Shown: one piece after another, positions 1-64,000 of the stretch
Numbering within the stretch: the stretch's first letter is position 1
How the letters are laid out: each line of letters starts with the position of its first letter
Source: Halorubrum saccharovorum DSM 1137
GTDB taxonomy: Archaea; Halobacteriota; Halobacteria; Halobacteriales; Haloferacaceae
Assembly: GCF_000337915.1 (NCBI RefSeq)
Contig: NZ_AOJE01000011.1
Coordinates: forward strand, 92,523-156,522
DNA length: 64,000 nt
Direction: 5' to 3'
The notes under the pieces: generated by a model
What the model was told of the DNA's origin: nothing
The model's database searches: none
The model's input: the letters and a program-made list of their open reading frames with translations, nothing else
Made by a program: the position numbers and the translations under genes

Positions 1-1
1 C

Positions 2-118
2 ACCGTCTCGATCGACGAGGAGGACGACCGCGAGTTCGAGGTCGACTTCACCCGTCCGGAGCGCACCCGGGACGAACGACTGGCCGACCTGTGGTCGGAG
101 CTCCGCGAGGAAACATGA
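2..118 (+). CDS. C-terminal end of an unidentified protein (5' cut off)
   Basis: Only the last 38 codons lie in the window. They encode an acidic and charged tail ending in LADLWSELREET, with no recognisable domain. The TGA stop overlaps the ATG of the next gene (ATGA), so the two are probably co-transcribed. Small membrane proteins like the next one often follow winged-helix regulator genes in haloarchaea, so this could be the end of such a regulator. That is inference from context only. Confidence 0.6.
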   Translation, partial: TVSIDEEDDREFEVDFTRPERTRDERLADLWSELREET

Positions 119-393
119 ATACGTACATCAATCTGTTCGTCATCGTCGCAAAGACCGCCATCCTAGCGCTCGGTGGCAGCATCACCTACTACGCGCTCCG
201 GGCGTACGGCCGGACCGGCGATCCCTCGCTTCGGGCGCTCGGCATCGGCTTCGGCATCGTCACCGTCGGGGCGCTGATCGGCGGCGTCTCCCACCAGATC
301 ATCGGGTCGAGCCTGGCCGTCGGGATCGCGATCAACAGCCTGCTGACAGCGGTCGGGTTCGGCGTCATCGTCTACTCGCTGACGGTGGAGTGA
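115..393 (+). CDS. Small three-helix membrane protein, DUF7521-like
   Basis: This encodes 92 residues that are nearly all membrane: hydrophobic segments at about residues 5-25, 40-60 and 66-88, with short loops. The sequence resembles the haloarchaeal DUF7521 family as I remember it; no function is known. I chose the ATG at 115 over an in-frame start at 91, because 115 overlaps the upstream stop as ATGA and begins directly with the first hydrophobic helix. Translational coupling to the upstream gene suggests a regulator/membrane-partner pair, which is inference. Confidence 0.75.
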   Translation: MNTYINLFVIVAKTAILALGGSITYYALRAYGRTGDPSLRALGIGFGIVTVGALIGGVSHQIIGSSLAVGIAINSLLTAVGFGVIVYSLTVE

Positions 394-486
394 GGTCGCA
401 CGACGGCGTGTTCTCGGCCAGCTGTCGACGTTCGACGAACCCCGTTTTCGATAGTCTTTTGCGGCGTTCCGTTCTCGGATCGCGTC

Positions 487-1188
487 ATGAGCGACGCACG
501 CGAGGAGCTCTCTCGCCGGATCGCCGGTGAGATAACGCTCAGCGACGACCCCGGAGCGACGCTGCGGAAGTGGCGGACCGACTTCGACGTCTCCCAGACC
601 GAGCTGGCCGACCAGCTCGACGTCTCCTCGTCGGTCGTCTCGGACTACGAGAGCGGGCGCCGGGAGAGCCCGGGGATCGGCGTCGTCCGGCGGACCGTCG
701 AGGGGCTCCTGGACATCGACGAGCGGCGCGGCGGCGGGCGGCTCCGACAGTACGCGCGCGTGCTCTCCGCCGGGTTCGAGAGCGACATCGTCCACGACCT
801 CCGGGAGTACTCGACGGCGGTTCCCCTCGAAGAGTTCTACGAGGCGATGGGCGCGACGGAGATCGTGCGCGGCGAGCAGGACCACGTCAACGGCCACACC
901 GTCATCAACTCGATCGAGGCGATCACCCGCCTGTCGAGCGAGGAGTTCTACCGGCTGTACGGCCAGTCGACGAACCGCGCGCTCGTGTTCACCCGCGTCA
1001 CGCGCGGCGAGTCGCCGCTGGTCGCGCTGCGCGTCGTGAGCCCGACGCCGAACGCGGTCGTGCTCCACGGGATCGAGGACGGCGACCTGTGGGACCACGC
1101 CGCCGACCTCGCCCGCGTCGACGGGTTCTCGCTGGCGACCTCCACTCGCGATCTGGACGACTGCTTGGCCGACCTGCAGGCGCTCTGA
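487..1188 (+). CDS. XRE-type helix-turn-helix regulator (COG1709-like)
   Basis: A 233-residue predicted DNA-binding protein. Residues 24-66 form a typical XRE/Cro helix-turn-helix: LRKWRTDFDVSQTELADQLD, then a recognition helix around SSSVVSDYESGRRESPG. The C-terminal 130 residues are an alpha/beta domain shared with archaeal COG1709 regulators; no ligand residues can be recognised. It stands alone, with a 93-bp upstream gap and its own start, so a single-gene transcript is likely. Its target is unknown. Confidence 0.85.
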   Translation: MSDAREELSRRIAGEITLSDDPGATLRKWRTDFDVSQTELADQLDVSSSVVSDYESGRRESPGIGVVRRTVEGLLDIDERRGGGRLRQYARVLSAGFESDIVHDLREYSTAVPLEEFYEAMGATEIVRGEQDHVNGHTVINSIEAITRLSSEEFYRLYGQSTNRALVFTRVTRGESPLVALRVVSPTPNAVVLHGIEDGDLWDHAADLARVDGFSLATSTRDLDDCLADLQAL

Positions 1189-1273
1189 GGCGGTCGCCGC
1201 AGGGGGGTTGGCCTCGTCGGCGATCCGCCCCCGGACCGCGACCCTGAAACCCCCGGCGACCCTCGACTCGGAC

Positions 1274-1819
1274 ATGACCGACGACTACGCCGAGCGCCTC
1301 CGCGCGAACCGCCGCGAGAAGGACGACTTTTTCGCCGAACACCCGCAGTCGCCGATCCCGCCCGAGCACCGCGACGACTTCGACGGCCTCGACTACTTCG
1401 CGCCGAACCCCGACTACCGGGTCGAGGCGACCGTCACCGTCCACGACGACCCCGAACCGGTCGAGATGGAGACCACCGCGAGCAACCCCGTCCGATACCT
1501 CCGGATCGTCACCTTCGCGTTCGAGGTCGACGGCGAGGAACACACCCTCGCGGGGTACCGGCAGGAGGGCGACGACGGCGCGGTCTTCGTCCCCTTCCGC
1601 GACAAGACGACGGGCCAGCAGACGTACCGCAACGGGCGGTACATGGAGCTTGAGCCGGACGGCGACCTCGCCGACGGCGACGCGGTGACGATCGACTTCA
1701 ACCTCGCGTACAGCCCCTTCTGCGCGTACAGCGAGACGTTCTCCTGCCCGCTTCCGCCCGAGGAGAACTGGCTGGAGATCGTCGTCCCCGCCGGTGAGAA
1801 GGCGCCGGACATCGAGTAG
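1274..1819 (+). CDS. DUF1684 domain protein
   Basis: A soluble 181-residue protein. It shows the hallmarks of DUF1684: FRDKTTGQQTYRNGRYMEL in the middle and AYSPFCAYSETFSCPLPPEE near the C-terminus, where the conserved Cys and Pro residues sit. Full length is normal for the family. The biochemical role is unknown; the conserved cluster suggests a small beta-rich domain. The start at 1274 gives MTDDYAERL; the longer in-frame start at 1208 adds a basic leader unlike the rest of the protein. The insertion element begins about 20 bp after its stop, so the gene is intact. Confidence 0.88.
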   Translation: MTDDYAERLRANRREKDDFFAEHPQSPIPPEHRDDFDGLDYFAPNPDYRVEATVTVHDDPEPVEMETTASNPVRYLRIVTFAFEVDGEEHTLAGYRQEGDDGAVFVPFRDKTTGQQTYRNGRYMELEPDGDLADGDAVTIDFNLAYSPFCAYSETFSCPLPPEENWLEIVVPAGEKAPDIE

Positions 1820-1832
1820 TTGGGAGACCTCA

Positions 1833-1840
1833 AGTAGACG
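1833..1840. repeat. Left copy of 8-bp target-site duplication AGTAGACG
   Basis: AGTAGACG occurs immediately outside the left inverted repeat and again, identically, immediately outside the right one (4173-4180). An exact 8-bp match at both ends is what a transposition event leaves. The last two bases (CG) could instead belong to the inverted repeat, giving a 6-bp duplication. Confidence 0.7.
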
Positions 1841-1855
1841 AGGGTGTCTCAGAAC
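1841..1855 (+). repeat. Left terminal inverted repeat of the insertion
   Basis: AGGGTGTCTCAGAAC, inverted and imperfect relative to 4155-4172. Just inside it lies a hairpin: GATTTCACC (1871-1879) pairs with GGTGAATC (1888-1895). Subterminal structure of this kind is common near insertion sequence ends and may also stop outside transcription. Confidence 0.6.
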
Positions 1856-2034
1856 TATTCGCAAGGGTTTGATTTCACCCGTGATTAGGTGAATCAGCCG
1901 TCAGAATTGACCTGCGTATCTTGCAGAGAGTGTCTCTCGTTCGGAACGCGATCACGGGAAACGATTTCGTGTGCCGAATCGAACTAGAGAAGTCTTCGAT
2001 CCGTCATGCTCAGTCGAATGTATGATAATACTAA

Positions 2035-2043
2035 CTTAAATAC
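2035..2043 (+). promoter_or_regulatory. TATA-like box of the element-borne lipoprotein gene
   Basis: CTTAAATAC lies 24-32 bp before the ATG at 2067 in a very AT-rich tract. This is the spacing expected for a leaderless haloarchaeal transcript. The gene would therefore travel with its own promoter. Prediction from sequence only. Confidence 0.4.
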
Positions 2044-2066
2044 TAGTGTCAATTATAATATTAATA

Positions 2067-4028
2067 ATGAGTGAGAAACGTCGTGCAGATGTTGAGCCGT
2101 TGGATACTGCCAGTAGTACTCCGCTAGCGACCCGCAGAGCGCTCCTCGCAGCGGGTGGGGCTGTCGCACTCGGTGGGTTAGCTGGGTGTTCCGCGCTCGA
2201 TGGCCTGTTAGACAGTGCAGGCGACCTAGTGGTCGGGACGACGGTGTCCGCACCGGCGGCGTTCTACGCAGGACGGCCGCCCTCGGATGGGTCGGCCAGT
2301 AGTACTAGCGAGCAGACGAATAGTAACGGGACTCAGTTCTTCAGCAATGGTCCGGCCGAGGTCCAGCACGTCCCGGCGACGGTCCGAGCGGACTCCCAGT
2401 CGATCGAACTCGAAGGTTGGTCGACCAGCGCGGTGACGAAGGCACCGGACTACGAAGGCGACAATACGCCCATAATCAAAGGGAGTGCTCTCGGTCGCGC
2501 CCAGGACTACAACTCCTCGCGCTCGAACAAATTCGAGTGGTGGGCCGGACCCGACGACGAGGACGACGATGATGGGGATGGAGACGTCCTCGAAGCGATT
2601 CACGACGTCGAACTGGCGTTGCTCGGTCACGTCACGACCGCACAGGCTGCCGTGGATCGAGAAGACCCGACCGCGGCCAGAGAAGCGTTCGACGCGTTCA
2701 TCAACGCGACCACGAAGGCACTCCGACCGGCACTCGACGAGTGTGAAACGGACGTCTGTGGGACTGTCCGGGAGAACTCGGATGGTCGAGTCCAGGGGAT
2801 CCGGATCGCCCGCGGAGCCGTCGACGAGGGGGACTGGACCGCTGCAAAGCGGGAACTCGAAGGTGTCGAGGAAATCGTCCTCGGCGATATCGAACGCCTC
2901 GACGACGAACTCGTCGAGCGCTACCCGGGCCGGCCGCGGTTCATCGATATCATCGAGTATCTGGGAGACGCGCCGACCATCGGCGAGTCGTTCACTGTGT
3001 GTCTGCCCGACGCCAGTCTCCCGGGCGACCGTGGCTCGCTGGCCGAGGTTCTCACACTGGACCACGTGCTGGCGTACTTCGCGTCCTCGTACGAACCAGA
3101 CGGGCGACGGACGCCGTTCAACAACCGATATGACCCGGTGTGCTGCTTCGATTACACCGACGACTATATCGAACTCGACGGCCCCATCTCGCTCCACGAG
3201 GACGTCGCCCGCCAGAACATCCTCTCTGCGGAACTGGACACCTACACCACCGAGAACCGGGCCATCGTCGGCTACGGTACTGAGGGCGGCGCCGTCGTCA
3301 GTGCCGCGGCGGCGTCGGCCGACACCGACGGGAAACGCGTCTTCCTCGCGTCCGGAGATGTCACGGGTGAGATCATCCTGGGCGAAGACAGAGACATGGT
3401 GATGCCGGGAGATAATGTGTCGTCGGGTGACTCCGGCGGCGACGGTTCGGTAAGCCCGACGCCGGTAAGCCCGACGCTGGTCTGTCCCGTCACCGCGACG
3501 CCCGAAGACAGCCCGACTCCATTGCCTGGGCTGTTCTACCTTGAGCGGATCCGTAACGACGACCAGATCGTCTTCGCCGGCGGATGGGTCCTCGACGAGG
3601 GCGCGCTCTTCGAGGATTCGGTGACGCTCCTGTTCGCGGAGGGGCCGACCGAAGTCGCGAGCGTGACCCCGGAGGACATCGGGAGCGACGACTACGACGG
3701 CCGCATCGTCGAGCAGTTCTCCCGCGACCGGAGTCGGTTCGGCTCGGCTTTGGTCAGTGGGACCCCCGAATCTGTCGCTGACTCTGGGATGATGCCAGGC
3801 CCCCTAAATGGTATCCTCGAGGGAGACAACGACGAGCAGATGGCTGACGGCGGTGGCGAGGAAGTTTACATCCTCGGGATGGGGGCGGAAAAGCTGACTG
3901 TAGCAGCACTGGACGCACCGCTCGTCCATCTCGCTGGTGCCGGAGAGCTATCGAAGGGCGATAAGGTCGCAACGGGCAGGATCGAAACCGGAGTGATAAA
4001 CTCTGGCGAGGAAGTCGACATCCTGTAA
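2067..4028 (+). CDS. Tat-type lipoprotein of unknown function, cargo of the insertion
   Basis: A 653-residue protein with an N-terminal twin-arginine signal (TRRALLAAGG, Arg23-Arg24) and the lipobox LAGC with Cys41, so it is predicted to be exported folded and lipid-anchored outside the cell. Residues 160-170 form an Asp-rich patch; residues 170-290 look helical; residues 430-460 are a Ser/Pro/Thr-rich linker (SPTPVSPT). No enzyme motif is recognised. The ATG at 2067 is preferred to the GTG at 2046, which only adds an unlikely SIIILI leader. The last residues GEEVDIL repeat GEEVYIL found 50 residues earlier, and the reading frame beyond the stop still encodes MGAEKLT, so the tail looks shortened by a nonsense mutation. 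It is the only gene inside the insertion. Confidence 0.75.
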   Translation: MSEKRRADVEPLDTASSTPLATRRALLAAGGAVALGGLAGCSALDGLLDSAGDLVVGTTVSAPAAFYAGRPPSDGSASSTSEQTNSNGTQFFSNGPAEVQHVPATVRADSQSIELEGWSTSAVTKAPDYEGDNTPIIKGSALGRAQDYNSSRSNKFEWWAGPDDEDDDDGDGDVLEAIHDVELALLGHVTTAQAAVDREDPTAAREAFDAFINATTKALRPALDECETDVCGTVRENSDGRVQGIRIARGAVDEGDWTAAKRELEGVEEIVLGDIERLDDELVERYPGRPRFIDIIEYLGDAPTIGESFTVCLPDASLPGDRGSLAEVLTLDHVLAYFASSYEPDGRRTPFNNRYDPVCCFDYTDDYIELDGPISLHEDVARQNILSAELDTYTTENRAIVGYGTEGGAVVSAAAASADTDGKRVFLASGDVTGEIILGEDRDMVMPGDNVSSGDSGGDGSVSPTPVSPTLVCPVTATPEDSPTPLPGLFYLERIRNDDQIVFAGGWVLDEGALFEDSVTLLFAEGPTEVASVTPEDIGSDDYDGRIVEQFSRDRSRFGSALVSGTPESVADSGMMPGPLNGILEGDNDEQMADGGGEEVYILGMGAEKLTVAALDAPLVHLAGAGELSKGDKVATGRIETGVINSGEEVDIL

Positions 4029-4064
4029 ATGGGTGCCGAAAAATTAACTAGCGTTGTCAAATAG
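3855..4064 (+). repeat. Degenerate 45-bp direct repeat, 150 bp apart, second copy with a stop
   Basis: Copies begin at 3855 and 4005. They encode GEEVYILGMGAEKLT and GEEVDIL-stop-MGAEKLT: 13 of 15 positions agree, although the DNA differs at many third positions. The TAA at 4026-4028 replaces a glycine codon; without it the frame would continue 12 codons to the TAG at 4062-4064. Confidence 0.7.
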
Positions 4065-4154
4065 CACGGTTTGAATCAGTTGCAGATCGATACTATGCTG
4101 CACAGACGCTCTGTATTGAGCGATTCACGGATCGGTCACTGAGGTGTGTAAACC

Positions 4155-4172
4155 GTTCTATGACACCTCTCG
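4155..4172 (-). repeat. Right terminal inverted repeat of the insertion
   Basis: On the minus strand this reads CGAGAGGTGTCATAGAAC and matches the left end with one gap and two mismatches. Confidence 0.6.
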
Positions 4173-4180
4173 AGTAGACG
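4173..4180. repeat. Right copy of 8-bp target-site duplication AGTAGACG
   Basis: Identical to 1833-1840 and directly adjacent to the right inverted repeat. Confidence 0.7.
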
Positions 4181-4246
4181 GGAACCGCTCCGCGCGCCCC
4201 GCTCCCCGCGGAAAGCCTCAAATCCTCCCCCGCCGAAGCCCCGCCC

Positions 4247-4759
4247 ATGCGCACCCGGCTCGCCGTCGCCGGCCTCGTCGCCGTCGGCGTCCTCCTGATG
4301 GCGAACCCGCTGTACCTCCCGGTTCCGATCGGCGAACCCGACCCCGCGTACACTCACACCGTCCAGCCGGTCGAGAGCGGGTCGCCCGTGGCGGGTGTCG
4401 ACGCGCCCGAGGCGGGGAACGAGACCGCCGACGGCGTCGTCGACTACGCAGACCTCGACTCCGAAGCCCGGGCGGCGTTCGACCGCGCGCTCGACGCGGA
4501 GGCCGGCTTCGGCGTCGAGGAACCGGACGAGCGCGTCGACTCGCTGTCGTACCCCGCCGAGCCGACGCTGGGCGACGGGCTCCTCGTGGTCGAGTACGAG
4601 GGCGAGCGCTACGAGTTCTGGACCCGGACCGTCGAGCGCGAGCCCGGCGCCGTCGTCGCCCAGCGGATCGCGGTCCAGCCGCTCGCGTTCCTCGGCGGCT
4701 TCTTCGCGGTGCTGGCCGCGGCGGCGCTCGGGTTCCGGGAGCGGTCGGATCGGCGGTAG
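4247..4759 (+). CDS. Two-helix membrane protein with an extracytoplasmic domain, unknown function
   Basis: A 170-residue protein with a hydrophobic helix at residues 5-23 and another at about 143-163, ending in a short basic tail (RERSDRR). The acidic domain between them, rich in Asp/Glu, is predicted to face outside. I do not recognise the family. It starts 75 bp after the insertion's right end, so its promoter region may lie partly in the element or in the 66 bp of GC-rich DNA between. It converges with the deacylase gene downstream. Confidence 0.7.
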   Translation: MRTRLAVAGLVAVGVLLMANPLYLPVPIGEPDPAYTHTVQPVESGSPVAGVDAPEAGNETADGVVDYADLDSEARAAFDRALDAEAGFGVEEPDERVDSLSYPAEPTLGDGLLVVEYEGERYEFWTRTVEREPGAVVAQRIAVQPLAFLGGFFAVLAAAALGFRERSDRR

Positions 4760-4794
4760 GGCCCGACCGCACCCGGGACCGATCGGGTCTTCCC

Positions 4795-5832
4795 TCAGTC
4801 GGTCGCGGTCGGCTGTCCCACGGGCTTGGGCGCGTCGCCGGCCTCGATCGCCCGTCTGGTCGACTCGTCGATCTCGACGAGGTGACACAGCGGGTTTCCG
4901 GGGTAGACGACCGGGTTCTCCAGGAGGCCGATCAGCAGCCCGGTGAAGGGCGCTTCGATCGCGACCTCGTCTTTCTTGAACGGGTTGGTGATCGTCGCGA
5001 TCCGCTCGCCCTCGCGGACGAGCGAGCCGCTCTCGAAGTGCGTGTCGACGATGCCGCCCGAGTCCGCCCGGAGCCACGTCTTCTCGCCCGTGCCGGCGAC
5101 GATCGTCCGCCAGCCGGGCCAGCGCACCGTGTCGGTGTCGAGCAGCCCGTACTCGGCGAAGACGGAGCGCACGCCGGCGAGCGCGTCGTCGATGAGGGGG
5201 CGCTGGAAGCGGTGCGCCTCCCCCATCTCGATCGTGATCGTCGGGATGCCGTCGTCCGTCGCCTCGCCGCGGAGGGTGCCGCTCGGGCCGTCGCTGTCGA
5301 TGACAACCTTCGAGCCGAACGCGAGCGCGAGGCGGTGAACGCCGTCGTCGGTCATGTCGCCGCGGACGTGGAGCATGTTCGTCCGGCCGCGGGTGGAGGT
5401 GTGGAAGTCGAGCCCGAAGTCGCAGGGCGCGATGAAGTTCTCGTAGATCTGGTGGGCCATCCGCTTCGAACTGGTCGAGCCCGCCTTCCCGGGGAACGAC
5501 CGGTTCAGGTCGCGGTCGTAGACGGGGAGGTAGCGCTGCTGGGCGATGAAGCCGGGAACGTTGAGCACGGGGAGACAGACGAGCGTGCCCGCGAGCGCCG
5601 AGAGGTCCCACTCGTGGGCGACCTCGCGGACGACCTCGATACCGTTGAGTTCGTCGCCGTGGGCGGCCGCCGTGAGGAACGCGGTGGGGCCGTCGCGCTC
5701 GCCGTTGACGATCGTCACGGGGATCCGGACCGGGTCGCCGAGGTACGTCTCGCTGATTCCGTAGCGGATGTTCTGCGTCTCGCCCGGCGGCACCGCGCCG
5801 CCGTTGTACGTGAACATCCGATCGTCGCTCAT
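4795..5832 (-). CDS. Succinylglutamate desuccinylase/aspartoacylase family deacylase
   Basis: A 345-residue predicted zinc-dependent N-acyl-amino-acid hydrolase of the AstE/AspA superfamily, related to M14 carboxypeptidases. Visible zinc ligands are His58 and Glu61 in TAAAHGDELNG and His144 in FGLDFHTS. DLNRSFPG (from Asp109) is the conserved substrate loop, and a C-terminal barrel follows from about residue 250. The start gives MSDDRMFTYNGG; a far longer open frame upstream runs antisense through the next gene and is not real. It is divergent from the RimK-protease fusion 133 bp away. In bacteria, deacylases of this family sit beside RimK ligases and RimB-type proteases, so a shared amino-acid tagging or peptide pathway is plausible. 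Confidence 0.9.
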   Translation of the reverse strand: MSDDRMFTYNGGAVPPGETQNIRYGISETYLGDPVRIPVTIVNGERDGPTAFLTAAAHGDELNGIEVVREVAHEWDLSALAGTLVCLPVLNVPGFIAQQRYLPVYDRDLNRSFPGKAGSTSSKRMAHQIYENFIAPCDFGLDFHTSTRGRTNMLHVRGDMTDDGVHRLALAFGSKVVIDSDGPSGTLRGEATDDGIPTITIEMGEAHRFQRPLIDDALAGVRSVFAEYGLLDTDTVRWPGWRTIVAGTGEKTWLRADSGGIVDTHFESGSLVREGERIATITNPFKKDEVAIEAPFTGLLIGLLENPVVYPGNPLCHLVEIDESTRRAIEAGDAPKPVGQPTATD

Positions 5833-5965
5833 GCCAAACCGGAGCACGGCGGGGAGTATATATATGGCGACCCGCGGGTCGGCGGCGTTCCGGCCCCCCG
5901 GGTCGGGGCTCCGGAGAACGGCACCGATCGGTCGACCTTTTACGAATGCCTGTGCAGGTGTTCGC

Positions 5966-7318
5966 ATGAGTTCGGACCCAGTACGGGTGGGAGTGCTTTC
6001 GCTGCACAACAGCAAGGAGACGAAGGCGATCTGTAACGCGGTCGAGGACCTCGGGCACGAGCCCGTCTGGCTCCGCGAGGAGAACGCCGCCATCAGCGTC
6101 GACGACGGCGACGTGTCGGTCGAGCCCGCGGTCGACGTGATCGCGAACCGGCTGCTGCTCTCGAACACCGACCAGCCCGCGGAGCTGCTCGGGCTGGCGA
6201 CGACGTTCGAGCGCATCAGGCCGATGCTCAACGAGCCGAACGCCGTGCTCGCGTCGATCCACAAGTTCGCCACGGCGGCGACGCTCGCCGACTGGAACAT
6301 CCGCGTGCCCGACGCGCTCCTCGCGCTGTCGAACGACCGGCTCAACGAGGGGCGCGAGCGCTTCGGCGAGGTCGGCGTGTACAAGACCGCGATCGGCACC
6401 CACGGCGGCGGGACGTGGAAGGTCGATCTCACGGAGCGCGTGAACCCGAAGGTCGGCAACCGACAGGCGTTCCTCCAGAAGCTCATCGACCGCGACGACG
6501 AGAAGCACCGCGACCTGCGCGTGTACATCGTCGGCGACGAGATCATCGGTTCCATGTACCGCTACGCGCCCGAGGGCGACTGGCGGACCAACGTCGCGCT
6601 CGGCGGCGCGGTCGAGGACGCCACCGACGACATGCCCGACGAGGCCGCGGAGACCGCGCTGTACGCGGCCGACGTGATGGACCTCGACTACGCCGGCGTC
6701 GACCTGGTCGAGGGGTACGACGGCTGGTACGTGCTCGAAGTGAACCCGACGGCGGGGTTCAAGGGGCTCTTCGAGGCCACCGGCACGAGCCCGGCCCCTC
6801 ACATCGCGAAGCTCGCGATCGAGGAGGTCGGCGGCGAGGTCGACGGCGACGACGTCGATCGCATCGCCGCGACGCTCGACGACTCGCGGCCCTCCTGCGC
6901 GCCGATGCCGAAGCCGACCCCGACCGAACAGCCGGTGATCGGCTACATCGAGGAGGTCGTCGTCACCGGCACCTCCGGCTCCACGCAGGCGCTCGCGAAG
7001 TCGGACACGGGCGCGACCCGAACGAGCATCGACACCCAGCTCGCCGCCGAGATCGGCGCCGGCCCGATCAAGAGCATGACGCGCGTGAAGTCGGGGAGCG
7101 TGAAGGGCGGGAAGGCCCGTCCCGTCGTCGACCTCGTGATCGGGATCGGCGGCAACCAGCACACCGTCACCGCCAGCGTCGAGGACCGCGGGCACATGGA
7201 GTACCCGCTCCTCCTCGGTCGCGACATCCTCACCGACTACCGGGTCGACGTCCGGAAGCGCGCCGACGTGGAGGAGGCCGAGCGGGACGAGGCCGGCGAG
7301 ATACTCGAAGAGGAGTAG
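5966..7318 (+). CDS. RimK-family ATP-grasp ligase fused to a RimB-like (retropepsin-type) protease
   Basis: A 450-residue two-domain protein. Residues 1-300 are a RimK-type ATP-grasp ligase, with the glycine-rich loop KTAIGTHGGGTWKV and the metal-binding EVNPTAGFKG near the end of the domain. This class joins glutamate or other amino acids to a carboxylate using ATP. Residues 325-450 match the small proteases often named ATP-dependent zinc proteases (RimB, COG4067). A catalytic-type Asp-Thr-Gly is at 347-349 (KSDTGATRTS), with the matching LLLGRDIL near residue 415, as in retropepsins. In many bacteria the two are separate genes; here writer and putative eraser share one chain. The ATG at 5966 begins MSSDPVRVGVLS; the longer frame would run antisense into the neighbour. 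Confidence 0.9.
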   Translation: MSSDPVRVGVLSLHNSKETKAICNAVEDLGHEPVWLREENAAISVDDGDVSVEPAVDVIANRLLLSNTDQPAELLGLATTFERIRPMLNEPNAVLASIHKFATAATLADWNIRVPDALLALSNDRLNEGRERFGEVGVYKTAIGTHGGGTWKVDLTERVNPKVGNRQAFLQKLIDRDDEKHRDLRVYIVGDEIIGSMYRYAPEGDWRTNVALGGAVEDATDDMPDEAAETALYAADVMDLDYAGVDLVEGYDGWYVLEVNPTAGFKGLFEATGTSPAPHIAKLAIEEVGGEVDGDDVDRIAATLDDSRPSCAPMPKPTPTEQPVIGYIEEVVVTGTSGSTQALAKSDTGATRTSIDTQLAAEIGAGPIKSMTRVKSGSVKGGKARPVVDLVIGIGGNQHTVTASVEDRGHMEYPLLLGRDILTDYRVDVRKRADVEEAERDEAGEILEEE

Positions 7319-7351
7319 CGGGCCGCCGACGCGGTCTGCCGTCGGGAGGCC

Positions 7352-8014
7352 TCAGGTGAACAGCGCGATGACGAGCGCCACGAACAGCAGTTCGCCGCCG
7401 ATCAGCGCCGCCGCGAACAGCCAGTAGCGGTACGTCCAGAGCCACTCCCTCGACCGTTCCAACGTCGACCGCGGGCCGCCGGCGTCGCTTTCACCGGTGG
7501 TTCCCCTTTCCGCGTCGCCGTCGCGCGCCTCGGTAGCGGCGTCGGGCAGGTACGACTCGTCGAGCCGCCACCCGTCGCCCTCGTACGTCGCCGGCACGCG
7601 GGCGCCGACGACCTCGTCGACGTCGAGCGGCGAGACCCCGGCGGCTTCGAGGAACGCGAGGAACGCCTCCGACTCCGCCAGCGACCCGTGTCGCGGAGCG
7701 GGGAACCGCTCGGTGTGGGTCGCGTCGCCGTGCGGGGTCCGGAACTCCACCACGACCTCCTCGTCGGCCGACCGCACCCCGGTCACGATCAGCTCCCGAT
7801 CCGCGTCGTTGAGGTAGGCCTCCCGGAGGCGGCGCCGGACCTCGTCGTCGACCTCGGTCGCCCCCTCGCCGTCGACATCGCCGCCGGCGGCCGGCCCGGC
7901 ATCGTCGCCGGCGGCCGCCCCGGCATCGACACCGCGCTCGGCGTCGACGGTCGTCTGTTCCGGGTCGATCGACGGCTCCGTCTCTTCTCCGCCGCCGGAG
8001 GGTCGGTCGGGCAT
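7352..8014 (-). CDS. Acidic protein with a C-terminal membrane anchor, unknown function
   Basis: A 220-residue protein. Residues 1-70 are a low-complexity Ala/Gly/Asp/Glu region; residues 75-170 are a small folded domain; a single hydrophobic helix near the end (WLFAAALIGGELLFVALVIA) makes it look tail-anchored with the bulk in the cytoplasm. The start MPDRPSGGGEE was preferred to a start 26 codons earlier, which adds an arginine-rich leader overlapping the divergent gene's promoter. Family not recognised. Confidence 0.7.
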   Translation of the reverse strand: MPDRPSGGGEETEPSIDPEQTTVDAERGVDAGAAAGDDAGPAAGGDVDGEGATEVDDEVRRRLREAYLNDADRELIVTGVRSADEEVVVEFRTPHGDATHTERFPAPRHGSLAESEAFLAFLEAAGVSPLDVDEVVGARVPATYEGDGWRLDESYLPDAATEARDGDAERGTTGESDAGGPRSTLERSREWLWTYRYWLFAAALIGGELLFVALVIALFT

Positions 8015-8090
8015 TCGGGATTCCCTTGGCGGCGCGGTACAATAAGCGCGCCGTCGGAAGCGGTTTGAACGCCGGCGACCTCGGTCACCC

Positions 8091-8840
8091 ATGCGCGAAG
8101 TGACGTTGCGGGTCCGCCACCGGGGCGGCCCGGAGTCGGAGGTGAGCGCCCGACACCCGGAGGTGACGCTCCGCTCGGTCTCCTCGATGACCGGCTCGGG
8201 CGGGGTGCGGAAGCGGATCGTGGAGTTCCGCGGGCCGACCGCCGAGATCGAGTCGTTCCTGACCGAGTTCCGCCGCGCCGACCCCGTGATGTCAACGGAA
8301 CCGATCTCGCCGGTCGACGGCGGTCACGCGTACGTCGCGCTGACCACCGACACCGCCGGCTGGGAGGGGATCGGCGAGCGGCTCGCGGGGCTCGGCGTTC
8401 ACTACCGAATGGGCACGACCATCTCCGGCGGGATCGAGCACTGGACGGTGTCCCTGCGGGCCGACGACGACCTCTCGGGGCTGATCCGCGGGATCGAACG
8501 CGGCGGAAACGAAGTCGAGCTCGCCCGCAACGTCGAGCTCGCCGACCTCGACCGCCCTCCGCGACTGCCCGCAGCGGGGATTCTCAACGGACTCACAGAC
8601 AGGCAGCGCGAGGTGCTCGCGACGGCCATCGCGACGGGGTACTACGACCACGGCGTCGGCGTCGGCGTCAAGGAGGTCGCCGGGGAGCTCGACCTCGGAT
8701 CCACCACCGTGTGGGAACACCTCTCTCGGGCGGAGTCGACGGTGATGAACGCACTGTTCGAGCGGTTCGAAGAGTTGGGCCTACCCGGGGAGAGCGGGTC
8801 GGGGGCCACCCGGCGAAACCGGCCCGAAACGAGCCGGTAG
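8091..8840 (+). CDS. HTH_10-type regulator, bacterio-opsin-activator-like
   Basis: A 249-residue predicted transcription regulator. The C-terminal 55 residues carry the HTH_10 signature (PF04967): LTDRQREVLATAIATGYYD, then a helix-turn-helix VKEVAGELDLGSTTVWEHL. The N-terminal 170 residues form two related alpha/beta sensory halves typical of small Bat-like proteins, without PAS or GAF domains. Divergent from the tail-anchored protein with about 76 bp between starts. Ligand and target unknown. Confidence 0.88.
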   Translation: MREVTLRVRHRGGPESEVSARHPEVTLRSVSSMTGSGGVRKRIVEFRGPTAEIESFLTEFRRADPVMSTEPISPVDGGHAYVALTTDTAGWEGIGERLAGLGVHYRMGTTISGGIEHWTVSLRADDDLSGLIRGIERGGNEVELARNVELADLDRPPRLPAAGILNGLTDRQREVLATAIATGYYDHGVGVGVKEVAGELDLGSTTVWEHLSRAESTVMNALFERFEELGLPGESGSGATRRNRPETSR

Positions 8841-8889
8841 CGTCGGGTTCCGAACAACGCTTTTGTACTTCCGGGTCGCACCGGCGCGT

Positions 8890-9099
8890 ATGAACGAGGG
8901 AACGGTGTCGGTGCCGGACGAGCAGTACGAGCGGCTCGCGGCGCTCGCGGCCGCCCGCGGCGTGAGTCCGGAGGAGCAGCTGGCCCGGCTCATCGACGAC
9001 GCCTACGAGGGGCTCGACGGCGACGCCGCCCGCGGCGAGACCCTCCCGCTCGGGGTCTCCGACCCCGAGGACGGCGAGGGGGGCGACGACGCCGGCTGA
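8890..9099 (+). CDS. Small ribbon-helix-helix-like protein
   Basis: A 69-residue protein. The first 43 residues fit a ribbon-helix-helix: a strand TVSVPDE, a helix EQYERLAALAAARG and a second helix SPEEQLARLIDDAYEG. The tail is acidic and disordered. An ATG at 8890 is used; the in-frame start 27 bp earlier would add a basic leader. It follows the HTH_10 gene after 49 bp and may be in the same transcript. DNA binding is inferred from the fold pattern only. Confidence 0.65.
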   Translation: MNEGTVSVPDEQYERLAALAAARGVSPEEQLARLIDDAYEGLDGDAARGETLPLGVSDPEDGEGGDDAG

Positions 9100-9107
9100 T
9101 CGCGCGC

Positions 9108-9443
9108 TCAGGCCGGATCCTCCTTCGTCACTTCGACCTCGACGTCGTCGGGAGCGACGCCGATTCGGGCGAACTGCGTCCGGACGTGCTCTTTCGCCGC
9201 GGTCAGCGCCTGCTCGCGGGTGTCGAACCCGCGGGGCATCGGCTCCTCGAAGGCGACCCGAATCTCCTCGCCGTCGACGAGCAGGGCGGACCCGCCGCTC
9301 TCGACCTCGTAGAAGGAGTCGCACACCCAGACGTAGGGGGCGTCCTCGTCGGGGGCTCCCTTGTAGGCGGGCGGCTCCTCACCGCGCTCGAACACCGTGC
9401 CGGTGAGCTCCGTCCCGCCGCCGCTGCCGCGAACGAGTATCAT
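9108..9443 (-). CDS. Conserved haloarchaeal protein of unknown function
   Basis: A soluble 111-residue protein beginning MILVRGSGGGTELTG, with a mixed beta N-terminal half containing YVWVCDSFYEVESGG and a helical end (REQALTAAKEHVRTQFARIG). It looks like one of the conserved haloarchaeal DUF families but I cannot name it with certainty. It is convergent with the preceding small gene (8 bp between stops) and divergent from the HerA-like gene. Confidence 0.7.
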   Translation of the reverse strand: MILVRGSGGGTELTGTVFERGEEPPAYKGAPDEDAPYVWVCDSFYEVESGGSALLVDGEEIRVAFEEPMPRGFDTREQALTAAKEHVRTQFARIGVAPDDVEVEVTKEDPA

Positions 9444-9544
9444 GTCACCGATACGGCCCGGAGACTCAAAAGGGGCCCGCGAGGACGGCCCGGGCCGGAC
9501 GACGAGGGGGAAACGCTTTCGGCGTCGGAGGCGGTGGGTCCGCC

Positions 9545-11464
9545 ATGACGCTGGAGGACTTCACCGAGTTCGGCGACGACGAGGGCGACGGCGGCGGAGA
9601 CGCCGACGCCGCCGACTCCGCGACCGCCGAGTCCGGTGGTATCGTGGGTAGTGACGACGACACGGTCGACGACGGCGGCGCGACCGACGGCGGTAGCGCA
9701 GCCGAGGCCGACGCCGACGCCGACGGCGAAGGACCGGCCGACGGCGAAGGACCGGCCGACGACGGATTCGCCGCGTACGGCGTGGAGCCGACCGGCGAGG
9801 ACACGGGGCTCGGCGTCGTCTCCGTCTCGCAGGGGCTCCGCGTGGCCGAGGAGGCCGAGGAGACGACGCTGCGGGCGTTCGTCACCACGGGGAACCGCGA
9901 GGCGGTCCGGCTGGGGAAGTACCTCCTGATCCCGTACCCCGACGGCGAGCGGCTGTTCTGCCGGATCACCGGGCTGGAGTACGCCCAGGAGTTCCGGTCG
10001 GACGACGCCACCGAGATCCACGCGCGTCGGCAGATGCGCCGCGACGACTTCGCCGAGCGCGACTACAAGTTCATGGCCGAGCTGGAGCCGATGTCGGTCG
10101 TGTACGGCGAGGGTGACGACATGAAACGCCGGATGACCGACCGGGTGCCCAAACCCGGCGCGGTCGTCGAGGAGGCGTCCGACGACGCCGAGATCAAGAC
10201 CGGGCTGAAGATCCCCGAGGACGGCGTCTTCCTTGGTCACCTCTCCGTCGGCGGTGAGAAGGTGCGGACGGCCGCGGAGCCCCCGACGGTCGACTACCGG
10301 GTGAAGGACGACTACGCCGACGGCGACCCGCTCGCGTTCCGGCACACCCTCGTCGCCGGCGGGACCGGGTCCGGGAAGACCCACGCCTCGAAGAACGTCC
10401 TCCGGCAGTACCTCGACGCGGACCGCACCTACCCGACCGGCGACGAGCGGGAGTCGCGGATGGCGGTCGTCCAGTTCGACCCGCAGGACGAGTACGCGCA
10501 GATGCACGACGACAACCCGGACCTCGACGCCGACTTCGCCCGGCGGCTGGACCGCGAGGGGATCGCGCACGGCGGTCACGACGACACCGTCGCGCTGGTG
10601 CCGCGGGTCGCGAACGCGACGTATCCGGGCGAGGGACACCGCGCGGAGCGCGTTGAGTTCACGATCCCCTTCTCGCTGGCGCGGGACATGCCGTGGCTCG
10701 TCGCCGGCTCCGGGCTCAACGAGAACCAGTACCCCGCCCTGTTGACCCTGCTGAACCGCTTCTTCCGCGACTACGGCGACTCGGGCACCTACAGCCAGTT
10801 CCTCTCGTACCTCGACGACCCGGCGCTCAAAGAGGAGCTCGACGAGAGCGGCCGGGTCCACGAGGCGACGTTCGACGCCGTCAAACGCCGAGTCCGCGGC
10901 GTCCCCGGCGGCGTCTTCGACCAGGACGCGAAGCCGATCACCGAGCTGGACCACACCCTCGTTCGACCGGGCGGGCTCTCGGTGGTTCCCACGTACCACC
11001 TCCCGACCTCCAGACAGAAGGAGATCGTCGTGCTCGCGGTCGCGGGGCTGCTCGTCGACGACAAGCTCTCGAACGACCCCGACAGCGACCGGATCGAGGA
11101 GACGCCCCTCCTCATCGGCATGGACGAGGCGCACAACTTCCTCGCCGACGCCGACACGGTGCAGGCCCGAAAGGTCGTCCAGAAGTTCACGGAGGCGGCC
11201 AAGCAGGGTCGCAAGGAGCGGCTCGGTCTCTTCCTGATCACGCAGGACCCCCAGGACGTGGCCGAGTCGGTGTTCAAACAGATCAACACCAAGATCGTCT
11301 TGAACCTCGGCGACGAGGACGCGATCTCCAGCGTCAACATCCCCGCCAACCTCGCCGGGAAGGTGCCGTACATGGAGAAGGGACAGATGGTGGTCTACTC
11401 GCCGGACAACTCCGAGCCCGTCGAGCTGATCGGGCTCTCGGAGTGCGTGACGCGGCACAGTTGA
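9545..11464 (+). CDS. HerA-like (DUF87) ATPase
   Basis: A 639-residue P-loop ATPase of the HerA/FtsK group. Residues 1-75 are an acidic, repetitive, probably disordered segment. Residues 75-210 form an N-terminal beta-barrel-like HAS region. The Walker A GGTGSGKTHASKN is at about 270-281 and the Walker B LLIGMDEAHNFLAD at about 520-533, followed by a sensor/arginine region QGRKERLGLFLITQDP. HerA works with the NurA nuclease in end resection, but no NurA gene is beside it. The protein may therefore be one of the several haloarchaeal HerA paralogues with other jobs. Confidence 0.88.
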   Translation: MTLEDFTEFGDDEGDGGGDADAADSATAESGGIVGSDDDTVDDGGATDGGSAAEADADADGEGPADGEGPADDGFAAYGVEPTGEDTGLGVVSVSQGLRVAEEAEETTLRAFVTTGNREAVRLGKYLLIPYPDGERLFCRITGLEYAQEFRSDDATEIHARRQMRRDDFAERDYKFMAELEPMSVVYGEGDDMKRRMTDRVPKPGAVVEEASDDAEIKTGLKIPEDGVFLGHLSVGGEKVRTAAEPPTVDYRVKDDYADGDPLAFRHTLVAGGTGSGKTHASKNVLRQYLDADRTYPTGDERESRMAVVQFDPQDEYAQMHDDNPDLDADFARRLDREGIAHGGHDDTVALVPRVANATYPGEGHRAERVEFTIPFSLARDMPWLVAGSGLNENQYPALLTLLNRFFRDYGDSGTYSQFLSYLDDPALKEELDESGRVHEATFDAVKRRVRGVPGGVFDQDAKPITELDHTLVRPGGLSVVPTYHLPTSRQKEIVVLAVAGLLVDDKLSNDPDSDRIEETPLLIGMDEAHNFLADADTVQARKVVQKFTEAAKQGRKERLGLFLITQDPQDVAESVFKQINTKIVLNLGDEDAISSVNIPANLAGKVPYMEKGQMVVYSPDNSEPVELIGLSECVTRHS

Positions 11465-11508
11465 CGAGACGCCGCCGCCTTTTTGCGCCGAGCGAGAGAA
11501 GCGCAGAC

Positions 11509-11961
11509 ATGACCAAACGGATCCTCGTTGCGGTCGACGGATCGACGGAGGCGACCGAGGCGCTCCAGTTCGCGGCGTCGGAGTGGCCCGACGCCGATCT
11601 GACGGCGCTACACGTGATCAACCCCGCCGACTCCGCGACGGGCGCGGAGGGCGGGTTCCCCGGCGCCGCCGATCAGTGGTACGAGAGCGCCAAGCAGCGC
11701 GGCGAGCGGATCCTGAACGAGGCGGTCGGGGCGGTCGAACGCGACGTCGAGACGCGGCTGGAGGTCGGGCGACCGACGACGACGATCCTCGCCGTGGCGG
11801 GCGGCGAGAAGCCGGTCGGCGAGGGGAACGACCCCGGCGAACCGTTCGACCACGTCGTGCTGGCGAGTCAGGGCCGGACCGGGCTCTCTCGGGTCCTCCT
11901 CGGGAGCGTCGCCGAGGCCGTGGTCCGCCGCGCCGAGGTCCCCGTCACCGTCGTTCGGTGA
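11509..11961 (+). CDS. Universal stress protein (UspA domain)
   Basis: A single-domain, 150-residue UspA fold. The N-terminal strand KRILVAVDGSTEATEAL and the C-terminal nucleotide-binding motif SQGRTGLSRVLLGSVAEAVV (Gly-x2-Gly-x9-Gly-Ser pattern) indicate an ATP-binding type. It begins 44 bp after the HerA-like gene and may be read with it. Expected to be cytoplasmic and stress-linked, as for the family. Confidence 0.92.
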   Translation: MTKRILVAVDGSTEATEALQFAASEWPDADLTALHVINPADSATGAEGGFPGAADQWYESAKQRGERILNEAVGAVERDVETRLEVGRPTTTILAVAGGEKPVGEGNDPGEPFDHVVLASQGRTGLSRVLLGSVAEAVVRRAEVPVTVVR

Positions 11962-11989
11962 CGAGGGATCGAAGCGCGGTCCCCGACGG

Positions 11990-12277
11990 TCACGCCTCGG
12001 CGCGCTCCGCCTCGACGACCTCGCCGACCACGGTCCACCCCTCCTCCTCCGGACCCGACCGCCCGAGCAGCACGGACTCGTAGTCGTCCGAAGTGATCAG
12101 GCGGAACTCGGCGTCGCCGTCCGCGTCGATGCGAACGCCCTCGCCGCGGAACTCCCGCTGGAAGAACTCGGTCGAGGAGAACTCGAAGACGCCGGTCTCG
12201 CCGTCGTCGAGGGCGAGCCGAACGGGTCGGGGTTGGACGTTGTGGATCCGCTTCGCGACGGGGTGGAGATCGGGCAT
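11990..12277 (-). CDS. Small conserved haloarchaeal protein, unknown function
   Basis: A 95-residue acidic protein beginning MPDLHPVAKRIHNVQPRPVR. It has beta-rich stretches (VRLALDDGETGVFEF, RIDADGDAEFRLITSDDYES) and no recognised motif. The start at 12277 was chosen because the longer frame adds a basic leader. Convergent with the universal stress gene and upstream of rpl11 on the other side. Confidence 0.65.
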   Translation of the reverse strand: MPDLHPVAKRIHNVQPRPVRLALDDGETGVFEFSSTEFFQREFRGEGVRIDADGDAEFRLITSDDYESVLLGRSGPEEEGWTVVGEVVEAERAEA

Positions 12278-12437
12278 GGTAGCGGTTCGGCGCGTCGCGA
12301 GTAAAAAGGCGGTGGGGTCTCTGGCGGGAGGCCCGGAGAACCGCACCGGCACGCGACGCGCTAGCGGTACGGGGAAACTCACGACGGAAAAATCGAAATC
12401 GCGGCGGGTTACCGCGGAGTCGCGTCGGAACGCGTCG

Positions 12438-12914
12438 TTACGCTTCGAGGACGTCGTCGTAATCGCCGGCGTCGACGCGGTCGTCGAACGTCCGGGCGTC
12501 CTCTCCCTCGATGGTGACGCCGAGGGAGGCGCAGGTGCCGCCGACCTCCTTGGCGGCGTTTTTCACGTCGTACGAGAGCAGGTCGGTCGACTTCTGCTCG
12601 GCGACCTTCTTCACCTGGTCGATCGACATGTCCGCGACGAAGTCCTCCTGGGGCTCGCCGGAGCCGGTCTCGAAGCCGGCCTCGTCTTTGATCAGTTCGG
12701 CCGTCGGCGGGACGCCGACCTCGATCGTGAAGGAGCCGTCGTCGTCGTACTCGATGGTGACGGGCACTTCCATGCCGTCGAACGCGGCGGTCTCCTCGTT
12801 GATCTGCGACACGACGTCCTGAACGTCCACGGGCGTCGGCCCGAGCTCGGGACCGAGCGGCGGACCGGGATTGGCCTGCCCGCCGGGGACGAGCGCTTCG
12901 ATAGTTCCAGCCAT
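12438..12914 (-). CDS. rpl11: 50S ribosomal protein L11
   Basis: A 158-residue protein of the large-subunit GTPase-associated centre. The N-terminal domain begins MAGTIEALVPGGQANPGPPLGPELG, preserving the proline-rich rRNA-binding and thiostrepton region. The C-terminal domain ends with VGGTCASLGVTIEGEDA, as in archaeal L11, with the usual acidic adaptation. In many archaea L11 is grouped with L1, L10 and L12; here it stands alone. A TATA-like box lies about 25 bp before the start, predicting a short or absent leader. Confidence 0.97.
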   Translation of the reverse strand: MAGTIEALVPGGQANPGPPLGPELGPTPVDVQDVVSQINEETAAFDGMEVPVTIEYDDDGSFTIEVGVPPTAELIKDEAGFETGSGEPQEDFVADMSIDQVKKVAEQKSTDLLSYDVKNAAKEVGGTCASLGVTIEGEDARTFDDRVDAGDYDDVLEA

Positions 12915-12935
12915 GTCCGTACGAACCCGACGGCG

Positions 12936-12944
12936 ACTTTTAAC
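12936..12944 (-). promoter_or_regulatory. TATA-like box of rpl11
   Basis: On the minus strand the tract reads GTTAAAAGT, about 22-30 bp upstream of the L11 start codon in otherwise GC-rich DNA. Position and composition fit a haloarchaeal TATA box for a nearly leaderless mRNA. Confidence 0.45.
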
Positions 12945-13124
12945 GGTTGTTCTTTCGGGCAGGGGGAGCTAGCGGTTCGCACACTTCCGATATCGGGCTC
13001 GGGGCGGTCGGTACTTCGCTTCGCGGAATGAGGCCGGTTCGGTGATCGCTTATAAGGGCTCGGGAGTGGTGAACTTCTCCAAGGCCCGTCCGTTCGCTTA
13101 TCGGCGGTTTGTCCTCGCGACAGC

Positions 13125-13141
13125 GAGGCGCTTCGCGCCTC
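13125..13141 (-). terminator. Perfect 7-bp hairpin just past the MFS gene
   Basis: GAGGCGC and GCGCCTC are separated by a 3-base loop, starting 18 bp beyond the MFS stop codon on the minus strand. There is no clear U-tract. It may stabilise or end the transcript, or be chance in GC-rich DNA. Confidence 0.25.
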
Positions 13142-13159
13142 AGGCAGCCGGGGGTCGGG

Positions 13160-14536
13160 TTATGAATCCGCGGGAGCCGACCCCTCGCTCGGGGCGGTCT
13201 CCCCCGCGGTGCGCCCGGGGAGGAACGTCCCGGTCTCACGGCGGACGCCGAGGAGCAGCGTGACGCCCGCGGCGAGCGGGAGGACCGCGCAGGCGGCGTA
13301 GATGGGCGCGAAGCCGACCGCCTCGATCAGCGGCAGCGACACCATCGGACCGAGGCCGCCGCCAACGTCCCCGAGGACGTTGTTCGTCCCCGACGCGCGG
13401 CCCATCCGCTCGTCGGGAGTCAGGTCCGCGAGCAGGGCCATCATCGGGCCGCTCGTCCCGCCCTGTCCTGCGCCGATGAAGACGCAGGCGAGCCCGAGCG
13501 AGACCACCGATCCCGCGCGGGCGAGCAGGAGGAACCCGACGAACGAGACCACGAGGAACGTCAACAGAATCGGCGTTCTGGAGTCACGAGTGTCCGATAT
13601 CCGCCCCCCGACGAGCATGAAGAAGGACGCCGAGAGGACGGTGCCAGCCATGAACAGTCCGGAGGTTCCCTGCGGAGCGAGCCCCAGCAGGGAGATATCG
13701 TTCGCGCCGAGGAACAACACGAGCGTGGAGAACAACGCGCCGATGTACGCGAACATCAGCCCGAAATTGACCAGCCCGACGGTCAGCGCGGGGACCGCGG
13801 TGTCGACGTCCCACGGCTTGATCGCGTCCCCGGAGCGGTCGCCCGCAACGTGCGTCTCCGGGACGTAACGATAAGCGACGACGCTGGCCGTCAGCGCGAA
13901 CGCGGCGGCGACGACGAACGCGGCGACGTTGCCCGCGACCGCGGAGACGATCCCGCCGAGCACGAGTCCGGCCGGGAACCCCATCGTGATCCCGCCGCGG
14001 ACGACGCCCATGTTCGTCCCCCGAGAACCGCTGTCGGAGAGGTCGGCGGCGATGGTGTAGGCGGTCGCGAACACCGCGGCGGAGCCGAAGCCCCAGAGCA
14101 CCCGCGCGATCAGGAACCACGTCTCGGGCGCGACGGCCGCCGCGATCGCGGCGAACCACCCCTCGGGACCGACGGTCACCGGACCGGCCGCGAGCGTCGG
14201 CAGCGAGGTCGCGAGGGGGCGGAGCGACTCGGCGGGGGGCATCGCGAGCGCGACGACGTAGCCGAGGGTGGCGACGCCCTCGACGAACAGCCCGATCACG
14301 AACGGCGTGCGCGTCCCGTACTTGTCGACCAGCGCGCCGGCCGGCGCGTTCGCGACGAGCCGCACCCACCGGTTCGCGGAGAGGATCACGCCGACCATGA
14401 ACGCCGAGATGCCGAGGACGGCGCCGAGGTTCGGGAGGATCGGGAAGACGACCCCGCCGCCGAAGCCGACGAAGAAGGTGCTGGCGATCACCGCGAGCAG
14501 CACGGTCGGCGGGCGGTCGATCCCGAACGGCCCCAT
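13160..14536 (-). CDS. MFS transporter
   Basis: A 458-residue major facilitator protein with about 12 hydrophobic helices. The cytoplasmic loop after helix 2 has the family's motif-A pattern (NAPAGALVDKYGTRTPFV). Substrate cannot be read from the sequence; drug or metabolite efflux is typical when a TetR gene is adjacent. The ATG at 14536 is used, and a GTG nine bases earlier is equally possible. It lies 27 bp downstream of the TetR regulator in the same direction, so both are probably one transcript controlled by the palindrome over the TetR start. Confidence 0.9.
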   Translation of the reverse strand: MGPFGIDRPPTVLLAVIASTFFVGFGGGVVFPILPNLGAVLGISAFMVGVILSANRWVRLVANAPAGALVDKYGTRTPFVIGLFVEGVATLGYVVALAMPPAESLRPLATSLPTLAAGPVTVGPEGWFAAIAAAVAPETWFLIARVLWGFGSAAVFATAYTIAADLSDSGSRGTNMGVVRGGITMGFPAGLVLGGIVSAVAGNVAAFVVAAAFALTASVVAYRYVPETHVAGDRSGDAIKPWDVDTAVPALTVGLVNFGLMFAYIGALFSTLVLFLGANDISLLGLAPQGTSGLFMAGTVLSASFFMLVGGRISDTRDSRTPILLTFLVVSFVGFLLLARAGSVVSLGLACVFIGAGQGGTSGPMMALLADLTPDERMGRASGTNNVLGDVGGGLGPMVSLPLIEAVGFAPIYAACAVLPLAAGVTLLLGVRRETGTFLPGRTAGETAPSEGSAPADS

Positions 14537-14563
14537 CTCAGTCACCCCGCCTCCGACTGCCGG

Positions 14564-15391
14564 TCATTCGCTCCCGCCCTCGTCGACGGGCTCCATCGCC
14601 GCGATCCCCGCTTCGAGCGACGGCGACTCGGCACCTTCAGCGAGCAGTGGCTCGACGATCCGCCGAAACGTCGCCTCCGCGACCGTCCGCGTGTACGTCG
14701 GATCCGGCTCGGCGATCTCGGTGACTCCGTCCGTGTCGTCGCTCGGTCTGGGACCGGAACCGTCCGCGTCCGAACCGTCCGCGTCCGAACCGTCCGCGTC
14801 CGAACCGTCCGCGTTCGAACCGTCCGCGTCCGAGTCGTCGCCGAAACCGTTACCGTCGTCAGCGTTCGCCCCGCGACTCAGCGTGATCTGTCGCGTCCGC
14901 GCCCCGTCGAGGGTCGCGACCAGCAGCGCCGCCGTCTCCTCGACGTCGACGTCGCGGAAGACGCCCTCCTCGACGCCCGATTCGAGGATGTCGACGACGG
15001 TGCCGCGGAGCAGCCGGTCGCTCCGGGCGAGCTGTTCGCGGATCGGCTCGTTGAACGGCCCCTGCGTGCGGAGTTCGAGGAGCGCGATGTGGAACGCCTC
15101 GCGGTCGACCGCCCCGGGCTCGAAGACGAACCATCCGATGAACCCCGCGAGCCGTTCCGCGGGCGGGTCGTCGGCGTGAGCCGCGATCCGCCGCTCCGAG
15201 TCGGTGATGACGCGATCGAGGAAGGCGACGAGCAGGTCCTCCTTCGTGTCGTAGTGGTAGTGGAGCAGCGACTTGCTCTTCGAGCACTCGTCGGCGATGT
15301 CCTGCATCGTCACGTCGGCGTAGCCGTGGGCGCGGAGCGCGCGGTAGACCCCGTCCATGATCTCGTCGGCCGCGCTCGGCTGTTCGCTCAT
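14564..15391 (-). CDS. TetR/AcrR family repressor
   Basis: A 275-residue protein. Residues 1-60 are the TetR DNA-binding domain, with helix-turn-helix TMQDIADECSKSKSLLHYHY. Residues 70-180 are the ligand-binding helical core. Residues 185-225 are an insert of five DADGS-like repeats encoded by a 15-bp minisatellite, then a final helix. The insert makes it longer than typical TetR proteins (about 200 residues). It probably represses itself and the MFS gene; an 18-bp palindrome touches its start codon. Inducer unknown. Confidence 0.92.
   Translation of the reverse strand: MSEQPSAADEIMDGVYRALRAHGYADVTMQDIADECSKSKSLLHYHYDTKEDLLVAFLDRVITDSERRIAAHADDPPAERLAGFIGWFVFEPGAVDREAFHIALLELRTQGPFNEPIREQLARSDRLLRGTVVDILESGVEEGVFRDVDVEETAALLVATLDGARTRQITLSRGANADDGNGFGDDSDADGSNADGSDADGSDADGSDADGSGPRPSDDTDGVTEIAEPDPTYTRTVAEATFRRIVEPLLAEGAESPSLEAGIAAMEPVDEGGSE
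14757..14831. repeat. Five tandem 15-bp repeats inside the TetR gene
   Basis: The unit GAACCGTCCGCGTCC on the plus strand occurs five times in a row, with one base change in the fourth copy. It encodes Asp-Ala-Asp-Gly-Ser repeats in a disordered insert. Because the unit is a multiple of three, copy-number change keeps the frame. Confidence 0.9.
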
Positions 15392-15409
15392 TGACTGACT
15401 GGTCAGTCA
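15392..15409. promoter_or_regulatory. Palindromic operator at the TetR start codon
   Basis: TGACTGAC-TG-GTCAGTCA is a perfect 8-bp inverted repeat with a 2-bp centre, directly adjoining the ATG (complement at 15389-15391). Size and symmetry are those of TetR-family operators. Binding here would block the transcription start of the regulator-transporter unit. Confidence 0.7.
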
Positions 15410-15529
15410 GCAGTTAGTAAATCCCTATCGGTCGGGGAACGCTCGGCCGCTACGGCGGACGGAGCAGCGGCTCAGCGGTGTAGAACAGTCGAAAAGCCGA
15501 TACACCCTGACTGAACGTCGTCGCCGGAT

Positions 15530-15724
15530 CTACAGGCGGGTGACGTTCGTCGCGCGCGGACCTTTGTCCGCTTCCTCGATGTCGAACTCGACTTCCTGAC
15601 CCTCTTCGAGGTCCGGGCCGCCGACGTCCTCCATGTGGAAGAACACGTCTTCGTCCGCGTCGTCAGTCTCGATAAATCCGTAGCCGCCAGTGTCGTTGAA
15701 GAAGTCAACTTCGCCTTTCGCCAT
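15530..15724 (-). CDS. cspA: Cold-shock domain protein
   Basis: A 64-residue single cold-shock domain that binds single-stranded RNA or DNA. Both RNA-binding motifs are present: RNP1-like GGYGFIETDD and RNP2-like EDVFFHM. It is strongly acidic, as in other haloarchaeal Csp proteins. Stand-alone gene with its own TATA-like box. Confidence 0.96.
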   Translation of the reverse strand: MAKGEVDFFNDTGGYGFIETDDADEDVFFHMEDVGGPDLEEGQEVEFDIEEADKGPRATNVTRL

Positions 15725-15748
15725 TGCATCCGTAAGACCGGGGGCAGC

Positions 15749-15758
15749 ACATAAAAGG
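15749..15758 (-). promoter_or_regulatory. TATA-like box of the cold-shock gene
   Basis: On the minus strand this reads CCTTTTATGT, 25-34 bp before the start codon, so the mRNA should be leaderless or have a very short leader. Confidence 0.45.
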
Positions 15759-15850
15759 CTTCCGCGAGCAGGATCGCCCTGCTAAGGTAAGCCGTGACCC
15801 GGGTGACACACAGACGCGGTAGTGAGTGACAGGGCAGTGAGTAACATACA

Positions 15851-15891
15851 GACGAGGTGGCAGATCACGCCGACGAGGTGGCAGATCACAC
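15851..15891. repeat. Two 20-bp direct repeats upstream of sdhC
   Basis: GACGAGGTGGCAGATCAC followed by GC or AC occurs at 15851-15870 and 15872-15891, a 21-bp period (two turns of DNA). It lies 83-123 bp before the sdhC start in the 249-bp intergenic region between cspA and sdhC. A role as regulator sites is possible but unproven. Confidence 0.6.
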
Positions 15892-15973
15892 CCGGACACG
15901 GGAGGGGGATCCGTCGGGGTGGATCCCGCCGTGTTAGTAACTACTATACGACCCCGGTTCAGAACCGTTAGGT

Positions 15974-16402
15974 ATGAGCCAGTCGTACAATCGAGGCCTC
16001 ATCGAGGACTTCAGCCGCTGGCGGGAGTTCGAGGCGGGGATGTGGGCCTGGATCTTCCATAAGTTCACGGGGTGGGTGCTGATAGGCTATCTCTTCACCC
16101 ACATCGCCGTGTTGAGTACCGCGATCCCGGCAGCCGACGGCGCGACGATGATGTTCCAGGGGTCCGAAACCGACGTGTTCACGGGGACGATCGTCAGCCT
16201 CGAAGGGCTACTCTTGGTGCGCATCCTGGAGGTCGGCCTGCTCGCAGTCGCCGTCTTCCACATGCTCAACGGCACCCGGCTCCTCCTCGTCGACCTCGGG
16301 GTCGGGCTGGAGGCACAGGACAAGAGCTTCTACGCGTCGCTGATCCTCACGGGAGCGATCACCGTCGCGTCCGTTCCGACCTTCATCGCGGGGGCGTTCT
16401 GA
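15974..16402 (+). CDS. sdhC: Succinate dehydrogenase cytochrome b subunit
   Basis: A 142-residue membrane anchor of complex II with three helices (about 25-48, 80-105, 118-140). Candidate haem-ligating histidines lie in WIFHKFTGW and VFHMLNGTR. First gene of the operon; its stop is followed after one base by the ATG of sdhD. The family passes electrons from succinate to the quinone pool. Confidence 0.95.
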
Positions 16403-16403
16403 G

Positions 16404-16778
16404 ATGGCGGAGCGCTACTCCTCGTTCAACTCCGGCGGTCGGATGTGGCTGCTCCAGCGCGTCACGGCGGCGTTTCTGCTGATCGTGTTAGCGTTCCACT
16501 TCTTCCTGCTCCACTTCGTCCACCACGCCGACGAGGTCTCGCTCGCGGCCAGTTCGGCGCGGATGGAGCAGTTGAGCTACTACTCGCTGATGATCCTGTT
16601 CCTCGTGACCGCGACGTTCCACGGGGTCAACGGCGTGTACAACGCCCTCGTCAACCAGGGTCTCACCGGCACCAAACGCACGGTCGTCAAGTGGTCCCTC
16701 GTGGCCGCGAGCGTCGTGCTGCTGTTCCAGGGGATTCGGACGGCGAACGCATGGGCGGGCGGCTTCCCGCTTCTCTGA
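16404..16778 (+). CDS. sdhD: Succinate dehydrogenase hydrophobic anchor subunit
   Basis: A 124-residue protein with three transmembrane helices and the matching haem-region pattern ATFHGVNGVYNAL, which mirrors FHMLNG in SdhC; the two anchors look like paralogues. It lies one base after sdhC and three bases before sdhB. Confidence 0.94.
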   Translation: MAERYSSFNSGGRMWLLQRVTAAFLLIVLAFHFFLLHFVHHADEVSLAASSARMEQLSYYSLMILFLVTATFHGVNGVYNALVNQGLTGTKRTVVKWSLVAASVVLLFQGIRTANAWAGGFPLL

Positions 16779-16781
16779 ACT

Positions 16782-17672
16782 ATGAGTACGCAGACACCGA
16801 CACAGACGGAGGAATCGAGCGAAACCGACGCCGAGGCGGACGTTCCCTCGAAGGGCGACGAGCGCCGGGACGAGAAACGACGGCGCGCCGCCGAGGAGCG
16901 CGCGCGCCGGCAGGCCGAGGAGGCCGAGAAGGCCGCCGCCGACGAGGAGACGGTCGAGCTGAAGGTGTTCCGGTACGACCCCGAGGTCGAGGGGAAACAG
17001 GAGCCCCGGTTCGACACGTTCCACGTGCCGTTCACGAAGGGGATGACCGTCCTCGACGCGCTGATGTACTCGCGGGACACGTACGACTCCTCGCTCACGT
17101 TCCGGCACTCCTGCCGACAGGCCGTCTGCGGCTCCGACGCGATGTTCGTCAACGGCGGCCAGAAGCTGGCGTGTAAGACCCAGATCGCCGAGCTCGAACA
17201 GCCGATCCGCGTCGAGCCGCTCCCGCACGCCGAGGTCCGGAAGGACCTCGTCGTCGATATGGAGCACTTCTACGACCAGATGGAGGCCGTCGAGCCGTAC
17301 TTCCAGACGAACGAGTACCCCGACGGCGAACTGGAAGAGCAGCGCCAGACGCGGGAGAACCGCGAGAAGATCAAGATGTCGACCCGGTGTATCTGGTGTA
17401 GCGCGTGTATGTCATCGTGTAACATCGCCGCCGGCGACAACGAGTACCTCGGCCCCGCCGCGATCAACAAGGCCTACCGGTTCGCGATGGACGAGCGCGA
17501 GGGCGAGGACATCAAACAGAAGCGGTTGGAGATCATCGAGCAGGAGCACGGCGTCTGGCGGTGTCAGACTCAGTTCTCCTGTACCGAGGTGTGCCCGAAG
17601 GACATCCCCCTCACCGAGCACATCCAGGAGCTGAAACGCGAGGCCGTCAAGAACAACCTGAAGTTCTGGTGA
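16782..17672 (+). CDS. sdhB: Succinate dehydrogenase iron-sulfur subunit
   Basis: A 296-residue protein. Residues 1-55 are a charged Glu/Arg/Ala-rich helix not found in bacterial SdhB. Then come the 2Fe-2S ferredoxin domain (CRQAVCGSDAMFVNGGQKLAC) and the domain with CIWCSACMSSCN and CQTQFSCTEVCPKD, which carry the 4Fe-4S and 3Fe-4S clusters. It links the flavin of SdhA to the membrane subunits. The N-terminal extension may be a haloarchaeal coiled coil; its role is unknown. Confidence 0.96.
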   Translation: MSTQTPTQTEESSETDAEADVPSKGDERRDEKRRRAAEERARRQAEEAEKAAADEETVELKVFRYDPEVEGKQEPRFDTFHVPFTKGMTVLDALMYSRDTYDSSLTFRHSCRQAVCGSDAMFVNGGQKLACKTQIAELEQPIRVEPLPHAEVRKDLVVDMEHFYDQMEAVEPYFQTNEYPDGELEEQRQTRENREKIKMSTRCIWCSACMSSCNIAAGDNEYLGPAAINKAYRFAMDEREGEDIKQKRLEIIEQEHGVWRCQTQFSCTEVCPKDIPLTEHIQELKREAVKNNLKFW

Positions 17673-17724
17673 GCGTGGTGGACACGCTCAAGTCACTTCG
17701 AACCTAACGAGATTCCATACAACA

Positions 17725-19554
17725 ATGCACGAACACGACGTTATCGTTGTCGGCGCCGGAGGGGCGGGACTCCGGGCGGCGATCGCGGCACAGGAAGCGG
17801 GGGCCGACGTGGCCATCGTCTCGAAGCTTCACCCGGTCCGATCGCACACGGGCGCGGCCGAGGGAGGAATCAACGCGGCGCTGCGCGACGCCGACTCCTG
17901 GGAGGACCACGCCTACGACACGATGAAGGGGTCCGACTACCTCGGGGACGCCCCGGCGGTCGAGGCCCTCTGTCAGGAGAGCCCGGAGGAAGTCATCCAG
18001 CTCGAACACTGGGGGATGCCCTTCTCGCGCGAGGAGGACGGACGCGTGTCCCAGCGACCGTTCGGCGGCCTGTCCTTCCCCCGAACGACGTACGCCGGCG
18101 CGGAGACCGGCCACCAGATGCTCCACACGATGTACGAGCAGGTGGTCAAACGCGGAATCACGGTGTACGACGAGTGGCACGTGATGGAGCTCGCCGTCAC
18201 GGACGAGGACGACCCGGCCGATCGGACCTGTCACGGAGTCGTCGCCTACGACATCCAGAGCGGCGAGATCAGCGGGTTCCGCGCCGAGAACGGCGTCATC
18301 CTCGCGACCGGCGGGATGGGACAGGTGTTCGATCACACCACGAACGCGGTCGCGAACACCGGCGACGGGGTCGCGATGGCGTACCGCGCGGGCGCCCCGA
18401 TGGAGGACATGGAGTTCATTCAGTTCCATCCGACGACGCTGCCGTCGACGGGCGTCCTCATCTCCGAGGGGGTCCGCGGCGAGGGTGGCATCCTCTATAA
18501 CGAGGAGGGCGAGCGGTTCATGTTCGAGCACGGGTACGCGAACAACGACGGCGAGCTCGCCTCCCGCGACGTGGTCTCCCGCGCCGAGCTGACCGAGGTC
18601 AACGAGGGACGCGGCATCGAGGACGAGTACGTCCACCTCGACATGCGGCACCTCGGCGAGGAGCGCATCCTCGACCGGCTGGAGAACATCCTCCACCTCG
18701 CGGAGGACTTCGAGGGCGCCGACGGACTCACCGAGCCGATGCCGGTCAAGCCCGGCCAACACTACGCGATGGGCGGCATCGAGACGAACGAGTTCGGCGA
18801 GACCGTCATCGGCGGCCTCTACGCCGCCGGCGAGTGCGCCTGTGCGTCGGTCCACGGTGCGAACCGCCTCGGCGGCAACGCCTTGCCCGAGCTCATCGTC
18901 TTCGGCAAGCGCGCCGGGCGCCACGCGGCCGGGGAGGAGATGGGCGAGGCCGAGGTCACGACCGGCAAGGACGGCGACTGGGAGGCCGCCGACTACGAGT
19001 TCGAGACCGAGGTCGGCGAGACCGGCGGGCAGGGTCCGGCGGCGGCCGACGGCGGCGCGGTGGCGACGGACCCCGACGGCGTGCTCGAAGCCGAAGTCGA
19101 GCGCGCCGAGGCCCGCGTCGAGGAACTGCTCTCGCGGAAGGGCCGGAACCACGCCGAGATCCGCTCGACGGTCCAACAGACGATGACCGCGAACGTCAAC
19201 GTGTTCCGCGAGGAGGGGCGACTCGAAAAGACGCTCGACGACCTCCGCGAGGCGCGCGAGGCGTACAAGGACGTGGCCGTCTCGGACCCGTCCCGGACGT
19301 TCAACACCGATCTCATCCACACGATGGAGACCCGGAACATCCTCGACATCGCTGAGGCGCTCACGATGGGCGCGCTCGCACGTAAGGAGTTCCGCGGCGC
19401 CCACTGGCGGAAGGAACACCAGGAGCGGAAAGACGAGAACTGGCTGAAACACACGCTCGTCTCGTGGAACGACGGTGAGCCGGAACTGTGGTACAAGCCG
19501 ACGATCCTCGAAGGCGAGAACAAGACCTACGAGCCGAAGAACCGGTCGTACTGA
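17725..19554 (+). CDS. sdhA: Succinate dehydrogenase flavoprotein subunit
   Basis: A 609-residue FAD-containing catalytic subunit. The N-terminal Rossmann motif is VVGAGGAGLRAAIAA. The FAD-attachment histidine lies in RSHTGAAEGGINAAL, and catalytic-site elements include FHPTTLPSTG and the HYAMGGIETN loop. A Gly/Ala/Asp-rich stretch at about residues 430-455 is a haloarchaeal insert. It starts 52 bp after sdhB. Its stop codon lies in the first unit of a tandem 11-bp repeat. Confidence 0.97.
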   Translation: MHEHDVIVVGAGGAGLRAAIAAQEAGADVAIVSKLHPVRSHTGAAEGGINAALRDADSWEDHAYDTMKGSDYLGDAPAVEALCQESPEEVIQLEHWGMPFSREEDGRVSQRPFGGLSFPRTTYAGAETGHQMLHTMYEQVVKRGITVYDEWHVMELAVTDEDDPADRTCHGVVAYDIQSGEISGFRAENGVILATGGMGQVFDHTTNAVANTGDGVAMAYRAGAPMEDMEFIQFHPTTLPSTGVLISEGVRGEGGILYNEEGERFMFEHGYANNDGELASRDVVSRAELTEVNEGRGIEDEYVHLDMRHLGEERILDRLENILHLAEDFEGADGLTEPMPVKPGQHYAMGGIETNEFGETVIGGLYAAGECACASVHGANRLGGNALPELIVFGKRAGRHAAGEEMGEAEVTTGKDGDWEAADYEFETEVGETGGQGPAAADGGAVATDPDGVLEAEVERAEARVEELLSRKGRNHAEIRSTVQQTMTANVNVFREEGRLEKTLDDLREAREAYKDVAVSDPSRTFNTDLIHTMETRNILDIAEALTMGALARKEFRGAHWRKEHQERKDENWLKHTLVSWNDGEPELWYKPTILEGENKTYEPKNRSY

Positions 19555-19594
19555 ACGCGTGCTGAACGCGTGCTGAACGCGTGCTGAACGCGTG
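19551..19594 (+). repeat. Four tandem CTGAACGCGTG units starting in the sdhA stop codon
   Basis: Four exact 11-bp copies follow one another, then a partial copy (CTGAAG). Each has the palindrome ACGCGT. The first copy supplies the TGA of sdhA, so repeat expansion lies just behind the stop and would be silent for the protein. Confidence 0.92.
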
Positions 19595-19614
19595 CTGAAG
19601 CGGAGTCGGCCACT

Positions 19615-19630
19615 ATCGATCCGGATCGAT
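19615..19630. repeat. 16-bp perfect palindrome downstream of sdhA
   Basis: ATCGATCCGGATCGAT lies 60 bp after the sdhA stop. As RNA it could form a stem only with a tiny loop, so it may be a DNA-binding site or chance; no gene lies in this 264-bp gap. Confidence 0.5.
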
Positions 19631-19762
19631 CACGGTCTCCTATCCGTCATCGGTCGAAACCCGCGGCGATCTCGCGACGGCGACGACCGAAGAATCATCG
19701 TCCTTGATCGCGTTTCGACGCGGTTCGTTCGTGTTCCATTCTCTATCGGCTCTTCAGGTGAC

Positions 19763-19800
19763 TTCGACGATCGTTGAATAGGGGGTTTATTATCGTCGAA
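19763..19800 (+). promoter_or_regulatory. Promoter of the small winged-helix gene, bracketed by a 9-bp inverted repeat
   Basis: TTCGACGAT (19763-19771) and ATCGTCGAA (19792-19800) are perfect inverted copies, 20 bp apart. A TATA-like GTTTATTA lies at about 19786-19793, and the regulator's ATG follows at 19819. The arrangement suggests autoregulation by a dimeric repressor. Confidence 0.55.
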
Positions 19801-19818
19801 CACAATGGATCGGACAAG

Positions 19819-20046
19819 ATGTTAGAGACACAGACAGCACGAACCGCAGCACCGGCCCTCCCGCCGGAGCTGCAGTCCCCTCGCGCGAAGCTTGTGTACC
19901 TGTATTTGACGACGAACGGCCACGCGACCGTCTCGGAGATGGGCGACTCGCTGGGCATGAAGAAGCTCTCGCTGTACAGCATTCTGAAGACCCTCCGGAA
20001 GGAGGGAATGGTCGACTGCGACGGCGACACCTACGCGCTGAACTGA
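19819..20046 (+). CDS. Small winged-helix DNA-binding protein
   Basis: A 75-residue MarR/TrmB-like helix-turn-helix protein. After a short flexible N-terminus, residues 25-75 form a winged helix: LVYLYLTTNGHATVSEMGDSL, then KLSLYSILKTLRKEGMVDCD. There is no sensor domain, so it probably acts as a simple dimeric repressor or nucleoid-type factor. The ATG at 19819 is preferred; starts further upstream (19774) fall within the promoter repeat. Confidence 0.82.
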   Translation: MLETQTARTAAPALPPELQSPRAKLVYLYLTTNGHATVSEMGDSLGMKKLSLYSILKTLRKEGMVDCDGDTYALN

Positions 20047-20133
20047 CGGTACGGCTGGGTTGGCCTCCGCTGTTCTCCACGCCTCTGTTCCCGCCAGCGG
20101 AGCGTTTACCAGCCCTCGGGACGCAGTGGGGCC

Positions 20134-20769
20134 GTGGACGCGAACCAGAAAGAGCTCCGGAACCCGTTCGGGATGGACGCAGACTGCGAGAACTGTCCCG
20201 AGCTGTGCGGCTCCCGCGACCGCGTCGTCCACGGCTACGGCGACGTAGGCGGCGAATTCCTCGTCGTCGGCGCGGGACCGAGTGCGAGCGCCGAGTCAAA
20301 CGGCGTCCCGTTCACCGGCTCGGGCGCCGGCGAGCGAGTGCAGTCGATCCTCGCCGACCTCGGATTCGTCCGGTCGGCGCCGGACGCCGCGGAGCCCGAC
20401 GTACAGAACATCTTTCTCACGAACCTGACGCGGTGTCGTCACCCCGAGCGCGAGCCGACCGATCGAGAGGTGGAGACCTGCGAGCCGTTCCTCAACGCGG
20501 AGATCCGGATGATCAACCCGCAGATCATCGTCCCCGTCGGCGAGCGACCGCTCCGCGAACTCGCTGTCGAGTACACCACTCGACGCCCAGACTCCTTCGA
20601 CATCGACGCCGAGCACGCGACGACGATCCGCGGGCGCGGCTTCGAGCTTGTCCCGATGAAGGAGCCGGCGGAGATGGCCGACGCCGACGCCGACGCGTTC
20701 CGAGAGCACATGCGTGAGAACGTGTTGAGCAGAGACTACCGGCAGACGAAGGGACGGCGGAGTCGCTGA
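20134..20769 (+). CDS. Fe-S uracil-DNA-glycosylase-like protein with altered active-site motifs
   Basis: A 211-residue member of the UDG superfamily (family 4-like). The Fe-S cysteines appear kept: CENC near residue 14-18 and Cys-x14-Cys in CRHPEREPTDREVETC. The family-4 motif GEGPG is changed to GAGPS, losing the usual acidic residue. The C-terminal HPS-type motif is absent; the equivalent region reads FELVPMKEPAEM. The fold marker NGVPFTGSGAG is present. The GTG start at 20134 keeps a plausible N-terminus. It may bind DNA or act on another lesion rather than excise uracil by the known mechanism. Confidence 0.8.
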   Translation: MDANQKELRNPFGMDADCENCPELCGSRDRVVHGYGDVGGEFLVVGAGPSASAESNGVPFTGSGAGERVQSILADLGFVRSAPDAAEPDVQNIFLTNLTRCRHPEREPTDREVETCEPFLNAEIRMINPQIIVPVGERPLRELAVEYTTRRPDSFDIDAEHATTIRGRGFELVPMKEPAEMADADADAFREHMRENVLSRDYRQTKGRRSR

Positions 20770-20796
20770 GGAGTCGGCAGCGGCGAAAAGGCGCCG

Positions 20797-21996
20797 TCAG
20801 TCGGCCGCGTCGTCGAGGTCCTCGACGTCGTCGACCGCGTCGCCGAGGAGGTCGGTCGTCGCGTCCTCGCTGTCCGCGCCGAACGCGCAGTCGATGAGGA
20901 TGTGGCCCCCCAGCGTCGCGGGCGAGATCACTTGGTCCGCTCCGGCTCGGCGGAGCTTGTTGACGTTCTCTCGCTGAGTCACCGCTGCGACGATCCGCAC
21001 GTCGGGGTTGAGCTGTCTGGCGGTGAGGATCGCGAGCGCGTCCCGCGCGTCGTCGTTCGTTGCGACGACGACCGCGCGGGCGCCTTCGATGTTGACCCGT
21101 TCGAGCGGGTCGACGTCGCTCGGGTCCGCGCTGAACACCGACACGTCACGCTCGGTCAGGCGCCTCGCGGCGGCCTCGTCGGTCGTCACGACGGCGTACT
21201 CGGTCCCGGCTCGGGCGTCGAGTTCTTCGAGGATCGGTTCGGTCAGGTCCCCGTATCCGAGCACGAGGACGTGGTCGTCGAGGAGGTCGATCTGTTTGTC
21301 GGTCATTTTTCCGAGCGCTTTGGAGAGCTGCGCCTCGATGGCGGGCGTGAGGAGGACACCGAGCGCCACCGCGAACGCGGCGACGTTCATCACGAGCGAG
21401 GAGAGCACGAACAGCTGTGCGATGTCCGAGGCGGGACCGCCCGCGGGGTGGACGTCGCCGTACCCGACCGTCGAGGCGGTGACGACGGTGAAGTAGAACG
21501 CGTCGACGATCGTCTCGATGCCCTCGAACTGGTCGCGGAGGGCGTACGACCCGATCGTCCCGTAGGCGATAGCGCTCACGAGCGCGGCGCCGGCCGCGAG
21601 CTGCGTCGGGGACGGCGAGTAGCTCCTGTCGAACCGCCGCCGGTTGTAGGCCAGCGCGGGCACCGACAGGACGGACAGCGCGACAAGCGGGAACGACAGC
21701 ACCGACGCCTGCATCAGTCCCTGAACCGCGGTCAGGGGGAGCAGAACGGCTGTGGAGTACCAGCCGACGCGGTACCCGTTCCGCAGCGCGAAGCCGCTTC
21801 CGAGCATCGCGAACCCGGTTATCGTCCCGGTGAATCCGACGGTCTGCCGGACGACTCCGGGGACGTACGGCGCCAAGGGGCCGTCGACCCCGAGTCCGCC
21901 GATCTGGGCGAGCCCGGCGAGGATGGACAGGATCGCGACCGCGAACGTCAGGGCGATAGACGCCCGCACGGTCACCCAATCGCGGGTCAGCTCCAT
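20797..21996 (-). CDS. Potassium channel protein with RCK (TrkA-N/TrkA-C) domain
   Basis: A 399-residue protein. Several helices occupy residues 10-130. The pore helix and selectivity filter TVGYGD are at about 176-181. One more helix leads to a cytoplasmic Rossmann RCK-N domain starting at LLDDHVLVLGYGDLTEPIL, which binds NAD or nucleotides and gates K+ flow. It is divergent from two genes with TrkA-C domains, 131 bp away, so all three may serve potassium balance, which matters greatly in salt-in organisms. Confidence 0.93.
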   Translation of the reverse strand: MELTRDWVTVRASIALTFAVAILSILAGLAQIGGLGVDGPLAPYVPGVVRQTVGFTGTITGFAMLGSGFALRNGYRVGWYSTAVLLPLTAVQGLMQASVLSFPLVALSVLSVPALAYNRRRFDRSYSPSPTQLAAGAALVSAIAYGTIGSYALRDQFEGIETIVDAFYFTVVTASTVGYGDVHPAGGPASDIAQLFVLSSLVMNVAAFAVALGVLLTPAIEAQLSKALGKMTDKQIDLLDDHVLVLGYGDLTEPILEELDARAGTEYAVVTTDEAAARRLTERDVSVFSADPSDVDPLERVNIEGARAVVVATNDDARDALAILTARQLNPDVRIVAAVTQRENVNKLRRAGADQVISPATLGGHILIDCAFGADSEDATTDLLGDAVDDVEDLDDAAD

Positions 21997-22127
21997 GCGA
22001 GGTGGTCGCCGACGGCGGACTTAAACCCCGCGAGCGAAGCCGACGGGCTCTCCGAAGCGCGTGACGGACGCCCCGTGAGGCGCCCGGCGCCGACACACGT
22101 ATAACCGCGCCGCCGGTTTGGGGGCGT

Positions 22128-23396
22128 ATGTCACTGCCGGTCGAGATCGTCTTCGGGATCTACCTCGGCGTCATCACCGGGATCGTCCCCGCGCTGGTGG
22201 CCGGGGTCCTCGGGTTCGTGTTCAAGTACGTCACCGACGTGACGATCCCCGGCCTCGGGGTGGTCGTGTTGTCGCTCGCGATCGCCGGCGTCAACGGCGG
22301 GCTGCTCGCGCTCAACGACGAGACGATCCGGTCGTCGGAGCGCGCGCCGGCGATCCTCACGGCGATCGTCGTGGTGTTGATGCTCTCGATGTACGCCCAC
22401 GCGCAGGGTGACCGGCTCGGCGCCAGCGTCCCCAAGCGGATCTCGCTCAAACAGCTCCGCGACCGGACGCTTTCGACCGACGTGATCGAGCTCGTCGGCG
22501 GTCGCGGCCGGGTCTCCGTCGAGGTGACCGGCGAGGTGAACGACATGGAGGGGTACCCGCCGCTGCCGGCCGAGACGCGCCGAGCGATCCTCGACGGCGA
22601 CTGGACCTTCCCGGCCGACCTCCCGCTCGCGGAGCTGGAGGACCGATTCGCGGAGCGGTTACAGACCGAACTCGACCTGGCCGACGTGGCCGTCCGGATC
22701 GACGAGCAGGCGCGCGCGACGGTGTCCGCCGCGCCGCCGACCGGAGCGCTCTCGAAGCGGGTGCCGGCAGGGAAGCGCGCGGTGTCGGTGTCGGCGCTCG
22801 TGCCGACCGGGATCGCTCGCGGAGACCTCGTTCGCGTGGTCACCCCGGACCTCGACGTCCAGGGGGCCGTGCTCGCCGCGCGGTCGAGCGGAAAGCCGGA
22901 GCCGGGAGCCGGTGCGGCGTCCGCTCCCGCCTCTCCCGGCGGCGACGGCGTGAACCCGGACGACGCACTCCAGACCGACGGCGGGGAGGAAACCGTCGCC
23001 TCCCCGCCGGCGGCGACCGCGCCCACGACGACCGGCGGCGAGGGGCGGGTGACGGTCGCCGTCGACCGCGCCGAGGCGACGGCCCTCCTGCGCGCCGACC
23101 GGGGGCGCGTGCTGGTGCTGTCGCGCGGCACCCGCCGCGAGTACGAGCTCACCGCGCTGCTGCGGCGGACCGGCAAGCGGTTCCGGAAGGTCGCCGTCGT
23201 CGCCGGCGGGCCGCTCGACGGCCACACTATCGGCGAGGCCGAGATCCGAGAGGCGTACGACGTCGCCGTCCTCGCGGCGCGCCACGAGTCGTGGACGATC
23301 GCGCCGAACGGGTCGCAGTCGCTGTCGGCCGGCGACGAGCTGTTCGTCGTCGGGAGCCGCGACGCGATAGACCGATTCGCGGAGGTGGCCGCGTGA
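22128..23396 (+). CDS. Membrane protein with TrkA-C domain, potassium transport-related
   Basis: A 422-residue protein with three N-terminal helices (about 5-28, 36-58, 70-92). A cytoplasmic region with small beta domains follows, then a C-terminal TrkA-C (RCK-C) domain beginning near residue 340 (GGPLDGHTIGEAEIREAYDV). An Ala/Gly/Pro-rich linker lies at about 255-300. It has no pore filter and no NAD-binding RCK-N, so it is probably a regulatory or accessory subunit. Its end overlaps the next gene (GTGA). Confidence 0.82.
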   Translation: MSLPVEIVFGIYLGVITGIVPALVAGVLGFVFKYVTDVTIPGLGVVVLSLAIAGVNGGLLALNDETIRSSERAPAILTAIVVVLMLSMYAHAQGDRLGASVPKRISLKQLRDRTLSTDVIELVGGRGRVSVEVTGEVNDMEGYPPLPAETRRAILDGDWTFPADLPLAELEDRFAERLQTELDLADVAVRIDEQARATVSAAPPTGALSKRVPAGKRAVSVSALVPTGIARGDLVRVVTPDLDVQGAVLAARSSGKPEPGAGAASAPASPGGDGVNPDDALQTDGGEETVASPPAATAPTTTGGEGRVTVAVDRAEATALLRADRGRVLVLSRGTRREYELTALLRRTGKRFRKVAVVAGGPLDGHTIGEAEIREAYDVAVLAARHESWTIAPNGSQSLSAGDELFVVGSRDAIDRFAEVAA

Positions 23397-24736
23397 CCCC
23401 CGCGCTCGCCGCGGTCGCCGGCGCGGACGCGGCGAGCGTCGCCGCCGTCACTGCCGCCGTGGATGTCGGTTTCGCGCGGCCGCGGCAGGCGGCTGTCACC
23501 CTCGTCACGTTCGCGGTCCTCGCCGTCCTCGTCGCTGGGAGCGCGGCGCTGGCGTACCGCTGGTACTTCCGCACGGAGATCCCCGAAGGGGTGACCGGTC
23601 TGCTCGGCGTCGCGGTCGTCGCGCTGTACCTCAATACGACTTCGCTGGGGTCGGTCGCGATCGGCGACAACCCGGCGCTTCTGGCGCCCGAGAGCGTGTT
23701 CTTCAACCTCGTCTCGCTCGGCGTCGCGGCGGTGATGGCCCCCGTCGGTCGATACGCGGGCGACCGGCTCGCGGTCGACGTGTTCGCGCTCTCCGGGGCC
23801 AAACAGCTCGACGGCGAGCTGAGCGGGATCGTGCGCGCGGTGGGTCGGTTCACGGCGGTGACGCTTCCGTCGGACGACGAGATCGGCGACATGGACACGT
23901 ACGATCCCGTCTCCCCGGAGAAGAAGGCGGAGCTCGCGGAGACGACCCTGCTCTTCCCGCGGAAGATCTCGGAGGAGGAGCTCCGACAGCGGCTCGTCTC
24001 GCGACTCAAAGAGGAGTACGGCGTCGGCTACGTCGACGTCGACCTCGACGCCGACGGGGGCGTCGAGTACTTCGCGGTCGGGTCCCGCGCCGCCGGGCTC
24101 GGACCGACGCTCGCGCCCGGATCCGCCGCGGTCGCGGTCGCCGCGGACCCGCCGAACAACGCCACCGTCGGCGACACGGTCCAGCTGTGGCGGGACGACC
24201 CGGAACCGAAACGCGTCGCGACCGGCGAGCTGCGCGGGGTGGCCGGCGACGCCGTCACCCTCGTTCTCGACGAGTCGGACGCCGAGCGCCTGACCGACGA
24301 GGGCGGGTACCGGATCGTGACGCTCCCCGCGGAGCCGCAGGCGGACCGCGAGTTCGCCTCCCTGTTGCGGAACGCGGACGAGACGATGGCGTCCGTGACC
24401 GTCGAAGCGGGAAGCGATCTCGACGGGAGTACCGTCGGCGACGTCGACACCGTCGTCGCCGCGGTCCGGCCGAAGGAGGGGTCCGTCCAGCCGATTCCGT
24501 CTCGCGCGTACGCGTTCAGCGCCGGTGACCTCGTGTACCTCGTCGGCCGCCCGGACGCGATCCGCCGGTTCGAGGCGGCCGCCGCGGCGGGAGCCGAGGC
24601 GGCGCCCGCAGGCGGGAGAGGCGACGGGGCCGGCGACGGCGGGAGGGGTGATGGCGCGGTCGGCGACGGCGAACCCGGCGACAGCGAACCCGGCGACGAG
24701 ACCCCCGACGACGCCGACCGGGCGCAACGCTCTTGA
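23393..24736 (+). CDS. Second TrkA-C membrane protein, paralogue of the previous gene
   Basis: A 447-residue protein starting at the GTG that overlaps the previous stop. It has membrane helices at about 25-50, 58-80 and 95-118, then soluble beta-rich domains and a TrkA-C-like region (DLDGSTVGDVDTVVAAVRP). The C-terminal 45 residues are a disordered Gly/Asp repeat tail. The layout matches its neighbour and suggests an ancient duplication and a heteromeric complex. A longer open frame upstream lies inside the previous gene and was rejected. Confidence 0.8.
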   Translation: MTPALAAVAGADAASVAAVTAAVDVGFARPRQAAVTLVTFAVLAVLVAGSAALAYRWYFRTEIPEGVTGLLGVAVVALYLNTTSLGSVAIGDNPALLAPESVFFNLVSLGVAAVMAPVGRYAGDRLAVDVFALSGAKQLDGELSGIVRAVGRFTAVTLPSDDEIGDMDTYDPVSPEKKAELAETTLLFPRKISEEELRQRLVSRLKEEYGVGYVDVDLDADGGVEYFAVGSRAAGLGPTLAPGSAAVAVAADPPNNATVGDTVQLWRDDPEPKRVATGELRGVAGDAVTLVLDESDAERLTDEGGYRIVTLPAEPQADREFASLLRNADETMASVTVEAGSDLDGSTVGDVDTVVAAVRPKEGSVQPIPSRAYAFSAGDLVYLVGRPDAIRRFEAAAAAGAEAAPAGGRGDGAGDGGRGDGAVGDGEPGDSEPGDETPDDADRAQRS

Positions 24737-24759
24737 GTCGCCCGCGCGGGGATCCGCGT

Positions 24760-25044
24760 ATGGAGTGGAAGCTGTTCGCCGACCTCGCGGAGATCGCCGG
24801 CGGACGCGAGATCGACGTGGCGGCGGAGCCGGGCGACACGGTCGACGACGCGCTCGAGGCGCTGTTGGAGACTCACCCGGACCTCCGCGACCGGGTGCTC
24901 GACGACGGCGAGGTCGCCGATCACATTAACGTCCTCCGGAACGGTCGGAACGTCCGCCGAGAGGGCGGGATGGACGCGACCCTCGAAGCGGGCGACGAGC
25001 TGGCGCTGTTCCCGCCGGTGAGCGGGGGCGCGGTCGGGCGATAG
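24760..25044 (+). CDS. samp1: SAMP1-type ubiquitin-like small modifier, with four residues after the diglycine
   Basis: A 94-residue beta-grasp protein of the MoaD/SAMP1 family. It begins MEWKLFADLAEIAGGREI and ends LFPPVSGG followed by Ala-Val-Gly-Arg. In known SAMP1 and MoaD the Gly-Gly is the very C-terminus and is adenylated by the E1-like UbaA. Here Gly89-Gly90 is internal, so activation would need trimming, as for eukaryotic ubiquitin or SUMO precursors, or the tail may prevent it. The ATG at 24760 is preferred to a TTG overlapping the upstream stop. Confidence 0.9.
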   Translation: MEWKLFADLAEIAGGREIDVAAEPGDTVDDALEALLETHPDLRDRVLDDGEVADHINVLRNGRNVRREGGMDATLEAGDELALFPPVSGGAVGR

Positions 25045-25116
25045 AGCGGGCGAGAGAGTTCGATGAGCGACTGATGGATCGGTCGTTTCAAACGGTCGCG
25101 CGCCGCACTTCTCACC

Positions 25117-26226
25117 ATGAGCGATAGCGGCGACGAAGACCACGGAGAGATCGACCCCGCCGGGGACAGCGGCGGTGACGGCGGCCGCGAGCCGGAGGAC
25201 CCGGGAGGCGACCCGCCGCGCGAGGAGTTCCACGAGGACCCGGTCGGGCACACCCGCGCGACGGCCGGCATGACGGTCGGGCAGCTCGTCGAGGGGTACG
25301 GCGACGCGGGAATCGGCGCGGCGTCGGTCAACGAGGCGGGCGACGTGCTCGCGGAGATGTTCGCGAACGAGGACTGCACCGTCTTCCTCTCGCTGGCGGG
25401 CGCGATGGTGCCCGCCGGAATGCGACGGATCGTCTCCGATCTCATCCGGGACGGCTACGTGGACGCCCTGGTGACGACGGGCGCGAACCTCACCCACGAC
25501 GCCATCGAGGCCATCGGCGGGAAACACCACCACGGTCGGACCCACGACCCCGAGAAGACCCCTCGCGAACACGACGAGGGGCTCCGCGACGAGGGGGTCG
25601 ACCGCATCTACAACGTCTACCTCCCGCAGGAGCACTTCGCCGCCTTCGAGGGCCACCTGCGCGAGGAGGTGTTCCCGGAGCTGGAGGCCGATCCGGACGG
25701 CGACGGCGACGACGGGGCCGTCGGTATCGCCGACCTCACGCGCGAACTCGGCCGCGCCAACGCCGCGGTCAACGAGCGCGACGACGTGGCCGAGGACCCC
25801 GGCGTCGCCGCCGCGGCCTACGACTGCGACGTGCCCGTCTACTGCCCCGCCGTACAGGACTCCGTTCTCGGGCTCCAGGCCTGGATGTACGCCCAGACCG
25901 CGGACTTCACGCTCGACGCCTTGGACGACATGACGGCGCTGACCGACCTGGCGTTCGACGCCGACGAGGCCGGCTGCCTGCTCGTCGGCGGCGGCGTGCC
26001 GAAGAACTTCACGCTCCAGACGATGCTCGTCACGCCGCGGGCCTACGACTACGCGGTCCAGATCACGATGGACCCAGAGGCGACCGGCGGGCTCTCCGGC
26101 GCCAGCCTCGAGGAGGCCCGGTCGTGGGGGAAACTGGAGAAGGACGCGCGCAACGCCTCCGTCCACGGCGACGCGACCGTCATGCTGCCGATGCTGATCG
26201 CGGCCGCCCGGGAGCGCGTGGAGTAG
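25117..26226 (+). CDS. dys: Deoxyhypusine synthase
   Basis: A 369-residue enzyme that transfers the aminobutyl group of spermidine, or a related amine in archaea, to a lysine of aIF5A using NAD. The catalytic-lysine region is WGKLEKDARNASVHGDAT (Lys near 339). NAD-site elements include SLAGAMVPAGMRRI and TTGANLTHD. The first 45 residues are an acidic, low-complexity extension. Single gene; a strong hairpin lies 50 bp after its stop. Confidence 0.96.
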   Translation: MSDSGDEDHGEIDPAGDSGGDGGREPEDPGGDPPREEFHEDPVGHTRATAGMTVGQLVEGYGDAGIGAASVNEAGDVLAEMFANEDCTVFLSLAGAMVPAGMRRIVSDLIRDGYVDALVTTGANLTHDAIEAIGGKHHHGRTHDPEKTPREHDEGLRDEGVDRIYNVYLPQEHFAAFEGHLREEVFPELEADPDGDGDDGAVGIADLTRELGRANAAVNERDDVAEDPGVAAAAYDCDVPVYCPAVQDSVLGLQAWMYAQTADFTLDALDDMTALTDLAFDADEAGCLLVGGGVPKNFTLQTMLVTPRAYDYAVQITMDPEATGGLSGASLEEARSWGKLEKDARNASVHGDATVMLPMLIAAARERVE

Positions 26227-26276
26227 CGCTGCGACCGACGGCGACGTTCGTTTGTAAACCGATCTGCGGTGGCGTC

Positions 26277-26297
26277 GCCGGCGGCGTTGCCGCCGGC
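26277..26297 (+). terminator. Perfect 9-bp GC hairpin after dys
   Basis: GCCGGCGGC and GCCGCCGGC flank a GTT loop, 50 bp beyond the dys stop. Only a short T-containing stretch follows, so it may stop polymerase weakly or protect the 3' end. Confidence 0.35.
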
Positions 26298-26415
26298 TGG
26301 GGCTTTGGAGGAGTTCAGCGTCGATCCGCCGCAACGGATAGCATGGAACCGGCGGTCGCTCGGTCATCAGCGTCGCGCAGACGCGGTTCGGCCGAAAACG
26401 AGTGGCCGTGAATTG

Positions 26416-26431
26416 TAATTACATGTAATTA
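26416..26431. promoter_or_regulatory. AT-rich perfect palindrome before the ribbon-helix-helix gene
   Basis: TAATTACATGTAATTA is a perfect 16-bp palindrome, 34-49 bp before the ATG at 26465. It stands out in GC-rich DNA and overlaps where the TATA/BRE region should be. Ribbon-helix-helix dimers bind palindromes like this, so it is a likely autoregulatory operator. Confidence 0.6.
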
Positions 26432-26464
26432 GACTTTTCACCCCGGAACGAGTGACCAGAGGCA

Positions 26465-26665
26465 ATGAGCGACTACACCACTATCTCGCTACGCAAGGAG
26501 TTCGTGGCGGACGTCGAGGAGTACATCGAGGACGAGCCGTTCGGCTCGGTCAAGGAGTTCGTGAAACACGTGGTCGTTCAGGAGATGGAGTCGGACGACG
26601 AGATCAGCGAGGCGGAGGCCCGCCGGATCGGCCAGAAGCTCCGAGACCTGGGGTACATGGAGTGA
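26465..26665 (+). CDS. Ribbon-helix-helix (CopG-type) DNA-binding protein
   Basis: A 66-residue protein: the strand YTTISLRKEF is followed by helix VADVEEYIEDEP and a second helix FGSVKEFVKHVVVQEME, the CopG pattern. The short acidic tail may contact a partner. Its stop overlaps a possible GTG start of the next gene, so the two are likely co-transcribed from the palindrome-bearing promoter. Confidence 0.82.
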   Translation: MSDYTTISLRKEFVADVEEYIEDEPFGSVKEFVKHVVVQEMESDDEISEAEARRIGQKLRDLGYME

Positions 26666-26670
26666 CCGGG

Positions 26671-26877
26671 ATGGTCGAAGACCGCGTCGCCGGACTGCCA
26701 GAGCGCCTCTCGCGAGCGGACCTGATACTCGCGTGCATGCCGCTGCTGTTCGCGGGCGGCTACGCGCTCGGGACGGCGGCGTTCGACGCGTGGCCGGCCG
26801 CCACCGCGGTCGCCGCGCTCGCGGGCTGTCTACCGATGGTCGACGGGCTGTTCCGGAATCCGCCGCGGGTCGAATAG
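26671..26877 (+). CDS. Small two-helix membrane protein, unknown function
   Basis: A 68-residue protein with hydrophobic helices at about 18-37 and 42-60. No family recognised. The GTG at 26662 that overlaps the upstream stop is an alternative start, adding three residues. Being behind a CopG-type regulator, it could be its regulated partner, but no toxin signature is visible. Confidence 0.6.
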   Translation: MVEDRVAGLPERLSRADLILACMPLLFAGGYALGTAAFDAWPAATAVAALAGCLPMVDGLFRNPPRVE

Positions 26878-26914
26878 CGGCAGGAGGGGGAAGGAACAGC
26901 GGCGACCCCGTCTG

Positions 26915-27943
26915 CTAGTCGCCCCCCAGCCCGACAGCCTCCGCGAGCAGCGCGTGCGACGCCAGCGCGTCCTCGTGGTCGGGCACCGTGTGCTGGATCA
27001 TCATCTCGTCGGCGCCGACCCGATCGGCGAGCTGTTCGAGCAGGCCCTCGATCGTCTCCGGGCTCCCCGAGATCGCTCGCGGCCACTCGTCGGGATCGAG
27101 GGTCCCTGGCGTCGGGTCGGGCGCGCCGCCGAGCTCCGCGATCGACTCCTCGACCGAGGGAATCGATCCCACCACACCGCGCTGCATCCGCTTGAAGGTC
27201 GCTTCCGCGGGCGCGCGGCGCCGGGCCGCGGCCGCGTCCGTCTCGCCGGCGACCGCGTTGACCGCGACCATCCCGTACGGCTCCTCGGGGCCGTCGCCGA
27301 CCTCCGCGGGCTCGAACTCCTCGCGGTAGGTCTCGAAGGCGCGCTCGGCGAGCCCCGGTCGGATGAACGCCGCGAAACAGAACCGGGCGCCGAGCTTGCC
27401 GGCGATCGCCGCGCTCGACGGGCTGGAGCCGAGCACCCACGGGACGGGGGGAGCCGCCCCGGATCGCGGGACCGTCAGGTCGGCGTACGGGTGGTCGTCG
27501 GGGAAGGCATCGTACAGGTGGTTCACGACCGCGCGGATCCGCTCCTCGTGGTCCTCGTCGGGGTTCTCGACGCGACGGTCCGTGCCGAGCGCGCGGTCCG
27601 ACGCCGGCGACCCGTTCGCCCGGCCGAGGCCGGCGTCGATCCGTCCCGGTGCGAGCCCGTCGAGCGTGCCGAACGCCTCCGCGACCTTGTACGGGCTGTA
27701 GTGGTTGAGCAGGACGGCGCCGGAGCCGATCCGGATCTCCTCGGTGGCGCCCGCGAGGCGACCGAGGAGAACCTCCGGGGTCGTCCCGGCGAGGCGATCG
27801 CCCATTCCGTGGTGCTCGGCGACCCAGAACCGCGAGTAGCCCAGCCGCTCGGCCTGCTCCGCGGCCGCGACCGTGTTCGCGAACGCGTCGGCGGCGGTTC
27901 CGTCAGCGGGGACCGGCGAGAGGTCGACGATAGAGAGATCCAT
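26915..27943 (-). CDS. Luciferase-like (LLM class) flavin-dependent oxidoreductase
   Basis: A 342-residue TIM-barrel flavoprotein of the bacterial luciferase-like group. The N-terminal part has the typical RFWVAEHHGMGD and GSGAVLLNHYSPYKVAE patterns; WVLGSSPSSAAIAGKLG matches the conserved flavin-side loop. Family members use reduced FMN or F420 with varied substrates, so the substrate cannot be given. It stands alone, convergent with the small membrane protein gene. Confidence 0.92.
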   Translation of the reverse strand: MDLSIVDLSPVPADGTAADAFANTVAAAEQAERLGYSRFWVAEHHGMGDRLAGTTPEVLLGRLAGATEEIRIGSGAVLLNHYSPYKVAEAFGTLDGLAPGRIDAGLGRANGSPASDRALGTDRRVENPDEDHEERIRAVVNHLYDAFPDDHPYADLTVPRSGAAPPVPWVLGSSPSSAAIAGKLGARFCFAAFIRPGLAERAFETYREEFEPAEVGDGPEEPYGMVAVNAVAGETDAAAARRRAPAEATFKRMQRGVVGSIPSVEESIAELGGAPDPTPGTLDPDEWPRAISGSPETIEGLLEQLADRVGADEMMIQHTVPDHEDALASHALLAEAVGLGGD

Positions 27944-28084
27944 ACCCGCCGTCGGCGACAGCCGCCGTTAACGGTTGGGCTCCCGGCGGTCGCGTCGGGG
28001 GATCGAAAGCGGCTCGCGGCCGATCAGCCCCGGCGCAGCGGCTAGTGACGTGAGAAACGAAAGCGTCGAAAGAGAGCGCGGTCG

Positions 28085-28261
28085 TCAGTTGTCGCCGGTC
28101 TTCGACTGCCAGGCGTAGTCGCGACGGGACGGCGAGTCGCCGAAGCCGCACGAAGCGCAGCGCTCCTTCTTGACGTGGTAGGATTTCTCGCCGCAGCGGC
28201 GGCACTTCACGTGAACCGTCTTGTTCTTCTTCCCCTGAGAGGGCGTTCCGGAGCCGGTCAT
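28085..28261 (-). CDS. rpl37e: 50S ribosomal protein L37e
   Basis: A 58-residue zinc ribosomal protein: [20 protein letters not shown], then a four-cysteine zinc site CRRCG and [17 protein letters not shown]. Translated directly because it is short. Its ATG overlaps the stop of the LSm gene, an arrangement conserved in many archaea, linking translation and RNA-binding functions. Confidence 0.97.
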
Positions 28262-28500
28262 GCTTTGATGGTGACGACGTTATCGCCGCGTATAATCGTT
28301 GTGTCTTCGATCGCGACCGCGAACTCGCCTTCGAGATCGTCGTCGACGCGATCGCCCACGTCGGACTCGGGCTCGATGACGACGTTCATGTGCTGGTCGT
28401 AACCGGCGAGGATGCCGTAGTAGGTCGTTCCGTCCTTCAGGTGTACCGTCACCGGGTCCTCGAGCGACGCTTCGAGCACGTCGAGGGGTCGTCCACTCAT
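28258..28500 (-). CDS. LSm (Sm-like) RNA-binding protein
   Basis: An 80-residue Sm-fold protein. The Sm1 motif covers [21 protein letters not shown] with the NVVIEP loop; Sm2 is [12 protein letters not shown]. The family forms heptameric rings that bind U-rich RNA. The start [11 protein letters not shown] is chosen over one eight codons earlier. Overlaps rpl37e by four bases. Confidence 0.95.
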
Positions 28501-28593
28501 TGTCCGTACCGCCGCCCGTCGCACTAATAAAAATACCGGGACGACGCACGTGCGGGGAGAACGCGCGTCGGAGCCGCTCGTCGACGAGCCTCG

Positions 28594-29880
28594 TCAGAGC
28601 CGCTCGTCGACGAACGTCGCCGCCGCCGGTGCCGACCGGGCGAGCAGGACGGCGTGGACCAACAGCGCCCGAACGCGCACGACGCTCCCGTATCCGTCCT
28701 CGACGAGATCGGACGCGTACCGGATTCGGTCGAGGGCGGGACGCCCGAACGCCGCGGCCAGCCGCGGCGCTTCGGCCTCCTCGATATCGGCGACGGCGGC
28801 GCGGGCTCGGTCCGCCGTCGCCCGCACCGACGCCCGCGTGACGGGCTCTCGATACGCGCCGTCGCGGATCGCCTCGCCCGCCGCGCGGCGGGCCTCGATC
28901 GCCGCCAGCGCCCGCCCGGCCGCGACCACCGCGGTCGCGTACGCGCCGCGGTCCATCGCCCCGTCGATGTCGTCGATCCGCGATTCGACGATCCACACCG
29001 TCTCGCGGAGCAGCTCTCGCGCGACGGTGTCCTGGAGGTCGTCGCCCGACGGAACGCCACTGAGCGACTCGCGAACCGCTCCTCGCGTCCGACGCGCTGA
29101 CCCGCCGAGCGCCTCGGCCGCCGCGGCCACGTCAGTCCACCGCGCGGTCGTCCCCGACCGCTCGGCGAGGTACGCCTCGCGGAGGCCCGTCGCGTCGTCG
29201 AGCGTCGCCCGCGCGGTCTCGACGTGCCCGACCGCCTTGCCGGCCCGGAACGGCTCGCCCACCGGGTCGTCCGGGTACGCCGGCGTCGGGCGGACGTGTC
29301 GCTCGGCGTCGGCGAGCAGCGACTCGACCGGATCGTACGCCAGCACCGCCTCTCGCGTCGACCGCGCCCGGTACGTCACGTCGGCCTCGAACGCCCGCAG
29401 GTCGGCGCGAACCGCCTGGCGCCGCTCCGCCGCGGCCGCCGCGTCTCCGTCGCCGGTCGCGGCTCGGTACGCGCCGCGGACGGTCGCGGCGCGCTCGCGG
29501 CGCCGCCGCCACGCCGCCAGCGCGCCGAGCGGCCACGGGTCGTCGACCGCGCGGTCGATCCCCGACGCCGCCCGCTCCCGGTCGCTCCCGAGGTCCGCGG
29601 CGACCGCCTCGTTCGGAATCGACGGCTCGGTCGGGACCTCGTCGAGCAGGGCGCGAGCGCGCGCCTCGTGAGCGTCCGCGAGCGATCCGGGCACGGCGAC
29701 CGGGAACGGGGATTCCGGCCACGCGACCGGCCCGATGTCGTCCGTCGCCAGCGACACCGGGGGCTGATCCGGACCGGACTCGTCCCCGACCGGAAGCCCC
29801 GAACAGCCGGCGAGCGCCGACGCGGCGGCCGAACCGAGCCCCGCGAGGAGCCGGCGACGGGAAGTCCGACGCGGCGTCAC
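28594..29880 (-). CDS. Tat-type lipoprotein, mostly helical, unknown function
   Basis: A 428-residue protein with signal SRRRLLAGLG and a lipobox ALAGC (Cys26), so predicted to be exported by Tat and anchored outside. The mature part is Ala/Arg/Glu/Asp-rich and looks like a long alpha-helical domain (residues 80-420) without enzyme motifs. The start is a GTG overlapping the stop of the upstream lipoprotein gene (GTGA), so the two form a unit. Family not recognised. Confidence 0.75.
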   Translation of the reverse strand: MTPRRTSRRRLLAGLGSAAASALAGCSGLPVGDESGPDQPPVSLATDDIGPVAWPESPFPVAVPGSLADAHEARARALLDEVPTEPSIPNEAVAADLGSDRERAASGIDRAVDDPWPLGALAAWRRRRERAATVRGAYRAATGDGDAAAAAERRQAVRADLRAFEADVTYRARSTREAVLAYDPVESLLADAERHVRPTPAYPDDPVGEPFRAGKAVGHVETARATLDDATGLREAYLAERSGTTARWTDVAAAAEALGGSARRTRGAVRESLSGVPSGDDLQDTVARELLRETVWIVESRIDDIDGAMDRGAYATAVVAAGRALAAIEARRAAGEAIRDGAYREPVTRASVRATADRARAAVADIEEAEAPRLAAAFGRPALDRIRYASDLVEDGYGSVVRVRALLVHAVLLARSAPAAATFVDERL

Positions 29881-30569
29881 GCGTCGTCACCTCCGTTCGG
29901 AGTCGTCACGGAGCCGTCGACCGTCACGGAGCCGTCGACCGTCACGGAGCCGTTGAACACCTCCGGGCGCCCGGCCGGCCCCTGACAGGAGCCGGCCATG
30001 CCGCGCCCCGCTCCGGTCGACCGGTCGGCCGCCACGGGGAGCCGGATCGCGAAGCCGACGGTGTGGGTCTCGTCGGCGTCGCAGTCGACGTTCGCCGGGC
30101 GGTAGGCCCGGCAGAAGTCGGCGTGCGGGTGGAGGTCGCCGTTCGCGAGTTCGTCACGCTCGACGGAGACCGACCGGAACCGGATCTCCCGGCACGCGCC
30201 GACGGGCATCGCGAGCAGGTACACCGACGCGGCGTCGAAGTCGGTGGCGGCACAGAACGACCGCAGCGTCCGCGCCGCGGGCGCGTCGGCGAAGGTGAGT
30301 TCCGAGAGGGCCGCCTCGCCCGTCAGCACGCGGCGGCCCCGGCGACGCTGCGGCGCGCGGGCGTCGCTCGGCGGCGACGGGAGGCTATCGCCCTGCGCGA
30401 ACAGGGCGCCGCCGGTTTCGTCACGCGCGTGTTCGAGTTCGTAGTCGTCGATCGGTCGGTTCCTGCTCGGGTAGCTGTTCGACGCCGAGTCGCTGCCGGA
30501 ACACCCGGCCAGGGCGGCGATCCCTGACGCGGCCGCGAGGAGGGCTCGGCGGCGGGGGAGATCTGACAT
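29877..30569 (-). CDS. Tat-type lipoprotein with cysteines and a repeat tail, unknown function
   Basis: A 230-residue protein. Signal PRRRALLAAASG and lipobox ALAGC with Cys23 predict export and lipid anchoring. The mature part has several further cysteines (FCAATD, GACREIRF, DFCRAY, NVDCDAD, GSCQGP), which may form disulfides. The end repeats GSVTVD two and a half times. The start was chosen at MSDLPRRR; the longer frame adds a non-signal leader. First gene of a two-lipoprotein operon. Confidence 0.72.
   Translation of the reverse strand: MSDLPRRRALLAAASGIAALAGCSGSDSASNSYPSRNRPIDDYELEHARDETGGALFAQGDSLPSPPSDARAPQRRRGRRVLTGEAALSELTFADAPAARTLRSFCAATDFDAASVYLLAMPVGACREIRFRSVSVERDELANGDLHPHADFCRAYRPANVDCDADETHTVGFAIRLPVAADRSTGAGRGMAGSCQGPAGRPEVFNGSVTVDGSVTVDGSVTTPNGGDDA
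29905..29953. repeat. 18-bp tandem repeat in the lipoprotein 3' end
   Basis: GTCACGGAGCCGTCGACC occurs at 29905-29922 and 29923-29940 with a third partial copy. It encodes the Gly-Ser-Val-Thr-Val-Asp repeat of the C-terminus. Confidence 0.88.
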
Positions 30570-30820
30570 CGGCGGCGGTTCGCCCAGCGAACCGAAATGC
30601 GTTGCGGCCGCCGGCACCGAGCCGACGAGAGCGCGTCCGAACCCGGGTGTTTTTAAGACGGGCTACTGTACCTCCGGACACCACACTCCCGCGGGACACG
30701 GTGAGTCGACGTCGGCTCGGCCGTAGCGGGGCCTCAACGACGCGCGGACGAACGTAGCGCTGACGGCTCCTTGCGGGGTTTCAGTGATGGACGCCACCAC
30801 GGCGTTCGAACCCACAAACT

Positions 30821-32173
30821 ATGGAAATCGAAATTGCGACACTCGGCGGTTACGAAGAGGTCGGTCGACAGATGACGGCGGTCCGAGCGGGCGACGACAT
30901 CGTCATCTTCGACATGGGCCTGAACCTCAGTAAGGTCCTCATCCACGACAACGTGGAGACCGAGAGCATGCACAGCCTCGACCTGATCGACATGGGCGCG
31001 ATCCCGGACGACCGCGTCATGAGCGAGCTGGAGGGCGACGTGCAGGCGATCGTCCCCACCCACGGTCACCTCGACCACATCGCGGGCATCCCGAAGCTCG
31101 CGCACCGGTACGACGCGCCCATCGTGGGCTCCCCGTACACGATCGAGCTGGTCAAACAGCAGATCGCCGACGAGGGGAAGTTCCAGGTCGACAACGACCT
31201 CGTGAAGATGAAGGCGGGCGGCACGATGGCCATCGGCGACTCCGAGCAGGTCGAGATGGAGTTCGTCAACGTCACCCACTCGATCATCGACGCGATCAAC
31301 CCGGTCCTCCACACGCCCGAGGGCGCGATCGTCTACGGGCTCGACAAGCGGCTGGACCACACGCCCGTCATCGGCGACCCGATCGACATGGACCGCTTCC
31401 GCGAGATCGGCCGGCAGGACGAGGGCGTTCTCGCGTACATCGAGGACTGTACGAACGCCGGGAAGAAGGGCCGGACGCCCTCCGAGTCGTACGCGAAGAA
31501 GCACGTCGAGGACACGCTGACCTCGATGGAGGACTACTCGGGCGGGATCATCGCCACGACGTTCTCCTCCCACATCGCCCGCGTGAAGACCCTCGTCGAG
31601 TACGCCCGCGAGATCGGCCGGCAGCCGGTCCTGCTCGGGCGCTCGATGGAGAAGTACTCCGGCACCGCCGAGCGCCTCGACTTCGTCGACTTCCAGGGCG
31701 ACGTCGGCATGTACGGCCACCGGAAGTCGGTCGACCGCGCGTTCAAGCGGATCATGAAGGAGGGGAAGGGGAACTTCCTCCCCATCGTGACGGGCCACCA
31801 GGGCGAGCCGCGAGCGATGCTCACCCGCATGGGCCGCGGCGAGACCCCGTACGAAATCGACGACGGGGACAAGGTCGTCTTCAGCGCGAGCGTCATCCCG
31901 GAGCCGACCAACGAGGGGCAGCGGTACCAGTCCGAACAGCTCCTCCGGATGCAGGGCGCGCGCCTCTACGACGACATCCACGTCTCCGGGCACCTCCGCG
32001 AGGAGGGGCATTACGAGATGCTGCAGGCGCTCCAGCCCCAGCACCTTATCCCCGGTCACCAGACGCTGAAGGGTCGTTCGCCGTACGTCGACCTCGCGAA
32101 GTCGCAGGGGTACAAGCTCGGACGTGACGTGCACGTCACGCAGAACGGGAGCGTCATCCAGCTCGTCGAATGA
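30821..32173 (+). CDS. rnj: Ribonuclease J (beta-CASP family)
   Basis: A 450-residue metallo-beta-lactamase/beta-CASP RNase, acting as a 5'-3' exonuclease in archaea. The zinc motif HGHLDH is at residues 81-86 and further histidines follow ([39 protein letters not shown]). It overlaps idsA by ATGA. In other haloarchaea this pair often lies beside mevalonate-pathway kinase genes, but here the upstream genes are lipoproteins on the other strand. Confidence 0.95.
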
Positions 32174-33216
32174 CGAGCGAGACGAAGGAGGCGCGGGTGC
32201 TGGAGGCCATCCGCGAGCGGCGTGAGCTCGTCAACGCCGCTATCGACGAGGAGCTGCCGGTACAACACCCGGAGCGGCTCTACGAGGCGACGCGATACAT
32301 CCTCGAAGCCGGCGGCAAGCGGCTCCGGCCGACGGTGACGACGCTGGCCGCGGAGGCCGTGACGGGCACCGAGCCGATGAGCGGCGACTTCCGCGAGTTC
32401 GCGGCCCTCGACGGCAACACCGTCGACGTGATGCGCGCCGCGGTCGCCATCGAGGTGATCCAGTCGTTCACGCTGATCCACGACGACATCATGGACGAGG
32501 ACGACCTCCGGCGGGGCGTCCCGGCCGTCCACGAGCAGTACGACACCTCGACCGCCATCCTCGCCGGCGACACGCTCTACTCGAAGGCGTTCGAGTTCAT
32601 GACGGAGACCGGATCGGACCCGGCCAACGGGCTGGAGGCGATGCGGATGCTCGCGTCCACCTGCACGGAGATCTGCGAGGGGCAGGCGCTCGACGTCTCC
32701 TTCGAGTCGCGCGATGACATTCTCCCGGAGGAGTATCTGGAGATGGTGGAGCTGAAGACCGCCGTCCTCTACGGCGCCTCGGCCGCGACGCCCGCGCTCC
32801 TGCTCGGCGCGGACGAGGAGGTCGTCGACGCCCTCTACCAGTACGGGATCGACTCGGGACGAGCGTTCCAGATCCAAGACGACGTGCTCGACCTGACCGT
32901 CCCCTCCGAGGACCTGGGCAAGCAGCGCGGCTCCGACCTCGTCGAGGGGAAGGAGACGCTGATCACCCTCCACGCCCGCCAGCAGGGCGTCGACGTGGAC
33001 GGGCTGGTCGACGCCGACACCCCCGCCGAGGTGACGGAGGAAGCCATCGACGACGCGGTGACCTCCCTCGAAGAGGTCGGCTCGATCGAGTACGCCCGCG
33101 AGACGGCCGAGGACCTCACCGAGCGGTCGAAGGAACACCTCGAAATCCTCCCCGAAAGCGGGTCCCGCGGGCTGTTGGCCGATCTGGCCGACTACCTGAT
33201 CGTCCGCGGCTACTGA
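32170..33216 (+). CDS. idsA: Polyprenyl (geranylgeranyl/farnesylgeranyl) diphosphate synthase
   Basis: A 348-residue trans-prenyltransferase that builds the isoprenoid chains of archaeal lipids from IPP and DMAPP. The first Asp-rich motif is [12 protein letters not shown] (from residue 105) and the second DDVLD (from about 237). GGKRLRPT near the N-terminus binds diphosphate. The size of the residues before the first motif sets chain length but cannot be read confidently here. Co-transcribed with rnj. Confidence 0.95.
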
Positions 33217-33261
33217 GGCGAAACGGACACCGCTTTACTCTCTGGATCTCTCTCTCCGTTC

Positions 33262-34176
33262 GTGTCCCGGTATCGAGACGTCGCACTGTTCTTCGCGCTC
33301 GCGCTGCTCTGGGGCGGCTCCTTCGTCGCCATCGAGGTCGGCCTCGACTACTACCCTCCCGTGCTGTACGCCGCATACCGGTTCGATCTGGCGGCGCTGG
33401 TGCTCGTGTCGTACGTCCTCCTGACCGAGAGCGGCCCGCTCCCGCGGACCCGCGGCGACCTGGCCGCGATCGGGTTCAGCGGCGGGCTCTCCGTCGCCGC
33501 AAACAACTCCCTGCTGTTCGTCGGTCAGCAGTACACGACGAGCGGGATCGCCTCGATCACCTACAGCCTCGTTCCCATCGCGACCGCGGCGGTCGCGGCC
33601 GTCTGGATCGGGGGGTCCGACCTCGACGCTCGCGGCGCGCTCGGCGTGGTGCTCGCGTTCGTCGGCGTCGGCCTCGTCGCCCAGCCCGACCCCGCGAGCC
33701 TCGGCGGCGGCGTCACGATCGGCGTCGGGCTCATCTCTATCGGCGTCCTCGCGGTCGCGGTCGGCAGCGTCGGACTCCGCACCGTTGAGACGAGCTTCTC
33801 GAGCATCGCGCTCACCGGCTGGGCGATGCTGTTCGGCGGGCTGCTCATCCACGGGCTCAGCCTCGGACTCGGCGAGGCCCAACAGCCACCCGTGACGGCG
33901 CCGCGCCCGCTCGTCGCGCTCGCGTTCCTGGGGCTCTGTTCGTCGGCGGTGGCGTACACGATTTACTTCACGCTGCTCGACCGGCTCGGCCCCTTCGAGA
34001 TCAACCTCGTCTCCTACGTCGTCCCCGTGGTCGCGACGGTCACGGGGGCCGTACTGCTCGCCGAGCCGATCACGCCGCTCACCGTCGCCGGGTTCGCCGT
34101 CATCGTCACCGGGTTCGGTCTGTTGAAGCGGCGCGAGATCGCCGCCGCCGCGGCCGGAGTTCGGTTCCCCGGGTGA
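33262..34176 (+). CDS. DMT superfamily (EamA) transporter
   Basis: A 304-residue membrane protein with ten predicted helices in two EamA repeats (WGGSFVAIEVGL in the first; the second ends TVAGFAVIVTGFGLLKRR). Substrate unknown; metabolite export is usual. The start is a GTG at 33262, 45 bp after idsA, so it may be read with that operon. Confidence 0.9.
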   Translation: MSRYRDVALFFALALLWGGSFVAIEVGLDYYPPVLYAAYRFDLAALVLVSYVLLTESGPLPRTRGDLAAIGFSGGLSVAANNSLLFVGQQYTTSGIASITYSLVPIATAAVAAVWIGGSDLDARGALGVVLAFVGVGLVAQPDPASLGGGVTIGVGLISIGVLAVAVGSVGLRTVETSFSSIALTGWAMLFGGLLIHGLSLGLGEAQQPPVTAPRPLVALAFLGLCSSAVAYTIYFTLLDRLGPFEINLVSYVVPVVATVTGAVLLAEPITPLTVAGFAVIVTGFGLLKRREIAAAAAGVRFPG

Positions 34177-34189
34177 CGGCGGTCGAGGA

Positions 34190-34252
34190 GGTGGAAGCGA
34201 GAAGGGAGAAGAGAGAAGCGAGAAGGGAGAAAGAGAGATCCGAAAGGGAGAG
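34190..34252. repeat. Homopurine tract with a repeated 17-mer between convergent genes
   Basis: The plus strand is almost entirely A and G for about 60 bp. GAAGCGAGAAGGGAGAA occurs at 34194-34210 and 34215-34231. On the minus strand it is a pyrimidine-rich tract just downstream of the DUF4350 gene, the kind of sequence that ends archaeal transcription, and it could form triplex DNA. Confidence 0.65.
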
Positions 34253-34255
34253 CGG

Positions 34256-35320
34256 CTACGTCGCGGTCGCGTTCTCCGGGGGATCGCTCGGCTCCGAAGG
34301 CGGCGTCGGCGACCCGCCCGGCGGCGCCGTGCCGCCCGGCGGAACCGCCCCGCCCGGGCCGGCGCCCGGACCGAACGAGACGTCCGGGTTCTCGCCCGTC
34401 ACGAGGAAGTCGGCGAGATTGCCGATCAGGACGTTGTTGTCGGCGCGGTCGGCGTTCTCCGGTTCGAGGAAGCTCGAGTCGCCGACCACCGCGAGCGATT
34501 CATTGCGGACTGCGACGCCGTACGACCCGGCCTCGCGAGTCGTCGACAGCCGCGAGGTCTCCGCGGTGGCGAGCATCGCCGACTCGTCCGCGCCACCGAC
34601 GCGGGCGGCGCCGCGGAAGACGACCCGCTCGACGCCCTCTGTCAGCGCCGCCGAGCCGGTCGGCTCGACGAACACGCTCAGGTAGTTCGCGTCGTTGTTC
34701 TCCATGTCGTAGACGTAGCCCGCATCGCCGTAGACGCCGAGCGACGAGGCGAAGTCGGTGAGCGGGCCGGCGCTTCCGGGGTCGCTCGTCGCGAGCGTCC
34801 GGCCGCCGGCTTCGGCGAAGGACACGACCGCGTCGGCGTCGGTCGCCGACAGTGCGCCGGGGCTCGTGGTGACGAACGCGTCGGCCTCCGAGAGCAGCGA
34901 CGGCAGCGACGTTCCCGACACCGGACCGCGGTAGTACGTCACCTCGTGGCCGCTCTCGACGAGCGCCGCGGCGAGCGGCGCGACGCCGCGGTCCACGCCG
35001 CCGAGCGTGCCCACGTCGGCCTCGTCCGGGCCGGCGTCGTCTTCGATCGGTAGGATCGAGGTCCCGCCGCCGAGCCCGCCGGCCGCGCTGCCGACGTGGA
35101 TCACGACCGTGTTCGCGGGCTCGTCGCTCGCCATTTCGATCGCGCCGCCCTCGTCGGCGGTCTCCGGCTCGACCGTCTCCAGCTCCCAGTGGTCGTCGGA
35201 GACCGCGTCCGTCTCGGGCGGGGCGCCGTCGAGGACGACGCCGCCCGCGGCGGCGACGCCGACCACCGCGAGGAAGACCACGGCGAACGCGCCGACCGTC
35301 GTTCGGAGGTCGACGCTCAT
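34256..35320 (-). CDS. DUF4350 domain protein
   Basis: A 354-residue protein with an N-terminal membrane helix (residues 8-30) and a large extracytoplasmic domain. The DUF4350 region lies at about residues 95-300 and resembles a glutamine-amidotransferase-like fold (ALVESGHEVTYYRG; EADAFVTTSPGALS; FAEAGGRTLATSDPG). The tail is Pro/Gly-rich (PPGGTAPPGG). Its start overlaps the stop of the S49 peptidase by four bases. In other haloarchaea DUF4350 proteins also sit near MoxR/DUF58 sets; here it is with a peptidase. Confidence 0.82.
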   Translation of the reverse strand: MSVDLRTTVGAFAVVFLAVVGVAAAGGVVLDGAPPETDAVSDDHWELETVEPETADEGGAIEMASDEPANTVVIHVGSAAGGLGGGTSILPIEDDAGPDEADVGTLGGVDRGVAPLAAALVESGHEVTYYRGPVSGTSLPSLLSEADAFVTTSPGALSATDADAVVSFAEAGGRTLATSDPGSAGPLTDFASSLGVYGDAGYVYDMENNDANYLSVFVEPTGSAALTEGVERVVFRGAARVGGADESAMLATAETSRLSTTREAGSYGVAVRNESLAVVGDSSFLEPENADRADNNVLIGNLADFLVTGENPDVSFGPGAGPGGAVPPGGTAPPGGSPTPPSEPSDPPENATAT

Positions 35321-36474
35321 CGGCTCTCACCCCCGGTCGCCGCGACCGGACCGCTCGCCGACTCTCGCTCGCCGTCGCTCGTCGACTCCGCCTCGCCGCC
35401 GTCCGTCGACCCCGCGCCGCGCTCCTCGGCGGGCAGCCGGCCGGTGTAGCTCGTCATAGCGATGTCGTCGCCGACGGTCTCGTCCCACGCCTCGGGCGCG
35501 ACGGCGAGGATCAGGCCGTCGCCGAGTTCGTCCCCGCGGTCGCCGGCGACGACGACCGTTCCGTCGTCGCGTTCCAGCAGCGGGATCCCGGCGGGGACGG
35601 CGCTCTCCGTGCGGCGCGTGTCGACCGCGTAGTCGTCTATCCCCGCTTCCGCGGCGGCGTCGGCGACCGCGCCGTCGACGAAGCCGAAACGGTCGGCGAA
35701 CCCGTTCTCGACCGCCTCGGTGCCGAGGTAGGCGTCGGCGTGAGCGATCGCCTCCCGGTCGAGTTCGATCTCGTCGCCGCGCTGTTCGATCACGTTCTCC
35801 AAGAAGAGGTTCGCGAGCGTCTGCCGCCGCTCGCGCTGGGTGTCCGGATCGCTTCCGGCCTTGTCCGGGCCGGTCGTCCCCGCGTTCGGCCCGTTCGGAG
35901 CCGGCGCGGTGCCGGCGACGCCGACGCTGCCGACCGCCTGCGCGGAGGGCGCGACGTAGATCCGGTCGGCCGGCGCGATAGCGAGGTAGGCGCCGGACGC
36001 GCCGAGCGTGTCGACGGCGGCGAAGACGGGCATCACCGAGGCGGTCCGGTCGACCGCGGCGTACATTCGCTCGCTCTGTGCTGGCAGGCCGCCCCCGCTG
36101 TCGACTTCGAGGACGACCGCCTCGATCGAGTCGTTCGTGCGGGCGTCTCGGAGGTTGTCCTCGACGTGCTGGGCGGTCGCGGAGTCGATACTGCCGTCGA
36201 TCTCGACCACCGCGACCGTCCCGTCAGGCCCGCTCACGGCGCCGTACACGCCGGGGGCGACGAGCAGTCCCGCGACCAGCGCGAGAACCGCCGCGACCCC
36301 GATCGCGTGTCGGGTCTCGACGCGGTCGGACAGCGCCGCGAGCGCCCCGCTGGTGGAGGTACCAGCGGGGTTCGAGGTCGGCTCGGTCGCGGAAGCGTTT
36401 CGGACCGTCGGGTCGTCGGTCGTCTCGTCGTCCGCGTCGTCCGGTGTCTTCGAGGGAGGGCCGTCGGCGCTCAT
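35317..36474 (-). CDS. S49 (SppA-like) peptidase, membrane anchored
   Basis: A 385-residue protein. Residues 1-50 are a disordered acidic cytoplasmic tail; a helix spans about 57-78; the ClpP-fold S49 domain follows. The likely catalytic serine is Ser160 in DTLGASGAYLA. The partner lysine is not certain; Lys205 in GPDKAGSDP is one candidate. SppA enzymes degrade leftover signal peptides and membrane proteins. First gene of a pair with DUF4350. Confidence 0.87.
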   Translation of the reverse strand: MSADGPPSKTPDDADDETTDDPTVRNASATEPTSNPAGTSTSGALAALSDRVETRHAIGVAAVLALVAGLLVAPGVYGAVSGPDGTVAVVEIDGSIDSATAQHVEDNLRDARTNDSIEAVVLEVDSGGGLPAQSERMYAAVDRTASVMPVFAAVDTLGASGAYLAIAPADRIYVAPSAQAVGSVGVAGTAPAPNGPNAGTTGPDKAGSDPDTQRERRQTLANLFLENVIEQRGDEIELDREAIAHADAYLGTEAVENGFADRFGFVDGAVADAAAEAGIDDYAVDTRRTESAVPAGIPLLERDDGTVVVAGDRGDELGDGLILAVAPEAWDETVGDDIAMTSYTGRLPAEERGAGSTDGGEAESTSDGERESASGPVAATGGESR

Positions 36475-36543
36475 CGGCCCGCCCCCGGTCTATGTCGCCG
36501 TCGCGTCGTGGTGTCGTGTGGTGTCGTCATCGTGAGTTCGTGC

Positions 36544-36598
36544 GTTCGGTCATCGCCGATACCGTCTCGTCTGTTCGGTCGTCGCCGATATCGTCTCG
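36544..36598. repeat. 26-bp direct repeat upstream of the S49 gene
   Basis: GTTCGGTC-N-TCGCCGAT with a shared TCGTCTCG-like end occurs at 36544-36569 and 36573-36598, with two mismatches and a 29-bp period. It lies in the 149-bp gap before the S49 peptidase gene, 70-124 bp from its start, and so may be regulatory. Confidence 0.55.
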
Positions 36599-36623
36599 CC
36601 TCCGCCGTGTTCGCCGGCACCCC

Positions 36624-37760
36624 TCACCCGTCAGTCACCTCGATCGGGTCGCCGACGCCCGCCCCGAGCAGCGAGGCGTGAGACGCGAAGAGGTCGCCGT
36701 CAGCGGCGCCGTCGACGATCACGGTTCGCCCGTGGCGGGTGACCGTCGCTTCTGACAGCGAGGTCTCCCCCTCGCGGGCCGCTCGGGCGAGCGCCTCGGC
36801 GGTGTCCAGGTCGAGCCGTCGCGGGTCGGCGACCGCGCCGTACCGCAGCGCGACCCGCGGGCCGTCGTCGCGGTCGTCGCTGTCGTCGATCACTCGGAGC
36901 GACGCGCCGACCGCGCCGGACGCGTCGAGCGCGGTCTGGAGTTCTGCCGGCGCGTCGGCGAGCGCGTCCCGCAGGTGCGCCCTGGCGTCCGGGCCGAGGT
37001 CGACGCACACCGTGGCGTCGCCGCCCAGCAGCCCAGGGAGGGGTCCGTAGTTCGCCGTCGCGGCCGCTCGTCGCCGGCCGGTGCGGGCCGCACCGCCTCC
37101 GGTCCCGGCGTCTCGGTGCGTCCCGGCGACGGTCGGATCGGGACCGTGCGCGGCCACGAGTTCGCCGTCCGCGACGGCGACCGCCGACCCGAGCGTGCGG
37201 GCCCGGAACCGGACGAACCCGGAGCCGTCGTCCGGCTCGCGAACGACCTCGGGGTCGGAGTCGAGTTCGGCGATCATGGCGGCCGCGTCGACGTCGCCGA
37301 CGGCGACCGCGCACCCCTCGACTCCGTCGTCGGTGAGCGCGGCGCCGCCGGTCGCCTGCCGCACGCCGGCGAGCGAGACGGCGTCGTAGCGGCCGAGGAG
37401 TCGACGGACGCGGCCGCCAACCCCGCCCGGGAGGCCGGTGGCCGCGAGGGCGGTCGGGTCGAGCCGACCGGTCACGACCGTGTCGGCCGACGCCGACGCC
37501 GTCGAAGCCGGGTCGTACGTACCGGCTGCGACCGCTGACCGCGGGCCGTCGCCTCCCGCGCCGGCGCGGTCGCTCGCCGTCTCGCTGGTGGGGCCGGAGT
37601 CGGCGGCGCCCCCGGCTCCCCCGGCCGGGGCCGAGTCGGCCGCGAGCACCGCGTCGGGCGGGGGCTGGCCGGTCAGCGAGTCGATCGGTTCGCCGATTCC
37701 CAGCCCGGTCGCCGCGAGCGCCGCTAGGCGCTTCGCGAACGCGCGTTTGGAGGGCATCAT
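36624..37760 (-). CDS. Haloarchaeal protein of unknown function
   Basis: A 378-residue protein. The first 20 residues are basic then hydrophobic (KRAFAKRLAALAATGLG), weakly signal-like. Residues 40-85 are a low-complexity Ala/Gly/Ser/Asp linker. The rest has repeated alpha/beta stretches such as SLAGVRQATGGAALTDDGVEG and ATVCVDLGPDARAHLRDAL. No motif recognised. Two adjacent ATG codons could serve as start. Confidence 0.65.
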   Translation of the reverse strand: MMPSKRAFAKRLAALAATGLGIGEPIDSLTGQPPPDAVLAADSAPAGGAGGAADSGPTSETASDRAGAGGDGPRSAVAAGTYDPASTASASADTVVTGRLDPTALAATGLPGGVGGRVRRLLGRYDAVSLAGVRQATGGAALTDDGVEGCAVAVGDVDAAAMIAELDSDPEVVREPDDGSGFVRFRARTLGSAVAVADGELVAAHGPDPTVAGTHRDAGTGGGAARTGRRRAAATANYGPLPGLLGGDATVCVDLGPDARAHLRDALADAPAELQTALDASGAVGASLRVIDDSDDRDDGPRVALRYGAVADPRRLDLDTAEALARAAREGETSLSEATVTRHGRTVIVDGAADGDLFASHASLLGAGVGDPIEVTDG

Positions 37761-37823
37761 TTCACCTGCACGCCACCGGGTAATAATAGTACGGGGTACG
37801 GGTGGTGTCGCCCGGTCGTCAGC

Positions 37824-38291
37824 TCAGCCCTCCAGCGCCTCGATGTCGTCGAGGATCTCGCTCGCGTGGTCCTCGGGGGAGACGCCCTCGTAGGCGAGGA
37901 CGACTGTCCCGTCCGGGTCGAGCACGTACGTGTTCCGGAACACGCCGTCGAAGGTGTTGCCGAACATCTGCTTCTCGCCGTAGGAGTCGTACGCGCTCGC
38001 GACCTCGCCGTCGGGGTCCGAGAGGAGCGTGAACGGGAGGTCGTACTCCTCGGCGAAGGGTTCGAGGTCCTCGGGAGGGTCGTCGCTGATCCCGACCACC
38101 GCGACCTCGGCGTCCTCGAAGGCATCCCACTCGTCGCGGAAACCGCAGGCCTCGGTCGTACAGCCCGGCGTGTCGGCGCGCGGGTAGAAGTAGACCACCG
38201 TGTAGCGCGCGGTGGACGGATCGACGGTGACGGCGTCGCCGTGCTGATCGGTCAGCGCAACTTCGGGTGCGGGATCGCCCGGTTCGAGCAT
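37824..38291 (-). CDS. bcp: Peroxiredoxin, Bcp type (thiol peroxidase)
   Basis: A 155-residue thioredoxin-fold peroxidase. The peroxidatic cysteine is in PRADTPGCTTEACGFRDEW, and the second cysteine five residues later fits the atypical 2-Cys Bcp subgroup. It reduces peroxides with a thioredoxin-type donor. Divergent from the histidine kinase, 79 bp apart. Confidence 0.95.
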   Translation of the reverse strand: MLEPGDPAPEVALTDQHGDAVTVDPSTARYTVVYFYPRADTPGCTTEACGFRDEWDAFEDAEVAVVGISDDPPEDLEPFAEEYDLPFTLLSDPDGEVASAYDSYGEKQMFGNTFDGVFRNTYVLDPDGTVVLAYEGVSPEDHASEILDDIEALEG

Positions 38292-38370
38292 ACGTTCCGG
38301 TGTTTCGCCCCGGTATTAGGACGTTCGGTCCGGTTCCTTTTTATCTGCCACAGTCATCCACGCGGTATCG

Positions 38371-40614
38371 ATGGAGTGGCAACCGACGCCGTACACGGCC
38401 CCGTTGCTCGTGGCGGCGCTCGCGTCGTTCTCCTTCGCCGTGTACGCCGTCCGGAACCGGTCGCGGGGAGACCTGCCGCTCGTGCGGAGCTTCGTCGCGG
38501 TCACCGTCGCCAGCGGTCTCTGGTCGCTGGCGTACGCGGCACAGCTGTCGGCGGCGACGCTCGAGGCGACCCTGCTGTGGAACCGCCTCGTCTGGGTCGG
38601 GATCGCGGTGCTCGGCGTCGCTTGGCCCGCGTTCGTGTTCGCGTACGTCGGCTGGCGGTCGTGGCTCCGACCCCGTCGCTTCGCTCTGCTGTGTCTCGTC
38701 CCCGCGGCCGCCGTCGGCGGGGTCCTGGTGATCGGCGCCGACCCGCTGTTTTACACGTCGCCGTCGCTGGACGGCTCGAACGGGTACCTCGTCATGGAGT
38801 ACCTGCCGACGCCGGCGCTCGTCGGCTTCATGACGTACAGCTACGCCGTGAACCTGTTCACCTTCGGCGTGCTCGGCTACGCCGCGCTCGTCCGCGGCGG
38901 CGTGTTCCGGCGGCAGGCCGCGCTGCTGCTCGCCGCGGCCGTGGCGCCGATGACCGTCGGCGTCGTCGGGATCGCGGGGTTTCTCGGTCCCGTGTTCGTC
39001 GACCTCACGCCGGTCACGTTCGCGGCCACGTCCGGCCTCCTCGGCTGGGTCGTGTTCCGCTACCGGCTCCTCGACCTCTCGCCGATCGCCCGCGACGCGG
39101 TGTTCTCTAACCTCTCCGACGGCGTCGTGGTCGTCAACGACGACGGCCGTGTCGTCGATCTGAACCGTCCGGCCCGAGGGCTGTTCCCGTCTGCAGAGGT
39201 CGGCTGCGGCGTCGAAACGGCGTTCGAGCGCGCTCCGGCCGTGGCCGACCTCGCGCTGTCGACCGAGACCGCCGACGGGGGTCGATCCGGCCGCGGCCCC
39301 GGTCCGGATCCCGAAAACGGTCTCAGAGTGACCGTCGACGGCGGGCCAGATTCCCGGTTTCTGACCGTCACCGCTCACCCGATCGCCACGGCGGGGACCG
39401 GATATCGGGTCGGGAGTGAGGCGGCGCCCGCGGCGGGCGGAACCGTCCTCCTGTTCCGAGACGTTACCGAGCAGGAGACGCTTCAGCGCCGCTACCGGGC
39501 GCTCATCGAGAAGTCGCCGAACGTCATCGCCGTCTGCGGGACCGACGGCCTGCTCCGGTACGTGAGTCCGTCGATAGAGCGACTCCTCGGCCACTCGCCC
39601 GCGGCGATCGAGGGGCGACCGGCGATCGATCTGGTCCACCCCGACGATCGCCGAGAGGCGCAACGCGCCTTCGAGCGGGCCTTCGAGACGGACGAGCCGC
39701 AGTCGCTCGACCACCGGATCGCTCACGCAGACGGGAACTGGCGCCAGTTCGAGACGGTGGTCGAGCGCCTGTTCGAGGACACCGAGGAAGCGGTGATCAC
39801 CGCCACCGACGTGACCGAGAGCCGGCGGTACGAACAGCGGCTCCAAGTGCTCAACCGGGTCCTCAGACACGATCTGAAGAACGACACGAACGTCATCGGC
39901 GGGTACGCGGACCTCCTGCGCGACCACGTCGACGACGAGGGGGACGAGTACCTCGACGTGATCGACCGGAAGGTGGAGACGCTGACGCACCTCAGCGACC
40001 AGGCCCGCGAGATCGACGTCGCGCTCCACAGCGACGGCTCGCGGGCGGAGATCGATCTGTCGGAGCTGGTCACGCGGCTCTGCGAGTCGCTCGACTCGTC
40101 GTTCCCGGAGGCGACGGTGACGGTGTCGACGCCGGACGCGGCGGTGGCGTGCGCCGACGAGCTGTTGGAGTCCGCGATCCGGAACGTACTGGAGAATGCG
40201 GTCGTCCACAACGACGGGGAGCAGCCGATCGTCGAGGTGGCCGTCGATCCGGACGGCGACGGATACCGTATCGCCGTCGCGGACAACGGTCCCGGGATCC
40301 CGCCGGTCGAGCGGAGCGTGTTCTCGGAGGCCCGCGAGACGGCGCTCGAACACGCGAGCGGGCTCGGCCTCTGGCTCGTCCACTGGATCGTCACCGAGTC
40401 CGGCGGGGAACTGGGAATTCACACGCGCGAGCCGACGGGGACCCTGATCACGATGTGGCTCCCGACGCCCGATAACGCGACGACAGAACGAGGCGAGACG
40501 ACAGAGCGAGGCGAGACGACAGAACGAGGCGAGACGACAGAACGAGGCGAGACGACAGAGCGAAGGAAGCCGGCTGACGGCGGTCTGAGCCCCGACCGCG
40601 ACTCCGCGCCGTGA
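38371..40614 (+). CDS. Membrane sensor histidine kinase (7TM, two PAS, kinase)
   Basis: A 747-residue sensor. Residues 1-225 form the HisKA-7TM-type N-terminal seven-helix domain. A PAS-like domain begins at about 245 (LSDGVVVVNDDGRVVDLN) and a second at about 375 (LIEKSPNVIAVCGTDGLL). The H-box is RVLRHDLKNDTNVIGG with His500; the ATPase has an N-box (NVLENAVVHND) and G-boxes (VADNGPGIPP, ASGLGLWLVHW). The C-terminus holds TTERGE repeats. No response regulator is next to it, which is common for haloarchaeal kinases. Confidence 0.93.
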   Translation: MEWQPTPYTAPLLVAALASFSFAVYAVRNRSRGDLPLVRSFVAVTVASGLWSLAYAAQLSAATLEATLLWNRLVWVGIAVLGVAWPAFVFAYVGWRSWLRPRRFALLCLVPAAAVGGVLVIGADPLFYTSPSLDGSNGYLVMEYLPTPALVGFMTYSYAVNLFTFGVLGYAALVRGGVFRRQAALLLAAAVAPMTVGVVGIAGFLGPVFVDLTPVTFAATSGLLGWVVFRYRLLDLSPIARDAVFSNLSDGVVVVNDDGRVVDLNRPARGLFPSAEVGCGVETAFERAPAVADLALSTETADGGRSGRGPGPDPENGLRVTVDGGPDSRFLTVTAHPIATAGTGYRVGSEAAPAAGGTVLLFRDVTEQETLQRRYRALIEKSPNVIAVCGTDGLLRYVSPSIERLLGHSPAAIEGRPAIDLVHPDDRREAQRAFERAFETDEPQSLDHRIAHADGNWRQFETVVERLFEDTEEAVITATDVTESRRYEQRLQVLNRVLRHDLKNDTNVIGGYADLLRDHVDDEGDEYLDVIDRKVETLTHLSDQAREIDVALHSDGSRAEIDLSELVTRLCESLDSSFPEATVTVSTPDAAVACADELLESAIRNVLENAVVHNDGEQPIVEVAVDPDGDGYRIAVADNGPGIPPVERSVFSEARETALEHASGLGLWLVHWIVTESGGELGIHTREPTGTLITMWLPTPDNATTERGETTERGETTERGETTERGETTERRKPADGGLSPDRDSAP
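40480..40551 (+). repeat. Four tandem 18-bp repeats at the end of the kinase gene
   Basis: ACGACAGAACGAGGCGAG occurs four times with single A/G changes, plus a partial copy. It encodes Thr-Thr-Glu-Arg-Gly-Glu repeats after the ATPase domain. Confidence 0.92.
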
Positions 40615-40677
40615 CGCGGTGAGCGGCCACGCACTCCCTCCGCAACCTCTTTGCGGTCGGTCGCCAAATCCGGAGAC

Positions 40678-41586
40678 ATGAGCCACGGATCCCTGGACGA
40701 CGACGCGGTCGAGAGCTACCGAGAAGCCGGCTCGGTGTTGGTCGAGGCGATGAACGAGGCCCGCGAGATGGTCGAGCCGGGACGAACCCACCTCGAAGTC
40801 GCCGAGTGGACGGAGGACTTCATCCGGGAGCAGGACGCGGGGCTCGCGTTCCCCGTCAACATCAGCGTCGACCCCGAAGCCTCCCACGCCACGCCGGGGC
40901 GCGAGGACGACACCGAGTTCGGCGAGGAGATGGTGTGTCTCGACGTCGGGGTCCACGTCGACGGCTACATCGCCGACGCCGCGGTCACGGTCGATCACAC
41001 GGGGACCCCCGAGCTGGTCGAGGCCGCGGAGATGGCGCTGGAGGCCGCGGTCGACGAAGCCGGCCCGGGCGTCGAGGTCGGCGTCGTCGGACAGGCGATC
41101 GAGGACGTGATCCGCGGGTACGGCTACACGCCCGTCCTGAACCTCTCCGGTCACGGCGTCGAGCGCTACGACGCGCACACGGGGCCGACGGTCCCGAACC
41201 GCGGCGTCGACCGTTCGGCCGAGCTGGAGCCGGGGCAGGCGGTCGCCATCGAGCCGTTCGCCACCGACGGCCGCGGGAAGGTCGGCGAGGGGACCGACGA
41301 GGAGATCTTCGAGCGGCAGGGAACCGCGAGCGTCCGCGACCGCCGAGCGCGACAGGCCCTCGAAGAGATAGAGGCGTTCGACGACCTCCCGTTCGCGGCG
41401 CGGTGGCTCGAAACCGACCGCGCCGAGATGGCGCTGCGCCGGCTGAAGCAGGCGAACGCGGTGAAGGGGTACCCCGTCCTGAAGGAGGCCGACGACGCCC
41501 TCGTCAGTCAGGCGGAGCACACCCTCCTGATCACCGACGACGGCGTCGAGGTGACGACCGCCGGTATCCACGGCTTCGACGACTGA
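40678..41586 (+). CDS. map: Methionine aminopeptidase (type 2, archaeal)
   Basis: A 302-residue pita-bread metallopeptidase that removes initiator methionine. Metal ligands are seen in LDVGVHVDGYIADAAVTVD (two Asp), LSGHGVERY (His), AIEPFATDG (Glu) and the final Glu region SQAEHTLLIT. It has the archaeal type 2 insert region (RQALEEIEAFDDLPFAARWL). The start MSHGSLDDD was taken. It overlaps the HIT gene by one base (TGATG). Confidence 0.95.
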   Translation: MSHGSLDDDAVESYREAGSVLVEAMNEAREMVEPGRTHLEVAEWTEDFIREQDAGLAFPVNISVDPEASHATPGREDDTEFGEEMVCLDVGVHVDGYIADAAVTVDHTGTPELVEAAEMALEAAVDEAGPGVEVGVVGQAIEDVIRGYGYTPVLNLSGHGVERYDAHTGPTVPNRGVDRSAELEPGQAVAIEPFATDGRGKVGEGTDEEIFERQGTASVRDRRARQALEEIEAFDDLPFAARWLETDRAEMALRRLKQANAVKGYPVLKEADDALVSQAEHTLLITDDGVEVTTAGIHGFDD

Positions 41587-42137
41587 TGGACCGGATCTAC
41601 GCGCCGTGGCGGATCGAGTGGGTCGAGCGCGACGCGGACCCGATCGACGGCTGTCCGTTCTGCGTCCTCCCCGGGCGCGAGGACGCCCGGGACGCGCGGG
41701 TCGTCGCCCGCAGCGAGCGCAACTACGTCCTGTTGAACAACGCGCCGTACAACCCCGGTCACGCGATGGTGATCCCGGACGAACACGTCGAGGATCCCAC
41801 CGACCTCGACGACGCGACCCTCCTCGATCACGCGAAGCTGAAGGCGGCGACGCTGTCGGCATTGCGCCGCGACGTTGGTCCCGACGGGGTGAACACCGGA
41901 CAGAACCTCGGCGCCTCGGCGGCCGGCGGCTCGATCGACCACCTCCACACCCACGTCGTCCCGCGGTGGAACGGCGACACGAACTTCATGCCGGTCACGG
42001 GCGGCACGAAGGTGATCGTGGAGGCGATCGACCGCACCTACGAGCACCTCCACGCCGGGTTCGCCGCCGGCGACGACGTTGTCGACTCGGGCGACGTCGA
42101 CGCCGGCGACGCGGTCGAACTCGACTTCGACGTCTGA
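41586..42137 (+). CDS. HIT family hydrolase
   Basis: A 183-residue histidine-triad protein that hydrolyses nucleotide phosphoramidates or dinucleotides. The triad reads HLHTHVVPRW. The N-terminal PFCVLPGR contains Cys of the zinc pair seen in some members. It extends past the triad with an acidic tail. Coupled to map. Confidence 0.94.
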   Translation: MDRIYAPWRIEWVERDADPIDGCPFCVLPGREDARDARVVARSERNYVLLNNAPYNPGHAMVIPDEHVEDPTDLDDATLLDHAKLKAATLSALRRDVGPDGVNTGQNLGASAAGGSIDHLHTHVVPRWNGDTNFMPVTGGTKVIVEAIDRTYEHLHAGFAAGDDVVDSGDVDAGDAVELDFDV

Positions 42138-42143
42138 TCGCCG

Positions 42144-42896
42144 TCAGTACACCAGTTCGCCGGAGATGAACTTACGGGTGCGCTCGTCCGACGGGTTCTC
42201 GAAGATGACCTCGGTCGGGCCGACCTCCGTGATCCCGTCGTCGAGCAGCACCGCGACGCGGTCCGCGACCCGCTCGGCCTGATGCATGTCGTGGGTCGCC
42301 ACGACGACGCCGATACCGCGGGCGCGGGCCTCCTCGATCGCCTCCTCGATGACGGCGGTGTTCCGCGGGTCGAGGTCGGACGTGGGCTCGTCGAGCAGCA
42401 GTACGTCCGGGTCGTACGCCAGCGCGCGGGCGAACGACACGCGTTGGGCCTCCCCGCCCGACAGCGAGTCGGCGTGTTGGTTCGCCTTCTCCGTCAGTCC
42501 GACGACGGCGAGCGACTCGCGAACGGCGTCGGGTGTGCCGGTGAGTCCCAGCGACGCGGCGATCCGGTCGGCCCACGGGCTCCGGACCCGGAGCCCGTAT
42601 TCGACGTTGCGACCCACGGAGGCGTCGAAGAGGCTGGCCTCCTGGAACACCATCCCGACGCGTCGACGCAGGGCGAGCCGGTCGGCCTCCTCGGCGGCCC
42701 ACGCGTCCGTGCCGCCGAGCGCGACGGTTCCCGCATCCGGTTCGAGCGAGAGCGCGAGCGTCCGGAGGAGCGTCGTCTTGCCGACGCCGGAGGGGCCGAT
42801 AACGCCGAGGACCTCGCCGGAGTCCACCTCGACGGAGAGGTCGTCGAACACGCGCTCGCCGCCGAACGACTTCGAGACGCCGGTCGCACGGAGCAT
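42144..42896 (-). CDS. tupC: Tungstate ABC transporter ATP-binding protein
   Basis: A 250-residue ABC ATPase: Walker A GPSGVGKTT, signature LSGGEAQRV, Walker B VLLLDEPTSDLDP. Called tungstate-specific because its operon partner is TupA-like. The ATG at 42896 is used; a GTG three bases earlier is possible. Its start overlaps the permease stop. Confidence 0.9.
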   Translation of the reverse strand: MLRATGVSKSFGGERVFDDLSVEVDSGEVLGVIGPSGVGKTTLLRTLALSLEPDAGTVALGGTDAWAAEEADRLALRRRVGMVFQEASLFDASVGRNVEYGLRVRSPWADRIAASLGLTGTPDAVRESLAVVGLTEKANQHADSLSGGEAQRVSFARALAYDPDVLLLDEPTSDLDPRNTAVIEEAIEEARARGIGVVVATHDMHQAERVADRVAVLLDDGITEVGPTEVIFENPSDERTRKFISGELVY

Positions 42897-43654
42897 CACC
42901 GCGTCACCCCGCTGTCGCCGAAGTGAACGACCACGGCGTTGACTGTCAACACGAGCGCGACGAGGACCGCGCCGAGGATCATCGCCGTCCCGTACTGCCC
43001 CTGACGCGCCTCCAGCTGGATGGCGGTGGTCAGCGTCCGGGTCTTCGAGATCCCGTCCGCGCTCGTGATGTTGCCGCCGACGATGAGGACGGAGCCGACC
43101 TCGCTTATCGCTCGACCGAAGCCGGCCAGGATCGCGGTTGCGATCCCGTACCGCGCCTCCTTCAGGACGACGAGCGCCGTGTCGAGGCGGGTTCCGCCGA
43201 GCGCGCGCGCAGCGTCGCGGACGCCGTCGTCAACCCCAGAGACGGACGCGAGGGTGATGGCCGTGATCGGCGGCGTCGCGAGCACGAACTGCGACATGAT
43301 CATGGCCTCCGTGGTGAAGATGAGTTCCAGCGCCCCGAGCGGCCCCTGGTTGGAGACGGCGAACAACACGACCAGGCCGACGACGACGCTCGGAAAGCCC
43401 ATTCCGGTGTTGATGACGGACTTCACGAACCCCTTCCCCGGAAACTCGGCGAAGCCGAGCAGGACGGCGACCGGCACGCTAAACAGGGTGCTCAGCGTCA
43501 CGGCGGTGAGGCTCACGTACAGCGAGACGTAGATAATGCTCCAGACGTACCCCTCCCTGAACGGGAGGTCGAGGGGACCCGAACCGCCGAGGAGGACCGA
43601 ACTGTCGAGGGCCACCGAGAGCAGCTGTGCGACTGGTTCGATCGGCACGCTCAC
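42896..43654 (-). CDS. tupB: Tungstate ABC transporter permease
   Basis: A 252-residue inner-membrane protein with about five helices. The coupling loop is [30 protein letters not shown], typical of Tup/Mod/Wtp permeases. Starts with GTG overlapping the tupA stop. Confidence 0.9.
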
Positions 43655-44631
43655 TCGTCGGACGACTCGCTACTCCAACCTTCCGGAACGTACTGCTGGA
43701 AGTCGGGGTTCTCCGAGACGGCCTCCGGGAAGAACAGCTGCTCGCCGTTCATCTGGTACTCCGAGATGGACTCCTGGACGCCCGGGCTCGTGATCCACCC
43801 GATGTACGCCATCGCGAGGTCGTAGTTGGCGTTGTCGTGGACCCCGGGGTTGACGGCCATGACTCCGTAGGGGTTCGCGAGGATCTCCGGCCCGTCCTCG
43901 ATGGGGCCCTGGACGAGGATCGTGAGGTCGATCTCCGAGCGCTGGGAGATGAATGTTCCGCGGTCAGAGAGCGTGTATGCGCCCTGCTGGTTCGCGATGT
44001 TCAGCGCCTCGCCCATGCCGGAGCCGGTCTCTTGGTACCAGTCGCCGCCGGGCTCGGTGCCCGCGGCCTCCCAGAGATTGAGTTCCTTCGTGTGCGTGCC
44101 GGAGTTGTCGCCGCGCGAGACGAACGCCGCCTCCGCCTCGGCGATCGTCGTGAGCGCCTCCGTCGCCGAGGACATCCCCTGAATCCCCGCCGGATCGCTT
44201 TCCGGACCCACGATCACGAAGTCGTTGAACATCAGGTCGCGGCGGTTGATCCCGTACCCGTTCCGCATGAACTCGTCCTCAAGTCCGCGGGCGTGGACCA
44301 TCACGATGTCCGAGTCACCGTTGCGGGCCGTCTCCAACGCCGCGCCCGTCCCCTGCGCGACGGCGTCGACGGTGACGCCGTACATCTCCTCGAAGTCCGT
44401 GTGGATCGCGTCGAGGAGCCCGGTGTCGTAGGTGCTCGTCGTCGTCGTGAGCGTCAGGGTCTCGCCGGCGACCCCGATCGACTCGCCGGCGCTCCCGCTT
44501 CCGTCGGTTCCGTTCCCGCCGGTCCCGTCGCCCCCGTCTCCGTTGCCGCTGTCCGTCGACGAACAGCCGGCTGTACTCGCGACCGCCCCGGCGCCCAGCG
44601 CCGCCACGAACTTCCGCCGTTGTATCGGCAT
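43651..44631 (-). CDS. tupA: Tungstate-binding lipoprotein of the ABC transporter
   Basis: A 326-residue substrate-binding protein. Tat signal [10 protein letters not shown] with lipobox TAGC (Cys23), so anchored outside. The mature part carries TupA-like motifs: [46 protein letters not shown] and [15 protein letters not shown]. TupA binds tungstate with high selectivity; molybdate cannot be excluded. The start MPIQRRK was taken and lies within a large inverted repeat. Confidence 0.92.
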
Positions 44632-44640
44632 AGATACAAC
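44618..44640. promoter_or_regulatory. ModE-box-like inverted repeat over the tupA start codon
   Basis: On the plus strand CGTTGTAT (44618-44625), an 8-bp gap and ATACAAC (44634-44640); the GTTGTATC/GATACAAC arms match perfectly. The form CGTTGTAT-N8-ATACAAC recalls the bacterial ModE box. A second palindrome, CCGATATCGG (44647-44656), and a TATA-like tract on the minus strand lie next to it. The divergent gene encodes a ModE-like regulator with TOBE domain. Confidence 0.6.
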
Positions 44641-44762
44641 CGGGGACCGATATCGGATATAGCTTTTGTCCCGCGCCTCGGCCCTCCGGACCGGTCGGTT
44701 CCCCCGCCTCGTGGCGGGCACCGGCCGAAAGCGCCAACACGCCCGAGTTCCTCCGCCCGGAT

Positions 44763-45527
44763 ATGGACGAGACGGCGGACCGCAGCGGTACCGGCGCCAG
44801 GGGCCGCGGCCGAGCCGCGCTCATCGAGGACGGCGTCGAGTTCGACGGGCGCGACGCCGCGCTTCTGCGCGCGGTCCACGAGGCGGGGTCGGTCGCGGGG
44901 GCGGCCGCGGAGCTGGGTCGCTCCCGCGCTCGGGCCCTCTCGCGGATCGAGGCGCTGGAGGACGCGTTCGGGACTCTCGTCGAGCGTCAGCGCGGCGGTT
45001 CCGGCGGCGGCGGGAGTCGGCTCTCGGCGGGCGGCCGCGCCCTCCTCGACCGGTACGACCGCCTCCAGGCCGTGCTCGCCGCGACCGCGCGGGTTCCGGA
45101 GACGGTGCTCGACGGAACGGTCGCGGGCGTCGACGGCGAGCTGGCCGACGTCGACACCGCGATCGGACGGGTGCGCGGGCTCCACGACGGGACGGGCGTC
45201 AGCGACGGGACGGACGAATCCGAGGCCGGCGGCGTGGCCCCCGGTGACGCCGTGCAGGTGCGGATCGGCGCGGACGCGGTGACGGTTTATCGGGGCGACG
45301 AGGCGGTCGACCCGGACGCGACGAGCGCCCGCAACCGCCGGCGCGGCGTGGTCGTCGGCGTCGACGCCGGCGAGACGGTGTCGACGGTCCGGGTCGCGGT
45401 GGGAGAGACGGAGGATGCGGTCTTCCGGGTGTTGATCACGGCGGAAAGCGCCGCGCGGTTGGACCTGGACACGGGCGACGAGGTGGCGATCCGGTGGAAG
45501 GCGACCGCGACGCGGCTGGTGGGCTAG
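44763..45527 (+). CDS. ModE-like regulator with TOBE domain
   Basis: A 254-residue predicted molybdate/tungstate-responsive regulator. Residues 28-95 form a LysR/ModE winged helix ([34 protein letters not shown]). The C-terminus (about 160-254) holds TOBE-type motifs ([37 protein letters not shown]), which bind oxyanions. Divergent from tupABC with a 131-bp shared promoter region; probably controls that operon. Confidence 0.88.
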
Positions 45528-45566
45528 TCGCCCGGCTGTCGTGTCGGCGCCCGATCGCCGCTGGGG

Positions 45567-45866
45567 TCAGTAGGTCGGGCGGTAGTCGTCACAGATGTCG
45601 GCCAGGAAGGCCTCGTGAACGGTCGCGACGTGTTTGCTGGCGGTGGACCAGTGATCGCGGGTCCTTCGGATCCGTTTGACCTCCTCGATGTGCCGGACGA
45701 CGGCGTCACAGCTGACGGGGTAGGTGTTGAGCACGTGGTCGAGCTGGGCCACGAGGAGGTTCCGTTCGTCGTCGCCCGTCCGTTGGCCCGACTCGGCGTC
45801 CGCGAGACGGATCGCCGTCTCCTCTATCGCCTCGATCTCGCGATCGAACTCCGCCGAGTACTCCAT
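45567..45866 (-). CDS. Small helical protein, unknown function
   Basis: A 99-residue mostly helical protein (MEYSAEFDREIEAIEETAIR). It holds a middle region NLLVAQLDHVLNTYPVSCDA and an Arg-rich stretch KRIRRTRDHWS. No motif recognised. It lies between the TOBE regulator and infB on the minus strand, 90 bp downstream of infB and possibly co-transcribed with it. Confidence 0.65.
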   Translation of the reverse strand: MEYSAEFDREIEAIEETAIRLADAESGQRTGDDERNLLVAQLDHVLNTYPVSCDAVVRHIEEVKRIRRTRDHWSTASKHVATVHEAFLADICDDYRPTY

Positions 45867-45955
45867 ACGCGACCGCAAGCCCTCCGGGATAATCGGGCTT
45901 CCGCCCGCGCCGGGTGGACGGAGTTCGAACGGAGCCGCGTCGTCGGTTCGAGGAC

Positions 45956-47749
<1,794 letters not shown>

Positions 47750-47969
47750 CAGTGATCGCCCCGAAAAGGTCGGTTGTCTACCGTTCCGCCCGGACGTCAG
47801 TTAAGCCTTTCAAAACGCGTCCGCCCGGATCGAGTGGACGAGGGCGTCCGAGGCCGTCGCGTCTCGCCGCGTCTCGCCGCGCCGGCCGGGGTCGTCGCGC
47901 CCCGAACCCGTCTGTCGCCCGTCCGACGCCCCCGTGGAGTTTAAGACCGTTGCCCGGGACCGTGCGAAC

Positions 47970-48215
47970 ATGGTCGACATCCTCGCGGAGAACCTCTCCG
48001 GGAAGGCGGTGATGAGCGCGGACGGAACCGAACTCGGGGACCTCTACAACATCACGATGGACCTCAAGTCGGGCGAGCTCTCCGACCTCCTCGTGAGCCC
48101 CCACGAGCACCTCAGCCCGGAGCGCTCGGGCTTCGACATCGACGAGATGGGCCGTCTGAAAGTGCCGGTTGCGAACGTGCAGGCGGTGAAAGACTACATC
48201 GTCGTCGCCCGCTGA
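47970..48215 (+). CDS. PRC-barrel domain protein
   Basis: An 81-residue PRC-barrel: ILAENLSGKAVMSADGTELG, then DLYNITMDLKSGELSDLLVS. The archaeal family is small and often next to RNA or division genes. The ATG at 47970 is used. It overlaps nob1 by one base (TGATG), hinting at a role with ribosome maturation. Inference from position. Confidence 0.92.
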   Translation: MVDILAENLSGKAVMSADGTELGDLYNITMDLKSGELSDLLVSPHEHLSPERSGFDIDEMGRLKVPVANVQAVKDYIVVAR

Positions 48216-48673
48216 TGGAAGTCCTCGACACATCGGCGTTCATCCACGAGTACACCACCGACGACGACGTGGTCTCGGTGCCCGAAGTCCACGAAGAGCT
48301 CACCGGCGAGGGAGCGCTCCGCTTCGACGCGATGGAGGGTTCCGGGATGACGATCCACGTCCCGGCCCCGGAGGTCCTCGACAACGTGCGCCGCGCCGCA
48401 CGCGGCTCCGGGGACGCCGCGGAGCTGTCCGACACCGACACCCGCCTGATCGCCACCGCGTTGGAGCTGAGCGCGACGCTCGTCACCGACGACTACGCGA
48501 TGCAGAACGTCGCCGAGCGGCTCGATATCACGGTCGAAGCGATCGCGCGCGACGGGATCACCGAGGAGCGCGAGTGGAAGTTCCAGTGCGTCGGCTGCAA
48601 CCGCACCTTCGACGAGAACAAGGAGCGGTGTCCGATCTGCGGCAGCGACCTGACGCGGAAGAACCCGGCGTGA
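48215..48673 (+). CDS. nob1: Nob1 endonuclease (PIN domain, zinc ribbon)
   Basis: A 152-residue protein. The PIN nuclease domain has its first Asp in VLDTSAFIHE, more acidic residues in SDTDTRLIATA, and LVTDDYAMQN. The C-terminal zinc ribbon is CVGCNRTFDE followed by CPICGSDL. Nob1 trims the 3' end of 16S rRNA. Confidence 0.95.
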   Translation: MEVLDTSAFIHEYTTDDDVVSVPEVHEELTGEGALRFDAMEGSGMTIHVPAPEVLDNVRRAARGSGDAAELSDTDTRLIATALELSATLVTDDYAMQNVAERLDITVEAIARDGITEEREWKFQCVGCNRTFDENKERCPICGSDLTRKNPA

Positions 48674-48994
48674 GCGATTGAACGGGCGTCCCGCCGACGT
48701 CTGACAGCGATCGGACTGATCGGAGCCGAGAGCGGCCGAGTCGTTGCGTTCTGTCGTCCGTTCTGTCTGATATGTTTTAAAAGATCGGTAATATTTAAAT
48801 GTGACATACGCAACTGTAAGGGGGCGTTCGGCGTGGTCGGGACGGATGGACGGCACACGCCGACGCCCGCGACGCGTGCCGACGCCGCGTCGATACGCAC
48901 CGCGCGAGGTGAACCGTCCGAACGATCGCACACGAGGTGAACCGTCCGAACGAACGACTGCGCGGCCGTCGCTGCACACAGAGAGGACAAGACC
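48674..48994. other. 321-bp gap: promoter, leader and direct repeats before the tail-tube gene
   Basis: No gene is supported on either strand. An AT-rich TATA-like AATATTTAAA lies at 48790-48799. If it is used, the next gene would have a leader of about 170 bases, unusual in an organism with mainly leaderless mRNA. The 21-mer CGAGGTGAACCGTCCGAACGA minus one base is repeated: copies occupy 48905-48925 and 48933-48953, 28 bp apart. A regulatory RNA or attachment site is possible but not shown. Confidence 0.5.
48905..48953. repeat. Two 21-bp direct repeats, 28-bp period
   Basis: Identical copies begin at 48905 and 48933, starting CGAGGTGAACCGTCC. They sit in the region between the predicted TATA box and the tail-tube-like gene. 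Confidence 0.85.
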
Positions 48995-49567
48995 ATGCTA
49001 CCGACCATCGGACGGCGAACAGTGCTGCAAACGATCGGCGTCGCCGGTGCGCTGGGCCTCGCGTCCAGCGCGGCGGAGGCGGAGACGGAGGCGACCGCCG
49101 ACGCCGCCGCGCTGAGCCGACACGACGCGCTGCGGACCGACCGGTTCGAAGTCGAGTTCGACGGCGAGGCGGTGTCCGGCTGGCAGACCGTCACCATCCC
49201 GGGTCGCTCCACGGAACAGGATGAGTACCGCGAGGGCAACGACGCCGACTACGAGAAGAAGGTCTGGGGACAGACGACGTTCGACGACCTCGAGATGGAG
49301 CGGGGGATCCAGCGCGAGGACGTCAACCGCCTCTACGACTGGCACGAAGCGGTCAGAGCGGGGAAGGCCGACGAGGGGCGGAAGGAGATCGCGGTTAAAC
49401 TGCTCGACGGGCGAGGCGGGAATCCGGAGCCGCTCCTCGAGTGGCGGTTCGAGGGGGCCTGGATCAAGGAGTACAGCCCGCCTGAACTCGACGCGAGCGC
49501 CGACGGGGACATGGCGACCGAATCGGTCACGGTCGCGTTCGACAAGATGACCCGGAAAGAGGTCTGA
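48995..49567 (+). CDS. Phage tail-tube-like (T4 gp19 family) protein with a Tat signal
   Basis: A 190-residue protein. Residues 1-29 are a twin-arginine signal (GRRTVLQTIGVAGALG, Arg7-Arg8) with an AxA cleavage site after about residue 29. The mature part fits the T4 gp19/eCIS tube family: TDRFEVEFDGEAVSGWQTV, YREGNDADYEKKVWGQTTF, RLYDWHEAVRAGK, the W-rich RFEGAWIKEYSPPE and the end TESVTVAFDKM. Tube proteins normally assemble in the cytoplasm; a secretion signal is out of place. No sheath, baseplate or spike gene is near. Homology is judged by eye. Confidence 0.75.
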   Translation: MLPTIGRRTVLQTIGVAGALGLASSAAEAETEATADAAALSRHDALRTDRFEVEFDGEAVSGWQTVTIPGRSTEQDEYREGNDADYEKKVWGQTTFDDLEMERGIQREDVNRLYDWHEAVRAGKADEGRKEIAVKLLDGRGGNPEPLLEWRFEGAWIKEYSPPELDASADGDMATESVTVAFDKMTRKEV

Positions 49568-49618
49568 GCCCTCGTCCGGGGGGAGCGGCGCGCCGGTCTC
49601 GTCCGCGTCGCTCCGCGA

Positions 49619-50602
49619 TCAGTCAGTCGACGCCTCGTCCGCGTCGCTCCGTCGCGAGTCGGTCTCGATCTCGACCGCCCCCGGACCGCTGTCCTCGCCG
49701 GGGACGGCGTCCCGGAGCGCCCCGGCGTCGACGGCGGGCAGCCGGTCGCGGAGCCGCCCCGCGACGGCCCGGGCCTCCACGATCTCGACCTCGGCGACCG
49801 CCCGGACGAGCGCGACCGCCCGATCCGCTCTGTCCCGGCGCCACGACTCCTCGCGAGACTGATACGTGCGGATAGCGCGGAGGAACTCCACTTCGGAGAA
49901 CTCGGGCCAGTACGGCGCACAGAAGTAGACGGCCGCCTCGTTGCCGTTGGCGTGCCACGGCAGGAAGTTCGAGGTGCGCTCGTCGCCGCCGGTCCGGACG
50001 ATGAGGTCGACGTCGCGTACCGGGCGGTCGTACAGCCGGTCCTCGACGGTCCCGACGTCAACGTCGGCGGGGTCGAGGTCTCCCGCGTCGACGTCGCGAG
50101 CGATGGCCGTCGCCGCGTCGAGCAGCTCCGTCCGCCCGCCGTACGCCAGCGCGACGTTCAGCGTGAACCGGTCGTTGTCCGCGGTGCGACGCTCCGCGTA
50201 GTCCACCGCGTCGCGAACCCGCCCCGGGAGGCGGTCGATGTCGCCGATCGCGCGGACGCGGACCCCCTGATCGTGGACGCGGTCGGCGTCGGCGAACTCG
50301 CGGAGCTTGCCTTCCAACAGGTCGAACAGCGGCTCTAACTCCTCGTCCGGGCGCTCGAAGTTCTCGGTCGAGAAGGCGTACAGCGTCAGCTCCGCGACGC
50401 CCAGGTCCGCGCACCAGTCGAGCACGCGCTCGGTGGTGGCGGCCCCGGCTCGATGGCCGTCGGGCGCGTCGTCGCCATGCTCGCGGGCGTACCGCCGGTT
50501 CCCGTCCTGAATGATCGCGACGTGCGTCGGCACGTCTTCGATCTCGCGGCGGAGGTGCCGGCGGTACGCGCGTTCGGCGAGGTCGCGGAGGCGATCCAAC
50601 AT
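49619..50602 (-). CDS. uppS: Polyprenyl diphosphate synthase (cis-prenyltransferase)
   Basis: A 327-residue enzyme. The diphosphate-binding motif is IIQDGNRRYAREHG (Met is usual where Gln stands). STENFERP and the C-terminal RTGGDERTSNFLPW are hallmark regions. It makes the long lipid carrier for glycosylation (dolichol type). The final 50 residues are an extra acidic tail. Confidence 0.94.
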   Translation of the reverse strand: MLDRLRDLAERAYRRHLRREIEDVPTHVAIIQDGNRRYAREHGDDAPDGHRAGAATTERVLDWCADLGVAELTLYAFSTENFERPDEELEPLFDLLEGKLREFADADRVHDQGVRVRAIGDIDRLPGRVRDAVDYAERRTADNDRFTLNVALAYGGRTELLDAATAIARDVDAGDLDPADVDVGTVEDRLYDRPVRDVDLIVRTGGDERTSNFLPWHANGNEAAVYFCAPYWPEFSEVEFLRAIRTYQSREESWRRDRADRAVALVRAVAEVEIVEARAVAGRLRDRLPAVDAGALRDAVPGEDSGPGAVEIETDSRRSDADEASTD

Positions 50603-50666
50603 ACGTGTCGACCGACACGACCGAGGGGTATGTACTTTTATCCTCTGGCGGACCGATCCGCCGCCG

Positions 50667-51035
50667 ATGGACGCCGCCTACGTCTTCCGCGTCGAGTTCC
50701 GTCTCGATCCCGAGGGCGCCGCCGTCGACCCGGATCGGTTCGAGGCGACGATGGAGATCCCGGCGGAGAAGCCGGAAACCGACGGCTGGCTGTTCTTCCG
50801 CGACCGGCTCTGGCGCGGCGATATCGGCGACGCCCCCTCGTTCCGGCGCCTCGCGAGCGACCGGCTCGGCGTCGAGGTCGTCGCCGCTGACTTCCGCGAG
50901 CTCCGGACCGACCGCGAACACCTCGACGCGCTGGAGTCGGCGATAGCCGCGGACCTCGACCGGTTCAACGCCGACTCGGTCGACGAGGTTCTGCACAAGT
51001 ACCTCGGGTCGTCGATCCACCTGCGGGGGGAGTGA
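50667..51035 (+). CDS. LWR-salt protein (haloarchaea-restricted family)
   Basis: A 122-residue protein with the name-giving LWR in FFRDRLWRGDIGD. It begins MDAAYVFRVEFRLD. The family is known to me only from haloarchaea and has no assigned function. The start was chosen where the frame leaves the divergent uppS. It lies 64 bp from uppS. Confidence 0.75.
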   Translation: MDAAYVFRVEFRLDPEGAAVDPDRFEATMEIPAEKPETDGWLFFRDRLWRGDIGDAPSFRRLASDRLGVEVVAADFRELRTDREHLDALESAIAADLDRFNADSVDEVLHKYLGSSIHLRGE

Positions 51036-51094
51036 CCGGCTCGGAACCGCGCCCCCACAACGCACTTATCGCCCGACTGCCTACGGTCGGTCCC

Positions 51095-51748
51095 ATGGTC
51101 GTCGCCGACTACGACTTCCACCTGTTCGACCTCGACGGGACGCTCGTCGACGCGGAGTGGTCGTACACCCGCGGCGTCTTCGACCGCGTCGGCGACCGGC
51201 TCGGCCGCCCCTTCTCCGACCGGGAGGCGTACGTCCTCTGGCACGGGCTCGGCGGCGCCCGCGGCGACACCCTCCGGGAGTTCGGAGTCGACCCCGACGC
51301 ATTCTGGCCGGCGTTCCACGCCGAGGAGGATCCCGTCGCTCGCGCGGAGGCGACGTATCTCCACGACGACGCGGCCCGGCTGCTCGACCGCGTCGACGAC
51401 GCCGGCGGCCCGACCGGGCTCGTCACCCACTGTCAGCGGTTCCTCGCCGAGCCCGTGCTCGACCGGCTCGACCTCGGCGACCGGTTCGACGCGGTGGTCT
51501 GCTGTACCGACGAGACAGGCTGGAAACCCGACCCGGACCCCATCGAACTGGCGATGGCGGACCTCGGCGTCGACCCTCGGAGCGACCGCGGCTACTACGT
51601 CGGCGACGGCGAAAGCGACGTGGGCGCCGCGTGGAACGCGGGGCTCGACGCGGTCCACGTCGAGCGAGTGGGCCACGAGGACCGCGGGCGATGCGTGCTC
51701 GGCGACCGGCGCGTCAGCCGACTCGACGAACTGTTCGGGCCGACCTGA
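51095..51748 (+). CDS. HAD family hydrolase (phosphatase-like)
   Basis: A 217-residue HAD phosphatase of the beta-phosphoglucomutase/Gph group. Motif I FDLDGTLVDAEW, motif II GLVTHCQRF, motif III KPDPDPIE, motif IV YVGDGESDVGAAWNAG. Substrate unknown. The start MVVADYDFHLFD was preferred to an upstream start that overlaps the LWR gene. Confidence 0.92.
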   Translation: MVVADYDFHLFDLDGTLVDAEWSYTRGVFDRVGDRLGRPFSDREAYVLWHGLGGARGDTLREFGVDPDAFWPAFHAEEDPVARAEATYLHDDAARLLDRVDDAGGPTGLVTHCQRFLAEPVLDRLDLGDRFDAVVCCTDETGWKPDPDPIELAMADLGVDPRSDRGYYVGDGESDVGAAWNAGLDAVHVERVGHEDRGRCVLGDRRVSRLDELFGPT

Positions 51749-51766
51749 GAGGCCCGCCGTCGATCA

Positions 51767-51901
51767 CTACGACCCGGCGGCACCCCGAACGCGCTCCTTG
51801 CCGCACTTCGCACAGCGCTCCACGACCTCGTTCGGATCGACGACCACCGCCCGTCGCTCGTACCGGTGTCGACAGACCAGACGTTCGATCGTCTCGTGCA
51901 T
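51767..51901 (-). CDS. Tiny zinc-binding-like protein (44 residues)
   Basis: Translated from the minus strand: it begins MHETIERLVCRHRYERRAVV and contains a CxH pair (Cys10, His12) and a CxxC pair (CAKC), which could bind zinc. It has coding-like composition and a clean ATG. The AT-rich upstream region could hold its promoter. Haloarchaea have many such micro-proteins. Confidence 0.55.
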   Translation of the reverse strand: MHETIERLVCRHRYERRAVVVDPNEVVERCAKCGKERVRGAAGS

Positions 51902-52126
51902 ATCGAAACGACAGACGCTTGTGACTGATTAAAGTTCCGTACACACATGTTTATACACATAATACGCATCAATCGGCCAGAATAACCGAGGGTAAATAGA
52001 TATTCGAGGGCAAAAGGCCGAGAGAACAAAACATGTTGTCTCTTCGGAAGAGGGCAATCTCGCACCCAGATCGCGTCCGTCACCCGCGACCGAAACGGTC
52101 GTGAGGCGCCGGGCGGAACCGGACGT

Positions 52127-52507
52127 ATGACGAAGTGGCTCCACAGCGGCCGCCGCCGCGACCTGTGCGCGCTGCTGTACGACGCCGGCGAGCTGCGGGC
52201 GCAGTCGCTGAAGAGCCGGCTCGAATCGCACTACGACGAGCGGATCGACCCGCAGTCTTTCTACGCCACGCTGACCTCGCTCGTGGAGTCGGGATTCCTC
52301 GATCGGCGGACCGAGGGGCTCGCCGACGTGTACGCGCTCACCGACGCCGGCGAGCGCGCCCTCCTCGATCACTACGAGTGGCTCTCGGAACGGATCGGCG
52401 GCGGAGCCCCCGACGAACCGCCGGCCGGCGGCGTCAGCGACGGCGAAACCGCCGGCGTCAGCGACGGCGAGACCGCCGGCACCGGCGGTCCGAACCTCAA
52501 GGATTAA
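52127..52507 (+). CDS. PadR-family regulator
   Basis: A 126-residue winged-helix protein: SFYATLTSLVESGFLDRRTEG is the recognition region, followed by the wing YALTDAGERALLDHYEWL. The final 35 residues hold an SDGETAG repeat. It precedes nikR by 25 bp, so both may respond to metal or stress; inference. Confidence 0.87.
   Translation: MTKWLHSGRRRDLCALLYDAGELRAQSLKSRLESHYDERIDPQSFYATLTSLVESGFLDRRTEGLADVYALTDAGERALLDHYEWLSERIGGGAPDEPPAGGVSDGETAGVSDGETAGTGGPNLKD
52430..52477 (+). repeat. 24-bp tandem repeat in the PadR 3' end
   Basis: GGCGTCAGCGACGGCG and the following eight bases occur twice with one base change, encoding Ser-Asp-Gly-Glu-Thr-Ala-Gly repeats. Confidence 0.85.
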
Positions 52508-52532
52508 CAAGATCGGTGCCTTCAGTTAATAC

Positions 52533-52994
52533 ATGACGGTCGTCAGCGTCTCGATGCCGGAGGAGCTGTTGGAGCGGATCGACGGGTTCGCCGACGAACA
52601 CGGCTACACCGGGCGTAGCGAGGTCGTCCGCGAGGCCTCTCGGAACCTCCTCGGCGAGTTCGAGGACGCGAAGTTGGAGGACAGAGACCTGATGGCGGTG
52701 GTGACCGTGCTCTTCGACTACGAGACCACGAGCGTCGAGGAGCGGATGATGCGGCTCCGCCACGAACACGAGGGGCTCGTCGCCTCCAACTTCCACAACC
52801 ATATCGGTTCGCGGTACTGCATGGAGCTATTCGTGCTAGAAGGGCGCTTAGCGGACATCTCGACGTTCGTCGGAAAGGTCCGCGCGACGAAGGACACGCT
52901 CACCGTCGACTACAGCGTGACGCCGGTCGACGAGTTCGGCGCCGACGGCGACCACGCGGGCGACAACGGTCACGGCCACGGCCACGACGACTGA
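52533..52994 (+). CDS. nikR: Nickel-responsive regulator NikR
   Basis: A 153-residue ribbon-helix-helix repressor. The N-terminal strand is [15 protein letters not shown]. Nickel ligands match E. coli NikR shifted by one: His77 (or His79), His88, His90 and Cys96 in [13 protein letters not shown] His-rich tail (NGHGHGHDD) may bind more metal. No nickel transporter is adjacent in the window. Confidence 0.93.
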
Positions 52995-53014
52995 GCGGAG
53001 CGGCGCGGGCTTTT

Positions 53015-53944
53015 TCAGCCGCCTCCGCGATCGGCCGTCCCGTCGACCAGGACGCCGACGAACGGCACCGCGAACCCGACGACGTAACCGGCGAGGTGCG
53101 CGAACACGTTGCTGCCGAACGGGACGAGCACCAGCGACCCGATCACGCCGGCGGCCGCGACGCTCGCACCGGTGACGTACAGGAGCTCGCGCTCCGGAGC
53201 CAGATCGAGCTCCGCCACCCGCGGGCGGCCGACCGCGGCGTACAGACCGACCGCGGCGACGACCGCCCCGACCGCGAACAGCGACCCCACGGCGGGCAGC
53301 GGGGGGAAGTAGCCGGCGCCGCTCGGCGCGAAGTACGCGACCGCGAGCGACGCGAAGACGGCGACGACCGACCACCGCGGGTCGACGCCGGGCGGACCCC
53401 CGCTTCGGCTCCGACCGCTTTCCGCCGCCAGCGCGGCGAACCAGACGGCGACGAGGTAGCCGAGGAGCGCGCTGTTCACGTCCGAGAAGCCGGCTGTCGG
53501 CGCGTCGGTCAGGCCGCCGAGCGCGACGACGGTCGCCCAGGCGGAGACGAGCGGGACGACCGCGAGGTAGACCGCGACCGAGCCGAGGAGCCGTCGCCGC
53601 CAGCCGGCGACGACCGAGAGGGGGTACGCGACCGCGACGAGCAGCCAGTAGTTGACGACGTTGTCGGCGAGGTGGACCGTGTCGGCGTGGACGAAGCTCG
53701 ACGCGAACGCGGTCCACAGCGCCCACCGGCTCTCGAACACCCCCTCGGTCGCGAGCGAGAAGCTCCACGCCTCGACGCCGGGAAGCAGGTTCACGCCGAC
53801 GAGCAGCGCCGGTAGCGGGAGGGCGACGAGCCCTAACTCCGACGGTGGCCGCGACCGGACCGCGGCGAGGACGGACGCGAGCAGGCCGCGGAGGGTGGGC
53901 GAGTCCGAGTCGGGGGGAGCCTGCCTCCCGGCGTCGGCCGACAT
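53015..53944 (-). CDS. Rhomboid-family intramembrane serine protease
   Basis: A 309-residue membrane protein with about seven helices. Core rhomboid residues are visible: HLADN (His91, Asn95), the serine motif GFSDVNSALLGY (Ser154) and the catalytic histidine in HLAGYVVGF (His283). The motif is GxSD instead of GxSG, but Ser and His remain. Its ATG is 8 bp from the stop of the cdc48 gene on the same strand, so they are surely one transcript. A linked role in membrane protein quality control is inference. Confidence 0.88.
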   Translation of the reverse strand: MSADAGRQAPPDSDSPTLRGLLASVLAAVRSRPPSELGLVALPLPALLVGVNLLPGVEAWSFSLATEGVFESRWALWTAFASSFVHADTVHLADNVVNYWLLVAVAYPLSVVAGWRRRLLGSVAVYLAVVPLVSAWATVVALGGLTDAPTAGFSDVNSALLGYLVAVWFAALAAESGRSRSGGPPGVDPRWSVVAVFASLAVAYFAPSGAGYFPPLPAVGSLFAVGAVVAAVGLYAAVGRPRVAELDLAPERELLYVTGASVAAAGVIGSLVLVPFGSNVFAHLAGYVVGFAVPFVGVLVDGTADRGGG

Positions 53945-53952
53945 CTTCCCCC

Positions 53953-56238
53953 CTACGGCGTCGCCGGGCGGACGCTCTCCAGCGCCGCCGCGAAGTCGTC
54001 GGCGGTGACCCCGACCTCGTCGGCGTGGTCGTTGGCCGCCTCGCCGTGCTCGTCGGCGACGCGCTCGATGGCGATCAGGGCAGCCTCCCGGCACAGCGAC
54101 GCGATCTCGGCGCCGGAGTACCCCTCGGTCTCGTCGGCGAGGTGTTCGAGGTCGACGGTCTCGACGAGGGGCTTCTCGCGGGTGTGCACGTCGAGGATCT
54201 TCCGGCGCGCGTCGCGGTCGGGCTCGGGGACCTCGATGTGGGTCTCCAACCGCCCGGGGCGGAGCAGCGCGGGGTCGAGTGCGTTCCGGCGGTTCGTCGC
54301 CGCGAGCACGACGAGGTTCGGATTGTCGCTCGCGCGGTCCAGTTCCGTGAGCAGCTGTGAGACGACGCGCTCGCCGACTCCGGAGCCGTCGCCGCCGGCA
54401 CCGTCGCGGTCGGCCGCGATCGCGTCGATCTCGTCGAAGAAGACGATCGCGGGCGCCGCCTGCCGAGCGCGGTCGAAGAGGTCCCGGACCGCCTTCTCGG
54501 ACTCGCCGACGTACCGGTCGAGCAGTTCGGGCCCGGCCACCTGAATGAAGTTCACGCCGCTCTCTCCAGCGATCGCCCTGGCGAGGAGGGTCTTCCCGGT
54601 ACCGGGCGGCCCGTGAAGCAGGACTCCCGTCGGCGGGTCGGCGTCGGCGGCCTCGAAGAGGGGGCCGTACGTCAGGGGCCACGTGACGGCGCGTTCCAGT
54701 TTCTCCTTCGCCTCCGGCAGGCCGCCCACGTCGGCGAAGTCGGTCGTCGGCTGTTCGGCGACGTACTCGCGCATCGCGCTCGGCTCGACGCTCGCGTGGG
54801 CCGCCTCGAAGTCGGCCTTCCCGACGGTCACGTCGTCGAGCGCCTCGGCGTCCGACTCGCGGGCGCGCCGCAGCGCGGTCATCGCGGCCTCCTGCGTGAG
54901 CCCCTCGATGTCGGCCCCGACGAACCCGTGGGTCCGGGCCGCGATCCGGTCGAGGTCCACGTCGTCCGCGAGCGGCATCCGGCGCGTGTGCACGTCGAGG
55001 ATCTGCCGGCGGCCGGCCTCGCCGGGGACGCCGATCTCGATCTCGCGGTCGAACCGACCGCCCCGCCTGAGCGCGGGGTCGAGCGTGTCGACGCGGTTCG
55101 TCGCGCCGATGACGATCACGTCGCCGCGGGCGTCGAGCCCGTCCATCAGCGAGAGGAGCTGTCCCACGACGCGGTTCTCGACATCGCCGCCGTCGTCGCG
55201 CTTGCCCGCGATCGAGTCGATCTCGTCGAAGAAGACGATCGCCGGGGCCTCCTCGGCGGCCCGCTCGAACACGTCTCGCAGGCGCTCCTCCGACTCGCCC
55301 TTGTACTTCGACATGATCTCCGGGCCGTCGACGGTGATGAACGTCGCGTCGACCTCGTTGGCGACGGCTCGCGCGATCAGCGTCTTCCCGGTGCCGGGCG
55401 GCCCGTGGAGCAGGACGCCCTTCGGTGGGTCGATCCCGAGCCGGGTGAACACGCCGGGCTCCGAGAGGGGGAGCTCGATCGTCTCGCGGACCAACTCCAG
55501 CTCCTCGTCGAGCCCGCCGATGTCCTCGTAGGTCGCGCCCGCGGTGTGCTCTTCCGGGGGCGCGGTGCCCCCGCCGGTGGGTCGAGCGTCGGTTCCGGGG
55601 GTGCCGGCGACGTCGTTCCCGGCCGTGCCGCTCCCGGCGGATCGGTCCGCGGGAGCGCCGCCGCCCGACTCCGGTCCGGAGGCGGTCCGGCGACCGCCTC
55701 CGGTACTCGCGTCGGACCGGGACTCGTCCGCTCCTCCGTACGTCACCGACACGTCGGTCCGGTTCGTGACGCGAACCGTGCCAGCCGGGTCCGTCTCGCT
55801 GACGACGAACCGGATCCCGCCGAGCCGCTCGACGTGGACGGCCTCGCCCTCGGTGACGGGGCGGTCGCGGAGGTCGCGGGCGAGCGCGCGCTCGACCACC
55901 TCGCGGCTCACGTCGACGTCGGCGAGCTCCGCGGGCGCGGCGAGCGCGATCCGGTCGGCGTCCTCGACGTTGACCGCGGCGACCGTGACGGTGTCGCCGA
56001 CCTTCACGCCGGCGTTCGCGCGGGTGTCGGCGTCGATGAGGACGGAGCCGTCCCGCGCGTCCGCGCCGCCGGGCCACACCTTCGCGACCGCGGTGCGGTC
56101 GCCGCGGATCTCGACGGTGTCGCCGCTGAGGAGGCCGAGTCGCTTCCGAGAGGATTCGGGAAGCCGAGCGATGCCCCGGCCCGCGTCCCGCTTCTCGGCG
56201 GCGCGAACCGTGAGCCGGAGGCCGGCGGTGTCGTTCAT
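53953..56238 (-). CDS. cdc48: Cdc48/VAT-type double AAA ATPase
   Basis: A 761-residue unfoldase. Residues 1-165 are the N-domain ([20 protein letters not shown]). A Gly/Ser/Ala linker lies at about 165-235. D1 Walker [13 protein letters not shown] is at about 279-290 with Walker [18 protein letters not shown]2 Walker [13 protein letters not shown] is at about 543 with [16 protein letters not shown]. The start [10 protein letters not shown] was preferred to MAGTER. Haloarchaea have several Cdc48 paralogues; this one is paired with a rhomboid. Confidence 0.96.
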
Positions 56239-56352
56239 ACGCTCCGTTCCGGCCACTGACCCTTTACCCTTACCCGGCGCTGAGGAGGTCCGCCGCCGGT
56301 CTGCCCGCCGCCGACCGCAACCCCCTTACCCCGCCCGGACCCGTCGTTCGGT

Positions 56353-57546
56353 ATGCAACCGACAGGGCACCTGCGCGGCGACGCGGTTCACGTCGCCGGC
56401 GACGCCCGCCAGCGGTTCCACGACTCCGGCGGCTACGGCCGGCCGCTCGGCGGCGACGAGATCGCGCTCTCGCGAGTCGAGGCGGCCCACCTGCTGTTCC
56501 GCGGCGACCTCTCTGGCGTCGCCCTCGGCGACGGCGCGGGCGACGGGAACGGCGAGGTCGGCTTCGAGCGCTTCTTCGTCGAGAGCGCGGCCGCGGCCGA
56601 CCGGTTCGCGGTGCGCTACCTCGTCTACGCCGACCTGCGCGACCGCGGCTTCTACCTCTCGCCCGCCCGCGAGCCGTGGCCGGGCGGCGACGTCGACGCG
56701 CCCGACGCGGTCGACTTCGTCGCCTACGAGCGCGGCTCGACCCCCGACACGGGGAACGTGAAGTACCCCGTGCAGGTCGTCGGCGAGCGCGAGTCGCTCC
56801 CGGCCGCCGGGCTCGCGGGGCGAACCCTCGCCGTCGTCGACGAGGAGTCCGACATCACCTACTTCGCGGCGGAGGACGGGACGATCGCGGGCGCGACCGA
56901 CTACGACCCGCCCGATCGGCTGACTGGCGTCCTCCTCGCCGACCGCGTCGTCGTCTGGGACGCCCCCGAGGGGCTCTACGAGCGCGGGTTCTACGGCCAG
57001 CCGCTCACCGGCCGCGCCGCGGCGGTCGAGGGCGCGGTCCAGCTCTCCTTAGTCGAGGCGGCGTCGCTCGCGGCCGACGGCGTGCTGTCGCTGTCGGCGT
57101 CGGTGGACGCGGCGGGCGCGGCGGAGGAGTCCTCCAGCGGGGGCGCCCCGGAGGCGGACGGCCCCGCCGCCGCGGTCGTCGCCCGCGGTCGCGACGTGGA
57201 GGGGGAGCGGTTCGACCGGCGGCTCGCGATCTACAGACGCCTCCGCGAGGCCGACGCCGTCCCGAAGACCGGGTTCAAGTTCGGCGCGGACTTCCGGACC
57301 TACCTCGACGTGGAGACGGTCGAGGACCTGCCCCACTCCGAGCACCTCGTGCGCGTCGTCGAGGCCGACCACCGGTTTTCGCCCCGCGAACTGTCGCTCG
57401 ACGTGCGGCTCGCCGGCGGTGTCCGCAAGGAGATGGTGTTCGCGCTGACGGCGGTGAGCGACGACGATCGCGACGATACCGCCGAGCGCGACGCGGCCCG
57501 CGACGCCGACGTGGAGTGGCTCTCGGTCGGTCGACTCACGCCCTGA
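56353..57546 (+). CDS. endA: tRNA-splicing endonuclease
   Basis: A 397-residue duplicated EndA that cuts introns from tRNA. The C-terminal half holds the catalytic triad: Tyr317 (FRTY), His328 (PHSEHLV) and Lys359 (GGVRKEMV). The N-terminal half is the degenerate copy typical of two-domain euryarchaeal enzymes. A Ser/Gly/Ala insert lies at about 250-275. Single gene, divergent from cdc48. Confidence 0.94.
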   Translation: MQPTGHLRGDAVHVAGDARQRFHDSGGYGRPLGGDEIALSRVEAAHLLFRGDLSGVALGDGAGDGNGEVGFERFFVESAAAADRFAVRYLVYADLRDRGFYLSPAREPWPGGDVDAPDAVDFVAYERGSTPDTGNVKYPVQVVGERESLPAAGLAGRTLAVVDEESDITYFAAEDGTIAGATDYDPPDRLTGVLLADRVVVWDAPEGLYERGFYGQPLTGRAAAVEGAVQLSLVEAASLAADGVLSLSASVDAAGAAEESSSGGAPEADGPAAAVVARGRDVEGERFDRRLAIYRRLREADAVPKTGFKFGADFRTYLDVETVEDLPHSEHLVRVVEADHRFSPRELSLDVRLAGGVRKEMVFALTAVSDDDRDDTAERDAARDADVEWLSVGRLTP

Positions 57547-57645
57547 ATCCCGGTCGACTCACTCCCTGAGGGGCGCTGTCGCGGGCGGTTCGCTCCCGTC
57601 GCGCGGAGCGGAATCGTTTTCCGACGCCTGATCCTCCTGCCGGCC

Positions 57646-58248
57646 ATGAGCGAGCACTCCGTGTTCCCCTCCGACTCGGACGCCTACGACATCTCCACGG
57701 TCGATCTCAGCGACGACCGCTACGAGGTGAAACAGTCGATGGTCCGGAACAAGTACACCGTCCGCGACGGCGCCGGGAACGTCGTCCTGCGCGGGAAACA
57801 GAAGATGTTCAAGCTGAAAGAGGAGTTCCCGTTCGTCACCGGCGACGACGAGGACGCCTTCTCGGTGAAGGCGGGCGGCATCATGGACGTCGCGGGCAGC
57901 TACGCCATCACCGACGCGGGCACCGGCGAGGAGGTCGTCGTCCTCGACGAGGACTACTCGCTGTTCGTGGAGAACTGGACGATCCGCGACCCCGAGACCG
58001 GAGAGGCGCTGGCGACCATTCGGTCGAAGAATAAACTCCTCTCGGCGCTCCGGCACCTCGTCGGCGCCGCGAACCTCTTCCCGAACAAGTACGAGATATT
58101 CGACGCCGACGGCGGTCACGTCGGCGACATCGAGGGCAAGTTCTCGATGCGCGACGCCTACACCGTCACCATCGACGACGCGAGCGACGTGCCGAAGGAG
58201 GCGGTCGTCGCCGCCGCGTGTATCCTCGACGCCTTAGAGAACCAGTAG
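57646..58248 (+). CDS. LURP-one-related protein
   Basis: A 200-residue protein with the Tubby-like LURP-one fold: RNKYTVRDGAGNVVLRGKQK, SKNKLLSALRHLVGA and NKYEIFDADGGHVGDIEGKF are typical. The family may bind phospholipids or act as scaffold; function in archaea is unknown. Convergent with serS. Confidence 0.9.
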   Translation: MSEHSVFPSDSDAYDISTVDLSDDRYEVKQSMVRNKYTVRDGAGNVVLRGKQKMFKLKEEFPFVTGDDEDAFSVKAGGIMDVAGSYAITDAGTGEEVVVLDEDYSLFVENWTIRDPETGEALATIRSKNKLLSALRHLVGAANLFPNKYEIFDADGGHVGDIEGKFSMRDAYTVTIDDASDVPKEAVVAAACILDALENQ

Positions 58249-58304
58249 CGGCGTTCACGTCGGAGGCCGCAGCGGCGTTCGACATCGGAGGCCGTCCGCG
58301 TCGC

Positions 58305-59675
58305 CTACTCCCCGCCCAACTTCGTCTCGCCGACCGCGTCGTGGCCCTCGATGACTTCCGTGCCGCCCATGTACGGGCGCAGCGCCTCGGGGACGGTGAC
58401 GGTGCCGTCGTCGTTCTGGTAGTACTCCAAGATCGCGACGACGATCCGCGGGACCGCGAGCCCCGAGCCGTTCAGGGTGTGGAGGAACTCGGCCGACTCG
58501 TGGTGCTCCTCGCGGTACCGGATCTGAGCGCGACGCGCCTGGAAGTCCTCGAAGTTCGAGACGGAGGAGACCTCCAGCCAGCGGCCGCCCTCGGCGGGCC
58601 CCTCGTCCATGTCGTCGGCGGGCGCCCACACCTCGATGTCGTACTTCTTCGCCTGCGTGAACCCGAGGTCGCCGGTGCACATCTCCAGGATCCGGTACGG
58701 GAGCTCAAGGCGCCGGAGCACCTCCTCGGCCTCGTCGACGAGTCCGTCGAAGCGCTCGTCGCTCTCCTCCGGGCGCACGAAGTTCACCATCTCCACCTTG
58801 TTGAACTGGTGGACGCGGACGATCCCGCGCGTCTCGGTGCCGTGCTCGCCCGCCTCCTGCCGGAAGTTCGGCGTGTACGCCTGGTACTTCAGCGGGAGGT
58901 CCTCGCCGAGCAGGATCTCGTCGCGGTGGAGGTTGGTGACGGGCACCTCCGCGGTCGGGAGCAGCCAGAGGTCGTCGTCGTCGTACTCGTCCTCGTTGGT
59001 CCCCTCGACGCGGTAGGCGTCCTCGGTGAACTTCGGGAGCTGGCCGGTGCCGCGCATCGACGCGGAGTTGACCGGGATCGGCGGGAACACGTCCTCGTAC
59101 CCCTGCTCGCGGTGCACGTCGAGCATGAACTGGATCAGCGCGTGCTCCAGGCGGGCGCCGTCGCCCTTCGCGACGTAGAAGCCGCCGCCGGCGACCTTCG
59201 CGCCGCGCTCGAAGTCGAGGATCTCGAGGTCCTCGCCCAGGTCGTAGTGCGGCTCCACGTCGTCGGGCAGCTCGCGGAGGTCGTCGAACCCCTCGCGGCG
59301 CCGCTCGACGTTCTCAGACTCGTCTTCGCCGACCGGCACCGACTCCTGCGGGATCTGGGGGAGCTCGAGCAGGGACGCCTCCAGTTCGGCCTCCAGCTCG
59401 TCGGCGCGCTCCTCGATCTCCTGGAGCTCCGCCTTGAGCTCCTGAGAGCGCTCGATCGCCTCCTGGGCCGCCTCCTCGTCGCCGGCCTGTTTCAGGTCGC
59501 CGATCTTCGAGGAGACCTCGTTGCGCTCGTGCCGGAGGTCGTCGCCCCGGCTCTTCAGCTCTCGCCACTCCTCGTCGACGTCGAGTATCCGGTCGAGGTC
59601 CACGTCGACGCCCTTGTTGGCGAGCGCCTCGCGGACGACCTCGGGGTTCTCCCGGACGAACTGTCGAGACAGCAT
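58305..59675 (-). CDS. serS: Seryl-tRNA synthetase (class II)
   Basis: A 456-residue enzyme. The N-terminal long coiled coil (about residues 30-105, [20 protein letters not shown]) contacts the tRNA. Motif 2 [21 protein letters not shown] and motif 3 [17 protein letters not shown] are clear. It is the common bacterial-type SerRS, not the methanogen type. Confidence 0.97.
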
Positions 59676-59775
59676 TTACCGGTGGTTCCGCCGGCCGCCC
59701 CAAAACCGTATCGGAGCGTCGGCACCGGTTGGCACGGTGGGTTCGGTGTTCGGAGTTCGGGACGCGGCGTCCCAG

Positions 59776-60012
59776 TCAGGGGATGAACGCGAAGTTCGCG
59801 ACCACCATCAGGAGCGCGAGTCCGGCGACGACGACGCCCATGATCCGCATCAGCAGGATCCGCGTCTCGCTCGGCTCGATCCGCGTCGTGCCCTCGGGAC
59901 CGCGGGCCTGCCAGCTCGTCATCCGACGGGGGAACGCCGCCATGGCGAGCGCGCCGGCGGCGACGAGGAGGGGGACGGCGACGAAGAACAACCGGAACGG
60001 TGCGGGGAGCAT
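59776..60012 (-). CDS. Small two-helix membrane protein, unknown function
   Basis: A 78-residue protein. Helices lie at about 7-26 and 53-75, with a conserved-looking loop TSWQARGPEGTTRIEPSETR between them. Possibly related to small DUF membrane families (DUF6199-like), but I cannot confirm. It may be co-transcribed with the membrane protein gene upstream on the minus strand. Confidence 0.68.
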   Translation of the reverse strand: MLPAPFRLFFVAVPLLVAAGALAMAAFPRRMTSWQARGPEGTTRIEPSETRILLMRIMGVVVAGLALLMVVANFAFIP

Positions 60013-60104
60013 ATCGGGAGGGCCTCACGGGAATCTACAAAAAGTTACGCTTCCGGTCGGTGCCGCGAGGCTCCGCGCCCGTTCCGACCGACCGTCGCCA
60101 ACTG

Positions 60105-60626
60105 TCAGTACCCGCCGGGCAGGGCCATGCCGATCGCGAGCGCGACGAGGGGGATCGCGGCGGCGACCGCGTACGCGAGTCCGGCGGCGAAGAGGAGCCC
60201 CCACGTCGAGGGGCCGTAGCCGGTCGGGTCCCAATCGACGCCGAGCCGCGGGAGGCCGATCACGGCGACCGCCGGGGCGACGAGCCCGACCCCGATCCCA
60301 CAGAGCAGCGTCGTGAGCAAGAACCCCGAACTCCAGGCGGGGCCCGCCTCGGCGGCGCGCGCGACGGTGAGGACGACGCCGGCGAGGTAGGGAACCGAAA
60401 GCGCGATCGAGACGCCGACGTACGAGGTGAGGATCCGACCATCCGGCGGGAGCGCGCGGAACAGCGACCGGAGGCGTTCGGCGGCGAGGAACGGGGCGCC
60501 CAGTCCCGCGGCGACGAGGCCGGGGAAGAGGAACAGCGCGAGCGTCCACAGCCAGCCGATCGCCGCGTCGACGAGCGCCGTGACGACCGGAACGGACGCG
60601 GGCGTGGAGAGCGCGGGGAGGGCCAT
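60105..60626 (-). CDS. Multi-helix membrane protein, unknown function
   Basis: A 173-residue protein with about five hydrophobic helices (for example GWLWTLALFLFPGLVAAGLG and GFLLTTLLCGIGVGLVAPAVA). Not recognised. A very long open frame continues upstream through pyrC on the other strand; the ATG at 60626 is the first sensible start. Confidence 0.7.
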   Translation of the reverse strand: MALPALSTPASVPVVTALVDAAIGWLWTLALFLFPGLVAAGLGAPFLAAERLRSLFRALPPDGRILTSYVGVSIALSVPYLAGVVLTVARAAEAGPAWSSGFLLTTLLCGIGVGLVAPAVAVIGLPRLGVDWDPTGYGPSTWGLLFAAGLAYAVAAAIPLVALAIGMALPGGY

Positions 60627-60767
60627 ACCCGAACGGGTTTCGCGCGAGACAAACGCTTTGTGGTGGCTCGGGGGCGTTGCGGCCGGGTCCGACTCCCCCG
60701 CGACGACCGCGGCGACCGCGACGCCCGAACCACCACGGTTTAAGCGGCGCGCCGCGAGCGCGTAGCC

Positions 60768-62114
60768 ATGCTCATCACGGGTGCGGAGCTGGCCGACGGA
60801 CGAGTCCGCGACGTTCGGGTCCGAGACGGGACCGTCGACGCGGTCGAACCGACGAACGCGGGACTCGACGCCGACGCCGGCGAGCGCGTCGTCGACGCGC
60901 GGGGGCGCCACCTCCTCCCCGGCGCCGTCGACGCGCACGTCCACTTCCGCGAGCCGGGCGCGAGCCACAAGGAGACGTGGACCTCGGGCTCGCGGGGCGC
61001 GGCCGCTGGCGGGGTCACGACCGTCGTCGACCAGCCGAACACCTCGCCGCCGACCGTCGACGGCGACGCCTTCGACGAGAAGGCCGACCTCGCCGCGCCG
61101 TCGCTCGTCGACTACGGGATCAACGGCGGCGTCACCGCCGACTGGGACCCCGAGAGTCTCTTCGAGTGCCCCCTGTTCGCGCTCGGCGAGGTGTTCCTCG
61201 CGGACTCGACCGGCGAGATGGGGATCGCCCTCGACCTGTTCGAGGAGGCGCTCGCCGAGGCCGCCGCCCGCGACGTCCCCGTCACGGTCCACGCGGAGGA
61301 CGAGACGCTGTTCGACGAGAGCGCGCTCGACGGCGACCTCGGCGGGGTCGGCACCGCCGCGAACGCCGACGCGTGGTCGGCCTACCGGACCGCGGAGGCC
61401 GAGGCCGCGGCGGTCGAGCGCGCCCTCGACGCGGGCGCCGAGAGCGACGCGCAGGTGCACGTCGCGCACACGTCGACACCCGAGGGGATCGACGCGGTCG
61501 TCGAGGCGCGGGAGGGGGCGACGGGCGACGCCCCGCCCACCTGCGAGGTGACGCCGCACCACCTCTTCCTGTCTCGCGAGGACGCGGGGCGGCTCGGCAC
61601 CTTCGGGCGCATGAATCCCCCGCTCCGTTCGGAGGAGCGGCGGGCCGGCGTCTTCCGGCGACTCCGCGACGGCGACGTCGACGTGGTCGCCACCGACCAC
61701 GCGCCCCACACGGTCGCCGAGAAGCGGCGGGGACTCGTCGACGCGCCGAGCGGCGTGCCGGGCGTGGAGACGCTCTACCCGCTCCTGCTGGAGTCCGTCC
61801 GGAAGGGGAACCTCTCCTTGGAGCGCGTCCGCGACGTGGTCGCCGCCAACCCGGCGTCGATCTTCGGGATCGAGGGGAAGGGCCGGATCGAGCCGGGGGC
61901 CGACGCCGACCTCGTGCTCGTCGACATGACCAACCCCCGCGAGATCGAGGCCGGCGCGCTCCACGGCGCGGCGGACTGGACCCCCTTCGAGGGTCTTCTG
62001 GGCGTGTTCCCGGAGCTGACGACGGTCCGCGGCGAGGTCGTCTACGAGCGCGACCCCGTCACCGGCGCGGAGTCGTTCGGCGAGCCGGCCGGCCGGAACG
62101 TGCGGGAGCGATAG
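60768..62114 (+). CDS. pyrC: Dihydroorotase
   Basis: A 448-residue amidohydrolase of pyrimidine synthesis. Metal-site motifs are DAHVHFREPGASHKE, VTVHAEDETLF, HVAHTSTPEGID and DHAPHTVAEK. The substrate loop reads VDQPNTSPPT where DMPNT is usual. Class I (PyrC-like DHOase) length. Stand-alone gene. Confidence 0.95.
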   Translation: MLITGAELADGRVRDVRVRDGTVDAVEPTNAGLDADAGERVVDARGRHLLPGAVDAHVHFREPGASHKETWTSGSRGAAAGGVTTVVDQPNTSPPTVDGDAFDEKADLAAPSLVDYGINGGVTADWDPESLFECPLFALGEVFLADSTGEMGIALDLFEEALAEAAARDVPVTVHAEDETLFDESALDGDLGGVGTAANADAWSAYRTAEAEAAAVERALDAGAESDAQVHVAHTSTPEGIDAVVEAREGATGDAPPTCEVTPHHLFLSREDAGRLGTFGRMNPPLRSEERRAGVFRRLRDGDVDVVATDHAPHTVAEKRRGLVDAPSGVPGVETLYPLLLESVRKGNLSLERVRDVVAANPASIFGIEGKGRIEPGADADLVLVDMTNPREIEAGALHGAADWTPFEGLLGVFPELTTVRGEVVYERDPVTGAESFGEPAGRNVRER

Positions 62115-62356
62115 GTCGTTCGTCCCCGTCGACGGACGGCGCGTCCCGAAGCCCGCGCCGCACGCGGCTCGGCGGAACGCATATGCCGCTTCCACCCTAA
62201 TCCGAGCTATGTCGATGACTGTGGGTACTACTCGCACGGTCGACCCCCGGCGGGACGGCGCGCGCCGACCCGTCACCGCCGCGGAGGTGGGCGCCCGCCC
62301 GGACCGGGTCGCCACACGTGGACCGCGGACCGCGGTCCGTGACGACGGGCGACGCC

Positions 62357-63397
62357 ATGACTGATCCGGGGGAATCCGGCCCGCTCGGGGCGGGCGTCGG
62401 CGAGCCCGACGCGGACGGCGACTCTGGGACGGTCGCCTCGGCGGCGGACGCCCCGGACGCCGCCGAGGGGCCCGCGATGGAGCCCGCGGCGGTCGCCGAA
62501 CTCGCCGAGCGCGTCGCCGACAACGTGGAGGAGGTGATCGTCGGGAAGCGGGAGGCGGTCGAGCACGTCGTCGTCACCCTGCTCGCCCGCGGCCACCTCC
62601 TCGTCGAGGACGTGCCCGGCGTCGGGAAGACGACCCTCGCGAAGGCGGTCGCGCGCTCGGTCGACGGCTCGTTCAAGCGCGTGCAGTTCACCCCCGATCT
62701 CCTCCCCTCCGACGTGACGGGCGTCAACGTGTTCGACCAGCGCACCGACGAGTTCGAGTTCCAGCCGGGGCCGGTGTTCGCGAACGTGGTGCTCGGCGAC
62801 GAGATCAACCGCGCGCCCCCGAAGACGCAGTCGGCGCTCCTCGAGGCGATGGAGGAGCGGCAGGTGACGACCGACGGGGTGACCCGCGAGCTCCCGAACC
62901 CGTTCTGCGTGATCGCGACCCAGAACGACGTGGAGCCCGGGCAGACGTACGACCTGCCGGTCGCCGAGGTCGACCGGTTCACCAAGAAGATCCGGCTCGG
63001 CTACCCCGACACCGACGAGGAGGCCGAGATCATCGGGCGGATGGCCGGCGACCACCCCGTCGAGTCGGTCGAGCCTGTCGCGACGATCGAGGACGTTCGG
63101 CGCGCCCGGACCGCGGTTGGCGCGATCGAGGCGACCGAGGAGCTGCGCCGGTACGTGGCGCGGCTGGCGGTCCACACCCGACGGAACGCCCGCCTCGGCG
63201 TCAGCCCGCGCGGGAGCCTCGCGCTGTTGCGGGCCTCGCAGGCGCGCGCCGCGCTCGACGGTCGCGGCTACGTGATCCCGGACGACGTACAGGCCGAGGC
63301 GCCGACGGTGTTCGCTCACCGGATCCGGTCCGACTCGGGCGGCGCCGACGGCGCCGAGATCGTCGCCGACGCCCTCGACCGGGTCCCCGTGGAGTGA
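62357..63397 (+). CDS. MoxR-family AAA ATPase
   Basis: A 346-residue AAA+ ATPase. An acidic linker occupies residues 1-45; Walker A EDVPGVGKTTLAKA; Walker B GDEINRAPPKTQSALLEAM. MoxR proteins act as chaperones for protein maturation, usually with the DUF58 protein next door. The start MTDPGESG was used. An upstream GTG gives 13 more residues. Confidence 0.94.
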   Translation: MTDPGESGPLGAGVGEPDADGDSGTVASAADAPDAAEGPAMEPAAVAELAERVADNVEEVIVGKREAVEHVVVTLLARGHLLVEDVPGVGKTTLAKAVARSVDGSFKRVQFTPDLLPSDVTGVNVFDQRTDEFEFQPGPVFANVVLGDEINRAPPKTQSALLEAMEERQVTTDGVTRELPNPFCVIATQNDVEPGQTYDLPVAEVDRFTKKIRLGYPDTDEEAEIIGRMAGDHPVESVEPVATIEDVRRARTAVGAIEATEELRRYVARLAVHTRRNARLGVSPRGSLALLRASQARAALDGRGYVIPDDVQAEAPTVFAHRIRSDSGGADGAEIVADALDRVPVE

Positions 63398-63401
63398 GCC
63401 G

Positions 63402-64000
63402 ATGCCGAAGGCGACCCTCACCCGGCGCGGCCGCGTCGTCGGCGCGGTCTGCGTGCTCGGCGGCCTGCTGGGGCTGGCGGCGGGCGGACGCGCGCTCGAC
63501 GCGGTCGTCCTCCCGGGGATCGTCGCGCTCGCCGCCGGCTACGTTCAGTTGGCGCGGGTCGAGGACCCCGAGGTGCGGCGGGTCCCGCCGGCGGACGGGT
63601 TCGTCGGCGAGCGCGCCGAGGTCCGTCTCGAGCTCCGACCCGCGACCGCGGGGGCGTCCGGGACCTTTCTGGCGGCGATCGACGACGACACGGACGACGG
63701 GCTGGAGGGCCCGGAGGCGCCGATCCGCGCGTCGATCGGAGGGGGCTCGGTGACGTATCGGGTCCGGTACCTGCGGCGGGGAGAGCGCAGGCTGGGGCCG
63801 ACCAGAGTGACCGCGACGGACGTGTTCGGGCTCTTCGACCGCGAGGTGGTCGTCGACGACACGGACGCGGTGATCGCGTATCCGACCTGCCACCCGATCC
63901 CGGCGCGGTTCCGGCGGGCGCTGTACGCCGACGACGCGGTCGGCGTGAGCCGGCAGCGCGAGGAGTTCGACCGGTTGCGGGAGTACGCGCGCGGCGACGC
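63402..64000 (+). CDS. DUF58 domain protein (3' cut off)
   Basis: The first 199 codons are in the window. Two hydrophobic segments lie near the N-terminus (GRVVGAVCVLGGLLGLAAGG and residues 33-50). A beta-rich extracytoplasmic part follows and the DUF58 hallmark EEFDRLREYARGD stands at the very end. It begins 4 bp after the MoxR stop. The pair is a conserved module often followed by transglutaminase or VWA genes beyond the window. Confidence 0.92.
   Translation, partial: MPKATLTRRGRVVGAVCVLGGLLGLAAGGRALDAVVLPGIVALAAGYVQLARVEDPEVRRVPPADGFVGERAEVRLELRPATAGASGTFLAAIDDDTDDGLEGPEAPIRASIGGGSVTYRVRYLRRGERRLGPTRVTATDVFGLFDREVVVDDTDAVIAYPTCHPIPARFRRALYADDAVGVSRQREEFDRLREYARGD

Follow-up and report, generated by a model that had tools for sequence, protein, structure and literature searches.

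A sheathless relative of the contractile injection system inner-tube protein Cis1 with a predicted twin-arginine signal in Halorubrum saccharovorum

The tube proteins of phage tails, contractile injection systems (CIS), and T6SS are known so far as machine parts. The tail-tube proteins gp19 of T4, Pvc1, Afp1, and All3324 work within a particle or cell that possesses a sheath and a baseplate, and none of them is known to be exported by Tat. Hcp, the T6SS protein, is also found outside cells. Stacking of tail-tube rings occurs chiefly via the loop between strands β2 and β3 and partly via the N-terminus; polymerization of Hcp requires the tail-tip complex, and some tube proteins self-polymerize, with high salt favoring polymerization of T5 pb6 (PMC8718954). 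Contact-dependent killing mediated by CIS is established among haloarchaea, where 41 of 350 genomes encode such a system and most lack one (PMC11566945). Lipobox rules have been described for the haloarchaeal Tat lipoproteins (PMC2945643). Our search of open-licence papers found no description of an exported or orphan Cis1.

The window (the whole stretch of DNA analyzed, 64,000 nucleotides from Halorubrum saccharovorum DSM 1137) carries on its forward strand, at 48995-49567, a gene for a Tat-signal-bearing orphan Cis1/gp19 protein of 190 residues, identified from the list of open reading frames, Pfam and NCBIfam matches, and a copy in a sister species. In a Pfam search, residues 50-186 (49142-49552, + strand) matched positions 4-134 of the 134 positions of PF06841 (Phage_T4_gp19) with an E-value of 1e-27 and a score of 97 bits, above the curated cut-off of 28.2, and the tail-tube subfamily model TIGR02241 also exceeded its cut-off (102.8 versus 62.4). 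The match to NF053769 ("CIS1 inner tube"; E 8e-35) gave 120.1 bits and did not reach the equivalog cut-off of 220, a value that also misses some sheath-adjacent Cis1 proteins, because their scores in the same analysis span 167-272. An AlphaFold2 prediction from the single sequence (pLDDT 38.5) was discarded, and its repetition with an alignment of 18 sequences yielded a pLDDT of 79.8 and a pTM of 0.71 for the mature part. The best Foldseek matches were CIS inner tubes (7b5h, 9qgl, 7adz, 6j0b, and AFP, with Anabaena, PVC, Algoriphagus, and AFP as the sources; best E 1.7e-9), followed by T4 gp19 and Hcp; by sequence, the nearest solved structures were the CIS tube proteins All3324 of Anabaena (E 1.7e-9) and 7adz of Algoriphagus (E 5.8e-9). 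Profile matches and predicted fold agree in assigning the protein to the Phage_T4_gp19/TIGR02241 tube family, as an earlier sequence-only reading of the locus had proposed, and the structure prediction that it had recommended against gp19 and Hcp returned a tube fold and not an unrelated one.

The mature part begins with RHDALRTDRF, which aligns with the (MPD)RHGPLRTxRF of ordinary Cis1, so the signal sits ahead of a complete tube protein. The HGP motif, invariant among the CIS Cis1 proteins compared, reads HDA in this protein and its sister copy. The segment EYREGNDADYEKKVW (residues 77-91; 49223-49267, + strand) corresponds by position to the β2-β3 inter-ring loop of tail-tube proteins and is intact here, and it is absent from a relative in another haloarchaeon (G030). 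Apart from signal and tube, the protein contains no domain, and no effector domain has been added.

Residues 1-29 (MLPTIGRRTVLQTIGVAGALGLASSAAEA; 48995-49081, + strand) form a predicted Tat signal peptide of the signal-peptidase-I type, separated from the tube domain by a short linker (residues 30-42; 49082-49120, + strand). All elements of the signal are intact (the motif G-R-R-T-V-L, an h-region without charged residues, and the AxA site), and the sister species keeps the RR pair and almost the entire signal; the sequence-only reading had likewise seen a full twin-arginine signal at this N-terminus. An approximate TatFind-type rule of our own making was satisfied by the protein, and also by 45 of 704 called genes (6.4%) versus 21 of 2,223 spurious ORFs (0.9%). 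The short NCBIfam model TAT_signal_seq did not match the protein at an E-value of 0.01, and the Tat call therefore rests on the motif and its conservation. The residues ASSAAEA stand where a lipobox would be, and the mature protein has no cysteine; we therefore predict that it is released and not anchored. On the basis of its RR motif, h-region, and cleavage site, the protein is a putative Tat substrate.

A start codon placed too far upstream could have created the appearance of a signal, and the sequence-only reading had named a downstream start in homologues as the observation that would undo its proposal. That objection fails for the closest homologue, which retains the signal, and for the gene itself, which offers no start near the MPDRHGP position where relatives begin; more distant homologues lack the signal because their proteins begin at the start of the tube domain. 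Within the signal, the only other start is GTG 49022. This was the choice of the gene caller and was not accepted, since the sister species has kept both the RR pair and the ATG leader. A misplaced start codon was rejected on the same conservation and the lack of a start at the junction.

The earlier remark that no sheath or baseplate genes lie nearby extends to the entire source genome (G000; 99.4% complete, 72 contigs), in which profile searches detected neither sheath (PF04984) nor Baseplate_J (PF04865) genes and only the one gp19 gene; a CIS encoded elsewhere in the genome was thus not found by these searches, and the check for further copies and eCIS genes suggested with that remark came back empty for these families. 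The same sheath and baseplate profiles do match in the CIS genomes G068, G164, G290, and G358. By its NF053769 score and the absence of sheath and baseplate genes, the protein does not classify as the working inner tube Cis1 of a CIS. The sequence-only interpretation is thus supported in part, for the tube family, the Tat signal, and the missing CIS machinery, whereas the surface tubes or the effector or adhesin role that it offered would be hypotheses.

These features bear directly on what the protein could assemble into. The intact stacking loop means that tube formation is still within its reach, and the protein might build real hollow tubes outside the cell, in the manner of a sheathless tail tube serving as a surface filament; the complete tube domain and the ability of some phage tube proteins to self-assemble, favored by high salt (PMC8718954), are consistent with this idea. 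We nevertheless consider surface tubes unlikely. The genome holds no Baseplate_J or sheath gene and no further tail gene adjoins, the HGP motif has changed to HDA, the segment for stacking is missing from the exported relative G030, and lipid anchors of the relatives G030 and G433 better suit a membrane-attached protein. Tube building is the weaker option because no baseplate gene that could nucleate it was detected, because of the HGP change, and because G030 lacks the ring-stacking segment; lacking such a nucleus, the protein would more probably yield small oligomers or single rings outside the membrane than long tubes.

The gene occupies the interval 48674-49618 between Nob1 (48215-48673, + strand) and uppS (49619-50602, - strand), and the surrounding genes are of the housekeeping type (aIF5B-like, PRC-barrel, Nob1, uppS, and HAD). 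Upstream lie a TATA-like sequence, AATATTTAAA (48790-48799, + strand), a candidate from sequence for a promoter of its own, and, in the leader, two direct copies of the 20-bp GAGGTGAACCGTCCGAACGA spaced 28 bp apart (48906-48953, + strand), of which the sister species has one. In the other close Halorubrum genomes examined, Nob1 and uppS adjoin with no gp19 gene between them. A separate observation at this site is that a different gene of 366 aa fills the Nob1-uppS interval in another Halorubrum lineage (L118:2056-3156). Origin as a prophage remnant or prophage tail gene was rejected because the neighbors are housekeeping genes and no phage genes lie nearby, and because there was no match in phage records and, with the protein or its alignment as query, none in viral contigs.

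Among the Halorubrum genomes searched, the gene is present in just two. The second copy, in a sister Halorubrum (G197, matching Halorubrum salipaludis L032), lies at the same site, includes the signal, and is 92% identical (L034, 9534-10112). The two genes differ by 16.5 nonsynonymous and 14.5 synonymous changes (dN/dS 0.35); the nonsynonymous changes fall below the neutral expectation (binomial p 0.003), which indicates purifying selection, and the sole length change is an in-frame difference of 6 bp at the start of the linker, with no frameshift. Elsewhere in the sister genome, one locus (L141:8004-11087) encodes a laminin-G lipoprotein-like gene and a protein that shares the N-terminal domain of the fiber-like P0002, along with glycosyltransferase-like genes. 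The empty site in other close species and the constraint between the two that carry the gene together make a single-gene insertion the most likely history, in which the gene entered the site as one gene and was retained. A near-neutral passenger, captured recently and of no real function, in which chance had placed a Tat signal ahead of a Cis1 gene, would also arrive as a single gene in only two sampled species, and the dN/dS of 0.35 exceeds the 0.06-0.15 of its neighbors. The significant purifying selection, the open frame, the retained signal, and the presence of exported or export-linked Cis1 orphans in other lineages argue against such a passenger, which we judge to be improbable.

A class-wide search found matches in 80 of 391 genomes, and later family-wide searches added more. 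Most close relatives directly adjoin a sheath gene, and sheath ORFs were present in 35 of the loci examined. The nearest CIS relative, 61-62% identical, is a Cis1 in another haloarchaeon (G484) that immediately follows a gene clearly encoding a sheath and has no signal. Several other relatives, described next, have no sheath close by. No sheath or Baseplate_J gene was detected in G000, G197, G030, G046, or G253. Two sheathless Cis1 relatives, G030 (MEPEVTRRDALQTLTVAGSTVALSGC) and G433 (MDQDITRRKAIQTLSVGGITVALSGC), combine a Tat signal with the lipobox LSGC and are predicted from these motifs to be Tat lipoproteins; the former lies between transposase genes and the latter alone near fibrillarin. 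In halophilic archaeon J07HX64 and G492, gp19 is fused behind CARDB-type repeats, and a related fiber-like gene adjoins. Two Natronosalvus gp19 copies without a signal are followed by a Peptidase_S74 fiber-like protein and by a small Tat protein, and giant PQQ-repeat proteins are encoded alongside. On the Natronosalvus amylolyticus plasmid NZ_CP101160.1 (L078:13992-21963), gp19, the Peptidase_S74 fiber-like protein, a small Gly-rich Tat protein, and a PQQ-repeat protein stand in a row, the last having 2,066 aa and a C-terminal hydrophobic segment. Four genomes (G462, G463, G464, and G493) contain a cassette that encodes a Tat lipoprotein of ∼93 aa, a gp19 protein, and a fusion of gp19 with DUF6517. 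The conserved arrangement is visible at L149:9265-11789, L150, L151, and L152, and the N-terminus of the fusion in L149-L151, HRRTMQASG.APFVG, resembles a degenerate Tat signal.

Two further arrangements were noted. Tandem gp19 pairs, consisting of a Cis1-like protein and a second paralogue, occur in housekeeping surroundings with no detectable sheath (L038:9978-10972, and also L056, L060, L142, and L143), on a branch that differs from that of the window gene. Lone divergent gp19 genes followed by a gene for a ∼135-aa protein are found in two Halorubrum genomes (L043:9326-10186 and L044:9768-10634); the ∼135-aa protein of L043 had no Pfam match.

In the final tree, the protein and its sister copy grouped with G433, J07HX64, G492, Natronosalvus, and the sheath-adjacent G484 (support 92/85), within a wider group that also includes G493 and G030 (86/82); the inner order was weakly supported, and the exported relatives lie on long branches. 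For the Tat-bearing copies, an AU test favored neither one gain of the signal nor several (p 0.48), and their monophyly was neither shown nor rejected. A second tree had suggested that all orphans form one clade; this was dropped when, after the addition of genomes, the sheath-adjacent Cis1 of G484 fell among the sheathless proteins. With that Cis1 inside the group, the exported or export-linked Cis1 proteins appear from their sequences to have originated near a CIS lineage, and the protein studied here belongs, by its placement, to a haloarchaeal group repeatedly tied to export.

The company that these relatives keep suggests two other roles. The links to fiber-like (Peptidase_S74), CARDB, and DUF6517 domains would suit an effector or adhesin that is secreted and attaches to other cells, with the tube fold supplying a rigid scaffold; the window protein, having only signal and tube, no adjoining partner gene, and no P0002-type fiber gene found in its genome, makes this role a doubtful one. 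Alternatively, an exported Cis1 homologue might act as a decoy or immunity factor that interferes with the incoming tubes of a rival haloarchaeon's T6SS-like CIS. Contact-dependent CIS killing occurs among haloarchaea (PMC11566945), which makes the decoy idea testable, the five genomes named above have no detectable sheath or Baseplate_J, and identity to CIS Cis1 reaches 62%. We saw no association with immunity genes, most haloarchaea have no CIS (it occurs in 41 of 350 genomes; PMC11566945), there is no evident way for a ring outside the cell to stop a fired tube, and the CARDB and DUF6517 fusions do not point to a decoy, which we regard as quite improbable.

The explanation that we prefer, at about even confidence, is that a CIS inner-tube protein became detached from its machine and was retargeted outside, where it is probably a small ring-forming surface module and not an injection tube. 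Its ancestor would have been a Cis1-type inner-tube protein of a haloarchaeal CIS; the machine would have been lost and the Tat signal gained. The signal would carry the tube domain, already folded, across the membrane, and cleavage by signal peptidase I would free the protein below, within, or outside the S-layer. Its most likely role at that site would be that of a small self-oligomerizing (ring-type) surface or matrix protein. The complete tube domain, the intact signal, the constraint between the two species, the lack of sheath and Baseplate_J genes, the ancestry near CIS Cis1, and the recurrent ties of relatives to export are results of computation; export itself, the oligomeric state, and the role at the surface are inferred. 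More tentatively, and with clearly less confidence, we suggest that haloarchaea have repeatedly made the CIS inner-tube protein an extracellular building block. Such gp19 ring modules, exported by Tat on their own, held by a lipid anchor, or joined to CARDB or DUF6517 domains, would make up a class of surface assemblies or tubes that has had no name so far. If this is true, a Tat-exported tube protein in several haloarchaeal lineages and architectures would show a weapon part turning into a surface protein, and would offer a simple system open to testing in haloarchaea that are amenable to genetics.

Compared with known systems, the protein most resembles Cis1 of the haloarchaeal T6SS-like CIS of Halogeometricum borinquense (PMC11566945), with which its tube domain aligns over the full length. 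It differs from that Cis1 in its added Tat signal, its altered HGP motif, insertions of three residues and of one residue, a deletion of two to three residues, and a genome that contains no sheath or Baseplate_J gene. With the tail-tube proteins gp19 (T4), Pvc1, Afp1, and All3324 it has in common the Pfam family and the predicted fold (Foldseek TM about 0.66-0.74). It also falls in the same fold class as T6SS Hcp (Foldseek E about 1e-5), although the Hcp family PF05638 matched with an E-value of only 0.12, and whereas Hcp exits via the T6SS, the window protein carries a Tat signal instead. The haloarchaeal Tat lipoproteins (PMC2945643) use the route predicted for it, and the relatives G030 and G433 possess the lipobox LSGC; the window protein differs from them in having no cysteine and in its predicted release from the cell.
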